DNA of 61,483 nt, taken from Candidatus Rokuibacteriota bacterium (lineage in GTDB: Bacteria; Methylomirabilota; Methylomirabilia; Rokubacteriales; CSP1-6). Both the position numbers and the translations under genes were made by a program. The DNA lies in NCBI GenBank assembly GCA_016866775.1, contig VGLJ01000026.1, forward strand, positions 1 through 61,483. The letters are read 5' to 3'. Of this stretch, positions 1 through 61,483 are shown in pieces (within the stretch, counting starts at the first letter, position 1; each line of letters opens with the position of its first letter). The notes beneath the pieces are model-generated. The model saw only the letters and a program-made list of their open reading frames with translations, made no database searches and was not told the origin of the DNA.

Positions 1-387
1 CGCGGCGCCGGCGTTCACGAGCGCCGCCACGCCGACCGCCCCGGCGCCGCGTGAGGCGGCGAGCGCGCGTGTCCCGTTGCTCGTCGTGAGGACGATGGTG
101 CGCGCACGGACCCGCTCCGGCGTGAACTCCAGCGGCGAGTTGCCGCAATCGAAGCCCTCGGGAGGATCGCCGTGGCGCTCTCCGGCGAGGAGCGTTGCGG
201 GACCGAGCGCGCGCTTGCGCGCCCGCGCGTCCTCCACGCTCGCCACGGGCACCACGCACGCCGCACCGTTCCCGAGCGCGGTGACGATCGTCGTGGAGGC
301 GCGGAGGACGTCGATGACGAGCGCGGTGGCGCCGGCGACCCGCTCCGGCACGACACGGTCGGCCGTCTGGACGACGTCGATCTTCAC
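1..387 (-). CDS. comB: ComB family 2-phosphosulfolactate phosphatase, 3' end cut by the window
   Basis: The N-terminal 129 residues are present; the gene runs off the left edge. It starts with GTG at 387 (V-K-I-D-V-V...). Hallmarks visible are DVLRASTT (about residues 24-31), GERHGDPPEGFDCGNSPLE (about 69-87) and TTSNGTRAL (about 99-107), the Mg-binding and substrate loops of the ComB family. In methanogens ComB dephosphorylates 2-phosphosulfolactate during coenzyme M synthesis; in bacteria without coenzyme M its substrate is uncertain. It is the last gene seen of the arg block, about 95 bases after argG, with a repeat element between. Family call strong, physiological role open. Confidence 0.85.
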   Translation of the reverse strand, partial: MKIDVVQTADRVVPERVAGATALVIDVLRASTTIVTALGNGAACVVPVASVEDARARKRALGPATLLAGERHGDPPEGFDCGNSPLEFTPERVRARTIVLTTSNGTRALAASRGAGAVGVAALVNAGAA

Positions 388-395
388 GAGTCGAG

Positions 396-474
396 ATGGG
401 GGGCCGCCTCGAGCGGCCCCCCAAGCCCCCCGACGCTCCGGGCCGGGAGTGAATCCCGGCCCTCCGCGAGTGCC
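396..474 (-). repeat. Two-hairpin intergenic repeat, copy A1
   Basis: On the minus strand it reads GGCACTCGCGGAGG, a first hairpin (GGCCGGGATTCACTCCCGGCC, last base dropped here to keep the motif short: arms GGCCGGGA/TCCCGGCC), then GGGGGGCTTGGGGGG and a second hairpin closing on CCCCCCAT. It fills the gap between argG and comB in the same direction as the genes. Copies A2, A3 and A4 are near identical in layout. Confidence 0.85.
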
Positions 475-481
475 GTCGCAC

Positions 482-1684
482 TCACCTCGATTCGCGGAGC
501 GCCCGGATTTTCAGGCGGAGGGCGTTGAGGCGGATGAAGCCCTCGGCGTCACGCTGCTGGTAGACGCTGTCGGCCTCGAACGTGGCGAAGTCCTGGCGAT
601 AGAGTGACCGGGCCGACTTGCGGCCCGCCACCGTGATGTTGCCCTTGTAGAGCCGGAGCCGGACGGTGCCGGTCACGTCGCGCTGGCACTCGTCCATCAA
701 GGTCTGCAGCACCACGCGCTCCGGCGCGAACCAGAACCCGTAATAGACCATCTCCGCGTAGCGGCTCACCAGGGAGTCGCGGAGGTGGAGCACTTCGCGG
801 TCGAGCGTGATCGACTCCAGCGCGCGGTGCGCGACGTGGAGGATCGTGCCGCCCGGCGTCTCGTACACGCCGCGCGACTTCATCCCCACGAACCGGTTCT
901 CGACGAGGTCCACGCGCCCGACGCCGTGCTCGCCGCCGAGCCGGTTCAGGTGAGTCAGCAGCGCGACGGGCTCGAGCTTGCGGCCGTCGACGGCCACCGG
1001 GTTGCCGGCCTCGAAGTCGATCTCGACCTGGATCGGGATGTCCGGGGCGGCCTCCGGCGACTGCGTGAGCAGGAACATCTTGTCCGGCGGCTCCGACCAC
1101 GGGTCTTCGAGGATCCCGCCCTCGTAGGAGATGTGGAAGAGGTTCCGGTCGGTGCTGTACGGACGCTCGGTCGTCACCGGCACCGGGATGTCGTGGCGCC
1201 GCGCGAACTCGACGAGGGCCGTGCGTGAGTTCAGGTCCCACTCGCGCCACGGCGCGATCACGCGCAGCTGCGGCGCGAGCGCCGCGTACGTCAGCTCGAA
1301 GCGGACCTGGTCGTTCCCCTTCCCGGTCGCGCCGTGCGCGACCGCGTCCGCGTGCTCCTTCGCGGCCACCTCGACCTGCGCCTTCGCGATGAGCGGGCGC
1401 GCGATCGACGTGCCGAGCAGGTAGGTGCCTTCGTAGACCGCGTTGGCGCGGAGCATCGGATAGAGGAAGTCGTGCACGAAGGTCTCGCGGAGGTCGACGA
1501 TGTGCACGCCGCTCGCGCCGGTGCGCAGGGCCTTGTCGCGGATCGGGATGAGCTCCTCGCCCTGCCCGACGTCCGCGCAGAACGCGACGACGTCACAGCG
1601 GTACCGCTCGATGAGCCAGCGGAGGATGACGGACGTGTCGAGCCCGCCGGAATACGCGAGCACGACCTTCTTCGGATCGCTCAC
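482..1684 (-). CDS. argG: Argininosuccinate synthase
   Basis: 400 aa. Joins citrulline and aspartate with ATP to argininosuccinate, the seventh step of arginine synthesis, in the cytoplasm. The ATP PP-loop SGGLDTS is at residues 12-18, followed by [10 protein letters not shown] (about 36-45) and the [13 protein letters not shown] substrate motif (about 115-127). The usual length is about 400 aa. The reading frame is open far upstream, so the start is taken as the GTG at 1684, which overlaps the argF stop as GTGA; this gives the standard N-terminus just ahead of the PP-loop. Last of four coupled arg genes. Confidence 0.97.
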
Positions 1685-2591
1685 GAAAGTCCCTCCGTCA
1701 GCGCGGCGATGATCGCCTTCTGCGCGTGCAGCCGGTTCTCCGCCTGGTCGAGCGCCACCGACCGTGGCCCGTCGAGCACGTCGTCCGTGATCTCCTCGCC
1801 GCGGTGGGCGGGCAGGCAGTGCATGACGAGCGCCGACGACTTGGCGAAGTTGAGCAGCGGGCCGTTGACCTGGTACCGCGCGAACGCCTCCTGGCGCGTC
1901 GCCTTTTCGGCCTCCTGGCCCATGCTCGTCCAGACGTCCGTGTAGACGACGTCGGCGCCGCGCACCGCGTCGTCGGGCTCGGTCGTGAGGGTGACCGAGC
2001 CGCCCCTCGCGCGCGCCGCGGCCATGACGGCCGGATCCGGCTCGTAGCCCGGCGGGCACGCCACGCGCAGGTCCGCACCGAGCGCGGCGCCGAGCAGCAC
2101 GATCGAGTGACAGACGTTGTTGCCGTCCCCGACCCACGCGATCCGGACCTTCGCGAAATCGACGCCGCGCTCCCACAGCGTGAAGTAGTCGGCCACCGCC
2201 TGGCACGGGTGCTCGAAGTCCGAGAGCATGTTGATGACGGGCACCGTGGCGTTGGTCGCGAGCGCGTCGATCGTGGCGTGCGAGAACACGCGCGCGCAGA
2301 TGCCGTCGACCCAGCGCGAGAGATTGCGCGCGACGTCCGGCACCGATTCGCGCGTGCCCAGGCCGATCTCCTGGCCGGCGAGGTACACGGCGCGTCCGCC
2401 GAGCTGGTTGACCCCGACTTCGAAGGTCACGCGCGTGCGCAGCGACGGCTTCTCGAAGATCAGCGCGAAGGTGCGGCCGGTGAGCGGCGTCGGCCGCCGC
2501 CCGGACTTCCAGCCGTTCTTCAGATCCGCCGCGAGGCTGAAGAGGCTGAGCGCGGCGTCGCGCGAGAGCTCGCCCGCCGAGAGGAAGTGCT

Positions 2592-2595
<4 letters not shown>
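1681..2595 (-). CDS. argF: Ornithine carbamoyltransferase
   Basis: 304 aa. Transfers the carbamoyl group from carbamoyl phosphate to ornithine, giving citrulline. The carbamoyl-phosphate loop is SLRTR at residues 51-55 (the family has S-T/L-R-T-R), HPCQ lies near 128, and the ornithine-side motif HCLPAHRG is near 263. Length is normal (about 300-310). Start ATG at 2595 overlaps the argD stop by 4 bases and its own stop overlaps the argG GTG by 4, so translation is coupled on both sides. Confidence 0.97.
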
Positions 2596-3781
<1,186 letters not shown>

Positions 3782-3785
<4 letters not shown>

Positions 3786-4653
3786 AGAACGATCTCCGTG
3801 CCGATGCCCTCGCGGGTGAACAGCTCGAGCAGGATCGCATGCGGGATCCGGCCGTCGATGATGTGCGCCTTCGCGGTCCCGCCCTTCAACGCGCGCAGCG
3901 CCGACTCGACCTTCGGCAGCATCCCGCCGTCGATGACGCCCGCGCCCATCAGCCGCTCCGCGTCGGCGCGCGACAGCGTGCTGAGGAAGCGCTTCGCGTC
4001 GTCGAGGATCCCCTGCACGTCGGTGAGGTGGATCAGCTTCTCGGCGCCGAGCGCCGCGGCCACCTCGCCGGCGACGATGTCGGCGTTGATGTTGTAGGTC
4101 TCGCCCTCGCGGCCGACACCGACCGGCGCGATGACCGGCACGAAGCCGTGCTCCTCGAGCAGGCGGATCGGCTCGGGGTTGACCGCGTCGACCTCGCCCA
4201 CGAGCCCGATGTCGACCTCCGTCCCATCGGGCATGCGGTGCAGGCGCCGGTGCGCGCGGATCAGGTCCGCGTCCTTGCCGCTGAGCCCCACCGCGCGGCC
4301 GCCGTGATGGTTGATGAGGCCGACGATCTCCTTGTTGATCTTGCCGACCAGCACCATCTCGACGATCTCGACGGTCTCCTCGTCGGTCACGCGCATGCCG
4401 CCGACGAACTTCGGCTCCTTGCCGAGCTTCTTCATCAGCGCGCCGATCTGCGGCCCGCCGCCGTGGACGATCACGGGATTGATGCCGACGAACTTCAGCA
4501 GGATGACGTCGAGCGCGAACGGCTCCTTGAGGTCCACGCGCTCCATCGCGGCGCCGCCGTACTTGATGACGACGGTCTTGCCCCGGAACTCCCGGATGTA
4601 CGGGAGCGCCTCCAGCAGGACTTCCGCGCGCTTCACCGCGTCGTTCATATCCT

Positions 4654-4657
<4 letters not shown>
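3782..4657 (-). CDS. argB: Acetylglutamate kinase
   Basis: 291 aa amino-acid kinase fold. Phosphorylates N-acetylglutamate, the second and commonly arginine-inhibited step. Seen: VIKYGGAAM (about 30-38, ATP lysine and glycine loop), [19 protein letters not shown] (about 64-82), and [19 protein letters not shown] (about 190-208). The N-terminal helix ([16 protein letters not shown]) resembles that of arginine-sensitive hexameric kinases, so feedback control is plausible. First arg gene of the cluster; its ATG overlaps the hslU stop by 4 bases, which is an unusual coupling of a protease subunit gene to an amino-acid pathway. Confidence 0.96.
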
Positions 4658-5996
<1,339 letters not shown>

Positions 5997-5997
<1 letters not shown>

Positions 5998-6533
5998 TAC
6001 AGGGTCTCGACCGTGACGTGGTCGTTCGTGTAGACGCAGATGCCGGCGGCGACGCGCATCGCCTCGGTCACGATCGCCTTCGCATCCAGGTCGGAGTGCC
6101 CGACGAGCGCCCGCGCGGCCGCCAGCGCGAAGGGACCGCCGGAGCCGATGCCGATGAGCCCATCGTCGGGCTCGATCACGTCACCGGTGCCGGAGACGAT
6201 GAACGAGCGCTCGCGATCCGCGACGGCCAGCAGCGCCTCGAGGCGCCGCAGCACGCGGTCGCTTCGCCACTCCTTGGCGAGCTCGACGGCGGCGCGGCTC
6301 AGGTTGCCGCGGTACTCCTCGAGCTTGCCGGCGAACCGTTCGTTGAGCGTGAACGCGTCGGCCGCCGTGCCCGCGAAGCCCGACAGGACGCGGTCGTGAT
6401 AGAGCTTCTGCACCTTCCGCGCGTTCGCCTTGACGATCGTCTGGCCGATCGAGACTTGCCCGTCGGCCGCGATGGCCACCTGCCCGCGATGGCGCACGCA
6501 CACGACGGTCGTCGCGCGAACCGCGCCGCTCAC
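5997..6533 (-). CDS. hslV: HslV, peptidase subunit of the HslUV protease
   Basis: 178 aa, Ntn-hydrolase related to the proteasome beta subunit. Start chosen as the GTG at 6533, which overlaps the xerC stop as GTGA; the longer open frame upstream is xerC noise. The nucleophile is the first threonine of [11 protein letters not shown] (Thr8), so a short propeptide of 7 residues must be removed. [20 protein letters not shown] and the [16 protein letters not shown] motif are typical. Paired with hslU directly downstream. Confidence 0.95.
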
Positions 6534-7398
6534 GACGTGGCGCCCTTCACCGTCCGCGCGCGCGGGTGCGCGGCGTCGTACACGCGCAGCAGATGGGCCG
6601 CGCCGACGTGCGTGTAGCGTTGCGTGGTCGACAACCGGCTGTGGCCGAGGAACTCCTGCACGGAGCGAAGGTCGGCGCCGCCGGTCAGCAGGTGCGTGGC
6701 GAAGCTGTGGCGCAGCGTGTGGGGACCGATCGCGCGCGTGATGCCGGCGGCGCGCGCCGCGCGGCGGACCACGCCGTACACCTCGCGCGGCCCGAGGCGC
6801 CCGCCGCGTCGCGCGACGAAGAGCGGGCCGTCCACATCGCCGCGCTCCTTCCACCAGGCGGCCAGCGCGCGCGCCGCCTTGTCGCCGAACGGGACCTCCC
6901 GGACCTTCCGCCCTTTCCCGAGCACGCGCACGGTCTTCGCGCCGTCGTCGACGTGCTCGAGATCGAGGCCGCACAGCTCGGAGACGCGGAGCCCGCTCGC
7001 ATACAGGAGCTCGAGCATCGCGCGATCCCGGATCGACGTCGCCTCGACCAGGGCGCCGGCCTCGTCGGGATCGAGGAACGCCGCCTGCTTCCTCGGCAGG
7101 CGCGGGCCGCGCACCTCGCGCGCGGGATTGCGCTCGAGCACGCCGCGGCGCACGAGGAACTTGAGCCAGCTCCGCACGGCGGCGAGCTTGCGCTGGATCG
7201 ACGCGGGATCGAGACCGCGCGCGTGGAGCGAGACGAGAAACGCACGGATGTGCCGGGCCGTGAGCTCGCGGGGCGTCAGATGCTCGGCGGCGAGGAACGC
7301 CTCGAACTGACGAAGGTCGTTCCCGTAGCTCTTGAGGGTGTGCGGCGACGCGTCCTTCTCCGCCGTCAGGTAGCGCAGGAACGCTGCCGGCGTGTCCG

Positions 7399-7402
<4 letters not shown>
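6530..7402 (-). CDS. xerC: Tyrosine recombinase XerC
   Basis: 290 aa site-specific recombinase that, with XerD, resolves chromosome dimers at dif. The N-terminal SAM-like core-binding domain covers about 1-90 ([17 protein letters not shown]). Catalytic residues are visible: Arg in [12 protein letters not shown], Lys in [12 protein letters not shown], His/Arg in [12 protein letters not shown], His in [15 protein letters not shown] and the nucleophile Tyr in the same motif. ATG at 7402 overlaps the topA stop. The topA-xerC-hslV-hslU order is a widely conserved cluster; the trmFO gene often found between topA and xerC is missing. XerD cannot be fully excluded, but context favours XerC. Confidence 0.93.
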
Positions 7403-9684
<2,282 letters not shown>

Positions 9685-10587
9685 CTAGACTCTCCTCGAG
9701 CGGGCGTCCACCGCCACCCAGCGCTGGCCTTCGAGCCGCCGCGCGTACCCGGCGAGCTCGAGTGAGACCAGCATGGCGCTCACACGCGCGGGCGTGAGGC
9801 CGCACCGCGCGATCACGTGTTCGATGTGTTGCGCGTCGTCGACGGCCAGCGCGCGCAGCACGGCGGCCTCGTCGGAGGCGGGCGCCGCGACGTCGGTCGT
9901 GACGGTCGAGATCGCCGCGGCGTCACGCACGGCGTCGCGCCACGGCGATGGTAGTTCCTGCACGATGTCGCTCCACGATCGCACTAGTGTAGCACCGTCG
10001 CGCAGCAGCCCATGCGGGCCGCGCGCCGTCTCCGACGTGATCCGGCCTGGAACGGCGAACACTTCGCGGCCGAAATCGGCCGCCGCGCCGGCGGTGATCA
10101 ACGCTCCGCTGCGCTCCGCCGCCTCGACGACCACCACCCCGAGTGCCAGACCCGCGATCGTTCGGTTGCGCACGGGAAAGTTCCACGGCTGCGCGACGGT
10201 GCCCGGGAAAAATTGCGACACGAGCGCGCCGCTCACCTCGATCTCCGCCGCCAGCGCCTCGTTCTCCGGGGGATAGCAGCGGTCGATTCCGTGACCGAGC
10301 ACGGCGATCGTGCGCCCGCCGGCCGCGAGCGCGCCGCGATGCGCGGCCGTGTCGATGCCGCGCGCGAGCCCGCTCACGATCGTCACGCCGCGCGCGGCGA
10401 GATCGGCGGCGAGCGACTCCGCCACGCTCACGCCGTACGGTGTCGCTCGTCGCGCGCCGACGATCGCGATGGCGAGCGCGTCGTCCGCGCGCAGCGATCC
10501 GCGCGCGTAGAGTGTCGGCGGCACCGGCGTCGTGCCCAGCAACGCTGGATAACCGGGGTCGTTCGGTCGGAGCACCGTCCAATTCAC
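9685..10587 (-). CDS. dprA: DNA-processing protein DprA/Smf
   Basis: 300 aa. Loads RecA on incoming single-stranded DNA during natural transformation. The Rossmann-like core shows AIVGARRATPYGVSVAESLA (about 40-59), VSGLARGIDTAAHRGAL (about 73-89), AVLGHGIDRCYPPENEAL (about 95-112) and the FPVRNRTIAGLA loop (about 136-147). A winged-helix DprA C-terminal domain covers about 230-290 (VLRALAVDDAQHIEHVI). The SAM domain of some longer homologues is absent. Start GTG at 10587; its ribosome-binding region is duplicated (see the 20-base repeat). Confidence 0.94.
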   Translation of the reverse strand: MNWTVLRPNDPGYPALLGTTPVPPTLYARGSLRADDALAIAIVGARRATPYGVSVAESLAADLAARGVTIVSGLARGIDTAAHRGALAAGGRTIAVLGHGIDRCYPPENEALAAEIEVSGALVSQFFPGTVAQPWNFPVRNRTIAGLALGVVVVEAAERSGALITAGAAADFGREVFAVPGRITSETARGPHGLLRDGATLVRSWSDIVQELPSPWRDAVRDAAAISTVTTDVAAPASDEAAVLRALAVDDAQHIEHVIARCGLTPARVSAMLVSLELAGYARRLEGQRWVAVDARSRRV

Positions 10588-10621
10588 ACGCAGGACCTCG
10601 GATTCACACGCAGGACCTCGG
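10582..10621 (-). repeat. Perfect 20-base tandem duplication covering the dprA ribosome-binding site and start codon
   Basis: The unit, read on the minus strand, is CCGAGGTCCTGCGTGTGAAT, present twice without mismatch. Each copy carries GAGG about 8 bases before a GTG. The downstream GTG starts dprA. The upstream GTG opens a 7-codon frame (10607 down to 10584) whose TGA overlaps the dprA GTG as GTGA. So dprA may be translationally coupled to a tiny upstream ORF created by the duplication. Confidence 0.85.
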
Positions 10622-10665
10622 CGGGGGTTCGGGGGATGAGCCTCTCACACCCCCGATTACAAATG
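10622..10665 (+). repeat. Intergenic G-rich hairpin repeat, copy B1
   Basis: Reads GGGGGTTCGGGGG, then a hairpin around GCCTC with arms TGA/TCA and CCCCC, followed by GATT-CAAATGA. Copy B2 near 19967-20010 is the same sequence in the opposite orientation. It is also like the second half of the A-type repeats. It lies in the 123-base gap between the CpoB-like gene and dprA. Confidence 0.75.
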
Positions 10666-10710
10666 ATGCCGGGAGCGGCTGAAAAGACTCCGAACGGATA
10701 CAGTGCGCGG

Positions 10711-11469
10711 TTACTTGCGGAGCAGCGTCCGGGCGCGGTCGGCGGCGTCCGAGCCCGGATACTCGCGCAGCACGTGCTGCCACGCCGCGCCCGCTGCCGG
10801 CCGCTCGCGCAGCGCCGCGTACGCCTGGCCGATCTTGAGCCACGCGTCGGCGGCGGCGGTCGGGTCGGGCGCCGCGTCCACGGCCTTGCGGTATTCGAGC
10901 AGCGCCTGCCGGTAGTCGCGCTGCTTGAAGTACGCCTCGCCGATCCAGAGCTGCGCGCGCGCGACGAGCGGGTGCGTCGGATACCGGCCGATGAAGTCGG
11001 TCAGCTCGAGCACGGCCTGGCCGTGCTCGCCGGAGCGAAACGTCTTCAGCGCCGCGGCGAACGCGCGCTCCGCCGTCACGGACGACTCCGCGGGAGGCGG
11101 CGGCGCGGGCTCCGGCGCCGCCGCGGCGGGTGGCACGGGCGCGCCTTTTGGAAGCGTCTCGACCACACCGATGAGCTCGCGCAGCGAGGCCTCGGTCGCC
11201 GCGACGCGATTGCCGAGCGCGGCGACGCGGTCGAGCGTGTCGCGCAGACGCGCTTCGGTGTCCCGCAGCCGGCCGCTGAGCATCCAGAGCTCGATCACCG
11301 TGGGCCCGATGTCCGCCGCCGTGCTGTCGTGCTGACGCCGCAGGCCGCCGACGTCCTTCGCGACCTGCTCGACCCGCGCCGCGACGGCGCGCACGCTGCC
11401 CCGCGTCGCACACGCGGGAGCGAGCATCGCGACGGTCAGAAGGATCAGCAGCGGGCCGCACTCTCGCAT
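10711..11469 (-). CDS. CpoB/YbgF-like TPR lipoprotein
   Basis: 252 aa with ATG at 11469 chosen because it starts a lipoprotein signal peptide: MRECGPLLILL..., lipobox LAPAC with the modified Cys at about residue 20. Next comes a heptad-rich stretch (about 25-115: ARVEQVAKDVGGLRRQHD, RLRDTLDRVAALGNRVAATE) that should trimerise, a Pro/Ala linker (about 120-140) and a C-terminal TPR domain (about 145-252, AFAAALKTFRSGEHGQAVLEL, YPTHPLVARAQLWIGEAYFKQ). This is the layout of CpoB (YbgF), which links Tol-Pal constriction to peptidoglycan synthesis. No tol or pal genes are in the window, so the Tol-Pal role is inferred. Confidence 0.75.
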   Translation of the reverse strand: MRECGPLLILLTVAMLAPACATRGSVRAVAARVEQVAKDVGGLRRQHDSTAADIGPTVIELWMLSGRLRDTEARLRDTLDRVAALGNRVAATEASLRELIGVVETLPKGAPVPPAAAAPEPAPPPPAESSVTAERAFAAALKTFRSGEHGQAVLELTDFIGRYPTHPLVARAQLWIGEAYFKQRDYRQALLEYRKAVDAAPDPTAAADAWLKIGQAYAALRERPAAGAAWQHVLREYPGSDAADRARTLLRK

Positions 11470-11488
11470 TCTGTGGCCTCGACTTCTC

Positions 11489-12706
11489 TCAGACATCTTG
11501 AACCGCAAGCCCCCGAAAAACAATCACTTCGACCTCGTCTCCCGCGGCAACCGTCGTGTCGCCCTGCACCACGGCGAGGCCGTCCGCCCTCACCATAGAA
11601 GTAAGGATCGCGGAGCCCTGGTCACCGGTGAGGCGCGCGCCCCACCCTCCCCCACCGGCCACTCGGTCGAGCGTCACGCGGAGATAGCCGCGACGGAAGC
11701 CTGGATTCGGGATCGGCGCGAGCGCGCGGGCGCGCAGGCGCACGCGATGGATGGCGCCGAACCCGGACAGCCGGCGCAGCGCGGGGCGCACGAACAGCTC
11801 GAACGTGACCATCGCGGAGACCGGGTTGCCCGGCAGGCCGAAGACCGCGTGGCCTGCCAGCGACCCGAAGGTGATCGGCTTGCCCGGCCGCATCGACACC
11901 TGCCAGAGATGCAGCTCGGCGCCGGCGCGCCGCAGCGCCGTCTTCACGAGGTCGAGATCGCCCACCGAGACGCCCGCGGACGAGAGCAAAACGTCGGCGC
12001 CCCCGCCCCAGCGCAGCCGCTCGGCGATGGAGTCGAGGTGATCGCCGGCGATGCCGAGGTTGATCGGCTCGGCGCCCGCTTCCAGCACCTGCGCGAAGAG
12101 CGAGTAGCTGTTGGTGTTCGGAATCTGCCCCGGCCCCGGCTCACGCCCGAGCTCGGCCAGCTCGTTGCCGGTCGAGAGGATCGCGACGCGCGGGCGGCGA
12201 TGCACGCGCACCTGCGCGTGGCCGAGCGTGGCCAGCAGCCCGATCTCCGCCGGCCCGAGCGCGGCGCCGGGCGTGAGGACCGTCTCGCCCACGCGGAGAT
12301 CCTCGCCGCGCGGCCGGACGTACGCGCCGACGCTCACGGACGCGTTCAGCGTGACGTGGCCGTCGACCGCGTCCGTGTCTTCCTGCGGAATCACGGCGTC
12401 GGCGCCCGGCGGCAGCGGCGCACCGGTGAAGATGCGAATGGCTTCGCCCGCGCCCACGGCGCGCGACGGCACCGCACCCGCGGTGACCGTCCCGACGACG
12501 ACGAGCTTGACGGGCACGCGCGCGGTGTCGCTCGCGCGCACCGCGTAGCCGTCCATCGACGAGTTCGCCCAGGGTGGGATCTCGCGCCCGGACACGATCG
12601 GCTCGGCGAGCGCGCGGCCGAGCGCGTCCATCAGCGGCACGCGCTCCGCCGGCAGCGGCTTCACGCGCGACAGGATCTGCTCGAGCGCCTCTTCTACGGT
12701 GAGCAC
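11489..12706 (-). CDS. moeA: Molybdopterin molybdenumtransferase MoeA
   Basis: 405 aa. Inserts molybdate into adenylylated molybdopterin. N-terminal MoeA domains I/II (PPWANSSMDGYAV, about 44-56; FTGAPLPPGADAVIPQED, about 92-109), the MoCF-binding domain (LSTGNELAELG near 175; LLSSAGVSVGDLDLVK near 240; GLPGNPVSAMVTFELFV near 293) and a small C-terminal domain IV (from about 330). Needed for the Mo/W enzymes, for example the formate dehydrogenase in this window. GTG start at 12706. A TAGAAT hexamer at 12713-12718 on the minus strand would put a transcription start at or next to that GTG, so the mRNA may be leaderless, but no -35 is visible. Confidence 0.94.
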   Translation of the reverse strand: MLTVEEALEQILSRVKPLPAERVPLMDALGRALAEPIVSGREIPPWANSSMDGYAVRASDTARVPVKLVVVGTVTAGAVPSRAVGAGEAIRIFTGAPLPPGADAVIPQEDTDAVDGHVTLNASVSVGAYVRPRGEDLRVGETVLTPGAALGPAEIGLLATLGHAQVRVHRRPRVAILSTGNELAELGREPGPGQIPNTNSYSLFAQVLEAGAEPINLGIAGDHLDSIAERLRWGGGADVLLSSAGVSVGDLDLVKTALRRAGAELHLWQVSMRPGKPITFGSLAGHAVFGLPGNPVSAMVTFELFVRPALRRLSGFGAIHRVRLRARALAPIPNPGFRRGYLRVTLDRVAGGGGWGARLTGDQGSAILTSMVRADGLAVVQGDTTVAAGDEVEVIVFRGLAVQDV

Positions 12707-12756
12707 GGCGTCATTCTATGCTGCCGCCGCGCGGCGGCGGGAGTACGCGCGGTGTT

Positions 12757-12856
12757 CGGACGGGCGAAGCCGAGGCGCGGGTGGGCGCGGCCGACATCCG
12801 CAGGCTCCGCGAGGACAGGAGGCCGGGCCCACCCGCGCCTCGGCTCCGCCCGTCCG
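12757..12856. terminator. Very long hairpin (36-base arms) after the act operon
   Basis: Arms at 12757-12792 and 12821-12856 pair over 36 bases with only two mismatches; the loop is 28 bases. It starts 10 bases beyond the actF stop and ends about 50 bases before moeA. There is no T-run on either side, so it is not a textbook intrinsic terminator. It may stop or protect the act mRNA, or be a small fold-back element. Confidence 0.7.
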
Positions 12857-12865
12857 ACCGCCGAC

Positions 12866-13972
12866 CTAATGCGCGCCGGAGTGCGGGAGGTTGAGGACGG
12901 GCTTGAAGCGCCCCATGAACCAGCGCCGGCTCAGGATGAACAGCGCGAAGAAGCCGGCGGTGATGAGCAGGTCGCGGATCCCCAGCGGCAGCCGGTTCGC
13001 CGCCGAGACGGTCGGGAAGACGACGAGCACGCGCTCGAGGAAGATCCCGACCAGCCCCATGACCGCGACCACCACGAGCGGCGTGTGGCGCTGGGGCGGC
13101 CGGCCCGTGAGGCGCTTGAGCAGGTAGGCGAACGGGATCAGCCAGCCCACGAAGAAGATCACCCACGCCAGGGTCTGCCAGGGCTGGACGAAGAAGCGGC
13201 GGACGAAGAACCGCGTCTCGATCGGCACGTTGCCGTACCAGATCACGAGGTACTGCGACCAGAAGAAGTACATCCACATGATCGAGAGCGCGAACTGGAG
13301 CTTCGCGACGTCCTGCACCGCCGCGGGCGGGATCGGGATGCCGCGCGAGTTCGTCCACACCGCGAGCAACGACAGCATCGCGAACGTGGTGTACATCGAG
13401 CTCACCACGAAGTAGCCGCCGAAGAGGCCGCTGTACCACTTCGGATCCAGCGACATGAGGAGGTCGAAGCCCCAGAGCGACAGCGTGATGATCCAGACGA
13501 ACAGGAGGATCGTCGCGAGCCGGTTGCGGCGCACGCGCTCGCGCTCCTCCTCCTGCGGCACCGGATCGCGGAGCAGCCGGCTGATGAACGCGTACGCGAC
13601 GAGGAAGAGCACCGCCGCGAGCACGAGCGTCCGGATCCAGAAGAAGGGCACGTTGAGCCACGCCGCCTTCACCGGGATCGGGGTCGTCACCCACGGATAG
13701 AGCACGGCGCGCCCGAGGAAGAGCACGAGGAGGCCGATGAATGCGGCCGGCAGGAATCCCGCCGTCGTCAGGGCCAGGCGGCGGACGGTCGGTGACCAGC
13801 GCGCCTCCGTGAGCTGCATCATCGCGGCGACGGCGGGACCCGTCGCGGCGATCGCCGACCAGAACACGAGGTTCACCAGGTAGAGCGACCAGGCTTCCGT
13901 CGCGTCGGCGGACAGGCCCCAGACGAACGCGGCGGCGCCGAGCACCGCAAGCACCGCCCAGAGGGTCGTCAT
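12866..13972 (-). CDS. actF: Alternative complex III subunit ActF (NrfD-like membrane protein)
   Basis: 368 aa polytopic inner-membrane protein, about ten hydrophobic helices, second NrfD-like subunit of quinol:electron-acceptor oxidoreductase. Recognisable stretches are FWIRTLVLAAVLF (about 120), SLWGFDLLMSLDPKWYSGLFG (last residue dropped; about 163-182) and YFFWSQYLVIWYGNVP (about 235-250), conserved in ActF. ATG at 13972 overlaps the actE stop by 4 bases. Last gene of the actA-F operon; no cytochrome oxidase genes follow, unlike many act loci. Confidence 0.9.
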   Translation of the reverse strand: MTTLWAVLAVLGAAAFVWGLSADATEAWSLYLVNLVFWSAIAATGPAVAAMMQLTEARWSPTVRRLALTTAGFLPAAFIGLLVLFLGRAVLYPWVTTPIPVKAAWLNVPFFWIRTLVLAAVLFLVAYAFISRLLRDPVPQEEERERVRRNRLATILLFVWIITLSLWGFDLLMSLDPKWYSGLFGGYFVVSSMYTTFAMLSLLAVWTNSRGIPIPPAAVQDVAKLQFALSIMWMYFFWSQYLVIWYGNVPIETRFFVRRFFVQPWQTLAWVIFFVGWLIPFAYLLKRLTGRPPQRHTPLVVVAVMGLVGIFLERVLVVFPTVSAANRLPLGIRDLLITAGFFALFILSRRWFMGRFKPVLNLPHSGAH

Positions 13973-14475
13973 CGCGCCGCCACGCTGCGGAGGAAGTTCA
14001 CGATGTGCCACGCCTCCTCGGACGACATCGCCTCGGCGTAGGACGGCATCACGGCACCGCCCGCCATGATGTAGCTGTGCCAGTACCCGTCGGTGCGGCC
14101 GGCCTGGAGCTGCGCGTTCGTGAGATCGGGCGGCGGCACGAACTTCGTCGCGACCGGCCCGGTCACCCCCCCCTTCGCCTCGGGTCCGTGGCACGGCGCG
14201 CAGAACGTGACGTAGCGCTCCTTGCCGACCGCGACCGAATCGGCGGACGTCTTCATCGGGTTCGGGATCTTCGCCGCGAGCTCGCGCTGCTCGCGCGGCA
14301 GGATGAGCGTGCCGCCGCGCGCGACGATGCCGGCGGGCATCGCGAACACGCGCTCGCCCGTGGTGATCGCGGGCGTCTGCGTCATGTTGTCGACGAACCG
14401 GAGCGCGACCACGCCGCCCATGGCGGCCGCGGTGCCGGCGACGATCAGGAGGACCAGGAGGAAGACGTACTTCAT
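13969..14475 (-). CDS. actE: Alternative complex III subunit ActE, monohaem cytochrome c
   Basis: 168 aa. One N-terminal membrane helix or uncleaved signal (about 1-28), then a periplasmic cytochrome c domain with a single CxxCH (FCAPCHG, near 91-97) and a likely distal methionine in GGAVMPSYAEAM (about 138-149). It passes electrons from the ActA/ActB core to a soluble carrier. 4-base overlaps with actD and actF. Confidence 0.9.
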   Translation of the reverse strand: MKYVFLLVLLIVAGTAAAMGGVVALRFVDNMTQTPAITTGERVFAMPAGIVARGGTLILPREQRELAAKIPNPMKTSADSVAVGKERYVTFCAPCHGPEAKGGVTGPVATKFVPPPDLTNAQLQAGRTDGYWHSYIMAGGAVMPSYAEAMSSEEAWHIVNFLRSVAAR

Positions 14476-14999
14476 GCGACGGCCTTGATCTCTTCCGCAC
14501 CCGCCGTCTGGAGGATCTGGCGCACGGAGGCGCTGCGGTCGGGCGGGCAGTGCACGGCGACACCGAAGCGATCGCTGGAGAAGCGCGGGTCGTAGGCGGC
14601 GGTGGGCCGGAAGCGCGGCAGCCGGCCGAGCGTCACCAGTCCGATGAGGGTCGCGACGCCGCCGAACAGGATCGTGAGCTCGAACGCGATGACGACGAAC
14701 GGCGGGATCGAGGCCACCGGCTTGCCGCCCGTGATGATGCCCCACTGCATCGACGACCAGATCGTGAGCAGGAACCCGGACGTCGTCCCGGTGAGGGCGC
14801 CGAGCAGCGTGAAGAGCCGCACGGGGCTCACGGGACGATCGCGCTCGAGCACGTCCTCGATCTCGTGGACCGGCACCGGCGTGTAGACGGTGAGGTCGTG
14901 GTAGCCCTTCGCGCGGAGGTCCTCGAGCGCCCGCACGGTCGTGTCCACGTGCGCGAAGACGCCGACGACCGATCCGTGTTCAGGGGTGGCCATGGCCAT
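14472..14999 (-). CDS. actD: Alternative complex III subunit ActD (DUF3341)
   Basis: 175 aa. An N-terminal cytoplasmic domain (FAHVDTTVRALEDLRAKGY, YTPVPVHEIEDVL) is followed by two membrane helices (about 61-85 and 100-122, with PPFVVIAFELTILFGGVAT) and a C-terminal soluble part with DRFGVAVHCPP. This is the DUF3341 layout of ActD. The first 20 bases overlap the 3' end of actC in another frame, so actC and actD are translationally coupled. Confidence 0.88.
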   Translation of the reverse strand: MAMATPEHGSVVGVFAHVDTTVRALEDLRAKGYHDLTVYTPVPVHEIEDVLERDRPVSPVRLFTLLGALTGTTSGFLLTIWSSMQWGIITGGKPVASIPPFVVIAFELTILFGGVATLIGLVTLGRLPRFRPTAAYDPRFSSDRFGVAVHCPPDRSASVRQILQTAGAEEIKAVA

Positions 15000-16332
15000 G
15001 ACGTTCCTTCATGGGCGGCGGCAGCGTCTCCTTCACCTCGACGATCGACAGCGACGGCATCACGCGGATAAAGCCGAGGAAAAGCAGGAAGAAGAACGCG
15101 AAGCTCCCGACCACGATCATGGTGTCGGTCGCGGATGGCTTGTAGATGCCCCACGTGTACGGGTAGAAGCCGTGGGCCAGCGACGGGACGATGATGTTGA
15201 AGCGCTCGAACCACATGCCGATCAGCACGAGGATCGAGACCGCGTAGATGATCGGCACGCTGGTCCGCGCGCGCTTCCAGAAGAAGATCAAGGGGGCCAC
15301 GCAGTTGCAGAAGTACATCGTCCACAGCGCCCACGCGTAGTTCTTCGTCACCTTCCAGAACAGCGAGGCCTTCTCGAAGTGGTCGCCGCTGTACCACGCA
15401 GTGAAGAGCTCGCACACGTAGAAGTAGGTCAGCACGAGGCCGGTGACGAGAATCAGCTTCGCCATGTAGTCGAGGTGGCGGTCGGTGACGTAGGCGTGCA
15501 GACCGAAGAAGTAGCGCATGGGGATCACCAGCACCGCGACCATCGCGAACCCGGAGAAGATCGCGCCGTCGACGAAGAACGGGGCGAACAGCGTCGAGTG
15601 CCAGCCGGGGACGAGCGCCATCGCGAAGTCCCACGACACGACGCTGTGCACGGACAGCACGAGCGGGGTCGCCAGCGCGGCGAAGAGCCCGTACGCGCGG
15701 CGATACGGCCGCCACTGGTCGTCCGAGCCTTCCCACCCGAGCGACAGCATCGCGTAGATCCGGCGGCGCCAGCCCGTGGAGGCGTCGCGGAGCGCGGCGA
15801 TGTCCGGGATGAGGCCGACGATGAAGAAGATCGTGCTGACGCTGAGGTACGTGGAGATCGCGAACACGTCCCACACGAGCGGCGAGCGGAAGTTCGGCCA
15901 CAGGTAGCGCTGGTTCGGATACGGCAGCAGGAAGTACGCGAACCACATCCGGCCCGCGTGGATCAGCGGGAACAGGCCCGCCGTCATGACCGCGAAGATC
16001 GTCATCGCCTCGGCCGCGCGGTAGATCGACGTCCGCCACCGCGCGCGGAACAGGTAGAGGACGGCCGAGATGAGCGTGCCGGCGTGCCCGATGCCGATCC
16101 AGAACACGAACGTGGTGATGTACATCGCCCACATCTGCGGCGCGCGCTTCCCGGCCGCGCCCATGCCGATGTAGATCTGGTACGTCCACGCCGCGAGGAA
16201 CGCCGCCAGCAGCAGGCCGATCACGCACATCCACGCGAAGTAGAGGTTGCCCGGCGTGCGCAGCGTCGCGACGACGTCGCGGTTGACGTCGCCGAAGGTG
16301 GGCGTGGCGGCCCGGGGCTCGGTCACCGCCAT
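14980..16332 (-). CDS. actC: Alternative complex III subunit ActC (NrfD-like quinol-side membrane protein)
   Basis: 450 aa integral membrane protein with about ten helices; in the known structures ActC forms the quinol site next to the ActB iron-sulfur chain. Landmarks are FWIGIGHAGTLISAVLYLFR (about 77-96), SVVSWDFAMALVPGWHSTLF (about 230-249) and GMWFERFNIIVPSLAHGF (near 380), all typical of NrfD/ActC. A His-rich C-terminus ends the protein. ATG at 16332 shares one base with the actB stop (TGATG). Confidence 0.93.
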   Translation of the reverse strand: MAVTEPRAATPTFGDVNRDVVATLRTPGNLYFAWMCVIGLLLAAFLAAWTYQIYIGMGAAGKRAPQMWAMYITTFVFWIGIGHAGTLISAVLYLFRARWRTSIYRAAEAMTIFAVMTAGLFPLIHAGRMWFAYFLLPYPNQRYLWPNFRSPLVWDVFAISTYLSVSTIFFIVGLIPDIAALRDASTGWRRRIYAMLSLGWEGSDDQWRPYRRAYGLFAALATPLVLSVHSVVSWDFAMALVPGWHSTLFAPFFVDGAIFSGFAMVAVLVIPMRYFFGLHAYVTDRHLDYMAKLILVTGLVLTYFYVCELFTAWYSGDHFEKASLFWKVTKNYAWALWTMYFCNCVAPLIFFWKRARTSVPIIYAVSILVLIGMWFERFNIIVPSLAHGFYPYTWGIYKPSATDTMIVVGSFAFFFLLFLGFIRVMPSLSIVEVKETLPPPMKERHGHGHP

Positions 16333-19274
16333 CAGGCGTGCCCTCCGCGCGCCGGCGGCTTCGTGTCGTGTCCGCCCCCGCCGCGCGTGACCTTCTTCAG
16401 ATACGTCACCGACGGCCGCGTGCCGATCTCGTCCAGCACATCGTAGGCGCGCGCGGCGTGGCGGTGCTTCGACACCGTGCTCTGCGGGTCCTTGAGGTTG
16501 CCGAACGTGATCGCGTTCGTGGGGCACGTCTGCTGGCAGGCGGTCTGGATGTCGCCGTCCTTTACCGCGCGCTTCTCGTCCCGTGCCCGGTCCTTGCCGG
16601 CGACGATGCGCTGGACGCACATCGTGCACTTCTCCATGACGCCGAGCTGGCGGACCGTGACCTCGGGGTTGAGCTGCACGTCGAGCGGCGACGGGAACTC
16701 GTAGTTGAACCAGTTGAAGCGCCGCACGTGGTACGGGCAGTTGTTGCCGCAGTAGCGCGTGCCGACGCAACGGTTGTAGACCTGGCCGTTGAGCCCCTCG
16801 TCGGTGCGATAGGCGGCGAACACCGGGCACACCGGCTCGCACGGCGCGACTTCACAGTGCTGGCAGAACATCGGCAGGAACGTGTTGTGCGCGTGCTCGG
16901 CCTTGCCTTCCGCCCAGCGCTCCACGCGCAGCCAGTGCGCCTGCCGGCCGTACGCGGCCTGCGCCTTGCCGACGATCGGGACGTTGTTCTCCGCGATGCA
17001 CGCGACGGTGCACGCCTGGCAGCCGATGCAGGCGTCGATGTCGACGCTCATGCCCCACCGGTACCCCGGATACTGCTGCGGCGGATACATGCTGTAGTCG
17101 GGATGCTCTTCGCGCTTGCCGCGGAGCGCCTGCTCGCGCGCGGCGGGCAGATCGACGTGGCGCGCGATCTCGCGGTCTTCCTGATCGTGCGTGCCCTGGA
17201 GGATGGCGAGCGGACGGCGCGCGCCCGTCTTCGTCAGGGTCACGCGCACGGCGAGATAGCTGGTACCGCCGCCGGGCTCGGGCGTGGCGGGCAGCAGCGC
17301 CATCGGGTTCGTCGGCGTCGACGTCGCGGTGACGTAGCGTCCGCCGCGCACGTGGTACGGCGCGTAGCGGTGGCCCATCGGGATCGCCACCGCGCGCGGG
17401 TGCAGCGACGACGAGACGTACGCCGGCGCCTCGAGCGAGCCGTGCGGCGAGGTGACGCGCACGACGTCGCCGTTCGCGATCCCCTGCTTCGCCGCGACGT
17501 CGGCGGGCACTTCGACCCACGCGTCCCACGCGGCCTGCGTGATCGTGTCGGGCACTTCCTGCAGCCACGAGCTCCCCGCGCCGCGTCCGTCGTAGAAGCG
17601 GAACGACGGATAGGCGAGCAGCGTCAGGCCCGACGCGTCGCCGTCCAGCTTCGGCGCGCCGCCGGCGACGGCCCCGACCTTGGGCGCGAGAGCCGCGGCC
17701 GGCGTGTCGCGCCAGACACCGCCGTGCTGGAGCGCCGCGCTCCACTGGTCCTTCACGACCGGCTCCCACGTGGTCTTCACGTAGGCCTCGACGCTCGCCC
17801 ACGGCAGCGGCCCCTTGCCTTCCTCCGTGATGCCGAGCGCGGCACGGCCGACCGTCAGCATCACGTCGCCGAACGCCCGCGCGTCGCGCACGGGAAGCAT
17901 CGTCGGCTGCATGAGGCCGATGACGCCCCCGCGCGGCGAGTAATCGCCCCACGACTCGAGCCAGTGCGTGTCGGGCAGCACGAGGTGCGCGAGTGCCGTG
18001 GTCTCGTCGGGGCGGTTGGCGAAGCTCACCACGAGGCCGACCTTCTTCACGGCGTCGGCGAATTTCAGCCCGCCCGGCAGCGTGAACCCGGGGTTGATCC
18101 CGGCGCCGATCACGAGGACGTCGATCTCGCCGTTGGCCATCGCCTGCACCAGCGCGGCAACCTCGGCGTACGGCGTGACCCGGCCGTACGCGGCGTCGGG
18201 GCCGAAGCGTACCGTCTTGCCGACCGCGCCCAGCGCCGAGTTCAGCAGCGCGACCGCGGTGTGGAGCGCGACGGCATTCGAGCCGGTGACAGCGGCGCCG
18301 CCACCCACGACGAGCGCGGGCTTCGCCTTCGCGAGCGCCTCCGCGATGTGCTTGAGCTGCTCGGCCTCGACGCCCGCTTCCTCGGCGGCCTTCTTCACGT
18401 CGAGCGCGCCCGCGGCGTCGGCGAAGCGCTTGTCGATCGCGCCCCCGTCCGCGAGCATCTTCAGCACCGCGAGGGCCACGAGCGCCTCGGTGCCCGGCGC
18501 GTTGCGCACCCACTCGTCGGCGTTGGCGGCCGTGAGGGACTGCCGCGGCTCCACGTGGATGAACGTGCCGGCCTTGCCTTCGCGGAACGCGTGCATGCGC
18601 CCGAAGCCGCGCGCGTAACCGACGTTGCTGACCCATGTCTCCAGGAAGTCGGCGCCGAACGACACCACGACTTCCGCGTCCTCGAACGCGTGATACGGGA
18701 TGGCGTCGCGGCCGAAGACCGCGCGGTTCGCCGCCCGCTGCGCCTCGTGGCCGAACGGCTCGTAGGTGACGCGCGGCCGCGTGCCGAGGGCCTGCGTCCA
18801 CCGGTCGAGGAGCGTGCCGAGGCTGCCGTTCTCGAGCTGCGTCACGAGCGCGACCGCCTTGCCCTTGCCGCCGCCCCGCGCCTGGCTCAGCCGATCGCTC
18901 ACGGTGTTCAGCGCCTCGTCCCAGCCGAGGGACTTCAGCGCGTTCCCGTCGCGCCGCTGCGGCCCGGTGAAGCGATCGGGGTGATAGAGATGCTGCAGCG
19001 CCGCCTGCCCGCGGCCGCAGAGCGCGCCGCGATTCACCGGGTGGTCGGGGTTGCCCTCGAGCTTCACCACGCGCCCGTCGCGGTTCTTCGCGATGACGCC
19101 GCAGCCCGCCGGGCACTCGCGGCAGACGGTCGAGAACCACGACGCGACGCCGGGCACGAGCTGATCGCTCGGCACGACGAGCGGCAGGATCTTCTCACCG
19201 GCCTCCTGACACCCCGCGGTCGCGGCGGTGGCGCCCACCGTCGTCACGATCTTGAAGAAGTCGCGTCGATTCAT
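16332..19274 (-). CDS. actB: Alternative complex III subunit ActB (molybdopterin-oxidoreductase-like fused to FeS domain)
   Basis: 980 aa. A Tat-type signal with lipobox (MNRRDFFKIVTTVGATAATA, then GC, about 1-23) exports it and anchors a lipid. Residues about 45-680 are a molybdopterin oxidoreductase-like domain with one Cys cluster (CRECPAGCG...CGRG), which in characterised ActB carries no Mo cofactor. Residues about 730-960 are a DmsB-like ferredoxin domain with four Cys clusters (CIGCQACTVAC, CQHCEVAPCEPVCP, CVGTRYCGNNCP, CTMCVQRI...CQQTCP). It moves electrons from quinol (ActC) to the haems of ActA. One-base overlap with actC. Confidence 0.95.
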   Translation of the reverse strand: MNRRDFFKIVTTVGATAATAGCQEAGEKILPLVVPSDQLVPGVASWFSTVCRECPAGCGVIAKNRDGRVVKLEGNPDHPVNRGALCGRGQAALQHLYHPDRFTGPQRRDGNALKSLGWDEALNTVSDRLSQARGGGKGKAVALVTQLENGSLGTLLDRWTQALGTRPRVTYEPFGHEAQRAANRAVFGRDAIPYHAFEDAEVVVSFGADFLETWVSNVGYARGFGRMHAFREGKAGTFIHVEPRQSLTAANADEWVRNAPGTEALVALAVLKMLADGGAIDKRFADAAGALDVKKAAEEAGVEAEQLKHIAEALAKAKPALVVGGGAAVTGSNAVALHTAVALLNSALGAVGKTVRFGPDAAYGRVTPYAEVAALVQAMANGEIDVLVIGAGINPGFTLPGGLKFADAVKKVGLVVSFANRPDETTALAHLVLPDTHWLESWGDYSPRGGVIGLMQPTMLPVRDARAFGDVMLTVGRAALGITEEGKGPLPWASVEAYVKTTWEPVVKDQWSAALQHGGVWRDTPAAALAPKVGAVAGGAPKLDGDASGLTLLAYPSFRFYDGRGAGSSWLQEVPDTITQAAWDAWVEVPADVAAKQGIANGDVVRVTSPHGSLEAPAYVSSSLHPRAVAIPMGHRYAPYHVRGGRYVTATSTPTNPMALLPATPEPGGGTSYLAVRVTLTKTGARRPLAILQGTHDQEDREIARHVDLPAAREQALRGKREEHPDYSMYPPQQYPGYRWGMSVDIDACIGCQACTVACIAENNVPIVGKAQAAYGRQAHWLRVERWAEGKAEHAHNTFLPMFCQHCEVAPCEPVCPVFAAYRTDEGLNGQVYNRCVGTRYCGNNCPYHVRRFNWFNYEFPSPLDVQLNPEVTVRQLGVMEKCTMCVQRIVAGKDRARDEKRAVKDGDIQTACQQTCPTNAITFGNLKDPQSTVSKHRHAARAYDVLDEIGTRPSVTYLKKVTRGGGGHDTKPPARGGHA

Positions 19275-19284
19275 GTCGGGCGCC

Positions 19285-19875
19285 TCAGTGGTGACACGTG
19301 ACGCAGTCGAGCGGCGCCTTCGCGCCGCGCGTGGCGTTCTGGTCGCGATGGCAGTCGATGCACCAGCCCATCGTGAGCGCGGGCGCCGCCGGTCGCACGC
19401 CGGTGAGATTCAGGAGATCGTTCACGAGACGCGGGCCCGTCCGCCCCGCCGCGGTGGTCATGGTCTCGACGGGCCCGTGGCACGACTGGCACGCGACGCC
19501 GGCGCGGATGTGGGGCTTGTGCGGAAAGTAGGTGAACTCCGGGACCTTGAAGACCCGCACCCACGGCACCGGCTCGCGCTTCGCCGCGTACTCCGCGAGC
19601 TTCTTGATCTCCGGCTTGTCGGCGGCGGTGATCTTGTGACAGCCCATGCAGCGGGTCACCGACGGGAGCCCGGCGTACTCCGAGCGGCGCGCGTCGGCGT
19701 GACAGTACTGGCAGTCGATCTTGTAGGTCTGGACGTGGACGTTGTGCGGGAAGTTGATCGGCTGCACGGAGGCCTGCGCGACCGCCGGTTGCCGGCTCCA
19801 CGAGGAGAGCGCCAGGAACACCAGCACGGCGAGCAGCAACGCGCCGAGCGCACCCACGCCCGCCTTCGCACTCAT
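19285..19875 (-). CDS. actA: Alternative complex III subunit ActA, pentahaem cytochrome c
   Basis: 196 aa with one N-terminal membrane helix (about 7-25). Five CxxCH motifs are visible in order: CQYCH, CMGCH, CQSCH, CIDCH and CVTCH, the last ending the protein. Additional His residues (FPHNVHVQTY, YFPHKPHIRAG) are candidate distal ligands. First gene of the operon, 10 bases before actB; GGGAGG lies about 13 bases before the ATG, and a sigma70-like promoter sits about 45 bases upstream. Confidence 0.95.
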   Translation of the reverse strand: MSAKAGVGALGALLLAVLVFLALSSWSRQPAVAQASVQPINFPHNVHVQTYKIDCQYCHADARRSEYAGLPSVTRCMGCHKITAADKPEIKKLAEYAAKREPVPWVRVFKVPEFTYFPHKPHIRAGVACQSCHGPVETMTTAAGRTGPRLVNDLLNLTGVRPAAPALTMGWCIDCHRDQNATRGAKAPLDCVTCHH

Positions 19876-19917
19876 GGACAGTCGAACGCCCTCCCGAGAG
19901 GTGTGGAAGCCTTGTGA

Positions 19918-19947
19918 ACCCTATCACCAGCAAAAAGAGCGTGTCAA
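19918..19947 (-). promoter_or_regulatory. Sigma70-like promoter of the act operon
   Basis: TTGACA (19947-19942), an 18-base spacer, TAGGGT (19923-19918). The predicted start is near 19911, giving a 5' UTR of about 36 bases before actA. The -35 is a perfect match. Confidence 0.75.
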
Positions 19948-19966
19948 TGGAAGCGGCGCCCTCTGT

Positions 19967-20010
19967 CATTTGGAATCGGGGGTGTGAGAGGCTCACCCCC
20001 CCGAACCCCC
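19967..20010 (-). repeat. Intergenic G-rich hairpin repeat, copy B2
   Basis: Inverted copy of B1 with the same GGGGGTTCGGGGGG, a GCCTC-centred hairpin and CCCCCGATT-CAAATGA. It lies about 20 bases upstream of the act -35 box. Confidence 0.75.
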
Positions 20011-20015
20011 TCCCG

Positions 20016-20086
20016 ACGATCGAACACCCACGATCGACCACGCCCACGATCGACCGTTCCGACGCTCGACCACCTCGACGATCCGA
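20016..20086. repeat. Array of five degenerate direct repeats with 14-16-base period
   Basis: Copies of ACGATCGACC (allowing 1-2 changes) begin at 20016, 20030, 20046, 20062 and 20078, so the last three steps are exactly 16 bases. Each copy holds the palindrome CGATCG or a one-base variant. The last unit runs into the hemL stop. The array is upstream of the act promoter, where it could bind an activator, or it is a simple slippage product. Confidence 0.6.
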
Positions 20087-20089
20087 AGG

Positions 20090-21373
20090 TTACTTCGTCA
20101 GGGCGGCCATCGATTCGGCGGCGGCGCGCGCGGCGTCGTCCAGGTCGGCGTCCGTGTGGGCGAGCGAGACGAACGCGGCCTCGAACTGCGACGGCGCGAG
20201 GTAGACGCCGCGCTCGAGCATCGCGTGGAAGAACGTCGCGTACCGCTGCTTGTCGGCGCGCGCGGCCGACGGCCAGTCCGTCACCGGGCCGTCGCAGAAG
20301 AAGCCCGTCATCATCGAGCCCACGCGATTGACCGTCAGCGCGACGCCGGCCTTGCGCGCGGCCTCGACGAGGCCCAGCTCGGCCTTTGCGCCCAGGCGCT
20401 CGAGCCGCTCGTACACGCCGGAGGTGCGCAGCGCCGCGAGCGTCGCGAGCCCGGCGCTCACCGCGAGCGGATTGCCGGAAAGCGTCCCCGCCTGGTACAC
20501 GCCGCCGAGCGGCGCGACGTGTTCCATGATCTCGCGCCGTCCGCCGTACGCGCCGACGGGCAGGCCGCCGCCGATGATCTTGCCGAGGCACGTGAGATCC
20601 GGTCGGACGCCGTAGCGCTCCTGCGCGCCGCCGTACGCGATGCGGAACCCGGTGATCACCTCGTCGAAGATGAGCAGCGCGCCGTGCCGCGCCGTCACCT
20701 CGCGCAGCGTCTCGAGGAAGCCGGGCGCCGGCGGAACGACGCCCATGTTACCGGCCACCGGCTCGATGATGACCGCCGCGATCTCGCCGCCGCGCTGGCG
20801 GAAGAGCTCCTGCACCCCCGCGATGTCGTTGAACTGCAGCGTGACCGTGAGCGCGGCGAGCGCCGCCGGCACGCCCTTGCTGTCGGGGATGCCGAACGTC
20901 GCGCCGCCCGAGCCCGCCTTCACGAGCAGGCTGTCGGCGTGGCCGTGGTAGCCGCCGTCGAACTTCACGAGCACGTCGCGGCCGGTGGCCCCGCGCGCGA
21001 CGCGGATCGCGCTCATCGCGGCTTCCGTGCCCGAGCTGACGAGCCGGACCATCTCCATCGACGGATAGGCCGCCGTGATCGTTTCCGCCATCCGGACTTC
21101 GAGCTCGGTCGGCGCGCCGTAGCTCGTGCCGCGCCGCGCGGTCTCCGTGATCGCCTCGACGACGGCGGCGGGCGCATGCCCGAGGATGAGGGGTCCCCAC
21201 GACGCCACGAAGTCGAGGTACGTGCGGCCGTCGGCGTCGGTGATCCGGGCACCTTCGCCGCGCGCGATGAATCGCGCTTGCCCGCCGACACCGCGGAACG
21301 CACGCACGGGACTGTTCACGCCGGCCGGCATCACGCGCTCCGCGGCCTTCATCAGATCCTGCGAGCGGCTCAT
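20090..21373 (-). CDS. hemL: Glutamate-1-semialdehyde 2,1-aminomutase
   Basis: 427 aa class III PLP enzyme making 5-aminolevulinate from glutamate-1-semialdehyde, the step after HemA (also in this window). Motifs: [12 protein letters not shown] (about 19-30), [16 protein letters not shown] (about 121-136), FDEVITGFR (about 243-251), and the PLP lysine in [17 protein letters not shown] (about 267). ATG at 21373 overlaps the stop of the JAMM protease gene by 4 bases, which ties hemL to the sulfur module rather than to the hem cluster at 23.6 kb. Confidence 0.96.
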
Positions 21374-21840
21374 CGGGCACTCTCCACGCCGTTCACCGCG
21401 AGCGCGATCGGCGCGAAGTCCCGCTGCGCAGGATCCCACCTGAACGCGGCCATGCCGTCGACGCGGCCTTCGCGGACGGACGTGACGACGTAGGTCGCTT
21501 GCGGGTACGAGGGCTCGCCGCCGAGCATCGCGTTGCGGCGGTCGGTCTCCGAGAAGTACGCGCCCGCGTCGATGTGCGAGTGATAGATCACGCTCACGGC
21601 GAAGCCTTCTCCTTCCAGCTGTCCGATGCGCAGGAGATCGGCGGGGTCGATGTAGTAGGCGGTCCGGGCGTCGCGAGGGTGTCGCTCGGGATCGCGAGCG
21701 TGCAAGTCGTTCTGCCCGTTGCGGCACGCGAGCAGGCGCCGCTCGCCCTCGCGCGTGAGCACCACGCCGCAAGACTCCGCCGGGTACTCCGCGACCGCCT
21801 GGGCCTGGATGCGTTCGACTTCGCCGGACGTGAGGATCAC
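21370..21840 (-). CDS. JAMM/M67-family metallopeptidase of a sulfur-carrier system
   Basis: 156 aa. Zinc peptidase with the full JAMM signature: glutamate in EYPAESCGV (about 18-26) and HSH-x7-S-x2-D in [15 protein letters not shown] (about 90-104). Relatives such as mycobacterial Mec and Pseudomonas QbsD cut residues off the C-terminus of a ubiquitin-like sulfur carrier. The gene starts with GTG at 21840, overlapping the stop of the carrier gene as GTGA, and lies between it and hemL. Function as the carrier-processing protease is inferred from motif plus context. Confidence 0.9.
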
Positions 21841-22130
21841 CGGCCGACCCCCACGCCCCCTCCGGCCAACGCGGGGATGATGCTGACCTCGTCGCCGTCC
21901 TTCACGCGCGTGGCGAGGCCGGTCGCGTCGTCGATGGCGTCGCCGTTGACGTAGATGTTCACGTGGCGGTGCAGCTCGCCGCGCTCGTCGCGGACGAGGC
22001 CCTTAAGCCCGCCGTACGTGCGCTCGAGCTCGTCGAGCACGCCGTTGATGTCGCGCGCGTTCGCTTCCACGCGGTCGCGATTGCCTGTGGCGCGGCGAAA
22101 CGGCGTGGGGATGTAGACGGTCACGGCCAT
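21837..22130 (-). CDS. ThiS/MoaD-like (CysO-like) sulfur carrier with a C-terminal extension
   Basis: 97 aa beta-grasp protein. It begins [13 protein letters not shown], has [11 protein letters not shown] (about 59-69) and [16 protein letters not shown] (about 76-91), the fold and the Gly-Gly end of MoaD/ThiS/CysO. Carriers normally end at GG so that the terminal carboxylate can be adenylated and thiolated; here six residues (GVGVGR) follow, so trimming is needed and the JAMM peptidase encoded next door is the obvious candidate. Together with the cysteine synthase 14 bases away it looks like a CysO-CysM-Mec type cysteine route. ATG at 22130; the open frame extends upstream but into cysK. Confidence 0.88.
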
Positions 22131-22144
22131 GGGGACTCCTGACG

Positions 22145-23053
22145 TTATCCGAGACTCAGGTACCGCTCGCCCGTGTCCGGCAGGACCGTCACGACGATCT
22201 TGTCGGGCCCGAGCTCGCCCGCGACCGCGCACGCCGCGAACGCGGCCGCGCCCGCCGAGATGCCGGCGAGCAGGCCTTCTTCGCGGCAGAGCCGGCGCGA
22301 CCACACGGTCGCGTCCTCGTCGCGCACCCGGATGATGCGATCGATCACGGCGCGGTTCAGCACGCCGGGAACGAACGACGCGCCGATCCCCTGGATCGCG
22401 TGCGGGCGCGGCTTGCCGCCGGAGAGCACCGGCGAGCGCGCGGGCTCCACCGCGACGACCTGCAACCCCGGGATCTTCTCCTTCAACACCTCGCCCACGC
22501 CCGTCAGCGTGCCGCCGGTGCCGACGCCCGCCACGAAGGCGTCGATGCGCCCCTCGGTCGCCTCCAGGATCTCCAGCGCGGTCGTGCGGCGATGGATCTC
22601 GGGATTCGCGGCGTTCTCGAACTGGTTCGGCATGAAGTAGTCGTTGTGCTCGCGGACGAGCTCGTTCGCGGCGAACACGGCGCCGGTCATGCCCTCGATG
22701 GCCGGCGTCAGATGGATCTCGGCGCCGAAGCGCGCGAAGAGGCGCTGGCGCTCCATGCTCATGTCGTCCGGCATCGTGATGATGAGCCGGTAGCCCTTCA
22801 CCGCGGCGACGAGTGCGAGGCCGATGCCCGTGTTGCCCGTGGTCGGCTCCACGATCGTGCCGCCGGGCTTGAGCGCGCCGCGGCGCTCCGCGTCCTCCAC
22901 CATCGCGACCGCGATGCGGTCCTTCACGCTGCCGCCGGGGTTCCGCGCCTCGACCTTGGCGAGCACGACAGCGCCGCCCGCTTTGGGCAGACGATTGAGG
23001 CGCACCATCGGCGTGCCCCCGACCAGGTCCAACACCGACCGAGCGACCTTCAT
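22145..23053 (-). CDS. cysK: Cysteine synthase (CysK/CysM family)
   Basis: 302 aa fold-type II PLP enzyme. Makes cysteine from an activated serine and a sulfur donor. The PLP lysine is in NPGGSVKDR (about 37-45), the phosphate loop is [11 protein letters not shown] (about 66-76), and [15 protein letters not shown] (about 173-187) binds the cofactor phosphate. Its neighbours (sulfur carrier, JAMM protease) argue that thiocarboxylated carrier is the sulfur donor, as for mycobacterial CysM, rather than free sulfide. ATG at 23053 is preferred over one 16 codons upstream, which lies at the edge of repeat A2. Confidence 0.9.
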
Positions 23054-23075
23054 GTCGTCACCATCTCCCCATCCC

Positions 23076-23154
23076 GGCACTCGCGGAGGGCGGCGATTCA
23101 CTCGCCGCCCGGAGCGTCGGGGGGCTTGGGGGGCCGCTGGAGGCGGCCCCCCAT
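23076..23154 (+). repeat. Two-hairpin intergenic repeat, copy A2
   Basis: GGCACTCGCGGAGG, first hairpin with arms GGCGGCGA/TCGCCGCC, GGAGCGTC, GGGGGGCTTGGGGGG, second hairpin with arms CCGC/GCGG closing on CCCCCCATGTC. The arms of the first hairpin differ from A1 by compensated changes. Lies between the Rrf2 gene and cysK, opposite to the direction of the genes. Confidence 0.85.
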
Positions 23155-23158
23155 GTCG

Positions 23159-23593
23159 TTAGATATGCCACATCGGGCGGCGGGACGCGCGACGCTGCGC
23201 GGCCTGCGCGGCGAGCTCGCCGAACGTGAGCTGATCCACCACCTGCGAGACCGCGTCGCTGATCCGGCGCCACAGCTCGGCGAGGTCGTCGTCGTGCCCG
23301 TTCCGCGGCCGCGCCTGCGGCTCGAACGGGACGCCGGTGCCCTCGACCGCGCGCAGCACCACGCCCACCGTGATCTCGTCCGGCGCCTTCGTGAGGTGGT
23401 ACCCGCCCGACGACCCGCGCTTCGACGTGAGGATGCCCGCACGCTTGAGCGAGAGCAGCACCTGCTCGAGATACCGCTGCGGGATCGCCTCGCGCGCGGC
23501 GATCTCCTGGATGGGGATCAGCTCGCGGTCGCGATGGAGGGCGAGGTCCAGCACCGCCTTGATCGCGTATTCGCCCTTCGCGGAAATCCGCAC
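23159..23593 (-). CDS. Rrf2-family regulator without FeS cysteines (CymR-like)
   Basis: 144 aa. Winged-helix Rrf2 domain: MRISAKGEYAIKAVLDLALH (about 1-20), recognition region IPQRYLEQVLLSLKRAGIL (about 37-55) and the wing SKRGSSGGYHL (about 57-67). The whole protein has no cysteine, so unlike IscR or NsrR it cannot hold an FeS cluster; CymR, the cysteine-metabolism repressor of Gram-positives, is also of this kind and works with CysK. Its position next to the cysteine synthase and sulfur-carrier genes supports a role in cysteine control. It lies 7 bases after hemB. Confidence 0.87.
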   Translation of the reverse strand: MRISAKGEYAIKAVLDLALHRDRELIPIQEIAAREAIPQRYLEQVLLSLKRAGILTSKRGSSGGYHLTKAPDEITVGVVLRAVEGTGVPFEPQARPRNGHDDDLAELWRRISDAVSQVVDQLTFGELAAQAAQRRASRRPMWHI

Positions 23594-23600
23594 GGCGGTG

Positions 23601-24590
23601 TCAGCGGGACTCGAGCCCGCGTTCGATCGCGCGCACCGCGTCCTTCGCGAAGTACGTGATCACGATGTCGGCCCCGGCGCGCTTGATCGAGACGAGCGCT
23701 TCCATCATCGCGCGGCCCTCGTCGAGCCAGCCGAGGCGGCCGGCGGCGCGGATCATGGCGTACTCGCCGGACACGGAGTACGCGGCGAGCGGCAGCCCGA
23801 ACTCGGCCTTCGCGCGGGAGATGATGTCGAGGTACGGCAGCGCGGGCTTCACCATGACGATGTCGGCGCCCTCGTCGACGTCGAGCGCGATCTCGCGCAT
23901 CGCCTCGAGCCCGTTCGCCGGATCCATCTGGTACGAGCGGCGGTCGCCGAACTGCGGCGTCGACTGCGCGGCCTCGCGGAACGGCCCGTAGAAGCACGAG
24001 GCGTACTTCGCGGAGTACGCCATGATCGGCGTCTCCACGAGCGAGGCCTCGTCGAGCGCCTCGCGGATCGCGCCGACGCGCCCGTCCATCATGTCCGAGG
24101 GCGCCACCATGTCCGCGCCGGCCTCGGCGTGCGACACCGCCGTGCGCGCGATCAGCTCGAGCGTCGGGTCGTTCTTCACCACGCCGTCCTCGACGACGCC
24201 GCAGTGGCCGTGGCTGGTGTACTCGCAGAGGCACACGTCGGTGACGACGAGGAGGTCCGGCACCGTGTCCTTCACCGCGCGCACCGCCTGCTGGATGATG
24301 CCGTCCTCGGCGTACGCCCCGCTGCCGCGCGCGTCCTTCTCCTCGGGGATGCCGAACAGGAGGATCGCCGGGATGCCCATGCCCGCCGCGTCCTTCGCCT
24401 CCTTCACCAGCTCGTCGATCGAGCGCTGGTATTGCCCGGGCATGGCGCCGATCTCCTGGCGCACGCCGCGCCCGTGCACGACGAACAGCGGATACACGAG
24501 GTCGGCCGCGGTGAGCGCGGTCTCGCGGACCATCTTGCGAAGGAGCGCTTTCTCGCGAAGCCGTCGCGGACGATAGACGCCTTGGGCCAT
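23601..24590 (-). CDS. hemB: Porphobilinogen synthase (delta-aminolevulinic acid dehydratase)
   Basis: 329 aa. Condenses two 5-aminolevulinates to porphobilinogen. The catalytic zinc site is [14 protein letters not shown] (about 118-131, three Cys), and the two Schiff-base lysines are in [13 protein letters not shown] (about 194-206) and [10 protein letters not shown] (about 248-257). Three Cys point to a zinc-dependent rather than magnesium-only enzyme. ATG at 24590 shares one base with the hemD stop. Confidence 0.96.
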
Positions 24591-25435
24591 CACGCACTCC
24601 TTGTCGGGCGGCCGCTCCGCATCAGGCGCGGCTGCGCACGGAAGTACTCGACGAGCGCCCGGGTCAGCGCGGGGATCGTGTACTCGGCGGGCATGACGTC
24701 GGTCGCGAGCCCGTACTCCGCGGCGGTGGCCGCGGTGATGGGCCCGATCGACGCCACGGTCACGCCGCTCAGGAGCGCGCGGCGCTCGTCGTCGGTGAAG
24801 AGCTCGGCGAAGTTCCGCGCGGTGGACGAGCTCGTGAACGTCACCGCGTGCACGCTGCGCGCCGCGAGCGCGTCGCGGAGCCGCCCGGCGTCGCGCTCCA
24901 CCTTGCGGGTGACGTAGACCGCGACCTCGGCGACGTCCGCGCCCGCCTTGCGCAGCTCCGTGACGAGGACGTCGCGCGTCTCGGCGGCGCGCGGCAGGAG
25001 CACCCGCTCTCCCGGCTTCAGCTCGCGGCGCAGGCGCGCGACGAGCCCTTCGGCGCGGTATTCGCCGGGGACCACGTCCGCGCGCACACCGTGCTCCGCG
25101 AGCGCTTCCGCGGTCGCGGGGCCGATGGCGGCGACCCGCCGGCGTCCGATCGCGGCCCACGCGTGCCGGCGCGCGGTCAGCCGCCGGTCGACCATGGCCA
25201 CGCCGTTGACGCTCGTGAAGATCACCCAGGCGAACGCCTCGATGGCGTCGAGCGCGGTGTCGAGCGGCTCCCACGACGGCGGCGGCTCGATGACGATGGT
25301 GGGGGCGGCGAGCACGCGCGCGCCTTCGGCCTCGAGCAGCTCCGCGAAGCGTTGCGCTTGCGCCGCCGCTCGCGTGATCACGATCGTCCGCCCCTGCAGG
25401 GGCCGCATCTCGGTCGCCTGGGTCATACGGGTCAC
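24590..25435 (-). CDS. hemD: Uroporphyrinogen-III synthase
   Basis: 281 aa. Cyclises hydroxymethylbilane with inversion of ring D. The family has little invariant sequence, but the features are right: [20 protein letters not shown] near the N-terminus (about 13-32), [10 protein letters not shown] (about 71-80), [16 protein letters not shown] (about 101-116), [13 protein letters not shown] (about 198-210) and [15 protein letters not shown] (about 227-241). Two alpha/beta lobes are implied. The position between hemC and hemB settles the call. Start could be the first or fourth codon (MTRM). Confidence 0.9.
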
Positions 25436-25457
25436 GCGCTCCTCTGAGTCGACCTGT

Positions 25458-26396
25458 TTAACGCTCTCTCGGCGTCAACGCCACCATCGTCGCCGCGCCC
25501 TGCCCGAGCAGCCCGTCCGCGAGCGTGCGGCCGAGCGCCTCGGCATCGACCGGCGCCGCGCTCCCGCGCTCGCGCAGGATCCGGCGTCCGTCCTCGCTGA
25601 CGACGATCGCGTGCATCGTCAGCGTGTCACCGTCCATCGACGCGTGCGCGGCGACGGGCGTCACGCACGAGGCGCCGAGCCGCGCGAGGAACGCGCGCTC
25701 GGCGGCGGCGCACGCGTGCGTCGTCCGATCGTCGAGCGGCGCCAGCGCGGCGCGCATGTGCGCGTCGTCTTCGCGCGCTTCGAGTCCGAGCGTTCCCTGC
25801 CCGACCGCGGGCACGAAGGACTCGACCGGGAGCGCCGACGTGTGCGGCGGCGCGACACCGAGGCGCTTCAAGCCCGCCGCGGCGAGCACCGTCGCCTCGC
25901 ACTCGCCGCTCTCGAGCTTTCTGAGACGCGTGTCCACATTCCCGCGCAGCGGCTCCACGGCGAGGTCCGGACGCGCGGCGAGCACGAGCGCGCGCCGGCG
26001 CGGGCTGGACGTGCCGACCACCGCGCCCGCGGGCATCGCGTCGAGCCCGCCGGGGCGGCGAGCCACGAGCACGTCGCGCGGGTCTTCGCGCGGGGGAAAC
26101 GCGGCGAGCACGAGACCGTCGGGCAGCTCCGCCGGCAGGTCTTTCAGGCTGTGGACGGCGACGTCGATCGACCGCGCGAGCAGCGCGTCCTCGATCTCGC
26201 GGACGAACAGCCCCTTGCCGCCCACCGCCGCGAGCCGCGCGCTGGCGAGCCGATCGCCCTCGGTGCGCATCGGCACCACCTCGACCTCGTGACCGTGCGC
26301 GCGGAGCATGGACGCCACGGCGGTCGCCTGGGCCAGCGCGAGCGCGCTGCCGCGCGTGCCGATGCGGAGGGGAGCGCGGACGCTCCGGACGTTCAC
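25458..26396 (-). CDS. hemC: Hydroxymethylbilane synthase (porphobilinogen deaminase)
   Basis: 312 aa. Polymerises four porphobilinogens. Seen: IGTRGSALALAQA (about 12-24), VHSLKDLPAELPDGL (about 83-97), GTSSPRRRALVLAARPDL (about 128-145), LRGNVDTRLRKL (about 150-161), and the dipyrromethane-cofactor cysteine in LGASCVTPVAAHA (about 238-250). The start is the GTG at 26396 (M-N-V-R-S-V...), which overlaps the hemA stop as GTGA; the longer open frame upstream is hemA in another frame. Confidence 0.96.
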   Translation of the reverse strand: MNVRSVRAPLRIGTRGSALALAQATAVASMLRAHGHEVEVVPMRTEGDRLASARLAAVGGKGLFVREIEDALLARSIDVAVHSLKDLPAELPDGLVLAAFPPREDPRDVLVARRPGGLDAMPAGAVVGTSSPRRRALVLAARPDLAVEPLRGNVDTRLRKLESGECEATVLAAAGLKRLGVAPPHTSALPVESFVPAVGQGTLGLEAREDDAHMRAALAPLDDRTTHACAAAERAFLARLGASCVTPVAAHASMDGDTLTMHAIVVSEDGRRILRERGSAAPVDAEALGRTLADGLLGQGAATMVALTPRER

Positions 26397-27664
26397 GGCG
26401 TGCGCCCCAGGCCGAACAGCTCCTGCACCAGCGTCGTCCACGACCGGCCGGCGCCGGCGCGGCCCGACTCGCGGAGCTTGGTGATCGGCGCGTGCAGGAT
26501 CTTGTTCACGATGGCGCTCGACAGCGCCTCCATCGCCTCGCGCGTCTCGGGCGGCGCCTCGGGCACGCGCGCGAGCGCGCGGCGCAGCTCGGCCACGCGG
26601 ATGCTCTCGAGCCGCTCGCGGAGCGAGACGATCGTCGGGACGACCTCGACGTCGCGCAGGCGCGCCGCGAACTTCGCGACCTCGCGCTCGACGAGGCCCT
26701 CGGCACGCTGGGCCTCGCGCGCGCGCTCGCGGAGGTTCGCGTCCACGACCTGCTGGAGGTCGTCGATGTCGTAGCAGTAGACGTCGGCGAGCGTCTCGAC
26801 CGTCTCCTCGACGTCGCGCGGGACCGCGATGTCGATGAAGAACAGCGCCCGGCCGCGCCGGCCATGCATCACGCGCTGCACGAGGTCGCGGCGGATGACC
26901 GGCTCGGGCGCGCCCGTCGACGTCACCACGATGTCGACGGAGCCGAGCGCCGTGTCGAGCTCGTCGAACGGGACGGCGGTGCCCGACAGCGCGCGCGCCA
27001 TCTCCTGCGCCCGCGCCCACGTGCGGTTGACGACGTAGATCGGGAACGCGCCCTGGTCGACGAGGTGCTTGGCCGCGAGCTCGCTCATCTTCCCCGCGCC
27101 GACGAGCAGCACGGCGCGTCCCGCCAGCCCCGCGAAGATCTTCTTGGCGAGCTCGACCGCCGCGAACGAGACGGACACGGCGTGGCGCGCGATGTCGGTG
27201 TCGGTGCGCACCTTCTTCGCCACCGCGAACGCCTGGGAGAAGAGCGTGTGGAGCGTGGGCCCCACGGTCTCGCACGCCTGCGCGAGCGCGAACGCGTCCT
27301 TCACCTGCCCGAGGATCTGCGGCTCGCCCACCATCATCGAATCGAGGCTGGAGGCGACGCGGAACGCGTGCCGCACGGCCTCGTCGTCGAGGTGGGTGTA
27401 GACGTGGGCCTCGATGAGCGCCGGATCGAGGCCGCGATGCTGGCAGAGCCGGCGGAACACGACCGCGCGCGCTTCGCCGGGCGCGTCCGCGACGCCGTAG
27501 ACCTCCACGCGATTGCAGGTGGAGATCACGACCGCCTCGCGCATGGCGCCGGTCGCCTGCACGTCGCGAATCAGCTCGCGGAGCTTGTCGTCCTCGACGG
27601 CGAGCTGCTCGCGCACGGCGACGGGAGCGGTGCGGTGGTTGAGGCCGGCGACGAAGAGCGCCAT
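26393..27664 (-). CDS. hemA: Glutamyl-tRNA reductase
   Basis: 423 aa. Reduces glutamyl-tRNA to glutamate-1-semialdehyde with NADPH, the first step of the C5 haem route; HemL in this window does the second. Seen: GLNHRTAPVAVRE (about 7-19), the catalytic cysteine in STCNRVEVY (about 48-56), GEPQILGQVKDAF (about 112-124), the NADPH loop LLVGAGKMSELAAKHL (about 185-200), and a C-terminal dimerisation helix bundle (about 310-410). ATG at 27664 shares one base with the stop of the upstream membrane gene. Confidence 0.96.
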   Translation of the reverse strand: MALFVAGLNHRTAPVAVREQLAVEDDKLRELIRDVQATGAMREAVVISTCNRVEVYGVADAPGEARAVVFRRLCQHRGLDPALIEAHVYTHLDDEAVRHAFRVASSLDSMMVGEPQILGQVKDAFALAQACETVGPTLHTLFSQAFAVAKKVRTDTDIARHAVSVSFAAVELAKKIFAGLAGRAVLLVGAGKMSELAAKHLVDQGAFPIYVVNRTWARAQEMARALSGTAVPFDELDTALGSVDIVVTSTGAPEPVIRRDLVQRVMHGRRGRALFFIDIAVPRDVEETVETLADVYCYDIDDLQQVVDANLRERAREAQRAEGLVEREVAKFAARLRDVEVVPTIVSLRERLESIRVAELRRALARVPEAPPETREAMEALSSAIVNKILHAPITKLRESGRAGAGRSWTTLVQELFGLGRTP

Positions 27665-28476
27665 CAGGACCCGTGGCGGCCCGGGAGGAAGAATCCGGCG
27701 CCGAGCGTGAGCACGAGCACCGTGAACCCGAAGACCGCGAAGTACGCCGCGCGGCGTCCGTGCAGGCCGGCGACGGCGCGGCCCGCGAGGATCGCGGCGT
27801 AGATCGCCCACGCGAGGAACGACAGCGACGCGAGCGGATCGAACGTCAGCACGCTTCCCCACGCGGTGCGCGCCCACAGCGCGCCGAGGATCAGGCCGGT
27901 CGTGAGGAAGGGAAAGCCGAGCGCGAGCGTGCGGTACGTCAGCCGGTCGAGGGTCTGCAGATCGGGCAGGCGGTAGTAGAACGTCCGCGGCCGCTTCGCC
28001 TTGAGCTCGCGCTCCTGGAGCAGGTACATCACGGCGCCCGCGAAGTTCAGGATGAACGCCGCGATGCCGACCATCGCGAGGCTGATGTGGATCCAGACCC
28101 ACGCGCCGCGGAACGCCGCGCCGAGCTGCTCGACGCCCATGGGCCGCACCGCCGAGGCTTTCAGGCTCAGCACGACCACGACCGGCATGACGAACGCGCC
28201 GAGCGCGGGAATCCGGTACTGGCGCTCGACGAGCATCTCGAGCAACACGCCAACCCAGATCGCCGTCGACACCGCCTGCGAGAGACTGCCGAACGGCGGC
28301 TGGCCGGTCTCCACCGCGAGCGCGATCAGCGCGATCGAGTGCGCCGCCCACCCCGCGAGCGTCGCGAGGCTCGCGAGCCGGTGGACGATCTCCTCACGCT
28401 GAACGAGGTAGGCGAGCGCGAGGCCGGTCGCGCACGCGTAAAGGATCAGCGTGACGTTGGAGAGCACGCCGAGCAT
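27664..28476 (-). CDS. ccsA: HemX/CcsA-type cytochrome c assembly membrane protein
   Basis: 270 aa, about eight membrane helices. The haem-handling signature of the CcsA/CcmC superfamily is present as WVWIHISLAMVGIAAFILNF (about 125-144), with likely haem-ligand histidines here and elsewhere. In many bacteria this gene (hemX) heads the hemA operon and is either the CcsA subunit of system II cytochrome c synthesis or an effector of HemA level. The five c-type haems of ActA and the one of ActE need such a system. No ccsB/resB is in the window. Confidence 0.8.
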   Translation of the reverse strand: MLGVLSNVTLILYACATGLALAYLVQREEIVHRLASLATLAGWAAHSIALIALAVETGQPPFGSLSQAVSTAIWVGVLLEMLVERQYRIPALGAFVMPVVVVLSLKASAVRPMGVEQLGAAFRGAWVWIHISLAMVGIAAFILNFAGAVMYLLQERELKAKRPRTFYYRLPDLQTLDRLTYRTLALGFPFLTTGLILGALWARTAWGSVLTFDPLASLSFLAWAIYAAILAGRAVAGLHGRRAAYFAVFGFTVLVLTLGAGFFLPGRHGS

Positions 28477-28543
28477 TGAAGCCTCAATTTACCACATTCC
28501 CGATGCATATCGCGGTGAGGGAATTAGGGCTAAGTGCCCGTCG

Positions 28544-29407
28544 TTACAGGCTGGATCGGGGCGTGGCGAGGTCGAGGAGCGTGGGGATCGGCCGCCAGTA
28601 CCCGGCCTTCCGCGCGGCGAGGTCGAGGTGTGGCGAGCCCCAGTCCTCGACGACCGTCGAGCGGGCGTTCCAACGCTGACGGCGATCGATCTGCTTCACG
28701 TAGCCCTTGCAGCGCGTGCACGCCGAGATGAAATACGCCTCGTCGGCGCCGCCGGGCTCGAGGCGCGCCAGATCGCGCGGGCCGTCGGCGCCGCAGAGCG
28801 GACAGCGGACGCGCGAGAAGATCCACGTCCCCGCGCACAGATGACAGCCGAGCTGGAGCCGGCCGTCCTCGACGATGTCGCCGAAGCCGGGCGGCGCGCC
28901 GCAGAACGGGCAGACACCGAGCGCCCAGACGCCGTCGGTGGCGAGCGCGCGCGCCCCGCTCAGCGCCCAGGCGAGCGCCGGCCGGAGCCCGCCGTACGCG
29001 AGGAACGCGATCACCGCGGCGCGAATCCCCAGCCGCCGCGCCGCCTCCTCCCCGATCGCGCCGCGCGAGGGAAGGAACGCGCGGGGATCGAGGCGCCCTT
29101 CATCCCATTCATCGGCGAGCCGCCGCATCCCCGGGGCTTCGTCGGGCCGCACGGCGGTCACGGCTTCCATGGCGACCGCGAGGACGTCTTCGACGTCGAC
29201 CCGATCGATCTCGATCGCGGCTTCTCCAAGGAGCGGCACGCCGCGCCTCCACCGCTCTTCGCAGACAGGGCCATCCCACGCAGGCGGATCACTCGGCGGC
29301 GCCCACTGCGCCCAGGCGTCGACGATGAGCGTGTAGGGCACGAGGCTGGCGGCAAACACGCGCCTTCTCTCGAGCTGATCGTTCCAGTCATCGCGCAAAT
29401 CGATCAT
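28544..29407 (-). CDS. fdhE: Formate dehydrogenase accessory protein FdhE
   Basis: 287 aa. Cytoplasmic zinc/iron-binding factor for maturation of Tat-exported formate dehydrogenases. Four CxxC motifs lie in the C-terminal half: CPFCGAPP (about 166), CHLCAGTW (about 187), CPLCGADG (about 201) and CTRCKGYV (about 229), the rubredoxin-like knuckles of FdhE. ATG at 29407 is chosen; an in-frame ATG 20 codons upstream would extend the protein into the arm of the large inverted repeat. It follows fdhA-fdhB-anchor in the same direction. Confidence 0.92.
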   Translation of the reverse strand: MIDLRDDWNDQLERRRVFAASLVPYTLIVDAWAQWAPPSDPPAWDGPVCEERWRRGVPLLGEAAIEIDRVDVEDVLAVAMEAVTAVRPDEAPGMRRLADEWDEGRLDPRAFLPSRGAIGEEAARRLGIRAAVIAFLAYGGLRPALAWALSGARALATDGVWALGVCPFCGAPPGFGDIVEDGRLQLGCHLCAGTWIFSRVRCPLCGADGPRDLARLEPGGADEAYFISACTRCKGYVKQIDRRQRWNARSTVVEDWGSPHLDLAARKAGYWRPIPTLLDLATPRSSL

Positions 29408-29456
29408 CGGATCAGGTGGCAGCGCAGGGCGAGAAATGTCCGATCGGCAAGCGCAC

Positions 29457-29627
29457 GACGCTGGCAAGGCCGGGCCCGGTGGGGCGAGGGGGCGGTTGAC
29501 CTGTTTCCTTTCCTTCGCCTCGAGGCGGCGTCAATGCGCCAGATGGAAATAGCTGACGCCGGACCGGGCGCCGGCGGGTCAGGGGTCAGAGCCCCCTCGC
29601 CCCACCGGGCCCGGCCCTGCCAGCGTC
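29457..29627. repeat. Fold-back element: 37-base inverted repeats with one mismatch
   Basis: Arm 1 is 29457-29493 and arm 2 is 29591-29627; they pair with a single mismatch (A versus G). The 97-base interior has the palindrome GCCTCGAGGC (29517-29526) and no gene. The right arm reaches into the stop codon of the anchor-subunit gene. It fills the 218-base gap between that gene and fdhE. No clear target-site duplication is visible, so a MITE is possible but not shown; it could also be a strong processing or attenuation hairpin between structural genes and fdhE. Confidence 0.75.
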
Positions 29628-30495
29628 AGGCCTGGCCTGCCGCCATGACGACGTACTTGACGAGAAATCCGCCGACCAACACGAGCAACGCGGTCACCGC
29701 GCTCAGCGCGAGCGACGGCCGCTTGAGATCCGCGAGCCCGAGCAGCAGCGGCACGACGGTGCCGACGATGATGGCGCCGACCCAGAACGTCATCTTGAAC
29801 GGTCCGCTCAGCAGCAGCGCGAGCGCGCGATCGGAGGCGGCCGAGCCCGCGCCCTGCACCGCGACGATGAACACGACGATCGACAGCGCCTGGATCAGCA
29901 GCGCGAGCACGGTCATGCGCCGGATGGCCGTGGCGCCTTCGCCGGCCGCGCGGCCCGCGAGCGTGAGGATCAGCGCGATCGCCGCCGCGGCGGTCGACGC
30001 GCCCACCGCGAGGAAGAGCGCGCCGAGCGCGTGCCCGTTCGTCCACAGCGGACGCGCGGTCGCGCCGAGGAGCACGCCCGGGTACGCGGCGACGAAGAAC
30101 CCGAACACGCCGCCGATCACGCCCACGATGAGCTTCTGGTTCGAGAGGTTCTTGCGCTGCAGGTCCTCGATGAGCGTGAAGAGCGCCGCGAGGCCGACGC
30201 AGAGCCCGAACACCGCCAGGGCCCACGACCCCATGCTCATCGGCGACTGCGGGTTGAACGTCTTCATCATGTTGAGGAAGCGCCCCGGTACGCCGAGGTC
30301 GACGATGAGGATCAGCGGGCACGGGATGAGCGCGAGCAGCGCCACGTAATAGCCGGCGCGCACGACGTCGCGATAGAGCCGGCTCCCCACGAGGCCGGCG
30401 ACCGTCGCGATGACGAAGGCGCCCCCCGCGAGACCGCCGAGGAAGAAGTAGACGTCGATCAGGAACGGCCAGTGCGACGACTGCAGCAGAGACAT
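29626..30495 (-). CDS. NrfD-type membrane anchor of formate dehydrogenase
   Basis: 289 aa with about eight helices and no signal peptide. NrfD/PsrC landmarks: FFLGGLAGGAFVIATVAG (about 17-34), PCPLILIVDLGVPGRFLNMM (about 58-77, close to the quinol site in this family) and FNPQSPMSMGSWAL (about 80-93). It replaces the haem-b FdnI/FdoI subunit seen in enterobacteria, so electrons from FdhB pass to quinone without haem b. Starts 3 bases after fdhB. Confidence 0.9.
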   Translation of the reverse strand: MSLLQSSHWPFLIDVYFFLGGLAGGAFVIATVAGLVGSRLYRDVVRAGYYVALLALIPCPLILIVDLGVPGRFLNMMKTFNPQSPMSMGSWALAVFGLCVGLAALFTLIEDLQRKNLSNQKLIVGVIGGVFGFFVAAYPGVLLGATARPLWTNGHALGALFLAVGASTAAAAIALILTLAGRAAGEGATAIRRMTVLALLIQALSIVVFIVAVQGAGSAASDRALALLLSGPFKMTFWVGAIIVGTVVPLLLGLADLKRPSLALSAVTALLVLVGGFLVKYVVMAAGQA

Positions 30496-30498
30496 CGT

Positions 30499-31278
30499 CT
30501 AGCCCTCCTTCCCGTCGCCGCGGCTGCGGAACGCCATCAGCGCGCCGACGCCCACGAGGACCGCGGAGCCGATCGAGAGGAGCGAGTCGACGAAGATGTT
30601 CTTCTGCGGGAGCTTCGGATTGACCGGAAGACCGTACGTCTCGGGCTTGCCCAGCAAGAGGAAAAACGCGTTCAGGCCGCCGAGGAAGCCCTTCGAGTCG
30701 GCGCCATACAACTGCGCCTCCTTGAAGCCCATGCCCTTCAGGGTCTCGACGCGCTTCTGCGCCTTCACGACGAGGTCGTCACGGAACCCGAACTGGATCG
30801 ACTCGGTCGGGCACGCCTTCGCGCACGCGGGCCCGAGCCCGTTGTGGATGCGGTCGTTACAGAACGTGCACTTCGTCGCGGTGCCGGTCTGCTCGTTGAA
30901 GCTGACGACGCCGAACGGGCACGCCGACACGCAGTACCGGCAGCCGTTGCAGACGTCCTGGTTGATGTTCACCGTGCCGTGCTCGGTCCGGTAGATCGCG
31001 CCGGTCGGGCACGCGTTGAGACAGCCGGCGTCCGCGCAGTGCTTGCAGACGTCGGACATGAGGAGCCACGCGAGATCGCCGTTCGGCGCGGCACCCGGCG
31101 CCTCGAAGAAGCGCACGAGACGGAACGTCTTGTCGGTGAAGTGCGTGTGGTTCTGGTAGGAGCCGGTCCAGTCCGGCACCTCGGGGCCGAGCTCGTTCCA
31201 CTGCTTGCAGGCCACCTGGCACGCGCGACAGCCGATGCAGAGCGAGGTATCCGTGAACATCGCGAGGGTGCGGGCCAT
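30499..31278 (-). CDS. fdhB: Formate dehydrogenase iron-sulfur subunit
   Basis: 259 aa. Four ferredoxin-like Cys clusters: CIGCRACQVACKQW (about 14-27), CKHCADAGCLNACP (about 77-90), CNGCRYCVSACPFG (about 109-122) and CTFCNDRI with CAKACPTES (about 136-160). A single C-terminal membrane helix (about 228-250) anchors it, as in FdnH. It carries electrons from FdhA to the NrfD-type anchor. Lies 2 bases after fdhA. Confidence 0.95.
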   Translation of the reverse strand: MARTLAMFTDTSLCIGCRACQVACKQWNELGPEVPDWTGSYQNHTHFTDKTFRLVRFFEAPGAAPNGDLAWLLMSDVCKHCADAGCLNACPTGAIYRTEHGTVNINQDVCNGCRYCVSACPFGVVSFNEQTGTATKCTFCNDRIHNGLGPACAKACPTESIQFGFRDDLVVKAQKRVETLKGMGFKEAQLYGADSKGFLGGLNAFFLLLGKPETYGLPVNPKLPQKNIFVDSLLSIGSAVLVGVGALMAFRSRGDGKEG

Positions 31279-31280
31279 GA

Positions 31281-34200
31281 CTACACCACCCCCTTCTTCA
31301 CGTTGCAGAGGAAGGCCTTCGTCTCCTGGATGTAGACGTTGGGATCTCCCACCGTGGCCGAGAGGTCATTGGTGATGTCGCCCTTGCTGCCGGGCAGCTC
31401 CGGCACGCCGTTGAAGCCCCAGTGCCACGGGACGCCGATCTGGTGGACGGTCTTGCCGTCGATCTTGAACGGCTTGAAGCGGTTCGTGACCATCGCGGTC
31501 ACGTGGACTTTGCCTCGGGGGCTCATGACGGTGACCTTCTCGCCGTTCTGGATGCCGAGCTCCTTGGCGAGCTCGTGGCTCAACTCCGCGAAGTGCGAGT
31601 GGTGCAGCTCCGCGAGCATCGGCAGGTACCGCGACATGACGCCGGAGAGGTGGTGCTCCGTGAGCCGGTACGTCGTGATGACGTACGGGTAATCGGGCGA
31701 GCCGACCGGGGCGAGCGGGTTCTTGCCCTCCGCCACGTCCCAGACCTTCGCCACGGGGTTCGTCTGGCGCTTCGAGAGGAGGTTCTTCGTGGGTGATTCC
31801 ATCGGCTCGTAGTGCTCCGGGAACGGCCCGTCGTTGAGCGGTCCGAAGAACGCGCCGACGAGGTCCGCGCGCATGATGAACGGCTTGTCGCCGTTCTTCG
31901 CGGCCGGATCGAGGAACGGGTTGAAGTCCGGCACGTCCATGCCGACCCACTTGCCCTTCTTGTCGGGCTCGTTGCCCGGGGCCTCGTGGTCCCACCAGAT
32001 GAGCTTCTTCTTCTCGCTCCACGGCCGGCCCGCGAGGTCCGCCGACGCGCGGTTGTAGATGATGCGGCGGTTGGCCGGCCACGCGAAGCCCCAGCCGTGA
32101 CCGAGGTAGTCCTCCTTGGTCGCCGGCTTGCGCGAGGCGGTGCGGTTGACGATCTTGCCGTCCTTGTCCTCGACGATCGCGCCCGTGTAGATCCAGCAGC
32201 CCGAGTTGGTCTTTCCGTCGTCGGTGAGGTGCGCGAACGTGTTGAGCGGCTGGCCCTTCTTGTAGACGACCTTGCCGTCCTTGTCCTTGATCTCCTCGGT
32301 CGCGACGCCGTTGACTTCTTTCAACACCTCGACGATGTCGGGGTGCTCGGCCTTCTCGCCGTACTTGAAGTTCGCGGCGAGGAAGCCCTTGTCGCGCTCC
32401 TTCTTCGAGCCGGCATAGAGCTTCTGCAGCCGGATCGCGAGACGGCAGAAGAAGTCGGCGTCCGACGTGCAGTCACCCGGCGGCTTGACGGCGGCGTCGT
32501 GCCACTGGATCAACCGCATCGTGTTGGTGAGCGACCCGTCCTTCTCGGCCGCCGGGGCCATCGGCAGGAAGAAGACCTCGGTCTTGACGTCCGACGGCTT
32601 GGTGCCGGGGGCCTTCCAGAACTCGGCCGTCTCCGTGAGGAAGATGTCGGCAACGACCATCCACTCGAGCTTCCCCATGGCGGCGCGGGCGAGCTTGGCG
32701 TTCGGGCCGCCCACCGCCGGGTTCTGCCCGTCGGCGAGAAAGCCCTTGAGCTTGCCGTGGAACATGTCGACGAACATGTGCTGGTGGCTGTACGCGTCCG
32801 CGGAGGCGCGCTTCGGCAGCCACTGGTAGCCGAACTCGTTCTCCTTCGTCGCGGCGTCGCCGTAGAACGCCTTGAGCAGGCTCACCATGAACTTCGGCCG
32901 GTTCGTCCAGAACCCGCCTTTCGGCGTCTCCTTCTCGAGGTACGTCTTCAAATCCGGATGCGCGTCGCGCAGCGGCATCGGCAGGTACCCGGGCAGCTCG
33001 TGGTAGAGCAGCTCGAGATCCGTCGCGCCCTGCACGTTCGCGTGGCCGCGGAGGGCGACGATGCCTCCGCCCGGCCGGCCGATGTTGCCGAGGAGGAGCT
33101 GCAGCATCGCCAGTGCGCGGATGTTCTCGACGCCGTTGGTGTGCTGCGTGAGGTTCAGCGCGTAGGTGATCGTGCCGGTCTTGTCGGGACCGGAGTTGCC
33201 GCAGAAGAGCTTCGAGATCTCCTCGAACCGCGCCTTCGGGATGCCGCACACGCGCTCGACCATGTCGAGCGTGTAGCGCGAGTAGTGCCGCTTCAGGAGC
33301 TGGAAGACGGTCTGCGGGTCCTTGAGCGAGTTGTCACGCTTCGGGTTGCCCTCGGCGTCGAGCTGGTACTTCCAGCTCGACCGGTCGTAGCTCTTCTTCG
33401 ACTCGTCCCAGCCCGTGAAGAGCCCGTCGAGGTCGGTGGGCGTCTTGAACGCGGGGTCGATGAGGAACGCCGCGTTCGTGTAGTGGACGACGTAGTCCTT
33501 GAAGAAGAGGTTGTTCTGGATCGCGTAGTTGATCATGCCGCCGAAGAACACGATGTTCGTGCCCGAGCGGAGCGGCGCGTGGATGTCGGCGGCCGCGCTG
33601 GTCCGCGTGAAGCGCGGATCGACGTGGATGAGCTTCGCTCCGCGCTCCTTGGCCTTCATCACCCACTGGAAGCCCACCGGGTGGTTCTCGGCCATGTTCG
33701 AGGTCGCCATGATGACATCCGAGTTCTGGATGTCGATCAGGTTGGTCGTCATCGCCCCGCGCCCGAACGTGGTCCCCAAAGCTGGGACCGTGGCGCTGTG
33801 TCAGACCCTGGCCTGATGCTCGTGGTAGACGATCCCGAGGGTGCGGTTCAGCTTCGACAGGAGATAGCACTCCTCGTTGTCGATGCAGGCCGAGCCGAGG
33901 GAGCCGATCGCCTCCAGGCGGTTGACGACGACCTCCTGGCCGTCCTTGTTCTTCTCTTTCTCGATGAAGTACTTCTCGCGGGTGTCGTAGTAGCGCTTGG
34001 CGATCTGCTCGTACATCCACTCGAGCGGCTTCTCCTCCCACTTCTCGGCGCCGGGCGCGCGATAGAGCGCCTTGGTGGGACGGAGCGGGTTGTTCGAGAG
34101 CTGGATGGTGGCCGCGCCCTTCGGGCACAGGCGGCCGAGGGTGTGCGGTGTGTCCGGATGCCCTTCGATGTCGATGATCTTGCCGTCCTTGGCGAAGATC

Positions 34201-34376
34201 AGCTGCCCGCACCCGACCGCGCAGTACGGACACACGCTGGCGACGGCCTTCGCCTCCTTGATCTTCAGCGCCGTCGTCGCGGCTTCGACGGGCGTCCAGT
34301 CGACGCCGGTCCCGGCCGCCACGCCCGCGGCGCTCGCGGTCCCGAACTTCAGGAAGTCACGTCGCGACAAGCTCAT
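31281..34376 (-). CDS. fdhA: Selenocysteine-containing formate dehydrogenase, catalytic subunit
   Basis: 1031 aa when the in-frame TGA at 33801-33803 is read as selenocysteine (residue 192). Tat signal with twin Arg (MSLSRRDFLKFGTASAAGVA, about 1-20) exports it. One [4Fe-4S] cluster: CPYCAVGCGQLIF...CPKG (about 49-85). Around the UGA the protein reads YHEHQARV-U-HSATVPALGTTFGRGAMT, matching the active-site strip of Sec formate dehydrogenases, where Sec binds Mo/W and the next His takes part in catalysis. Both halves continue the same molybdopterin domain, so this is one gene, not a frameshift. A hairpin follows the UGA (separate entry). Mo/W-bis-MGD, periplasmic formate oxidation with quinone as acceptor is the likely reaction. 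Confidence 0.95.
33771..33803 (-). promoter_or_regulatory. fdhA: UGA selenocysteine codon and SECIS-like hairpin in fdhA
   Basis: UGA at 33803-33801; eleven bases later a perfect 6-bp stem GGUCCC/GGGACC with a seven-base loop (AGCUUUG) at 33789-33771. The distance from UGA to stem is the same as I recall for E. coli fdhF. The selA, selB and selC genes needed to read it are not in this window. Confidence 0.85.
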
Positions 34377-34407
34377 GGCGCTCCTCCTCGAAGAGAGAGA
34401 CTCGCGC

Positions 34408-34689
34408 TCAGAATTCGGGACTGGTCAGCTCTTCCCACACGCGCCGCACGACGACGATGCGCTCGGGGCGCGACGGCGTGCCGCCGTCGAGCCGCACGAT
34501 GTCGCCCGCGTTCAAGCCGTCGAGGCCGCCGCGCGCGTTCTCGTCGCTGACGACGACCGTCTGCTCGCCGCACGAGAGATCGCTGCAGACGTCCGCCGCG
34601 CCCTTGACGCGAACGCGACGACTGGAAGGATCCACGGCGACGACGATGAGGCGGTTCTGCTGAAGCCAATCGGTGAGGCTCTGGGTCAT
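34408..34689 (-). CDS. Uncharacterised 93-aa protein heading the fdh operon
   Basis: First gene after the fdh promoter and 31 bases before fdhA. ATG at 34689 has a strong GAGGAGGTG ribosome site. It begins MTQSLTDWLQQNRLIVVAVD, has two Cys in VCSDLSCGEQ (about 34-43) and a beta-rich rest (QTVVVSDENA, AGDIVRLDGG, ERIVVVRRVWEEL) that could be a small OB- or SH3-like barrel. No signal peptide or membrane helix. I do not recognise a family; the place suggests an assembly or regulatory partner of the formate dehydrogenase. Confidence 0.75.
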   Translation of the reverse strand: MTQSLTDWLQQNRLIVVAVDPSSRRVRVKGAADVCSDLSCGEQTVVVSDENARGGLDGLNAGDIVRLDGGTPSRPERIVVVRRVWEELTSPEF

Positions 34690-34736
34690 GGCCGCACCTC
34701 CTCGATAGGTACGGAAAGCTTTTGCACGTGGCCGGA

Positions 34737-34766
34737 ACAATACGAGTGGTCCGACCGGCAAGTCAA
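34737..34766 (-). promoter_or_regulatory. Sigma70-like promoter of the fdh operon
   Basis: TTGACT (34766-34761), 18-base spacer, TATTGT (34742-34737). Predicted start near 34730, 5' UTR about 40 bases. The spacer contains the TGGTCCGACCGG operator-like site. Confidence 0.75.
34747..34758. promoter_or_regulatory. FadR/PdhR-type operator candidate in the fdh promoter
   Basis: TGGTCCGACCGG, with the palindromic core GGTC-C-GACC, lies between the -35 and -10 boxes. The same 12-mer, apart from the central base, lies at the start site of the oxalate promoter (56835-56846). GntR/FadR-group proteins are known to bind TGGTnnnACCA-like palindromes. A protein bound here would block RNA polymerase. Confidence 0.5.
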
Positions 34767-34802
34767 GGTGTACCGCGGCAAGGAATTCGGGGCCTTCCGG
34801 TG

Positions 34803-35162
34803 CTACAGGTCGGAGCGATCGAGGCCGTCGTCGATGCCGCCGCGGTACCTTTCGAGGCAGGTCCGAACGAGCGCCTCGGCCTCCCTCTTTGCTCCCCGGG
34901 AGAGGCAGTCGGCGACCCGGCGACGGGTGGCCAGGTCGACGATCGGGGCGTTCGTCAGCGCGTTGTAGTAGCGGCCGAGGTCGAAGAGGAGGCGGTCGAC
35001 CCGGGCGGGTTCGTCGAGGCGGGCGAAGACCTCGCGGAACACGTCGATCGCCCAGTCCTCGCGCTTGTTGCCCTTGTCCCTGAACCGGCGCCCGTACGCT
35101 CGCGCTGCGACGTCCTCGTCGCGCGCCGCGACGTCCGGGTCGCCCGGCGGCTCCTCATTCAC
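34803..35162 (-). CDS. Uncharacterised 119-aa helical protein after fdhD
   Basis: GTG start at 35162 overlaps the fdhD stop by 8 bases. The protein is charged and helical (AYGRRFRDKGNKREDWAIDV, FDLGRYYNALTNAP, RRRVADCLSRGAKREAEALV) with no signal or membrane segment. I do not recognise a family. Coupling to fdhD and its place upstream of the fdh promoter suggest a role in formate dehydrogenase maturation, which is only a guess from context. Confidence 0.65.
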   Translation of the reverse strand: MNEEPPGDPDVAARDEDVAARAYGRRFRDKGNKREDWAIDVFREVFARLDEPARVDRLLFDLGRYYNALTNAPIVDLATRRRVADCLSRGAKREAEALVRTCLERYRGGIDDGLDRSDL

Positions 35163-35928
35163 CGGGTGCCCCGATCCCGGCGGTCAGCGCGACGGCGGAG
35201 CCAGCATAGACGTTGAGGCTGTCGGGCCGCACGTAGCCGCAGATCGTCACGTTGAGCTGCTCGGCCAGCGCCACCGCCATCTCGGTCGGCGACGTCCGCG
35301 AGGCGACCACGGGCACGCCCATTCGCGCCGCCTTCAGCAGCATCTCCGACGAGACCCGCCCCGTGGACAGCAGGATCCGGTCCTCGGTCGGGATCCCGCG
35401 GAGAAGCGCCTCGCCCTTCACCTTGTCGACCGCGTTGTGGCGCCCGACGTCCTCGGCCACGACGAGCAGGCGGCGCTCGTCGGCGAGCGCGGCGCCGTGG
35501 ATGCCGCGCGACTCCTTGTAGTGCACGGCGGCGGCGAAGAGCTCCTTCATGCGCTGTGACACGTCACGCGGCTGGACGCGCACCCCCGAGTGCAGGCGGG
35601 GGAACAGGCGGTGATCGATCCGGAAGGTGATGCCTCCGCCACAGCCCGACGTCAGGATGCGCTCGGTCGGGAGCTCCACCGGCCCGCGGAGCGTGACGTC
35701 CGCGCGGCCGTCGACGGGTGACACGCTCACGCCGGCCACGTCGTCGAGAGCCTGGATCACCTTCTCCATCCAGAGATAGCCGACGACGAGCGCCTCGAGC
35801 TTCATCGGCGAGCACAACAGCGTGAGGAACCGATCGCCGTTGACGTAGACGGTGAGCGGCTGCTCGCGGACGACTTCGCCCGTCACCTCTTCGACGTGAT
35901 CGGCACGGACCCTCAGATAGCTGCGCAT
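35155..35928 (-). CDS. fdhD: Sulfurtransferase FdhD
   Basis: 257 aa. Hands sulfur from a cysteine desulfurase to the bis-MGD cofactor of formate dehydrogenase. Seen: EQPLTVYVNGDRFLTLLCSP (about 22-41), PTERILTSGCGGGITF (about 86-101; here the mobile loop has one Cys where E. coli FdhD has a C-x-x-C pair), VAEDVGRHNAVDKVKGEALL (about 158-177) and LSTGRVSSEMLLKAA (about 188-202). Substrate enzyme is encoded about 0.8 kb downstream. Precedes the 119-aa gene with overlap. Confidence 0.94.
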   Translation of the reverse strand: MRSYLRVRADHVEEVTGEVVREQPLTVYVNGDRFLTLLCSPMKLEALVVGYLWMEKVIQALDDVAGVSVSPVDGRADVTLRGPVELPTERILTSGCGGGITFRIDHRLFPRLHSGVRVQPRDVSQRMKELFAAAVHYKESRGIHGAALADERRLLVVAEDVGRHNAVDKVKGEALLRGIPTEDRILLSTGRVSSEMLLKAARMGVPVVASRTSPTEMAVALAEQLNVTICGYVRPDSLNVYAGSAVALTAGIGAPGE

Positions 35929-35935
35929 GACGTCG

Positions 35936-36691
35936 TCAATAGAGTACCCGGACGAGCGTCAGACCGTGCGCGGGTCCGGTCGGCCCCGCCAACCGCCGGT
36001 CCCGCGACTTCAGGACGTCCGCGAGCCAGGCGACCTCCCGTGCGCCGCGGCCGACCGCCACGACGCTGCCGACGAGGTTGCGGACCATGTGATGGAGGAA
36101 GCGGTCGCCGGACACCACGATCGCGACGCGCGCTCGGCGCTCCACGACGTGGACGGCCCGCAGCCGGCAGATGGGCATCGCGTCGCGCCCGGGCGCCGCG
36201 CAGAATGCGCTGAAGTCGTGGGTGCCGCGCACGCTCGCCAGCGCGGCGCGCATCGCGGTGACGTCGAGCCCACCGGGCACGTGCCACGCGTACCGCCGGA
36301 GCAAGGGCGCGGCGACGGCTCCGGCGTCGATCAGGTAGGCGTAGCGCTTGCCGGTGGCGTCACGCCGGGCGTCGAACGTCACGCACGCTTCGCCGGCACG
36401 AAGGACGCGGACGTCGGGCGGCAGCATCGCATTGAGCGCGCGCGCCACGGATGTGGCGTCGAGCGGATTCGTGGTGGACAGCGAGGCGACCTGGTGGAGT
36501 GCGTGAACGCCGGCGTCCGTGCGGCTGGCGCCGACGACTTTGACGTCGTCGCCGAGCACGCGCGCGGCGGCGGCGAGCAACGCGCCCTGGACGGTAGGAA
36601 CGTTCGGCTGGACCTGCCACCCCGCGTACGCGGTCCCGTCGTAAGCCAGGTCGAGCCGGATGACACGCCGCCCCGAACTCAGCGCGTTCAC
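35936..36691 (-). CDS. truA: tRNA pseudouridine synthase A
   Basis: 251 aa. Makes pseudouridine at positions 38-40 of the tRNA anticodon arm. The catalytic aspartate is in GASRTDAGVHALHQVAS (about 53-69), N-terminal LDLAYDGTAYAGWQVQPN (about 13-30), and a C-terminal motif FLHHMVRNLVGSVVAVGRG (about 197-215). The frame is open far upstream; GTG at 36691 is taken because GGAGGGGG lies about 8 bases before it and it gives a standard N-terminus. Often found after asd, as here. Confidence 0.94.
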   Translation of the reverse strand: MNALSSGRRVIRLDLAYDGTAYAGWQVQPNVPTVQGALLAAAARVLGDDVKVVGASRTDAGVHALHQVASLSTTNPLDATSVARALNAMLPPDVRVLRAGEACVTFDARRDATGKRYAYLIDAGAVAAPLLRRYAWHVPGGLDVTAMRAALASVRGTHDFSAFCAAPGRDAMPICRLRAVHVVERRARVAIVVSGDRFLHHMVRNLVGSVVAVGRGAREVAWLADVLKSRDRRLAGPTGPAHGLTLVRVLY

Positions 36692-36710
36692 GCAAAGCCC
36701 CCTCCGAGTC

Positions 36711-36980
36711 TTAGCGTGGCCGGCCGCCGCTCGTGGCCATGAACCACACCACGGCGAGGAGGACGAAGAGCCCGGTCTTGACGAGCGATTGCGGGGTCCA
36801 CGCGCCGGGATCGACCGGGCCCCGGACGCGCTCGCCCCGCAAGACGTCCTTCGGCTCGTGGGCGGTCGGGTTGTACGTCGCCAGTCCCTCGAGGAGGTCG
36901 GCAACCCATGGGACGACGACGTACGCGACGACGAGCACGGTGACGATCACGGCGAGCGTGAATCGCCGCTGGGGAGTCAC
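36711..36980 (-). CDS. Small two-helix membrane protein between asd and truA
   Basis: 89 aa with GTG at 36980 overlapping the asd stop as GTGA. Helix 1 is about residues 8-27 (RFTLAVIVTVLVVAYVVVPW), helix 2 about 67-83 (LVKTGLFVLLAVVWFMAT). The middle section (YNPTAHEPKDVLRGERVRGP) would be periplasmic if both ends are inside. No family recognised; the strict coupling to asd supports that it is a real gene. Confidence 0.65.
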   Translation of the reverse strand: MTPQRRFTLAVIVTVLVVAYVVVPWVADLLEGLATYNPTAHEPKDVLRGERVRGPVDPGAWTPQSLVKTGLFVLLAVVWFMATSGGRPR

Positions 36981-38005
36981 GAGGGGAGGAGGAGCTCCGC
37001 GATCTGCACGGCGTTGGTCGCCGCTCCCTTCCGCAGCTGGTCGCCGACGACCCAGAAGTTGAGCGCGCGATCGTGCGAGAGGTCCTCGCGGATACGCCCC
37101 ACGAAGCAGTCGTCCTGGCCCTCGACGGCGATCGGCATCGGATAGCGTTGCTGCGCGGGCTCGTCCCAGAGCTTGAGGCCGGGGAAGCGCTCGAACACCT
37201 GCCGCGCCTCGGCCACGGTGACCTTGCGCTCGGTCTCGGCGTTCACCGCGATCGAGTGGCACGTGAACACGGGGACCCGCACCGTGGTGGGGGCCACGCG
37301 GAGCTCCGGCAGCTCCAGGATCTTGCGCAGCTCGTCGACGAGCTTCTTCTCCTCGCCCGTGTAGCCGTCGGGCTGAAAGGCGTCGATCTGCGGCAGCAGG
37401 TTGAACGCGATCTGGTGCGCGAAGTGCCGCGGCGCGACCGCCTCGCCCTTCGCCCACGCCAGGGTCTGCTCGCGCAGCTCGGCGATCCCGTTCACGCCGG
37501 CGCCGGAGACGGCCTGGAAGCTCGTCGCCACCACGCGCGTGAGGCGCCCGGCGTCGTGCAGCGGCTTGAGCGGCATCACGGTGACGATCGTCGTGCAGTT
37601 GGGACAGGAAAGTATTCCGTCGTGACGACGCGCGGCGCCGGGGTTGATCTCGGGGACGACCAACGGGACCTTCGGATCCATCCGGAACGCGTTCGACTTG
37701 TCGACGATCACCGCGCCGTCTTTCCTGATCAGGGGCGCGTACTCCTTCGCCTGCGCCGAGCCCGCCGAGCAGAACGCGATGTCGACGCCCTTGAACGCGC
37801 CCGCCTCGACGCGGCGGATCGGGATCTCGTCGCCCTTGAACGTCACGCTCTTGCCGACGGAGCGCTCGGACGCGAACGCGCGCAGCTCGCGTACCGGGAA
37901 CTTGCGCTCCTCGAGGATCTTCAGCGTGGTCTGCCCCGCCGCGCCCGTCGCGCCGACCACCGCGACCGTGATGCCGTTGGCCACCGGAGCGTCCACGCTC
38001 CGCAT
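36977..38005 (-). CDS. asd: Aspartate-semialdehyde dehydrogenase
   Basis: 342 aa. Reduces aspartyl phosphate to the semialdehyde for Lys, Thr, Met and peptidoglycan synthesis. Seen: VAVVGATGAAGQTTLKILEE (about 14-33, NADP loop), the catalytic cysteine in SCPNCTTIV (about 135-143; the CTT cysteine), QAVSGAGVNGIAEL (about 165-178) and the substrate site near FTCHSIAVNAE (about 250-260). ATG at 38005 shares one base with the leuB stop. Confidence 0.96.
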   Translation of the reverse strand: MRSVDAPVANGITVAVVGATGAAGQTTLKILEERKFPVRELRAFASERSVGKSVTFKGDEIPIRRVEAGAFKGVDIAFCSAGSAQAKEYAPLIRKDGAVIVDKSNAFRMDPKVPLVVPEINPGAARRHDGILSCPNCTTIVTVMPLKPLHDAGRLTRVVATSFQAVSGAGVNGIAELREQTLAWAKGEAVAPRHFAHQIAFNLLPQIDAFQPDGYTGEEKKLVDELRKILELPELRVAPTTVRVPVFTCHSIAVNAETERKVTVAEARQVFERFPGLKLWDEPAQQRYPMPIAVEGQDDCFVGRIREDLSHDRALNFWVVGDQLRKGAATNAVQIAELLLPS

Positions 38006-39090
38006 CAGGCGCTCGCCTCCAGCTCCTTGACGACGAGATCGCCCATCTCGCCGGTCCCGACGACCTTGGCGCCCGAGGCCCCGATGTCGCGCGTGCGATA
38101 CCCCTGCTCGAGCACGCGGAGCACAGCGGCGTCCACGCGGTCGGCGTGCGTGCCGAGGTCGAGCGAGTACTTCAGCAGCATCCCCGCGGAGAGAATCGCG
38201 GCGATGGGGTTGGCGATCCCTTTGCCCGCGATGTCCGGCGCCGTGCCGTGCACGGGTTCGTAGAGGGCGACGGCGCCGCCCAGCGACGCGGACGGCAGCA
38301 TGCCGAGCGAGCCGACGAGGATCGCCGCCTCGTCCGAGAGGATGTCGCCGAACGTGTTCTCCGCCACGATCGTGTCGAAGCGTGTGGGCCGCGCCACCAG
38401 CTCCATCGAGCAGTTGTCGACGAGGATGTGCTCCAGCGTCACGTCGGGATAGTCTTGCGCCACGCGGTTGACGACGTCGCGCCAGAGCTGGGAGACGATC
38501 AGCACGTTCGCCTTGTCGACCGAGGCGAGCTTCTTCTTGCGCTTGCGCGCGACGTCGAAGCCCACGCGCGCGATCCGCTCGATCTCCCGCGAGGTGTATG
38601 CCATCGTGTTGATCGCCCTGGCGCCGCCGTCGGCGAACTTCTCGATCCCCCGCGGCTCGCCGAAGTAGAGGCCGCCGGTGAGCTCGCGGATGACCATCAG
38701 GTCGGTCCCCTCGACCACCGACCGCTTGAGCGGCGACGAGTCGATCAGCATCGGGAACGTCTTCGCCGGGCGCAGGTTCGCGTAGAGATCGAGCTCCTTG
38801 CGAAGGGCGAGCAGCCCGCGCTCCGGCTTCTGCTCCTGCGGCAGCCCGTCCCACTTCGGGCCGCCGACCGAGCCGAACATGATCGCGTCGGCCTTCCGGC
38901 AGAGGTCGAGGCTCTTCGCCGGAAGCGGCTCCCCGGTCGCGTCGACGGCGCAGCCACCCACGAGCGCGTCCTCGAACTCGAGCGCGACGCCGGCCTGGCG
39001 CGCGACGGTCTTCAGCACCTTCACGGCCTCGCCCGTGACTTCGGGCCCGATCCCGTCTCCCGGCAGGACCGCGATCCTGCGCGTGGCCAT
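38005..39090 (-). CDS. leuB: 3-Isopropylmalate dehydrogenase
   Basis: 361 aa. Oxidatively decarboxylates 3-isopropylmalate in leucine synthesis. Seen: LPGDGIGPEVTGEAVKVLK (about 9-27), LRKELDLYANLRPAK (about 97-111), VIRELTGGLYFGEPRG (about 133-148), the metal aspartates in LVDNCSMELV and NTFGDILSDEAA (about 226-252), and YEPVHGTAPDIAGKGIANP (about 272-290). Its start overlaps the leuA stop. leuC and leuD are not between leuA and leuB. Confidence 0.96.
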   Translation of the reverse strand: MATRRIAVLPGDGIGPEVTGEAVKVLKTVARQAGVALEFEDALVGGCAVDATGEPLPAKSLDLCRKADAIMFGSVGGPKWDGLPQEQKPERGLLALRKELDLYANLRPAKTFPMLIDSSPLKRSVVEGTDLMVIRELTGGLYFGEPRGIEKFADGGARAINTMAYTSREIERIARVGFDVARKRKKKLASVDKANVLIVSQLWRDVVNRVAQDYPDVTLEHILVDNCSMELVARPTRFDTIVAENTFGDILSDEAAILVGSLGMLPSASLGGAVALYEPVHGTAPDIAGKGIANPIAAILSAGMLLKYSLDLGTHADRVDAAVLRVLEQGYRTRDIGASGAKVVGTGEMGDLVVKELEASA

Positions 39091-40637
39091 TACGGCCCGA
39101 TCTCCTTCATCCGCTGTCCATTCTGCTGCACGAGACGGTTGATCGCGTTCAAATACGCGCGGGCGCTCGCCTCGATGACGTCGGTCGAGGCGCCCTTGCC
39201 GGCGACGACGGTCCCGTCGAAGTCCACCTTCACCGAGACCTCGCCGATCGCGTCCTTGCCCGAGGTGGCGGCGCGGATCGCATAGTCTTGCAGCCGGCCC
39301 TTCACGCCGGTGATCGCATCGATCGCCGCGAGCACCGCGTCGACCGGGCCGTCGCCGATGCCGGAATCCTGGAACGTCTGGCCCGCGCGCGTGAGCTTCA
39401 CGGTCGCCGACGGCACCACGCCCGTCCCGCTCAGCACGTGCAGGTAGTCCAGCGTGTAGGTCTCGGGCGTCTGCGTGGCCTCGTCGGTGACGATGGCCAC
39501 GAGGTCCTCGTCGAAGACCTCCTTCTTGCGGTCCGCGAGGTCCTTGAACTTCTTGAACGCGCGGTCGATCTCCGCGGGCTGGAGGTCGAAGCCGAGCTCC
39601 TTGAGCCGGCTTCCGAGCGCGGCGCGGCCGGAATGCTTGCCGAGCACGAGCTTGTTCGAGGGCCGCCCGATGTCCTCAGGCTTCATGATCTCGTACGTCG
39701 ACTTGTCCTTGAGGACGCCGTCCTGGTGAATGCCCGCCTCGTGCGCGAACGCGTTCTCGCCCACGATCGCCTTGTTGGGCTGCACGTGGATGCCGGTGAT
39801 GTGCGAGAGCAGCCGCGACGTGCGGAAGAGCTCCTCGGTCTTCACGCCGGTGTCCACGCCGAAGAAGTCCTTGCGCGTGCGGAGCGCCATCACGATCTCT
39901 TCGAGCGAGGCGTTGCCCGCGCGCTCGCCGATGCCGTTGATCGTGCACTCGATCTGGCGGGCGCCGTTCATCACGCCCGTGACCGAGTTCGCGACGGCCT
40001 GGCCGAGATCGTTGTGGCAGTGCACCGAGAGGACGTACCGGCCCTCGTGCCGCTTCAGGCGCTCGCGGATGTTCGCGATGCGCTGGCCCCACTCCTGCGG
40101 AATCGCATACCCCACGGTGTCGGGGATGTTGATCGTGCGGGCGCCGGCGGTGATCACCGCGTCCAGCACGTCGCACATGTAGTCGAAGTCCGTGCGCGAG
40201 GCGTCCTCGGGCGAGAACTCGACGTCCTCGCAGTACGCGCGCGCGTGCTTCACCGCCTCTTCCGCGGCCTTCAGGATCTCCGCGCGCGACTTGCGCAGCT
40301 TGTACTTGAGGTGGATGTCCGAGGTCGCGACGAACGTGTGGATGCGCGGCTTCGTGGCGTACTTCACCGCCTCCCAGCACCGGTCGATGTCCCCGAGCCC
40401 GACGCGTGAGAGCCCGCAGATCGCCGGCGCGCCGTCGAGCGTGCCGACCTGCCGCGCCACCTCCCGCGTGGCCTCGAAGTCCTCGTCGGAGGAGATCGGG
40501 AAGCCTGCCTCGATGACGTCCACGCGCAGGCGCGCCAGCTGCCGGGCCATCTCCAGTTTCTCCATGGCGTTCATGGAAAAGCCCGGCGACTGCTCGCCAT
40601 CGCGCAACGTCGTGTCGAAGATGATGACCCGATCCAT
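39090..40637 (-). CDS. leuA: 2-Isopropylmalate synthase
   Basis: 515 aa. Condenses acetyl-CoA with 2-oxoisovalerate, first step of leucine synthesis. The N-terminal TIM barrel shows FDTTLRDGEQSPGFSM (about 7-22; Arg and Asp of the active site), the metal histidines in SVHCHNDLGQAVANS (about 199-213) and the GIGERAGNASLEEIVM loop (about 234-249). The C-terminal LeuA regulatory domain (about 385-510, DYLHVLSGTGVVPSATVKL) is present, so leucine feedback is likely. AGGAGG-like site 8 bases before the ATG. Confidence 0.96.
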   Translation of the reverse strand: MDRVIIFDTTLRDGEQSPGFSMNAMEKLEMARQLARLRVDVIEAGFPISSDEDFEATREVARQVGTLDGAPAICGLSRVGLGDIDRCWEAVKYATKPRIHTFVATSDIHLKYKLRKSRAEILKAAEEAVKHARAYCEDVEFSPEDASRTDFDYMCDVLDAVITAGARTINIPDTVGYAIPQEWGQRIANIRERLKRHEGRYVLSVHCHNDLGQAVANSVTGVMNGARQIECTINGIGERAGNASLEEIVMALRTRKDFFGVDTGVKTEELFRTSRLLSHITGIHVQPNKAIVGENAFAHEAGIHQDGVLKDKSTYEIMKPEDIGRPSNKLVLGKHSGRAALGSRLKELGFDLQPAEIDRAFKKFKDLADRKKEVFDEDLVAIVTDEATQTPETYTLDYLHVLSGTGVVPSATVKLTRAGQTFQDSGIGDGPVDAVLAAIDAITGVKGRLQDYAIRAATSGKDAIGEVSVKVDFDGTVVAGKGASTDVIEASARAYLNAINRLVQQNGQRMKEIGP

Positions 40638-40647
40638 GACGACCCTC

Positions 40648-41436
40648 CTAGATTTCCTTGACCGGCGCGGGCTCCGGCAGCGGCGCGCGCCCCACGATGA
40701 GGCGCCGCACGGGACCGGAGAGCGCGTAGCCCGTGAAAAGGATGAACACGAAGAGCTCCGGGTTCGTCGCCACGATCATCACGCCGAGGACGACGACCAG
40801 GAGCGCCTGGGCGGGGTGCCGCTTCGCCCACCCGACGTCCTTGAAGCTCCAGTACTTGAACGTGGAGACCATGAGCAGCGCCACGAGATACATGCCGATC
40901 GCCATCGCGACCAGCACCGCCCGGGACGGCTCGAGCGTGTTCACGAAGACCACGCTCGAGCAGATGACGCCGGCCGCCATCGGGATCGAGAGGCCGGTGA
41001 AGAAGCGCTTGTCGGCCACGCCCGTGAACACGTTGAAGCGCGCCAGCCGGAGCGCGCCGCAGATCACGAAGAGGAAGGCGGCGAACCACGCGGGCCGGCC
41101 GAGCTTCGCGAGCGCGAACGAGTACACGAGGAACGCCGGCGCCACGCCGAACGAGACCACGTCGGCCAGCGAGTCGTACTCCACGCCGAACTGGCTGGTC
41201 GCCTTCATCAGGCGCGCCACGCGCCCGTCGAGGAGGTCCATCACCCCCGCCACGAAGACGGAGATCGCCGCCTCGGTGTACCGCTCCTGCACCGTGAGCA
41301 GGAGGGCGAGGAACCCGCAGAAGAGGTTGCCCGTCGTGAGCAGGCTCGGCAGCAGGAAGATCGAGCGGCTGCGCTTCTCCTGCAGCCCTTCCCAGCGCCG
41401 GCGCCGTGCCGCCTTGGCGTGCCGCCGCCGGATCAT
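40648..41436 (-). CDS. pssA: CDP-diacylglycerol-serine O-phosphatidyltransferase
   Basis: 262 aa integral membrane protein. The CDP-alcohol phosphotransferase motif DGx2ARx8Gx3Dx3D is complete: D-G-R-V-A-R ... G-V-E-Y-D-S-L-A-D (about 68-90). An Arg/Lys-rich N-terminus (first 25 residues) is followed by about six to eight helices. Makes phosphatidylserine, which Psd (next gene upstream in the operon) decarboxylates to phosphatidylethanolamine. The ilvC-psd-pssA-leuA order is found in several other phyla. Confidence 0.93.
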   Translation of the reverse strand: MIRRRHAKAARRRRWEGLQEKRSRSIFLLPSLLTTGNLFCGFLALLLTVQERYTEAAISVFVAGVMDLLDGRVARLMKATSQFGVEYDSLADVVSFGVAPAFLVYSFALAKLGRPAWFAAFLFVICGALRLARFNVFTGVADKRFFTGLSIPMAAGVICSSVVFVNTLEPSRAVLVAMAIGMYLVALLMVSTFKYWSFKDVGWAKRHPAQALLVVVLGVMIVATNPELFVFILFTGYALSGPVRRLIVGRAPLPEPAPVKEI

Positions 41437-42068
41437 GGCAGCGTCCCCAGGACCGTGACGCCGCCGATCACGCGATCACCGACGCCGACGTGGAGGGTCG
41501 TGCCGCGCGGCATGTAGCAGTCCGTCCGCGACCCGAAGCGGATGAGTCCGAAGCGCTCGCCCGCCTCGAGCTTCTGGCCGGCGGTGACCCGGCACACGAT
41601 CCGCCGCGCGACCACACCCGCGATCTGGACGACGGTCACGCGCGCGGCCTCGCCCTGGATGCGGATCGTGCACCGCTCGTTGACCTCGCCCGCCTCCGGG
41701 GTGTAGGCGGCCACGAACCGCCCGCGCGTGTACGCGGTGTCCACGACCAGCCCCGCGATGGGCGCGCGGTTGACGTGGACGTCGAGCGGAGAGAGGAAGA
41801 TCGAGACGCGCACCGCCGCGCCGACGAACGGATCGACGGCCTCGTCGACCGACGTCACGGTACCGTCGGCGGGCGACAGCGCGCCGTTGCCCACCGCGGG
41901 GATCACGCGCTCGGGATCGCGGAAGAACCCGAGCGACGCGAGCGACGCCGCCGCGAAGGGCAGCGCGAGCACGCGGCGCCCGAGCAGCGCCAGCGCCACC
42001 GCCACCGCCCCGGGGACGACGACGAAGGGCCAGCCCTCGCGCGCGATCGGAAGCTTCCGCTCCATCAC
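41433..42068 (-). CDS. psd: Phosphatidylserine decarboxylase, short proenzyme form
   Basis: 211 aa, the short form common outside enterobacteria. One or two N-terminal helices (about 12-40), then the catalytic core: LSPADGTVTSVDEA (about 64-77), FLSPLDVHVNRAP (about 91-103) and the self-cleavage site LIRFGSRTDCYMPRG (about 173-187), where the Ser after Gly becomes the pyruvoyl cofactor. Its stop overlaps the pssA start. The initial MM allows either Met as start. Confidence 0.92.
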   Translation of the reverse strand: MMERKLPIAREGWPFVVVPGAVAVALALLGRRVLALPFAAASLASLGFFRDPERVIPAVGNGALSPADGTVTSVDEAVDPFVGAAVRVSIFLSPLDVHVNRAPIAGLVVDTAYTRGRFVAAYTPEAGEVNERCTIRIQGEAARVTVVQIAGVVARRIVCRVTAGQKLEAGERFGLIRFGSRTDCYMPRGTTLHVGVGDRVIGGVTVLGTLP

Positions 42069-42077
42069 ACCGATCTC

Positions 42078-43082
42078 CTACTCGCGCGGCGGCTGGATCC
42101 AGGACATCATCGCGCGGAGCCGCTTGCCGACCTCCTCGATCTGGTGATCGGCGTCCTTGCGGCGCATCGCGAGGAACCCGGCGCGGTTCGCCTGGTTCTC
42201 CAGCACCCACTCGCGCGCGAACTGCCCCGACTGGATCTCGGCGAGGATCTTCTTCATCTCCTGCTTCGTCGCCTCCGGCACCACGCGCGGGCCGCGCGAG
42301 TAGTCGCCGTACTCCGCGGTGTCGGAGACCGAGTGGCGCATGTACGCGAGACCGCCCTGGTAGAAGAGGTCGACGATCAGCTTCATCTCGTGCATGCACT
42401 CGAAGTACGCGACCTCGGGCTGGTAGCCGGCCTCGACCAGCGTCTCGAACGCCGCCTTGATGAGGTGCGAGATACCGCCGCAGAGCGTGGTCTGCTCGCC
42501 GAAGAGATCGGTCTCCGTCTCTTCCTTGAACGTGGTCTCGATCACGCCGGCGCGCGTGCAGCCGACACCCTTGCCGTACGCGAGGGCGACGTCACGGGCC
42601 TTGCCGGTGACGTCCTGGTAGACGGCGACGAGCGCGGGGACGCCGGGCCCCTGGGTGAAGAGGTCGCGCATGATGTGGCCCGGGGCTTTGGGTGCAATCA
42701 TCGTGACGTCGATATCCGGCGGGGGCACGACCTGGTTGAAGTGGATGTTGAAGCCGTGGGCGAACATCAGCATCTTGCCCTTGCCGAGCCCCTGCTTGAT
42801 CTCGGCCTCGAAGACCTGCCGCTGGCTCTGGTCGGGCAGGAGGATCATCACCACTTCCGACATCTTCGCGGCGTCCGCCACCGGCGCGACCTTCAGGCCT
42901 TCCTTCTCGGCGCGCGCCCAGCTCTTCGAGCCCTTGTAGAGGCCGACGACGACGTCCTGGCCGGAGTCCTTGAGGTTCAGCGCGTGCGCGTGGCCCTGGC
43001 TGCCATAGCCGATGACGGCCACTTTCTTGCCCTTCAAGAGGCCGAGGTCCGCGTCCTGGTCGTAATAGATCTTCGCTGGCAT
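42078..43082 (-). CDS. ilvC: Ketol-acid reductoisomerase, class I
   Basis: 334 aa. Isomerises and reduces acetolactate or acetohydroxybutyrate with NAD(P)H. Seen: [19 protein letters not shown] (about 22-40), [14 protein letters not shown] (about 107-120), [13 protein letters not shown] (about 127-139), and the metal/active-site residues in [11 protein letters not shown] and [13 protein letters not shown] (about 190-232). ATG at 43082 is chosen over one 18 codons upstream because it gives the standard M-P-A-K-I-Y-Y N-terminus. Confidence 0.96.
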
Positions 43083-43104
43083 CCTACAGTCTTCCTTTCT
43101 TTCC

Positions 43105-43698
43105 CTAATCTGCGAAGCCGACCACACGCGGATCATCCACGGGGCGCGGCCGCTTGGGCTGTTCGACCTTGCGCGCGGCCTTCGTCTTCGGCCCGCGCGT
43201 GATGGCGACCTTTCCGGTCCGGACGATCTCCTGGATGCCCATCGGGCGGAGCAGCTCGATGAGCGCTTCGATCTTGCCCTCGTCGCCGGTGGCCTCGAGG
43301 ATGAAGGAGATCGGCGTGACGTCGACGACCTTCGCGCGGAAGATGTCGACCGTCCGCAAGATCTCCGCGCGGTGCTGCGGCTCGGCGTTCACGCGGATGA
43401 GCACGAGCTCGCGCTCGACGTGGCGGTCGTCCGTGAGGTCGCTCACCTTGATGACGTCGATCAGCTTGTGGAGCTGCTTCGTCACCTGCTCGATGATGAA
43501 CTCGTCGCCGGTCACGACCAGCGTCATCCGCGAGACCGCGGGGTCGAGCGTCTCGCCGACCGAGAGGCTCTCGATGTTGTAGCCGCGCGCGGAGAAGAGG
43601 CCCGCCACGCGCGACAGCACGCCGAAGCGGTTCTCCACGAGGACCGAGATCGTGTGCTTGCGCGGCTCGCCGCTTCCGCTGCCGTTGCTCGTGCTCAT
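43105..43698 (-). CDS. ilvN: Acetolactate synthase regulatory (small) subunit
   Basis: 197 aa. N-terminal ACT domain ([20 protein letters not shown], about 15-34; [12 protein letters not shown], about 39-50) binds valine for feedback, and the C-terminal ACT-like half ([17 protein letters not shown], about 121-137) contacts the large subunit. Extended basic tail (about 165-197, [16 protein letters not shown]) is unusual. Separated from ilvB by a two-hairpin repeat. Confidence 0.94.
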
Positions 43699-43706
43699 CA
43701 GATCGC

Positions 43707-43770
43707 TCGGAGGGGGCTACGCCCCCTTCCGAACCTCCCCCTCGGATTGCGCCGGCGAAGCCGGCGCTCG
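43707..43770 (-). repeat. Two-hairpin intergenic element between ilvB and ilvN (divergent family member)
   Basis: In the direction of the genes: hairpin GCGCCGGC/GCCGGCGC, then GGGGGAGGTTCGGAA, then hairpin GGGGGC/GCCCCC. This is the same order (hairpin, G-run with TT, G-rich hairpin) as the A repeats, with other sequence. A stem next to the ilvN ribosome site could set the subunit ratio. Confidence 0.65.
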
Positions 43771-43773
43771 AAC

Positions 43774-45534
<1,761 letters not shown>

Positions 45535-45555
45535 GTCCTCCTGGAACCGCGCCCG

Positions 45556-48255
45556 TTAGCCATGCGACATCGCGTCCCGTTCCTTGATCCGGGCCTGCGC
45601 GGCCGCGAGGCGCGCGATCGGGATCATGAACGGCGAGCACGACACGTACGTCATCCCCACGCGATGACAGAACTCCACCGACGACGGCTCGCCGCCGTGC
45701 TCGCCGCAGATCCCCACCTTGAGCTCCGGCCGCGTGCGGCGGCCGCGCTCGATGCCGATCCTCACGAGCTCGCCCACGCCTTCCTGGTCGAGCACCGAGA
45801 ACGGATCGGCGGGCAGCAGACTCTTCTGCAGGTAGTCCGGCAGGAACTTCGCCACGTCGTCGCGGCTGTAGCCGAACGTCATCTGGGTGAGGTCGTTGGT
45901 CCCGAACGAGAAGAACTCCGCGTGCTCGGCGATCTGGTTGGCGATCAGCGAGGCGCGCGGCACCTCGATCATCGTGCCCACCGCGTACTTCACGGGCACG
46001 CCGGTCTCCGCCACCACGCCGTCGGCGATGCGCTTGGTCTTGTCGTACGTGAGCCGCATCTCGCCGATCGTGCCCGTGAGCGGGATCATGATCTCGGGCT
46101 CGACGCGCCCGCCCTGGTCGGCGACCGTGCACGCCGCCTCCATGATCGCGCGCACCTGCATGCCGTAGATCTCGGGGTGCGTGATCCCGAGGCGGCAGCC
46201 GCGGTGGCCGAGCATGGGATTCGCCTCGCGCAGCTTCTCGACGGTCGCGATCAGCGCGTCGAGCCGCGGGCGCCGGGCGGCGTCGATCCCGAGCGCGTCC
46301 ATGCGCGCGCGCTCCTCGACCAGCTCCGTGTACTCCTTCCAGTTCGGCAGGAACTCGTGGAGCGGCGGGTCGAGCAGGCGGACCGTCACGGGCAGCCCGT
46401 CCATCGCCCGGAAGATCCCGATGAAGTCCTCGCGCTGGAACGGCAGCAGCTTCGCGACCGCCGCGCGGCGCGCGGCGTGATCCGGCGCCATGATCATCTC
46501 GCGCACGATCGCGATGCGCTCGGGCGCGAAGAACATGTGCTCGGTGCGCACGAGGCCGATGCCCTCGGCGCCGAACTCGCGCGCCTTCGCGGCGTCGTGC
46601 GGCGTGTCCGCGTTGGCGCGCACCCCGAGCGAGCGGCGCTGGTCCGCCCACGCGAGGAACTCCTTGAAGGCGCCGCTCAGCTCGGGCTGGACCGTCTCGA
46701 TCGCGTCGCGCAGCACCTCCCCGGTGCTGCCGTCGAGCGAGACCATCTCGCCCTCGCGCACGATCACCCCGTGCGCCTCGCACTGCCGCCGCTCCTCGTC
46801 CACCACCACGTCGTGCGCGCCGACCACGCACGGCTTGCCCATGCCGACGGCGACCACCGCGGCGTGCGACGTGCGGCCGCCGCGCGCCGTGAGGATACCT
46901 TCCGAGGCGTACATGCCCGCGATGTCCTCCGGCGACGTCTCGGGGCGGACGAGGATGACCTTGTGGCCGGCCTTCGCGCGCTCGACCGCGGTGTCCGCGT
47001 CGAACACCACCTGCCCCACGGCCGCGCCCGGCGCCGCGGGAAGCCCCTGCGCGAGCAGGCGGCTCTGCGCGATCGCGCGGGCCTTCTGCGTGTCGTCGAA
47101 GCGCGGGTGCAGGACCTTGTTGAGGTCGGCCGGACGCACGCGCAGCAGCGCGGTGTCGCGGTCGATCACGTGCTCGTGGACGAGATCCACGGCCACGCGC
47201 ACCGCGGCCTCGGCCGAGCGCTTGCCCGCGCGCGTCTGCAGGAGATAGAGCGTGCCTTCCTGCACCGTGAACTCGATGTCCTGCATGTCCTTGTAGTGGC
47301 GCTCGAGGCGGTCGGCGATCGTCACCAGCTCGTCGTACGCGGCGGGCATGCGCGCGTGGAGCCCGTCGATCCCCTCGGGCGTGCGGATGCCGGCGACCAC
47401 GTCCTCGCCCTGCGCGTTCGCGAGGAACTCGGCGTAGAACCGCGGCTCCCCGGTCCGCGGGTCGCGGGTGAAGCCGACGCCCGTGCCCGACGTCTCGCCG
47501 AGGTTGCCGAACACCATCGCCATCACGGTGACGGCGGTGCCCCAGTCGCCGGGAACGCCGTGGATGCGCCGGTACTCGATGGCCTTCTTCACGAACCACG
47601 AGTCGAACACCGCGCGCACCGCGAGCTCGAGTTGCCGCTCGGGCTCCTGCGGGAACGGCGCGCCGGTGCGCTCCTGCACCAGGTCCTTGAACGTCTGAAC
47701 CAGTTTTCGCAGCTCGATGGCGGGGATCTCGGGATCGGTCTTCACGCCGAGGCGCGCCTTCATCGCCTCGAGGTGCTCGTCGAACGCCTCGCGCTTGATG
47801 TGCAGCACGACGTTGGCGAACATCGTGATGAAGCGGCGGTAGCAGTCGAGCGCGAACCGCTCGTTGCGCGTCCACGCCGCGAGGCCTTCCACCGTCGCGT
47901 CGTTGAGGCCGAGGTTGAGGACGGTCTCCATCATCCCGGGCATCGAGACCCGGGCGCCGGAGCGAACGGAGACGAGCAGCGGCCGCTTGGTGTCGCCGAA
48001 CGTGAGACCCGCCGCGCTCTCGAGCTTCTCGAGGTTCTCGAGCGCCTGGTCCCAGAGCCCGTCGGGAAGCCGGCGATCCTGCCGCGTGTACTCCGCCCAC
48101 GCTTCGGTGGTGATCGTGAAGCCCGGCGGCACCGGGATGCCGAGGTTCGTCATCTCGGCGAGCTCGCAGCCCTTGCCCCCGAGGAGGTTGCGCATGAGGG
48201 AGGAGCCTTCCGCCTTGCCGCCACCGAAGAAGTAGACGAGTTTCGCTGTGGGCAT
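45556..48255 (-). CDS. ppdK: Pyruvate, phosphate dikinase
   Basis: 899 aa. Interconverts pyruvate + ATP + Pi and PEP + AMP + PPi. N-terminal ATP-grasp domain (GGKGCELAEMTNLGIPVPPG, about 26-45; SVRSGARVSMPGMMETVLNL, about 95-114), the phosphohistidine domain with GGRTSHAAVVAVGMGKPCVV (about 464-483; the His carries phosphate), and the PEP/pyruvate barrel ending in the catalytic cysteine (YVSCSPFMIPIARL, about 870). ATG at 48255 is used with GGAG 4 bases before; the open frame upstream is not coding. As first gene of the ilv-leu run it may set the pyruvate supply. Confidence 0.96.
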   Translation of the reverse strand: MPTAKLVYFFGGGKAEGSSLMRNLLGGKGCELAEMTNLGIPVPPGFTITTEAWAEYTRQDRRLPDGLWDQALENLEKLESAAGLTFGDTKRPLLVSVRSGARVSMPGMMETVLNLGLNDATVEGLAAWTRNERFALDCYRRFITMFANVVLHIKREAFDEHLEAMKARLGVKTDPEIPAIELRKLVQTFKDLVQERTGAPFPQEPERQLELAVRAVFDSWFVKKAIEYRRIHGVPGDWGTAVTVMAMVFGNLGETSGTGVGFTRDPRTGEPRFYAEFLANAQGEDVVAGIRTPEGIDGLHARMPAAYDELVTIADRLERHYKDMQDIEFTVQEGTLYLLQTRAGKRSAEAAVRVAVDLVHEHVIDRDTALLRVRPADLNKVLHPRFDDTQKARAIAQSRLLAQGLPAAPGAAVGQVVFDADTAVERAKAGHKVILVRPETSPEDIAGMYASEGILTARGGRTSHAAVVAVGMGKPCVVGAHDVVVDEERRQCEAHGVIVREGEMVSLDGSTGEVLRDAIETVQPELSGAFKEFLAWADQRRSLGVRANADTPHDAAKAREFGAEGIGLVRTEHMFFAPERIAIVREMIMAPDHAARRAAVAKLLPFQREDFIGIFRAMDGLPVTVRLLDPPLHEFLPNWKEYTELVEERARMDALGIDAARRPRLDALIATVEKLREANPMLGHRGCRLGITHPEIYGMQVRAIMEAACTVADQGGRVEPEIMIPLTGTIGEMRLTYDKTKRIADGVVAETGVPVKYAVGTMIEVPRASLIANQIAEHAEFFSFGTNDLTQMTFGYSRDDVAKFLPDYLQKSLLPADPFSVLDQEGVGELVRIGIERGRRTRPELKVGICGEHGGEPSSVEFCHRVGMTYVSCSPFMIPIARLAAAQARIKERDAMSHG

Positions 48256-48290
48256 GAGTCTCCGTCCACGAGGACCGAAAAAGTCTTTCG

Positions 48291-48320
48291 ATCCTACAGG
48301 ATGGCCCACACCCCCGTCAA
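48291..48320 (-). promoter_or_regulatory. Sigma70-like promoter directly upstream of ppdK
   Basis: TTGACG (48320-48315), 18-base spacer, TAGGAT (48296-48291). Predicted start near 48284, 5' UTR about 29 bases. This would let the ppdK-ilv-leu run be transcribed without passing through the terminator at 48397-48432. Confidence 0.6.
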
Positions 48321-48326
48321 TTGAAG

Positions 48327-48359
48327 GTCCGGGCCCCCGGGCTTCGCCACGCCCGGACC
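48327..48359 (-). other. GC-rich hairpin upstream of the ppdK promoter
   Basis: Arms GGTCCGGGC and GCCCGGACC pair perfectly over 9 bases with a 15-base loop. No T-run follows, so it is not a standard terminator. It lies between the upstream intrinsic terminator and the ppdK -35 box. Confidence 0.55.
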
Positions 48360-48396
48360 CGCCCCTTCCCACTGCGCTCATTCGGTCTCCCGTGTC

Positions 48397-48432
48397 AAGA
48401 AAACAAAAGGCCACGGATCGCCACCCGTGGCC
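48397..48432 (-). terminator. Intrinsic terminator after the Leu-rich small ORF
   Basis: Stem GGCCACGG/CCGTGGCC (48432-48425 with 48416-48409), 8-base loop, then TTTTGTTTTCTT (48408-48397). This is the clearest rho-independent terminator in the window. Its 5' arm can instead pair with the 3' arm of the hairpin just upstream. Confidence 0.85.
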
Positions 48433-48450
48433 TCAACTACTCCGTCGATC

Positions 48451-48478
48451 GCCACGGGCCGGTCATCCTGCCCGTGGC
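48451..48478 (-). other. Hairpin preceding the terminator, able to form an alternative pairing
   Basis: GCCACGGGC pairs perfectly with GCCCGTGGC (9 bp, 10-base loop). The 3' arm can also pair with GCCACGGGT in the terminator 5' arm, so three exclusive folds are possible (1:2, 2:3, 3:4), as in attenuators. Confidence 0.7.
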
Positions 48479-48491
48479 ATCCGGCTAGCGC

Positions 48492-48575
48492 TTAGCTCGC
48501 GGATGCTCCGGGCAGGCCCGGCAGCGCCAGGAGAATCAGTCCCAGCGACAGCAGCCGCGAATCGGTGCGCTTCAT
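48492..48575 (-). CDS. Leu-rich 27-aa small ORF (leader-peptide or signal-peptide-like)
   Basis: ATG at 48575, TAA at 48494-48492. Eight of 27 residues are Leu (positions 8, 9, 11, 13, 15, 16, 18, 21), coded mostly by CTG; the start is M-K-R-T-D-S-R and the end G-A-S-A-S. It has its own promoter, whose predicted start is only a few bases before the ATG, so the message would be leaderless. Two hairpins and an intrinsic terminator follow. Either a leucine-sensing attenuator leader ahead of ppdK-ilvBNC-leuAB, or a separate small transcript coding for a hydrophobic peptide. Confidence 0.5.
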   Translation of the reverse strand: MKRTDSRLLSLGLILLALPGLPGASAS

Positions 48576-48584
48576 AGGCTTGTG

Positions 48585-48614
48585 ACTATACGCGGGCGCT
48601 TCGGCGGGGGTCAA
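48585..48614 (-). promoter_or_regulatory. Sigma70-like promoter of the small ORF
   Basis: TTGACC (48614-48609), 18-base spacer, TATAGT (48590-48585). Only one mismatch in each box, the best match in the window. It lies just after the gntR stop (48626). Confidence 0.75.
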
Positions 48615-48625
48615 GGGGTTTGCGG

Positions 48626-49330
48626 TCAAGGAGTCTTTCGGCCGGAGCGGAGGACCAGCGCCTCGACGGCGACGACGTGATCGAACATCGCCCGCTCGGC
48701 GCCTGGCGCATCGCCTTTGCGGACCGCGTCGAGGATCCGGCGGTGGTCCTCGTGCGAGCGCGTGGGCCGGCCCGGGGTGCCGATCGACTCCTCGCGGCTC
48801 TGCGCCAGGAGATCCATGAGCGCGTGGACGACGCGGGTGATCGCGCGGTTGTGCGCGGCCGTCCCGATGGCCGCGTGGAACGCCGCGTCCTGCGCGAGCC
48901 CGGTGTTGCCCGCCGCGATCTCCCTGGCCTGCGCGTCCAGGATGCGCTCCATCTCCTGGACTTCCTCCGGGGTCGCGCGGCGGGCGGCGAGGCCCGCGAT
49001 CTTCGGCTCCAGCAGCCGGCGGGCCTCGAACAGCTCGCCGATCATCGCGTGCTGCGAGAGCAGCACGAGCGCGAGCGGCTCGACGAGCGCCTCGACCGAC
49101 ACCTGCCGCACGAACGTGCCCTCGCCCGGCCGGATCTCGAGGAGCCCCACGCTCTCCAGCGCGCGCAGCGCCTCGCGCACGGACGTGCGGCTCACCAGGA
49201 ACTTCTCCGCGAGGTCGCGCTCCGGCGGCAGCTGGTCGCCGCTCTTGAGGCGCCCCTCGCTGATCATCGACTTGATCTGCCGGACGATCTCCTCGTAGAT
49301 CCGCGTCGACTTGACCGGCGCGATGTCCAT
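48626..49330 (-). CDS. GntR-family regulator with FCD ligand domain
   Basis: 234 aa. N-terminal GntR winged helix (IYEEIVRQIKSMISEGRLKS, about 11-30; LPPERDLAEKFLVSRTSVRE, about 35-54) and C-terminal FCD domain whose metal-binding residues are visible: DAAFH (about 148-152), the HEDH pair (near 194) and FDHV (near 218). FCD regulators bind carboxylic acids. It is the last gene of the oxalate locus, so oxalate or a related acid is a good guess for the ligand. The promoters of this locus and of fdh share a FadR-type palindrome it may bind. ATG at 49330 chosen; the frame is open upstream without conserved sequence. Confidence 0.85.
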   Translation of the reverse strand: MDIAPVKSTRIYEEIVRQIKSMISEGRLKSGDQLPPERDLAEKFLVSRTSVREALRALESVGLLEIRPGEGTFVRQVSVEALVEPLALVLLSQHAMIGELFEARRLLEPKIAGLAARRATPEEVQEMERILDAQAREIAAGNTGLAQDAAFHAAIGTAAHNRAITRVVHALMDLLAQSREESIGTPGRPTRSHEDHRRILDAVRKGDAPGAERAMFDHVVAVEALVLRSGRKTP

Positions 49331-49386
49331 CGCCGGCGGCGCACCGGCGGCCGGCGAGCCGCCGCGGGTCGGCCGCGGCGCCGGGC

Positions 49387-50091
49387 TCACGAGGTATGGA
49401 CCGCGTGCGCGGGACCGGCACGCCGCGCGAGCCACCAGCCGAGGGCCGTGAGCGCGGCGAAGAGGACCAGCGCGACGGGCCAGTGCAGGGCGTCGGCGAT
49501 CGGCCCGAGCCAGCTCTTGATCCACGGGTCCTTCAGGATCATCTCGCCCGCCACGAAGCCGAGGATGCCGCCACCGAGCCAGATGATCCACGGGTAGCGG
49601 TTCATGAGCCTGGCGAGCAGCCCGCTGCCCCAGACCACGAGGGGCAGCGAGAGCGCGACCCCGAACACCACCAGGAGCAGGTTGCCGTGAGCCGCGCCCG
49701 CCACCGCGAGCACGTTGTCGAGGCTCATCACCACGTCGGCGACGATGATGATCCAGATCGCCTGCCAGAGCGAGGTGCCCTGCCTGACGTGGCCCTCTTC
49801 GCTCCCGCCGCCGGTCTGGCGCACGAGCTTGCACGCGATCCAGAGCAACAGCACCCCGCCGGTGCACATCAGCAGCGGGATCTGCAGCAGGTACGTGATG
49901 ATCGTGATGAAGATCAGCCGCAGCCCCACCGCGCCCAGCGAGCCCCAGACCCGGCCCCAGAACTGCTGCGTCGTGGGGAGCGTGCGCACCGCGAGCGCGA
50001 TGACCAGCGCGTTGTCGCCCGCCAGCGTCAGGTCGAGGATGACGATCGAGAGCCAGCGTGCCCAGAACTCGGGGTCGATCAGGAAGTCCAT
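49387..50091 (-). CDS. TerC family membrane protein (YjbE-like)
   Basis: 234 aa with about seven helices. The two acidic signature motifs are present: LDLTLAGDNALVIALAV (about 18-34) and VADVVMSLDNVLAVAGAA (about 111-128). TerC proteins are linked to metal ion (Mn) export, metalation of secreted proteins, or tellurium resistance. ATG at 50091 (M-D-F-L-I-D-P-E-F-W, standard) is used; upstream in-frame codons overlap tctA. It lies 5 bases after tctA, so it is co-transcribed with the transporter, an unusual partner. Confidence 0.88.
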   Translation of the reverse strand: MDFLIDPEFWARWLSIVILDLTLAGDNALVIALAVRTLPTTQQFWGRVWGSLGAVGLRLIFITIITYLLQIPLLMCTGGVLLLWIACKLVRQTGGGSEEGHVRQGTSLWQAIWIIIVADVVMSLDNVLAVAGAAHGNLLLVVFGVALSLPLVVWGSGLLARLMNRYPWIIWLGGGILGFVAGEMILKDPWIKSWLGPIADALHWPVALVLFAALTALGWWLARRAGPAHAVHTS

Positions 50092-50096
50092 GGTCC

Positions 50097-51617
50097 TCAG
50101 TGGCCGCGTGGCGTCGCGGCGGTGGCGGCCGCGCCACGCCGGGTGCGCCACCACGGGGTGACGAGCGGAAGTACGAAGAAGAAGATCGCCAGCGCGGTGA
50201 TCACCGCGGCGATCGGGCGCGTGAAGAAGATGCCGAGCGAGCCCTGCGACATGATGAGGCTCTGACGCAGCGCGTTCTCGGCGAGGTCACCGAGCACGAG
50301 GGCCAGGACCAGCGGCGCGAGCGGATAGTCGAGCTTCTTGAACACGTACCCCACCACCCCGAATATCAGCATGTACCACACGTCGATCATCGCATTGTTC
50401 ACGGCGTAGGCGCCGATCGCGCACACGACCACGATGACCGGGGTGAGGATCGCGAACGGGATGCGCAGGATCGCGGCGAAGAACGGCACGCACGCGAGGA
50501 CCATCAGCACCCCGATCACGTTGCCGGTGTACATGCTCGCGATGAGGCCCCACACGAACTCCGGCTGCTCCTTGAAGAGCATCGGCCCCGGCTGCAGGCC
50601 CCAGATGATGAGGCCGCCCAGCATCACGGCCGCCGTCGGCGAGCCGGGAATGCCGAGCGTGATCATCGGCAGCATCGCCGCGACGCCCGCGGAGTGAGCG
50701 GCCGTCTCCGGCGCGACGATGCCCTCGATCTCGCCCTTCCCGAAACGCTCGGGGTGGCGCGAGAACCGCTTGGCGAACGCGTAGCTCATGAACGACGCGG
50801 GCGTGGCGCCGCCCGGCTTGAAGCCCATCCAGAACCCGATGAACGAGCCGCGCACGAACGTCCGGTAGTAGCGCGGCAGGATCTTCCAGGTGTCGAGCAC
50901 CACCCGCGTGTTCATCCCCGCGCGCGCGCCCTGGAAGCGGAGGCCTTCCTCCACCGACAGCAGGATCTCGCCGACGCCGAAGAGGCCGATGACCGCCACG
51001 ATGAAGTTGAAGCCCTTCATCAGGTCCACGAAGCCGAACGTCAGCCTGAGCTGGCCGGTGACGATGTCGAGGCCGACGGACGCGAGCATGAAGCCGAACA
51101 GGATCGAGACGAGCGATTTCAAGGGGTTGCCGCCGCCGAGCCCGACGAAGCTGGAGAACGTGAGGAGCTGGATCGCGAAGAACTCCGGCGGTCCGAACTT
51201 GAGCGCGATCTCGGCGAGGACCGGCGCGAAGAACGTGATCAGCACGATCGAGAACCAGGCGCCCACGAACGACGAGGTGAACGCCGCGGTCAGCGCCTGC
51301 CCGCCCTGCCCCTGCTTCGCCATCGGATACCCGTCGAACGTGGTCGCGACCGACCACGGCTCGCCGGGGATGTTGAACAGCACCGAGGTGATCGCGCCGC
51401 CGAACAACGCCCCCCAGTAGATCGAGGTGAGCAGGATGATCGCGGACGTCGGCGGCATCGTGAACGTGAGCGGGAGCAGGATCGCGACGCCGTTCGCGCC
51501 CCCGAGACCGGGAAGGACGCCGATGATCGTGCCGAGCGCGATCCCCACGACCGCGATGAAGATGTTGAACGGGCTGAGCGCGACCTGGAAGCCGAGGAAG
51601 AGGTTCTCGAATCCCAT
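50097..51617 (-). CDS. tctA: Tripartite tricarboxylate transporter, large membrane subunit TctA
   Basis: 506 aa, about 11-12 helices. Signature PGLGGANGVAILLPLTF (about 36-52) and the paired motif MITLGIPGSPTAAVMLGGL (about 319-337) are the substrate-lining loops of TctA. Uses the cation gradient with TctB and the periplasmic TctC. Substrate cannot be read from TctA itself; the oxalate oxidoreductase genes upstream in the same operon suggest oxalate or a similar di-acid. 3 bases after tctB. Confidence 0.94.
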   Translation of the reverse strand: MGFENLFLGFQVALSPFNIFIAVVGIALGTIIGVLPGLGGANGVAILLPLTFTMPPTSAIILLTSIYWGALFGGAITSVLFNIPGEPWSVATTFDGYPMAKQGQGGQALTAAFTSSFVGAWFSIVLITFFAPVLAEIALKFGPPEFFAIQLLTFSSFVGLGGGNPLKSLVSILFGFMLASVGLDIVTGQLRLTFGFVDLMKGFNFIVAVIGLFGVGEILLSVEEGLRFQGARAGMNTRVVLDTWKILPRYYRTFVRGSFIGFWMGFKPGGATPASFMSYAFAKRFSRHPERFGKGEIEGIVAPETAAHSAGVAAMLPMITLGIPGSPTAAVMLGGLIIWGLQPGPMLFKEQPEFVWGLIASMYTGNVIGVLMVLACVPFFAAILRIPFAILTPVIVVVCAIGAYAVNNAMIDVWYMLIFGVVGYVFKKLDYPLAPLVLALVLGDLAENALRQSLIMSQGSLGIFFTRPIAAVITALAIFFFVLPLVTPWWRTRRGAAATAATPRGH

Positions 51618-51620
51618 CGG

Positions 51621-52082
51621 TCAGTACCCGAGCCAGGCTTCGAGCGGGCCCTTCGGCAGCGGCACGAGGAACCACCGCTCGAAGATGAGGAAGGTCACGA
51701 GCGGCATGCCGGCGCCGAGCACGAGCACGAGCCACCACGCGTGCCGGCCGATCCACCGCATGTAGAGGCCGATGTAGACGGCCGACGCGACGTAGAGGCC
51801 GATCACCTGCGTCGCGACCACGAGCCCCGCCGCGGGGACGAGCACCTTCAGCACCGGCGCGGCCTGCGCGCGGGTGAGGAAGGTGCCGTGGTCGCCGCGG
51901 CGGAGGGCCTGCGCCGCGATGGCGACGCAGGCCGCCATGGCGGCGACACCGAGCCAGAACGGAAAGAAGCCGCTCGCCGGCCCGTCGGTGCTCCACCCGA
52001 TGCCCAGCCGCAGGGCGTCGGCGACGACGAGGCCGGCCAGCCCGAACAGGACGAACGCGGTCGTGAGCTCGGCCGCGCGCAT
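51621..52082 (-). CDS. tctB: Tripartite tricarboxylate transporter, small membrane subunit TctB
   Basis: 153 aa with four hydrophobic helices (about 7-25, 37-57, 77-97, 115-135). Sequence is weakly conserved in the family; FPFWLGVAAMAACVAIAAQA (about 41-60) and a helix near LVVATQVIGLYVASAVYIGL are typical. The place between tctC and tctA settles the call. Confidence 0.88.
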   Translation of the reverse strand: MRAAELTTAFVLFGLAGLVVADALRLGIGWSTDGPASGFFPFWLGVAAMAACVAIAAQALRRGDHGTFLTRAQAAPVLKVLVPAAGLVVATQVIGLYVASAVYIGLYMRWIGRHAWWLVLVLGAGMPLVTFLIFERWFLVPLPKGPLEAWLGY

Positions 52083-53045
52083 CTACTTCTTGAGCAGCCC
52101 GCCCTTGGTCATCAGGTCCTTGTGCAGCTGCTCGGCGCCCTCGACCCACTTCACGTACTCGGCGCCGGTCGCGAACGCGGGCTTGAGCGCGCCCTTGCTG
52201 AGGTACTCCTTGAACTCCGGGGTGTCGTACACCTTCTTGAGGAAGGCGACGTACCACTCGACCGCCTCCTTCGGCATGTCGGGCGGGCCGAAGATCCCGC
52301 GGAGCATGTTGTACGAGATGTCCGCGCCGAGCGCGTCCTTCACCGTCGGGATGTCCTTCCAGTCCGGCTCGGGGATGCGCCCGGTATCGAACACCGCGAG
52401 CGGCCGCACGCGGCCGGCCTTCCAGTGGCTCGCGCACTCGATCGGGTTGTTGACGGTGGAGTCGACGTGCTTGCCCACGAGGTTCACGCACACCTCGCCG
52501 CCGCCCTTGAACGGCACGTAGGTGAACTTCACCCCGAGCGCCTGCTCGAGCTGGATCGTGATGATCTGGTCTTCCTGCGCCGACCCCGTGCCGCCCATCT
52601 TGAACTGGCCGGACTTCTCCTTGACCGCCGCCGCGTACTCCTTCGCGGTCTTGTAGGGCGTCTCCGCGTTCACCCACAGGATGAACTGGTCGAGCGCCAG
52701 GCGTGCGACGGGCGTGAGGTCCTTCCAGTTGAACGGCACGCCCGTGTGCAGGGGCGTGGTGAACAGGTTCGACAGCGTGATGATGATCGTGTGAGCGTCG
52801 CCCTTCTTGCCCTTGACGTGGAGGAAGCCCTCCGCGCCGGCGCCGCCCGACTTGTTCACCACGACGATCGGGCGCGGCGAGAGCTTGTGCTTCTCGGCGA
52901 TGCCGTGGATCAGCCGCGCCATCTGGTCGGCGCCGCCGCCGGTGCCGGCGGGGACGACGAACTCGATTGGCTTCGTGGGCTCCCACGCCGCGGCGGCGGG
53001 GGTGACGAGGAACAGGATGCTGACGAGCGCGACGAGTACGTTCAT
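52083..53045 (-). CDS. tctC: Tripartite tricarboxylate transporter substrate-binding protein TctC
   Basis: 320 aa. Sec signal peptide (about 1-20, cut after AAAA), then a Bug-type binding protein: EFVVPAGTGGGADQMARLIH (about 29-48), NKSGGAGAEGFLHVKGK (about 64-80) and FVPFKGGGEVCVNLVG-like YVPFKGGGEVCVNLVGKHVD (about 156-175). ATG at 53045 follows GGAGGGG; upstream codons lie in the A3 region. It precedes tctB without a gap. Confidence 0.92.
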   Translation of the reverse strand: MNVLVALVSILFLVTPAAAAWEPTKPIEFVVPAGTGGGADQMARLIHGIAEKHKLSPRPIVVVNKSGGAGAEGFLHVKGKKGDAHTIIITLSNLFTTPLHTGVPFNWKDLTPVARLALDQFILWVNAETPYKTAKEYAAAVKEKSGQFKMGGTGSAQEDQIITIQLEQALGVKFTYVPFKGGGEVCVNLVGKHVDSTVNNPIECASHWKAGRVRPLAVFDTGRIPEPDWKDIPTVKDALGADISYNMLRGIFGPPDMPKEAVEWYVAFLKKVYDTPEFKEYLSKGALKPAFATGAEYVKWVEGAEQLHKDLMTKGGLLKK

Positions 53046-53091
53046 TGGGGCCCCTCCGTTGGTGAGTCGCCCTAAGTGAGCCGCCGCTGCC

Positions 53092-53170
53092 GGCACTCGC
53101 GGAGGGCCGGGATGCACTCCAGGCCCGGAACGCCGGGGGGATGGGGGGGGCGCCAGAGGCGTTCCCCCGT
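53092..53170 (+). repeat. Two-hairpin intergenic repeat, copy A3
   Basis: GGCACTCGCGGAGGGCCGGG and a first hairpin with imperfect arms, then the G-run and a second hairpin (GGGGGGGCGCC/GGCGTTCCCCC), ending CGTGTC. More diverged than the other A copies. Lies in the 162-base gap between the beta-subunit gene and tctC; nothing else was seen there. Confidence 0.8.
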
Positions 53171-53207
53171 GTCGTACGACCGCGCGGTCACGTACTCGCG
53201 CTTGGAC

Positions 53208-54236
53208 CTACTTGACCTCGAGCGCCGCCTTGGAGGCGTCGAGGCGCCGGAACGGGATGACCGCGGGAATCTCCCACTTCTCCCACATCTCGTCGACCTT
53301 GGCCTGGAAGTAGCCGAGGTCCTCCTCGGTGAAGTGGGCGAACCGTCCCTGCTTGAGCAGGTACTCCCGCACCGGCTTGCGCTTGCGTCCTTCGATCAGG
53401 GCCTTGGTCTTGCCGTAGTACTTCACGACCCCGTCCTCGACCTCGTACAGCGGAAAGAGGCCGGTCTCGATCGCGAGCTCGCCCATCTCGTGCGAGAGCA
53501 TCGGGTCGTAGTCCCAGCCCTTCGGGCACGGGTCGAGCGAGTGGATGAACGTCGGGCCGCCGATCGTGAGCGCGCGGCGGACCTTGTTCATCATCTCGAC
53601 CGCGTACGAGCCGCACACCGTGGCCACGTAGCGGCACTCGGGATGCCCCGCCGCCATCATGCCCGCCATGTTCTTCTTCCAGCGCGTGTGGATGTTGCGG
53701 ATCACCTTGCCGGGCGGGCTGAACGTGGTGTTCGCGCCGTACGGCGTCATCCCCGACAGCTGGATGTCGGTGTTGGCGTACGACTCGTTGTCGTAGAGCA
53801 GGATCAGGCAGTTGTAGTCCTTGTGCGTCAGCGTGGCCGAGATGCCGTTGAGGCCCATGTCGGCGCCCCCGCCGTCGCCGCAGAACGCGATGACGTTGAT
53901 GGACTCGGCCTTCATCTTGCCTTTCTTCATCAACGCCTTCAGACCCGCCGCCGTTCCGAGCGCGGCCGAGCCGGAGGAGCCGAGCTGCGTGTGCATCCAC
54001 GGCACCACCCAGGGGGTCGTGTAGTACGTCGTGTTCGCGACGTACATGCAGCCCGTCGAGCCGAGCACGATCGTGCGGGGGCCGGCCGCCTTCACCATGA
54101 GCTTCATGATGAGCGCGGACTCGCAGCCCTGGCACGTGCGGTGGCCCGAGGTGAAGTACTCCTCGATCGTGACCTTCTTGATGCCCCGGAAGGGCTCCAG
54201 GACCTGGGTCGCGTTGCTGAACGTCGCGTCGGCCAT
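53208..54236 (-). CDS. Oxalate oxidoreductase beta subunit (TPP-binding)
   Basis: 342 aa. TPP and FeS subunit of a pyruvate:ferredoxin oxidoreductase-type enzyme. FeS cysteines start in RTCQGCESALIM (about 33-44) and STGCMYVAN (about 60-68), and the TPP-Mg motif is CGDGGGADMGLNGISATLTH (about 118-137) followed by YDNESYANTDIQ (about 147-158). Assigned to oxalate oxidoreductase because of the alpha subunit next to it. 14 bases after the alpha gene. Confidence 0.85.
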   Translation of the reverse strand: MADATFSNATQVLEPFRGIKKVTIEEYFTSGHRTCQGCESALIMKLMVKAAGPRTIVLGSTGCMYVANTTYYTTPWVVPWMHTQLGSSGSAALGTAAGLKALMKKGKMKAESINVIAFCGDGGGADMGLNGISATLTHKDYNCLILLYDNESYANTDIQLSGMTPYGANTTFSPPGKVIRNIHTRWKKNMAGMMAAGHPECRYVATVCGSYAVEMMNKVRRALTIGGPTFIHSLDPCPKGWDYDPMLSHEMGELAIETGLFPLYEVEDGVVKYYGKTKALIEGRKRKPVREYLLKQGRFAHFTEEDLGYFQAKVDEMWEKWEIPAVIPFRRLDASKAALEVK

Positions 54237-54250
54237 CGCGCGTGTCTCCC

Positions 54251-55483
54251 TTATTCCCGCACGCCGAGCCAGTGCGTCCTGGCGTCGGACTTGCCGGAGG
54301 TCGCGGCACTATAACAGAGGTCGGCGGCCTTGTAGACGTCCTCCAGCGTCACCTCGCGGCCGCCGAGGCCGGAGATGAAGCTGAGCAGCGGCGGACGCTT
54401 GTCCGAGTTGTAGAGGGCGGCGCGGATCTCGTTCGCCACGACGCCGGAGGCGAACGGCGAGCCGAACGAGTAGTTGCGGTCGACGACGCCGATCGCCTTG
54501 GCCTTCGAGAGCGCGGCGACGATCTTCTCCGTCGGGAACGGCCGGAACCAGCGCAGCCGCACGAGGCCGACCTTCTTGCCCTGCGCCCGCATGTTGCGGA
54601 TGCCCACCTTCATGGGCAGCGAGATCGTCCCCATGCCGATCAGGATGACGTCCGCGTCCTCGGTCATGTACTCCTCGAACCACGGGTTCTCGGGCCCGCG
54701 GCCGAAGACCTTGCGGAAGTCGGCGTACGCCTCCTCGATGACGGTGTACGCGCGCTTCATGGCCTCGTCGTTCTGGCGCCGGATCTCGATGACCCAGTCC
54801 TCGTTGGCCTGCGGCGCCACGGTGATCGGATTGTCGGGATGGAGGAGGAGGTCGCCGCGGTTGTAGCGCGGCAGGAATCTGTCGACCTTCTCCTTCGACG
54901 CCACCATCGTGATCGCCTGCGAGTGCGTGAGGAAGGCGCCGTCCGCGGAGATCGCGCACGGCAGGAACACGCGCCGGTCCTCGGCCACGCGGTACGCGAT
55001 CAGCGTGGTGTCGAACGCCTCCTGCGACGTGTCGATCCAGCAGAGCATCCAGCCGAGGTCACGGACGAACAGCGCGTCGTTGTGCTCGACGCCGAACGCG
55101 CCCGGATCGTCGAGCGCCCGGTTGCCGACGAGGCAGATCATGGGCACGCGGAGGGGCGGCGTGACCACGAGGCACTCCATCGCGTACGCCCAGCCCACGC
55201 CGGACGAGCCGCAGAACACGCGCGCGCCCACGGTCGAGGCGTGCTTCACGATCTCGAACTGGCTGTGCTCGCCCTCGGCGACGATGTACTCGGCGGTCAG
55301 CTGGCCGCCGGAGATCTTCTTCGCGATCGCCTGCATCACGGTGTCGTACGGCCGGATCGGATATGCGGTGACCACGTCGAGGTCGGCGAGCGTCAGCGCT
55401 TCCGCCACCGCCTCGCTCCCCGAGATCAGGAGCTCCTTGTCTTCGCTCGCGGCCTGGGCCGCCTTGGTCTCGACGACTGCCAT
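54251..55483 (-). CDS. Oxalate oxidoreductase alpha subunit
   Basis: 410 aa. Pyrimidine-binding and substrate subunit of the 2-oxoacid:ferredoxin oxidoreductase family. Where pyruvate enzymes have YPITPS, this one has AYPIRPYD with Arg44; a second Arg122 with Asp125 and Phe130 sits in NRALDDPGAF. As I recall, the Moorella oxalate oxidoreductase has Arg31, Arg109, Asp112 and Phe117 with the same spacing, and these bind the second carboxylate. Other parts (EGEHSQFEIV, GSSGVGWAYAME, RWFRPFPTEKI) also fit. ATG at 55483; the 34 upstream in-frame codons are a translated repeat (A4). Confidence 0.87.
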   Translation of the reverse strand: MAVVETKAAQAASEDKELLISGSEAVAEALTLADLDVVTAYPIRPYDTVMQAIAKKISGGQLTAEYIVAEGEHSQFEIVKHASTVGARVFCGSSGVGWAYAMECLVVTPPLRVPMICLVGNRALDDPGAFGVEHNDALFVRDLGWMLCWIDTSQEAFDTTLIAYRVAEDRRVFLPCAISADGAFLTHSQAITMVASKEKVDRFLPRYNRGDLLLHPDNPITVAPQANEDWVIEIRRQNDEAMKRAYTVIEEAYADFRKVFGRGPENPWFEEYMTEDADVILIGMGTISLPMKVGIRNMRAQGKKVGLVRLRWFRPFPTEKIVAALSKAKAIGVVDRNYSFGSPFASGVVANEIRAALYNSDKRPPLLSFISGLGGREVTLEDVYKAADLCYSAATSGKSDARTHWLGVRE

Positions 55484-55505
55484 TGGCACGGTCCTCCTCG
55501 TGAGC

Positions 55506-55580
55506 GCACTCGCGGAGGGCCGGGATTCACTCCCGGCCCGGAGCGAGGGGGGCTTGGGGGGTGCGCCTCGCACCCCCCAT
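55506..55580 (+). repeat. Two-hairpin intergenic repeat, copy A4
   Basis: GCACTCGCGGAGG, first hairpin with arms GGCCGGGA/TCCCGGCC, GGAGCGA, GGGGGGCTTGGGGGG, second hairpin TGC-GCCTC-GCA closing on CCCCCCATGTC. Lies between the gamma-delta and alpha genes of the oxalate operon, against the direction of transcription. Confidence 0.85.
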
Positions 55581-55589
55581 GTCAATCAA

Positions 55590-56798
55590 TCAAACGGTCT
55601 TGTGCGCGGCGTTCTCACCCGGGATGCCCGCGGTGATCTCGACGCCGCCGGAGTCCAGCTCGGCCTTCAACTCCTGGTCGTACTGGCCGCGGAAACGGAA
55701 GCCGTGCGAGCGCACGGTGGTCTTCTTGTCGGCGATCTTCGTGCCGAGCCAGGTCTTGTACGCGGCCTTGTCCTTGCGCCACATCTCCCACTGGCTCGCG
55801 TTGTCGTCGAAGGCCTGCTCGTTCACCATCGTGACGCAGTGCTCGACCGGGCACACCGCCTCGCAGACGCCGCAGCCGCAGCACGCTTCCATGGCCGCGT
55901 CGAACGTGCCGTCCGGCATCACGTCGAAGACCGAGTCGGGGCACGAGATCCAGCACAGGTTGCACTTCACGCAGGTGTCGAAGTCGATGACCGGGCGCAT
56001 CGTGCGCGTCGTGTATTTCTTGAAGTACGGGTTGCGCTCCGGGACGTACCCCTTGCCCGCCTCCTTCGGCTTGCCGACGGGGATCGCGGGGATCGTGACG
56101 CCTTCGCGCATCTCCCACCACTTCGGCATCTCGAACGAGAACGGGATCTCCCCGTTGCCCTCGGTCATCTTGATCTCGCGGGTCTCGATCCGCTCGTACG
56201 CCTTCTTCGCCGAGGCCACCTTCAGGTCCGAGCCCCACTCCGACTCCTTGATCGCCTGGGACACGGCGTCGAGCGTGAGGAAGTCGGGCGCGATCTTCGC
56301 GAGCGCGCCGAGGATGCGCACCTCCGTGTGGTCCTCGCGATAGACCCAGAGCCCGGCGAACGACGCCTTCGCGGGGATGAGTGAGAGCTTGTAGGGCGCG
56401 TCCTTCTTGTGGATGTCCTTCAGCAGGCTCTCCGGGCTCTGGAGCGACGTCATGAGCAGCGTGCCGTTCGGCACCGTGAGCTTGTTGATCGGCTGCAGCC
56501 CGTACCACGCCCACGACTCGACGCCCTTCGACAGCGTGTCGTCGACGCAGATCGTGACGTCCACGTGCTTGGGCTCGTAGCGCGCCATGTTCTGCTCGAG
56601 CTCTTCCTTCGTGTCGGCGACGATCGCGAAGTCCTTCGCCGGGATGCCGTTGCGCTGCGGGCTGTCGCCATAGCGGCCGAACGCGATCCCCCACCGCCCG
56701 GCTTTCCGCGCGGAGAGGACGATCCCGCGCGTGATGCGCGAGGCGAGGTTCTTCTGGAAGATGCCGCGGTAGACGACTTCGCAGATCAGGGCGGACAT
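55590..56798 (-). CDS. Oxalate oxidoreductase fused gamma-delta subunit
   Basis: 402 aa. The N-terminal gamma domain (about 1-190: MSALICEVVYRGIFQKNLAS, GIVLSARKAGRWGIAFGRYG) contacts CoA in the pyruvate enzymes, and the C-terminal delta domain carries two [4Fe-4S] ferredoxin clusters, CVKCNLCWISCPDS (about 268-281) and CCGCGVCEAVCPVEHC (about 298-313). The gamma-delta fusion is also found in Moorella oxalate oxidoreductase. ATG at 56798 has AAGGAGG 6 bases before it. First gene of the operon, about 40 bases after the predicted transcription start. Confidence 0.87.
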   Translation of the reverse strand: MSALICEVVYRGIFQKNLASRITRGIVLSARKAGRWGIAFGRYGDSPQRNGIPAKDFAIVADTKEELEQNMARYEPKHVDVTICVDDTLSKGVESWAWYGLQPINKLTVPNGTLLMTSLQSPESLLKDIHKKDAPYKLSLIPAKASFAGLWVYREDHTEVRILGALAKIAPDFLTLDAVSQAIKESEWGSDLKVASAKKAYERIETREIKMTEGNGEIPFSFEMPKWWEMREGVTIPAIPVGKPKEAGKGYVPERNPYFKKYTTRTMRPVIDFDTCVKCNLCWISCPDSVFDVMPDGTFDAAMEACCGCGVCEAVCPVEHCVTMVNEQAFDDNASQWEMWRKDKAAYKTWLGTKIADKKTTVRSHGFRFRGQYDQELKAELDSGGVEITAGIPGENAAHKTV

Positions 56799-56834
56799 GG
56801 AGCCTCCTTGTGCCTTTCTCTCTAGCCGGTCGGC

Positions 56835-56846
56835 TGGTCGGACCGG
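56835..56846. promoter_or_regulatory. FadR/PdhR-type operator candidate at the oxalate promoter start site
   Basis: TGGTCGGACCGG with core GGTC-G-GACC, covering the predicted transcription start (about 56840). It is nested in a longer inverted repeat CCGGTC...GACCGG (56826-56846). The fdh promoter has the same 12-mer apart from the centre. Confidence 0.5.
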
Positions 56847-56876
56847 ACAATACCCTGAATCCTCGGGGATGGTCAA
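56847..56876 (-). promoter_or_regulatory. Sigma70-like promoter of the oxalate operon
   Basis: TTGACC (56876-56871), 18-base spacer, TATTGT (56852-56847). Same -10 as the fdh promoter. Lies in the 119-base gap after pdxT. Confidence 0.78.
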
Positions 56877-56917
56877 GGACTAGGCACGGGCCGGAGAACG
56901 CCCGTGTCGACGCGTGG

Positions 56918-57511
56918 TTACACCGCCTTCTCGCGCGTCCCTTCGGCGACCAGCGCGCAGAAGTAGCGGTGAATCGAAGCGTCATTTGTCAGCTCGGGGT
57001 GGAACGTGGCGACCAGGATCGAGCCTTCCCGGGCCATGACGGGCTCGTCCCCGTGACTCGCGAGCGTCGTGACGCCGGGACCGGCGCGCCGGATCCGCGG
57101 CGCCCGGATGAAGACCATCTCCAGCCGGTGAGGCTCGCCGTCGAGCTCGACGCTCCCCATGGCTGAGAACGACTCGCGCTGACGACCGTAGGCGTTGCGC
57201 TCGACCCCGATGTCGATGAAGCCGAGCGAGGCCTGCCGGGGGCTGTCCACGTCGCGCGCGAGGAGGATCAGCCCGGCACACGTACCGAACATCGGCTTGC
57301 CCGCGGCGTGGAATTTCTCGAGCGCCGGCACGAAGCGCCACTCCTCCATCAGCTTCAGGAGCGTCGTCGACTCGCCCCCGGGGATCACGAGGCCGTCGAG
57401 GTCCTCGAGCTCTTCGGGCTTGCGCACTTCGACGGCCTCCACACCGCAGCGCGCGAGCGCCTTGACGTGGAGCGCGAAGTCACCCTGGAGCGCGAGGACC
57501 CCGATCTTCAT
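56918..57511 (-). CDS. pdxT: PdxT, glutaminase subunit of PLP synthase
   Basis: 197 aa class I amidotransferase that gives ammonia to PdxS. Catalytic triad visible: Cys79 in FGTCAGLILLA, and His and Glu in FHPELT (about 171-176). GGESTTLLKLMEEW (about 48-61) is the family motif. ATG at 57511 follows pdxS by 8 bases. Confidence 0.95.
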   Translation of the reverse strand: MKIGVLALQGDFALHVKALARCGVEAVEVRKPEELEDLDGLVIPGGESTTLLKLMEEWRFVPALEKFHAAGKPMFGTCAGLILLARDVDSPRQASLGFIDIGVERNAYGRQRESFSAMGSVELDGEPHRLEMVFIRAPRIRRAGPGVTTLASHGDEPVMAREGSILVATFHPELTNDASIHRYFCALVAEGTREKAV

Positions 57512-57519
57512 CCGCTGCC

Positions 57520-58419
57520 CTACCAACCCCGTGTCGCCATCCGCTCGTGCTCGGCCATCTTCGAGACCTCGAGCCCGGGCATCGCCTCGCCGAGCTCCTC
57601 GCTCACGCGCGCGAGCACGTCGGGGTCCTTGTAATGGGTCGTCGCCTGCACGATGGCCTTCGCCCGCTTGGCCGGATCCTCCGACTTGAAGATGCCGGAG
57701 CCGACGAACACCGCTTCGGCGCCGAGCTGCATCATCAGCGCGGCATCCGCCGGCGTCGCGATCCCGCCCGCGGAGAAGTTCGGGACCGGCAGCTTGCCGT
57801 GCTGCGCGACCCAGCGGACGAGGTCGTACGGCGCGCCGAGGTTCTTCGATTCGGTCATGAGCTCCTCGGGCCCGAGCGACGCGAGCCGCTTCACGCCGGA
57901 GACGACCGCGCGCATGTGGCGCACGGCCTCGACGATGTTGCCCGAGCCGGCCTCGCCCTTCGTGCGGATCATCGCGGCGCCCTCGCCGATGCGCCGGAGC
58001 GCCTCGCCGAGGTCGCGACAGCCGCAGACGAACGGCACGCTGAACGCGTACTTGTCGATGTGGAAGTGCTCGTCGGCCGGCGTCAGCACCTCGGACTCGT
58101 CGATGAAGTCGATCGCGAGCGCCTGGAGGATCTGCGCCTCGACGAAGTGCCCGATGCGCGCCTTCGCCATGACCGGGATGCTCACGGTCTTCTGGATCTC
58201 GCGGATCTTGCTCACGGGCGACATGCGCGCGACGCCGCCCTGCTTGCGGATGTCGGACGGCACGCGCTCGAGCGCCATCACCGACGCGGCGCCGGCGTCC
58301 TCGGCGATCTTCGCCTGCTCGGCGTTGGTCACGTCCATGACGACGCCGCCCTTCAGCATCTCGGCGAGGGCGATGTGCTTGCGGTCGGCGATGCGCAGTC
58401 CGTTCAGCTCTTCAGACAT
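57520..58419 (-). CDS. pdxS: PdxS, synthase subunit of PLP synthase
   Basis: 299 aa (beta/alpha)8 barrel. Makes pyridoxal 5'-phosphate from ribose 5-phosphate, glyceraldehyde 3-phosphate and ammonia. Substrate lysines are in [16 protein letters not shown] (about 84-99) and [10 protein letters not shown] (about 152-161); [20 protein letters not shown] (about 24-43) is also conserved. PLP made here serves ArgD, HemL and cysteine synthase of this window among others. Confidence 0.97.
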
Positions 58420-58476
58420 TGTGGCGATCCCCCTTTGGAGTCGCGGGCTCCCGGACGCTCAAGCGCCCGCCCGCTC

Positions 58477-60003
58477 TCATACGACCGGTACCGCCGCGCG
58501 ATCGCCGGTCGACGCGCGCGGGCGTTTCATCGCAGCTTTGATCGTGTCGGCGAGGCGGCGAACGCCGTCGTCGATGCGGCGCGCGGGCACCGCGGAGAAG
58601 GACAGGCGCAGCGTGCGCTCCCCGCCGTCGTCCACGAAGAACGGGCGGCCCGGCGTGAACGCCACCCCGCGCGCGATGGCGGCGGGCAGCAACGCCGCCG
58701 CGTCGAGCCCCGCGGGCAGCGTGACGAGCAGCGAGAAGCCGCCTTCCGCTTCGGTCCACGTGACGCTGTCCGGCATTCGCCGTCGCAGCGCTTCCACCAG
58801 GATCGTGCGGCGATGCCCGTACTCCGCCGCCACGCGACTGGCGTGGCGATCGAGGAGCCGGCGCTCGCAGAAGCGTTGCACCGCCGCCTGCAGCAGCGCG
58901 CTCGTGTGGAGATCCGCGAGCTGCTTCGCGCCGAGCAGCCGCTCGATCACCGGCGCCGCGGCGACGACCCACCCGAGTCTGAGCCCGGGGAAGAGGATCT
59001 TCGAGAACGTCCCGATGTAGATGACGACGCCGTCGCCGTCGAGCGCCTTGAGCGGCGTCGCGGGCCGCCGACCGTAGTAGAGGCTCGGATCGAAGCCGTC
59101 CTCGACGACCGGCACCTCCCCCCGCGCCGCGACCGCGAGCAGCCGCCGTCCCGTCTCCGGCGTCAGCGACAGCCCGGTCGGGTTGTGGCAGTTCGGCTGG
59201 CAGTAGAAGAGCTTCGGCCGGTGCCGCTCGAGCAGCCGCTCGAGCACGTCGGGCCGCGGCCCCTCGCGCGCCCACGGCACCGCCAGGAGCTGCGCGCCCG
59301 CCCCGCGGAAGACCTGGAGCGCGCGCGGATACGTCGGCTGCTCGACCGCCGCGAAGTCACCGGGATCGAGGAACGTGCGCGCGACGAGATCGAAGCCCTG
59401 CTGCGAGCCGTTGACGATCAGGATCTCGTCCGGCGTCGCCTCCACCCCGAAGCGAAGCAGGTACCGCGCGAGGTACTGCCGGAGCGGCGGATAGCCGCGG
59501 GCCGGGTAGTACTGCAGCAGCACGTCGCCTTCCTCGCGGAGCACACGATTGAGCACCTGGCGGAAGGCTTCGGTCGGGAACAGCTCGCTGTCCGGCATGC
59601 CGCCCGCGAAGGAGACGGCCACGCGATCGGTGTCGCCCGGGCTCATCCGGCGCCAGCGATCCTCTTCCGCGGCGGCGATGCGCGCACTGCGCGAGAGCAG
59701 GCCGGTCCAGTTGATCGGCGTCCGTGCGCGAGGCTCGGAGGCCTTCGGCGCGGCCGCGGCGCCCACGACGAATGTCCCCTGGCCCACGTGCGCGCGCGCG
59801 TGACCCGCCGCGACCATCTCCTCGTAGGCGAGCGCGACCGTGGCGCGGTTCACGCCGAGACTCTTCGCGAGCTCGCGCGTGGCCGGCAGCTTGACGCCGT
59901 CGCCGAGGTGTCCCTCGCGGATGAGACGCTCGAGGTGGCCCTGGATCTGCTTGGCCAGCGCGAGCGGCTTGCCGCGATCGAGCGGAACGTGTAGCGTTGC
60001 CAC
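58477..60003 (-). CDS. pdxR: MocR/PdxR-type regulator (GntR domain fused to PLP aminotransferase fold)
   Basis: 508 aa. N-terminal winged helix (about 14-80: LERLIREGHLGDGVKLPATR, SLGVNRATVALAYEEMVAAG), linker, then a class I aminotransferase-like domain (about 130-490) with NGSQQGFDLVAR (about 198-209), YCQPNCHNPTGLSLTPETG (about 277-295) and the PLP lysine in GTFSKILFPGLRLGW (about 332-346). PdxR senses PLP and activates pdxST. Here it lies upstream of pdxS in the same direction, 57 bases away, instead of divergent. GTG start at 60003. Confidence 0.88.
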   Translation of the reverse strand: MATLHVPLDRGKPLALAKQIQGHLERLIREGHLGDGVKLPATRELAKSLGVNRATVALAYEEMVAAGHARAHVGQGTFVVGAAAAPKASEPRARTPINWTGLLSRSARIAAAEEDRWRRMSPGDTDRVAVSFAGGMPDSELFPTEAFRQVLNRVLREEGDVLLQYYPARGYPPLRQYLARYLLRFGVEATPDEILIVNGSQQGFDLVARTFLDPGDFAAVEQPTYPRALQVFRGAGAQLLAVPWAREGPRPDVLERLLERHRPKLFYCQPNCHNPTGLSLTPETGRRLLAVAARGEVPVVEDGFDPSLYYGRRPATPLKALDGDGVVIYIGTFSKILFPGLRLGWVVAAAPVIERLLGAKQLADLHTSALLQAAVQRFCERRLLDRHASRVAAEYGHRRTILVEALRRRMPDSVTWTEAEGGFSLLVTLPAGLDAAALLPAAIARGVAFTPGRPFFVDDGGERTLRLSFSAVPARRIDDGVRRLADTIKAAMKRPRASTGDRAAVPVV

Positions 60004-60040
60004 AGTGTGCCATTTTTAACGACTCTACGGCCAAGTCAAG

Positions 60041-60052
60041 GGCCAATTGGCC
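60041..60052. promoter_or_regulatory. Palindrome GGCCAATTGGCC upstream of pdxR
   Basis: A perfect 12-base palindrome, with another GGCCAA half-site at 60029-60034, in the divergent gap between pdxR and the plus-strand 59-aa gene. TTGACT for pdxR lies at its edge (60035-60040 on the minus strand, approximate). A candidate site for PdxR/MocR, which often bind two direct repeats plus an inverted one. Confidence 0.45.
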
Positions 60053-60106
60053 TGGTCACCGGGCGGCCCGATTGGTATCGTAGCCGGAGACGAGGAGGGG
60101 GACCCA

Positions 60107-60286
60107 ATGGCCGCAGGCGAGGCGCCGATCAAGCAAGCCGTGAAGTGGATCGACGATCAACTCATCGATCGTCCCGATGCCGACCGCGTGAAGCTCGTCG
60201 ACGAGGCGTCACGCCGGTTCGATCTCTCCCCCCTCGACACGGATTTCCTGTTCCGCCACCTCGCCGAGCGCGCCAGGAAGAAGTGA
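60107..60286 (+). CDS. Uncharacterised 59-aa protein
   Basis: ATG at 60107 with AGGAGG 8 bases before; an in-frame ATG 20 codons upstream lacks a site. Charged helical protein (IKQAVKWIDDQLIDRPDADR, LVDEASRRFDLSPLDTDFLF) with no Cys and no membrane part. Its stop overlaps the GTG of the methyltransferase gene as GTGA. First of the few plus-strand genes. Family not recognised. Confidence 0.7.
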   Translation: MAAGEAPIKQAVKWIDDQLIDRPDADRVKLVDEASRRFDLSPLDTDFLFRHLAERARKK

Positions 60287-60846
60287 GCGACCGCCAGGCG
60301 CAGAAGGTCCAGGCGCAGTTCGGCGCCGTCGCCGCCGCGTACGTGACCAGCGCGGGTCACGCCGGCGGCGAGGACCTCGAGCGCCTCCTCGCGTGGGGGC
60401 GCGCCCTGCGGCCTCGCCGCGTGCTCGACGTCGCGACGGGTGGCGGGCACACGGCGCTCGCGTTCGCGGGGCTCGGAGCCCGCGTGACCGCCTTCGATCT
60501 CACCGAGCCGATGCTCCACACCGCGCGCGCGTTCCTGACCGAGCGCGGAGCCGACGTCCGGTTCATCGCCGGCGACGTCGAGGCCTTGCCGTTCCGCGCC
60601 GGCATCTTCGACGTCGTCACGTGCCGGATCGCCGCGCATCGCTTCGCGAACATCGGGCCGGCCGTGCGCCAGATCGCCGCGACGGTACGTCCCGGCGGAT
60701 CGTTCCTGGTGCAGGACATCCTCGGTCACGACGACGCCGGCGCGAGCGCCTTCATCACCGAGGTGGAGCGGCGGCGCGGCCCGACGCACGTGCGCGCCTA
60801 CCGGGCCGCGGAGTGGAAGGCGTTGCTCAAGGGCGTCTCACGGTGA
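60283..60846 (+). CDS. Class I SAM-dependent methyltransferase, N-terminal part of a split gene
   Basis: 187 aa. UbiE-type Rossmann methyltransferase: motif I VLDVATGGGHTALAFAGLGA (about 46-65), acidic end of strand 2 in VTAFDLTEPML (about 67-77), motif II region IAGDVEALPFRAGIFDVVTC (about 94-113), and post-motif VRPGGSFLVQDILGHDDAGA (about 132-151). It stops right after HVRAYRAAEWKALLKG, where homologues of about 255 aa continue with LTV...W. The missing part is in the next ORF in another frame, so a one-base deletion near 60834 is likely. Confidence 0.8.
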   Translation: MSDRQAQKVQAQFGAVAAAYVTSAGHAGGEDLERLLAWGRALRPRRVLDVATGGGHTALAFAGLGARVTAFDLTEPMLHTARAFLTERGADVRFIAGDVEALPFRAGIFDVVTCRIAAHRFANIGPAVRQIAATVRPGGSFLVQDILGHDDAGASAFITEVERRRGPTHVRAYRAAEWKALLKGVSR

Positions 60847-61052
60847 TGGACGAGGCGATCGTCGGCAAGGCGCGGCCGTGGGACGAGTGGACCACGCGCA
60901 CCCGGATGACGCCCGATGCCCGCGCGGCGCTGGAGGAATTCGTGAAAGCGGCGCCGGCGGCGCATCGCGACGCGTTCCGCTTCCGTCTCGCCGGCGATCG
61001 GATCGACTCCTTCACCGATCGCATGATCCTGCTGCGCGCGGACAGGGACTAG
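60846..61052 (+). pseudogene. C-terminal part of the same methyltransferase, in a shifted frame
   Basis: 68 codons from ATG 60846 (or GTG 60843), overlapping the previous stop as TGATG. Content: KARPWDEWTTRTRMTPDARA, then FRFRLAGDRIDSFTDRMILL. This matches the C-terminal lobe of the same methyltransferase family (the 'W-x-x-R...TP-x-x-R...F-T-x-x-x-LL' pattern). Either a real frameshift, an assembly error, or translation by restart at TGATG to give a two-chain enzyme. Confidence 0.65.
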
Positions 61053-61348
61053 CTCGCCCGCAACCTCACGACGGTCGCGCCCCAGCCGCCACGCTCGGGA
61101 GGCGCGTCGGCGAACGACTCGACGAGCGGATGCCGCGACAGAACGGCGCGGACGATCTCGCGCTGGACGCCGATGCCGCGGCCGTGGATGACACGGACTT
61201 CGCGAAAACCGCGCGCGGCGGCCTCGGTCAGATACTCCTCGACGACCGACGCGACGTCGCGCGGCGCGAACGTGTGGAGGTCGAGCGAGTCTTCGATCGG
61301 AAGAGCGACGGGCTCCGGCGCGTCGTCGCCTTCGTCGTCGTCGCTCAC
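61049..61348 (-). CDS. Smr domain protein
   Basis: 99 aa. A stand-alone small MutS-related (Smr) domain: LDLHTFAPRDVASVVEEYL (about 22-40), the RGFREVRVIHGRGIGVQREI core (about 46-65) with the conserved H-G-R-G, and the C-terminal GGWGATVVRL. Smr domains nick branched or double-stranded DNA, or cut mRNA in ribosome rescue. Acidic N-terminus. GTG start at 61348. Its 3' end overlaps the convergent methyltransferase remnant by 4 bases. Confidence 0.88.
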   Translation of the reverse strand: MSDDDEGDDAPEPVALPIEDSLDLHTFAPRDVASVVEEYLTEAAARGFREVRVIHGRGIGVQREIVRAVLSRHPLVESFADAPPERGGWGATVVRLRAS

Positions 61349-61358
61349 GACAACGCGG

Positions 61359-61483
61359 CTACAGCCTCGGGCCTGCCGTCACGTGCTGCTGCCAGTGCTC
61401 GAAGCTCAGGAGATCCTCCCCCGAGAGCTTGCACTGTCAGAAGGTGGCCGCGCGCTCGAAGAACGTGACGTCGACGACGCCGA
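61359..61483 (-). CDS. 3' end of a gene cut by the window edge, with an in-frame TGA
   Basis: From the right edge the minus strand reads GVVDVTFFERAATF, then TGA (61439-61437), then 25 protein-like codons (QCKLSGEDLLSFEHWQQH...) to TAG at 61361-61359. With the TAG the gap to the Smr start is 10 bases, as is normal here; with the TGA it is 88. So the TGA may be internal (selenocysteine, or a TGG misread) or simply the stop. Family not recognised. Confidence 0.35.

Follow-up and report, generated by a model that had tools for sequence, protein, structure and literature searches.

Organisation of the fdh locus

The window analysed here is the whole stretch of 61,483 nucleotides of contig VGLJ01000026.1, from a Candidatus Rokuibacteriota bacterium (assembly GCA_016866775.1). 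On its minus strand lies a formate dehydrogenase locus, in which fdhA is preceded by fdhD and two small ORFs, and followed by fdhB, an NrfD-type subunit and an FdhE-like protein. The features, in the order of transcription, are as follows.

35155-35928, minus strand: fdhD, accessory protein (FdhD/NarQ; PF02634, E 6.3e-69)
31281-34376, minus strand: fdhA, predicted Sec-containing formate dehydrogenase alpha subunit (1031 aa, with Sec as residue 192 and an N-terminal TAT signal)
33801-33803, minus strand: UGA codon predicted to be read as selenocysteine (TGA in each of 15 full-length genes, those of close relatives and the window's own; at known Sec sites in alignments)
33771-33789, minus strand: putative SECIS hairpin GGUCCC-AGCUUUG-GGGACC (fold -9.9 kcal/mol; invariant codons across Sec-type genes, the rare CCA and GCT among them)
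30499-31278, minus strand: fdhB, 4Fe-4S electron-transfer subunit (Fer4_11, Pfam; also behind fdhA in relatives)
29626-30495, minus strand: NrfD-type membrane subunit (PF03916, E 3.7e-35)
28544-29467, minus strand: FdhE-like accessory protein (PF24860, E 3.1e-4, which falls short of the curated cut-off; kept near fdhA in relatives)

The fdhA frame starts with ATG at 34376 and ends with a TAG stop at 31281, and its 1031 codons are open except for a single in-frame TGA at 33803-33801. The sequence-only reading had described exactly this arrangement of two same-frame ORFs separated by one TGA, together with the flanking residues HQARV-U-H, which are indeed present. It had also expected gene calls to split the gene. 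ORF calling with Table 11 does return two ORFs, and this expectation holds for naive callers only: if the UGA is a Sec codon, a caller that treats every UGA as a stop cuts fdhA in two.

Elsewhere in the window, a 1655-aa ORF (43133-48100) partly coincides, in a different frame of the same strand, with two coding segments that score well (43774-45555 and 45556-48432).

Protein family and reading of the UGA

Translated through the UGA, FdhA matches TIGR01553 (formate dehydrogenase-N alpha) over residues 3-1028 with 1172.5 bits (cut-off 814.2), both ORF halves matching as one protein, and contains a TAT signal followed by molybdopterin Fe4S4, molybdopterin oxidoreductase and dinucleotide-binding domains. 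The closest solved relative is the alpha subunit of the tungsten formate dehydrogenase of Desulfovibrio gigas (PDB 1h0h), which belongs to the same family (residues 33-1028, E 7.6e-278) and whose modified residue X (Sec) falls on the fdhA UGA (HQARI-X-HSATV versus HQARV-U-HSATV). The D. gigas enzyme is soluble, whereas the window fdhA is accompanied by an NrfD-type membrane subunit. E. coli FdnG (FDH-N) is ∼43% identical to the window FdhA and has TGA at the same codon, but its operon encodes FdnI where the window has the NrfD-type subunit. Candidatus Rokuibacteriota MAGs supply all the nearest named relatives of FdhA, with identities of about 76-86%.

Codons were compared between 15 distinct full-length Sec-type genes (window included) and 15 Cys-type genes. 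The codon at the Sec position is UGA in all 15 of the former and TGC or TGT in all 15 of the latter, which are paralogues, and no residue other than Sec or Cys occurs at this predicted metal-ligand position. The Cys-type FdhA proteins of Rokubacteria (such as those of loci L064, L070 and L075) are 60-64% identical to the window FdhA; their genes differ in having TGC/TGT at the Sec site and in lacking the conserved hairpin codons described below. In a quick tree, the Rokubacteria Sec-type genes (16 rows) group with support into a single clade, whose sister is a Cys-type clade of the same phylum (18 rows). Both types occur within about 15 kb of each other in L064, and no full-length Cys-type copy of fdhA was found in the genome to which the window belongs. 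Conversion of Sec to Cys was the common direction for FdhA in a survey (PMC1794560).

A stop codon within the frame is also what a pseudogene would show, had an ordinary formate dehydrogenase suffered a nonsense mutation. The TGA is nevertheless located at the catalytic residue and fixed in all close relatives, and amino acid conservation is equal on its two sides (0.814 and 0.815), which refutes decay of the gene and leaves this explanation with a negligible probability. The sequence-only reading had named as a counter-case related strains with a stop and then unrelated sequence; instead, all close relatives have TGA and then the same protein.

Two separate genes abutting at a true stop would resemble a second same-frame TGA pair in the window, at 51621-51623, which proved to be an ordinary gene boundary, with TctB (PF07331) before it and TctA (PF01970) after it. 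The fdhA stop, by contrast, is spanned unbroken by a single protein family, and the part downstream of it has no start codon until 33779; the full-length match refutes a gene boundary here, and hardly any weight can be given to it. Genome-wide reassignment of UGA to an ordinary amino acid occurs in some bacteria but is very improbable in this one, being refuted by ordinary stop use (TGA terminates many of the window's coding segments), by the presence of a tRNA-Sec with anticodon TCA and by the alternation of only Sec and Cys at the fdhA site.

fdhA is thus very probably an ordinary Sec formate dehydrogenase gene (probability about 0.98), with UGA as the codon of the active-site Sec, presumably read through by SelB and Sec-tRNA(Sec). 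The analysis turned up nothing that contradicts this reading; the one feature that does not fit the usual pattern is the apical loop of the hairpin, described below.

Neither of the small ORFs that separate fdhD from fdhA (34408-34761 and 34803-35162) has a Pfam match, but most fdhA loci, whether Sec-type or Cys-type, contain relatives of them, and the two probably encode FDH-linked proteins. The NrfD-type subunit (29626-30495) has ∼40-43% identity to its counterparts in the closest Sec-type loci, but 51-56% to those in most Cys-type loci and 61-64% to those in L057 and L078. Since FdhA and FdhB show much greater similarity than this membrane subunit does, the latter may have been exchanged.

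The hairpin downstream of the UGA

The 6-bp GGUCCC/GGGACC stem that had been predicted to begin 11 nt past the UGA is present, enclosing a 7-nt loop (AGCUUUG). Its folding energy is not exceptional when compared with shuffled sequences (45 nt; z -1.68), and random synonymous recodings reach an equally good fold in 16% of cases, so that folding energy alone is weak evidence for the hairpin. What distinguishes it from chance is instead the conservation of rare codons. All 15 Sec-type Rokubacteria genes share the same codons at positions +3, +4, +5, +6, +7, +9 and +10 counted from the UGA, CCA and GCT among them; at +8 (Leu), 13 genes have TTG and two have CTG. In eleven gene stretches of the window, CCA provides only 1.4% of the Pro codons, GCT 1.5% of the Ala codons and TTG 4.1% of the Leu codons, and the fixation of these three is therefore not a matter of codon preference.

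From +4 to +11, the mean pairwise codon identity among Sec-type genes is 0.95, compared with a gene-wide median of 0.71; only 4 of 515 sliding windows reach 0.95, two of which (offsets +3 and +4) are the hairpin stretch itself. For the Cys-type genes the corresponding value is 0.57 (median 0.63), although the peptide is nearly the same. The Sec-type genes share ancestry and do not represent independent events, making the contrast between Sec and Cys types the better control. These codon patterns indicate that the hairpin is under constraint at the RNA level.

The hairpin was checked by hand against the limits of a bacterial SECIS model as quoted in PMC13188914. In that model, the loop has 3-9 nt and lies 16-37 nt from the UGA, the upper stem has 4-16 bp, the energy is at most -7.5 kcal/mol, and a G occurs within the first two loop positions, while a G[G/U] loop core is usual and not required. 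The fdhA hairpin lies within all the hard limits (7-nt loop, 6-bp stem, 17 nt from UGA to loop, -9.9 kcal/mol, G at loop position 2). The G[G/U] core has no match in its loop, where G is followed by C. In distant relatives, L085, L091 and L096 among them, the sequence at this place is GGUCUG; the difference is accompanied by one in the protein, Pro-Ala-Leu here replacing the Pro-Gly-Leu or Ala-Gly-Leu of those relatives. The E. coli fdnG hairpin likewise begins 11 nt past the UGA but differs in sequence and in its apical loop; an alternative bulged-U fold in the fdnG register is possible for the window gene and is less stable (-4.6 kcal/mol). An Rfam scan of the window gave no family match.

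Selenocysteine machinery and significance

The sequence-only reading had further predicted that the organism carries selA, selB, selC and selD, and a complete genome lacking selABC would have counted against it. All four were found in the genome (5.13 Mb, 97.5% complete), with profile scores of 592.3 bits for selA, 380.8 bits for selB and 335.5 bits for selD, and a tRNA-Sec (selC) of 70 bits with anticodon TCA. The genes selC, selA and selB are located side by side in that order on one strand of a single contig (C43). On another contig (C31), selD (L011:1501-2445) contains an in-frame TGA (ASCAG-U-ASK) with an 8-bp hairpin downstream (loop GAUC), and from these features selD is itself predicted to be a selenoprotein gene. 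In the selD of L136 the hairpin is kept with different stem bases; these hairpin comparisons draw on clearly located selD sites.

Among 60 relatives, selA is present in 57, and the best selD match has the TGA in nearly all, the listed exceptions being partial or second copies; Sec use is therefore general in the class. A tRNA 2-selenouridine synthase (TIGR03167) is absent from the genome at E 0.001, and selenium here thus appears to serve Sec and not selenouridine.

Neither of the two selenoprotein-gene hairpins has the common G[G/U] core in its loop, which is AGCUUUG in fdhA and GAUC in selD. It is conceivable, though we consider it unlikely, that the SelB of Rokubacteria reads such loops; if it does, the rule for SelB-RNA recognition would be shifted in these bacteria.

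In the proposed mechanism, SelB carrying Sec-tRNA(Sec) would bind the hairpin just past the UGA, and ribosomes would read through codon 192 with insertion of selenocysteine, which would coordinate the Mo or W centre. Together, FdhA, FdhB and the NrfD-type subunit would form a periplasmic, membrane-attached formate dehydrogenase of this Rokubacteria-type bacterium. What the present analysis shows is the open frame, the conservation of its UGA, the constraint on the hairpin and the presence of the insertion-machinery genes. That the UGA is actually read through, that Sec binds the metal, and that the enzyme oxidises formate and is exported are inferences from the mechanism known in bacteria.

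Among bacterial selenoproteins, FdhA and SelD are the most frequent, and the finding at fdhA is thus an ordinary one; a formate dehydrogenase gene split by UGA is a well-known arrangement in bacteria, and its recognition here is correct. A limited literature search found no paper with Rokubacteria Sec as its subject. A Methylomirabilota MAG with 63 predicted selenoprotein genes is mentioned in PMC13188914, so that Sec use in the phylum is already on record.

For annotation, the consequence is that the capacity for formate oxidation in these uncultured soil and groundwater bacteria can go unnoticed, or appear split, when every UGA is taken as a stop. The Sec clade and its Cys counterpart, which contrast sharply in codon constraint, offer a clean natural comparison for the effect of a SECIS element on coding sequence.

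Follow-up and report, generated by a model that had tools for sequence, protein, structure and literature searches.

A probable ribosome-mediated transcription attenuator with a leucine-rich leader ORF upstream of ppdK-ilvBNC-leuAB in Rokubacteria

A compact minus-strand element at positions 48614 to 48397 lies upstream of the leucine biosynthesis genes of a soil bacterium, within the 61,483-nucleotide stretch of DNA analyzed here (the window). The element raises the question of how a promoter, a short leucine-rich open reading frame (ORF), and a series of hairpins that end in a terminator might act together, and the original prediction, made from the sequence of the window, offered three options: a transcription attenuator, a free small RNA, and a gene for a small hydrophobic peptide. 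Here we argue that the element is very likely a ribosome-mediated transcription attenuator that senses charged leucine tRNA, perhaps with isoleucine or valine tRNA too, and controls ppdK-ilvBNC-leuAB transcription originating from promoter P1. Strict leucine specificity is proposed with less confidence than the class of mechanism.

Table 1. Positions of the leader element, its segments, and neighboring genes in the window
Feature	Position	Strand	Evidence
Promoter P1, TTGACC-N18-TATAGT	48585..48614	-	Promoter scan; boxes near-universal in aligned relatives
Leader ORF, 27 codons plus TAA, 8 Leu	48492..48575	-	Intact in 35 genomes
Putative control codons, Leu 8 to 18 and one Ile (offsets -20 to -10 relative to the stop codon)	48522..48554	-	Leu enrichment at -19 to -10, 35 leaders
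Segment Z (CCGGG), possible local pairing with part of A	48517..48521	-	94.3% paired, two double-change pairs; weak
Segment A (CCTGCCCGGAGCATCCG), codons 20 to 26, pairs with B	48500..48516	-	Conservation, double changes, duplex energy
Segment B (CGGATGCCACGGGCAGG), arm 1, partner A or C	48467..48483	-	Conserved pairing
Segment C (GCCCGTGGC), arm 2, partner B or D	48451..48459	-	B:C paired in 100% and C:D in 99.4% of cells, with little variation
Segment D (GGCCACGGGT), arm 3, partner C (antiterminator) or E (terminator)	48423..48432	-	Conserved pairing
Segment E (ATCCGTGGCC) and T-run, 3' half of intrinsic terminator	48399..48418	-	Scan; 98.6% paired
Promoter P2 of ppdK, TTGACG-N18-TAGGAT	48291..48320	-	Scan; kept in 24/26 aligned loci
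ppdK, first operon gene	45556..48255	-	Pfam PPDK_N, PEP-utilizers
ilvB, acetolactate synthase large subunit	43774..45534	-	TPP enzyme domains
ilvN, acetolactate synthase small subunit	43105..43698	-	Pfam ALS_ss_C
ilvC, ketol-acid reductoisomerase	42078..43136	-	Pfam KARI_N, KARI_C
leuA, 2-isopropylmalate synthase	39090..40637	-	Pfam HMGL-like, LeuA_dimer
leuB, 3-isopropylmalate dehydrogenase	38005..39090	-	Pfam Iso_dh

When 60 genomes were searched at the DNA level, many members of the same family proved to carry the unit. Alignments were built from 26 and later from 35 genomes in 18 genera, the latter comprising the window and 34 relatives, and the ORF, all helices, and ppdK-ilvB-ilvN-ilvC-leuA-leuB were conserved in these 35. 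The minus-strand gene order downstream of the element is ppdK, ilvB, ilvN, ilvC, psd, pssA, leuA, leuB, and asd (Pfam support for all except asd), and these genes are presumably co-transcribed. Synteny from gntR through the element to ppdK-ilvB-ilvN-ilvC-psd-pssA-leuA-leuB was kept as far as each contig extended. Many relatives (e.g., L117 and L123) carry an additional, dapA-like gene of ~0.9 kb that separates ppdK from ilvB and is absent from the window. The leader is not universal in the family, as seven ppdK-ilvB genomes from five genera had no such leader at ppdK; no ppdK was found in G007, G019, and G030, which were hence left out of that judgment. At L255, L256, L257, L258, and L259 (genera g3, g9, and g19), the leader is replaced by a promoter, a short hairpin (e.g., GCAGGCCC..GGGCCTG), and a T-rich stretch before ppdK, possibly another form of control.

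Promoter scanning indicated two promoter-like sites, the better of which was P1 (shuffled sequences yielded 0.1). An 18-nt spacer separates its -35 box, TTGACC (48614-48609), from its -10 box, TATAGT (48590-48585), and nearly all aligned relatives carry TTGAC and a TATA-type -10 box. The ORF starts with the ATG at 48575, ends with the TAA at 48494-48492, and encodes the peptide MKRTDSRLLSLGLILLALPGLPGASAS. Because the ATG lies only 9 nt past the -10 box, RNA from the predicted start at P1 is probably leaderless; in relatives, at loci where the scripted choice of start was in register, the ATG lies 7 to 10 nt past that box. Insertions and deletions within the ORF were multiples of three across the aligned relatives. 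The original description of a TTGACC-N18-TATAGT promoter, a 27-codon ORF with eight leucine codons, and a position upstream of ppdK-ilvBNC-leuAB was borne out by the scan and the relatives, by a reading frame intact in 35 genomes, and by Pfam domains and synteny, respectively.

Leucine codons in the window fall at offsets -20, -19, -17, -15, -13, -12, -10, and -7 from the stop codon, and leucine occupies offsets -19, -17, -15, -13, -12, and -10 in 66 to 94% of the 35 aligned leaders. Thus, like an attenuator leader, the element has a short ORF rich in the cognate codon (8 of 27), with a coding signature and with leuA and leuB downstream. Codons in the upstream part of the ORF vary synonymously (Gly GGC/GGA/GGG/GGT and Val GTG/GTA), as expected of a translated ORF. 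The tail codons, which form segment A, are near-fixed even at synonymous sites (GGA in 33 of 35 and GCA in 32 of 35), as expected of RNA pairing.

The hairpins were found largely as the original prediction had drawn them. Hairpin 1:2 has the predicted 9 bp (48478-48470 with 48459-48451), and arm 2 pairs with arm 3 over 9 bp (8 to 9 bp claimed), such that the folds are mutually exclusive. Terminator 3:4 (48432-48423 with 48418-48409) is present as well, although its stem, taken to be 8 bp, has 10 bp in the conserved register and 12 bp by scan. Beyond arm 4 (segment E, 48418-48409), the T-run continues to 48399; an intrinsic terminator with a T-run therefore precedes the first gene. In a further pairing, A:B, 15 bp interrupted by a 2x2 internal loop join the ORF tail to arm 1, downstream of the stop codon. 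It had been objected that arm 1 begins 14 nt past the stop codon, where a ribosome stalled on leucine codons would not cover it directly; since the tail of the ORF is its pairing partner, ribosome position would control arm 1, and the objection falls. Each step excludes the next, as neighboring helices compete for one segment (B for A:B against B:C, C for B:C against C:D, and D for C:D against D:E), and this exclusion is conserved. The window leader had a fold z-score of -4.3, with none of 200 shuffles equally stable. A local hairpin, Z:A, was set aside, as its conservation is moderate (94%) and the model works without it.

Among the 35 sequences, 98.9% of alignment cells were paired in A:B, 100% in B:C, 99.4% in C:D, and 98.6% in D:E, compared with 30 to 48% in a slid-register control. 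Four A:B pairs were altered on both sides; at columns 81/137, for example, the pair passes from UA through UG to CG, and the CG form turns a leucine of the peptide into proline. The A:B duplex averaged -31.1 kcal/mol versus -19.7 for shuffled ORFs, and 3 of 7,000 shuffles were as strong. Conservation of the leucine codons and covariation of the pairings had been proposed as marks of attenuation: the codons and the pairings are conserved, and covariation lies mostly in A:B, which it mainly supports since B:C and C:D of the leucine set are almost invariant. Loss of the ORF and the pairings from relatives had been named as evidence to the contrary, and both are kept in all 34.

The ORF, the helices, their exclusion, the synteny, and the match of codons to pathway come from sequence and comparison, and from them we infer coupling of translation to transcription and a response to leucine, which would operate as follows. 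Polymerase would initiate at P1, and a ribosome would start on the leaderless 27-codon ORF. In the chain A:B, B:C, C:D, and D:E, formation of A:B and C:D would give read-through, and formation of B:C and D:E would give termination. When leucine is ample, the ribosome would reach the vicinity of the stop codon and cover A, B:C would form, D would remain available to E, and transcription would stop at 48399-48408. When leucine is scarce, the ribosome would stall on leucine codons and leave A free, A:B and C:D would form, and polymerase would enter ppdK with no terminator in its path. Ribosome-masked folding was computed at equilibrium and 37°C for 35 and 32 leaders, with two assumed footprints and a transcript that ended ahead of E. 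A ribosome stalled at offsets -19 to -12 gave P(C:D) of 0.88 to 0.96, and by -10 P(B:C) exceeded P(C:D). The predicted switch point was about offset -11, with leucine codons at -19 to -10. Placing the stop codon in the A site under the smaller footprint left P(C:D) slightly higher than P(B:C) (0.46 and 0.38). Ribosome-free RNA was predicted to favor A:B, with P(C:D) of 0.68.

An attenuator that responds not to leucine as such but to translation in general or to several branched-chain amino acids would refine the same mechanism, and its probability thus overlaps that of the leucine reading. We regard this version as rather unlikely but with an appreciable chance of being right, as isoleucine occupies one conserved position in most relatives, valine appears near the start, the operon also makes valine and isoleucine precursors, and folding of the free RNA predicts read-through. 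Against it, leucine accounts for 27% of the leader peptide and is by far the commonest residue, whereas isoleucine and valine each occur mainly at a single position.

A covariance model of the B-to-E part was built from 28 sequences, two of which precede DAHP synthase genes. Its two strong matches in the genome of the window were the window itself and C78:18627-18709 (E value, 1.7e-14). The weaker matches that were inspected resembled either coding sequence or terminators, one of the latter following a 5S-like sequence, and were rejected. The second leader (L140, G000:C78:18627-18709) encodes MTRPASAHASFGFFYFAEVCSRL and precedes a gene which, from its sequence (e.g., VMAGPCSVES), we take to encode DAHP synthase. 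The arrangement is shared by 40 aligned relatives (41 leaders), most of whose peptides are rich in phenylalanine and tyrosine (e.g., MGTPWRGFGFFFYYFAGVCPGALT), and the Phe/Tyr codons, at offsets -16 to -10, match the positions of leucine codons in the leucine leaders. Two candidates were removed from this aro set, L222 as a false match and L190 as a leucine leader. Pairing in the aro set was 99.2% for the 9-bp part and 89% for the 4-bp part of A:B, 99.5% for B:C, and 99.7% each for C:D and D:E; here B:C covaries (12 GC-to-AU cells). Masked folding predicted the same switch curve as for the leucine leaders. The leucine and Phe/Tyr leaders presumably share ancestry. We consider attenuation to be argued most strongly by the agreement, in two leaders, between control codons and the pathway downstream. 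Among the three options originally offered, the attenuator is thus supported by ORF conservation, covariation, synteny, and a second, Phe/Tyr leader.

Between the terminator and ppdK, the P2 pattern TTGAC-N18-TANNNT was present in 24 of 26 aligned loci; the other two, L013 and L015, had no recognizable P2 in that interval. An original reservation, that ppdK has its own promoter, therefore stands at 24 loci and fails at two. Because P2 is conserved, the attenuator cannot control all ppdK transcription. Instead, P1 and the attenuator would add a leucine-responsive share to transcription from P2, which would bypass the attenuator, and L013 and L015 suggest that read-through matters. Around P2 (48320-48270), most relatives keep ATCC ahead of the -10 box and AAAGACTTTTTC behind it, a possible operator. 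The sequence at 48363-48330, GGGCGTGGCGAAGCCCGGGGGCCCGGAC, belongs to a dispersed repeat that occurs many times in relatives (e.g., G011 and G029) and is regarded as unrelated to the leader.

Conservation of P2 is also what one might see if P1 produced a free ~180-nt small RNA that acts in trans from its own terminator-bounded unit while ppdK was driven only by P2. The unit is complete from promoter to terminator, and terminated trpL RNA of Sinorhizobium meliloti provides a precedent for action in trans (PMC7298713). We nevertheless consider a free small RNA improbable, given a conserved ORF with synonymous variation, leucine codons at the predicted switch point, a fixed position before a leucine-producing operon, the two loci lacking a recognizable P2, and a sister leader whose DAHP synthase gene begins, in several relatives, 10 to 30 nt past the terminator. 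As a by-product of attenuation, or with a second function, a free RNA may nonetheless exist. Least credible of all is the reading in which the ORF encodes a small hydrophobic or signal-like peptide and the hairpins serve only as its terminator: MKR...LLSLGLILLALPGLPGASA does look like a signal sequence ending in A-S-A, but the hydrophobic stretch contains charged residues in several relatives (e.g., RVLSREMTLLALPG and RVLTLELRLLALPG), tail codons are near-fixed at synonymous sites, Leu-to-Pro change is tolerated where B compensates, the sister leader has Phe/Tyr in place of leucine, and B:C, A:B, and C:D would be left unexplained.

The attenuator reading can be set beside known leaders. The trp, his, leu, and ilvGMEDA leaders of Escherichia coli are classical ribosome-mediated attenuators, and leaders of this type terminate when untranslated. 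Because the free RNA favors A:B, an untranslated leader is here predicted to read through, the opposite outcome. Five chained segments, an ORF-tail pairing that leads to the antiterminator, and the probable lack of a 5' leader also separate the present element from the E. coli leaders. Shared with the E. coli attenuators are a cognate-codon-rich ORF, exclusive hairpins, a terminator before a biosynthetic operon, and ribosome position as the sensor; the general ribosome-mediated model is described in PMC1183508 and PMC11857589.

The nearest described case, compared by text alone, is the ilvBNC leader of Corynebacterium glutamicum (ilvB-II motif), in which a leaderless upstream ORF (uORF) rich in branched-chain codons encodes a 15-amino-acid peptide and is followed by a terminator and antiterminator and by further promoters downstream (PMC11857589 and PMC10272879). 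Those features are shared, whereas the hairpins differ, the ORF has 27 codons rather than encoding 15 residues, and loss of the start codon, which cut C. glutamicum expression by 80%, is predicted here to have the opposite effect. Attenuators built on a uORF have also been proposed for the ilvB-OMG and Leptospira ilvB motifs, which precede ilvB (PMC10272879); compared by description only, these motifs share the uORF-attenuator idea. In S. meliloti, trpL (rnTrpL/peTrpL) is likewise a leaderless attenuator ORF that releases a terminated RNA but is Trp specific, encodes 14 amino acids, and has reported trans functions (PMC7298713). Rfam release 15 gave no match at the gathering threshold in the window or in four related loci, the best subthreshold score in the window being 25.8 bits for asX1 against a threshold of 70, in line with the original remark that the element resembled no family known to its author. 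Searches of the open-access literature, with few subscription journals, found nothing on Rokubacteria riboswitches or Methylomirabilota transcription attenuation. The mechanism is thus a familiar one for which no description was found in this phylum.

Seven Val-rich leaders of similar layout (L265, L266, L267, L268, L269, L270, and L271) were observed in other families of the class, before genes that we take, by eye, to encode a regulator together with crotonyl-CoA carboxylase/reductase, a malate synthase, or a putative hydro-lyase. We tentatively raise the idea, itself doubtful, of a class-wide attenuator scaffold in which the hairpin chain is kept, control codons are swapped (Leu, Phe/Tyr, or Val), untranslated RNA reads through by default, and Val versions precede genes other than those of amino acid biosynthesis, such as crotonyl-CoA carboxylase/reductase and malate synthase. 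For Rokubacteria, the leader described here offers a concrete and testable mechanism of gene control. The presence in one genome of two leaders that share a design but differ in control codons suggests that the switch may be re-aimed by a few codon changes, and the control codons would predict the amino acid sensed by each operon.
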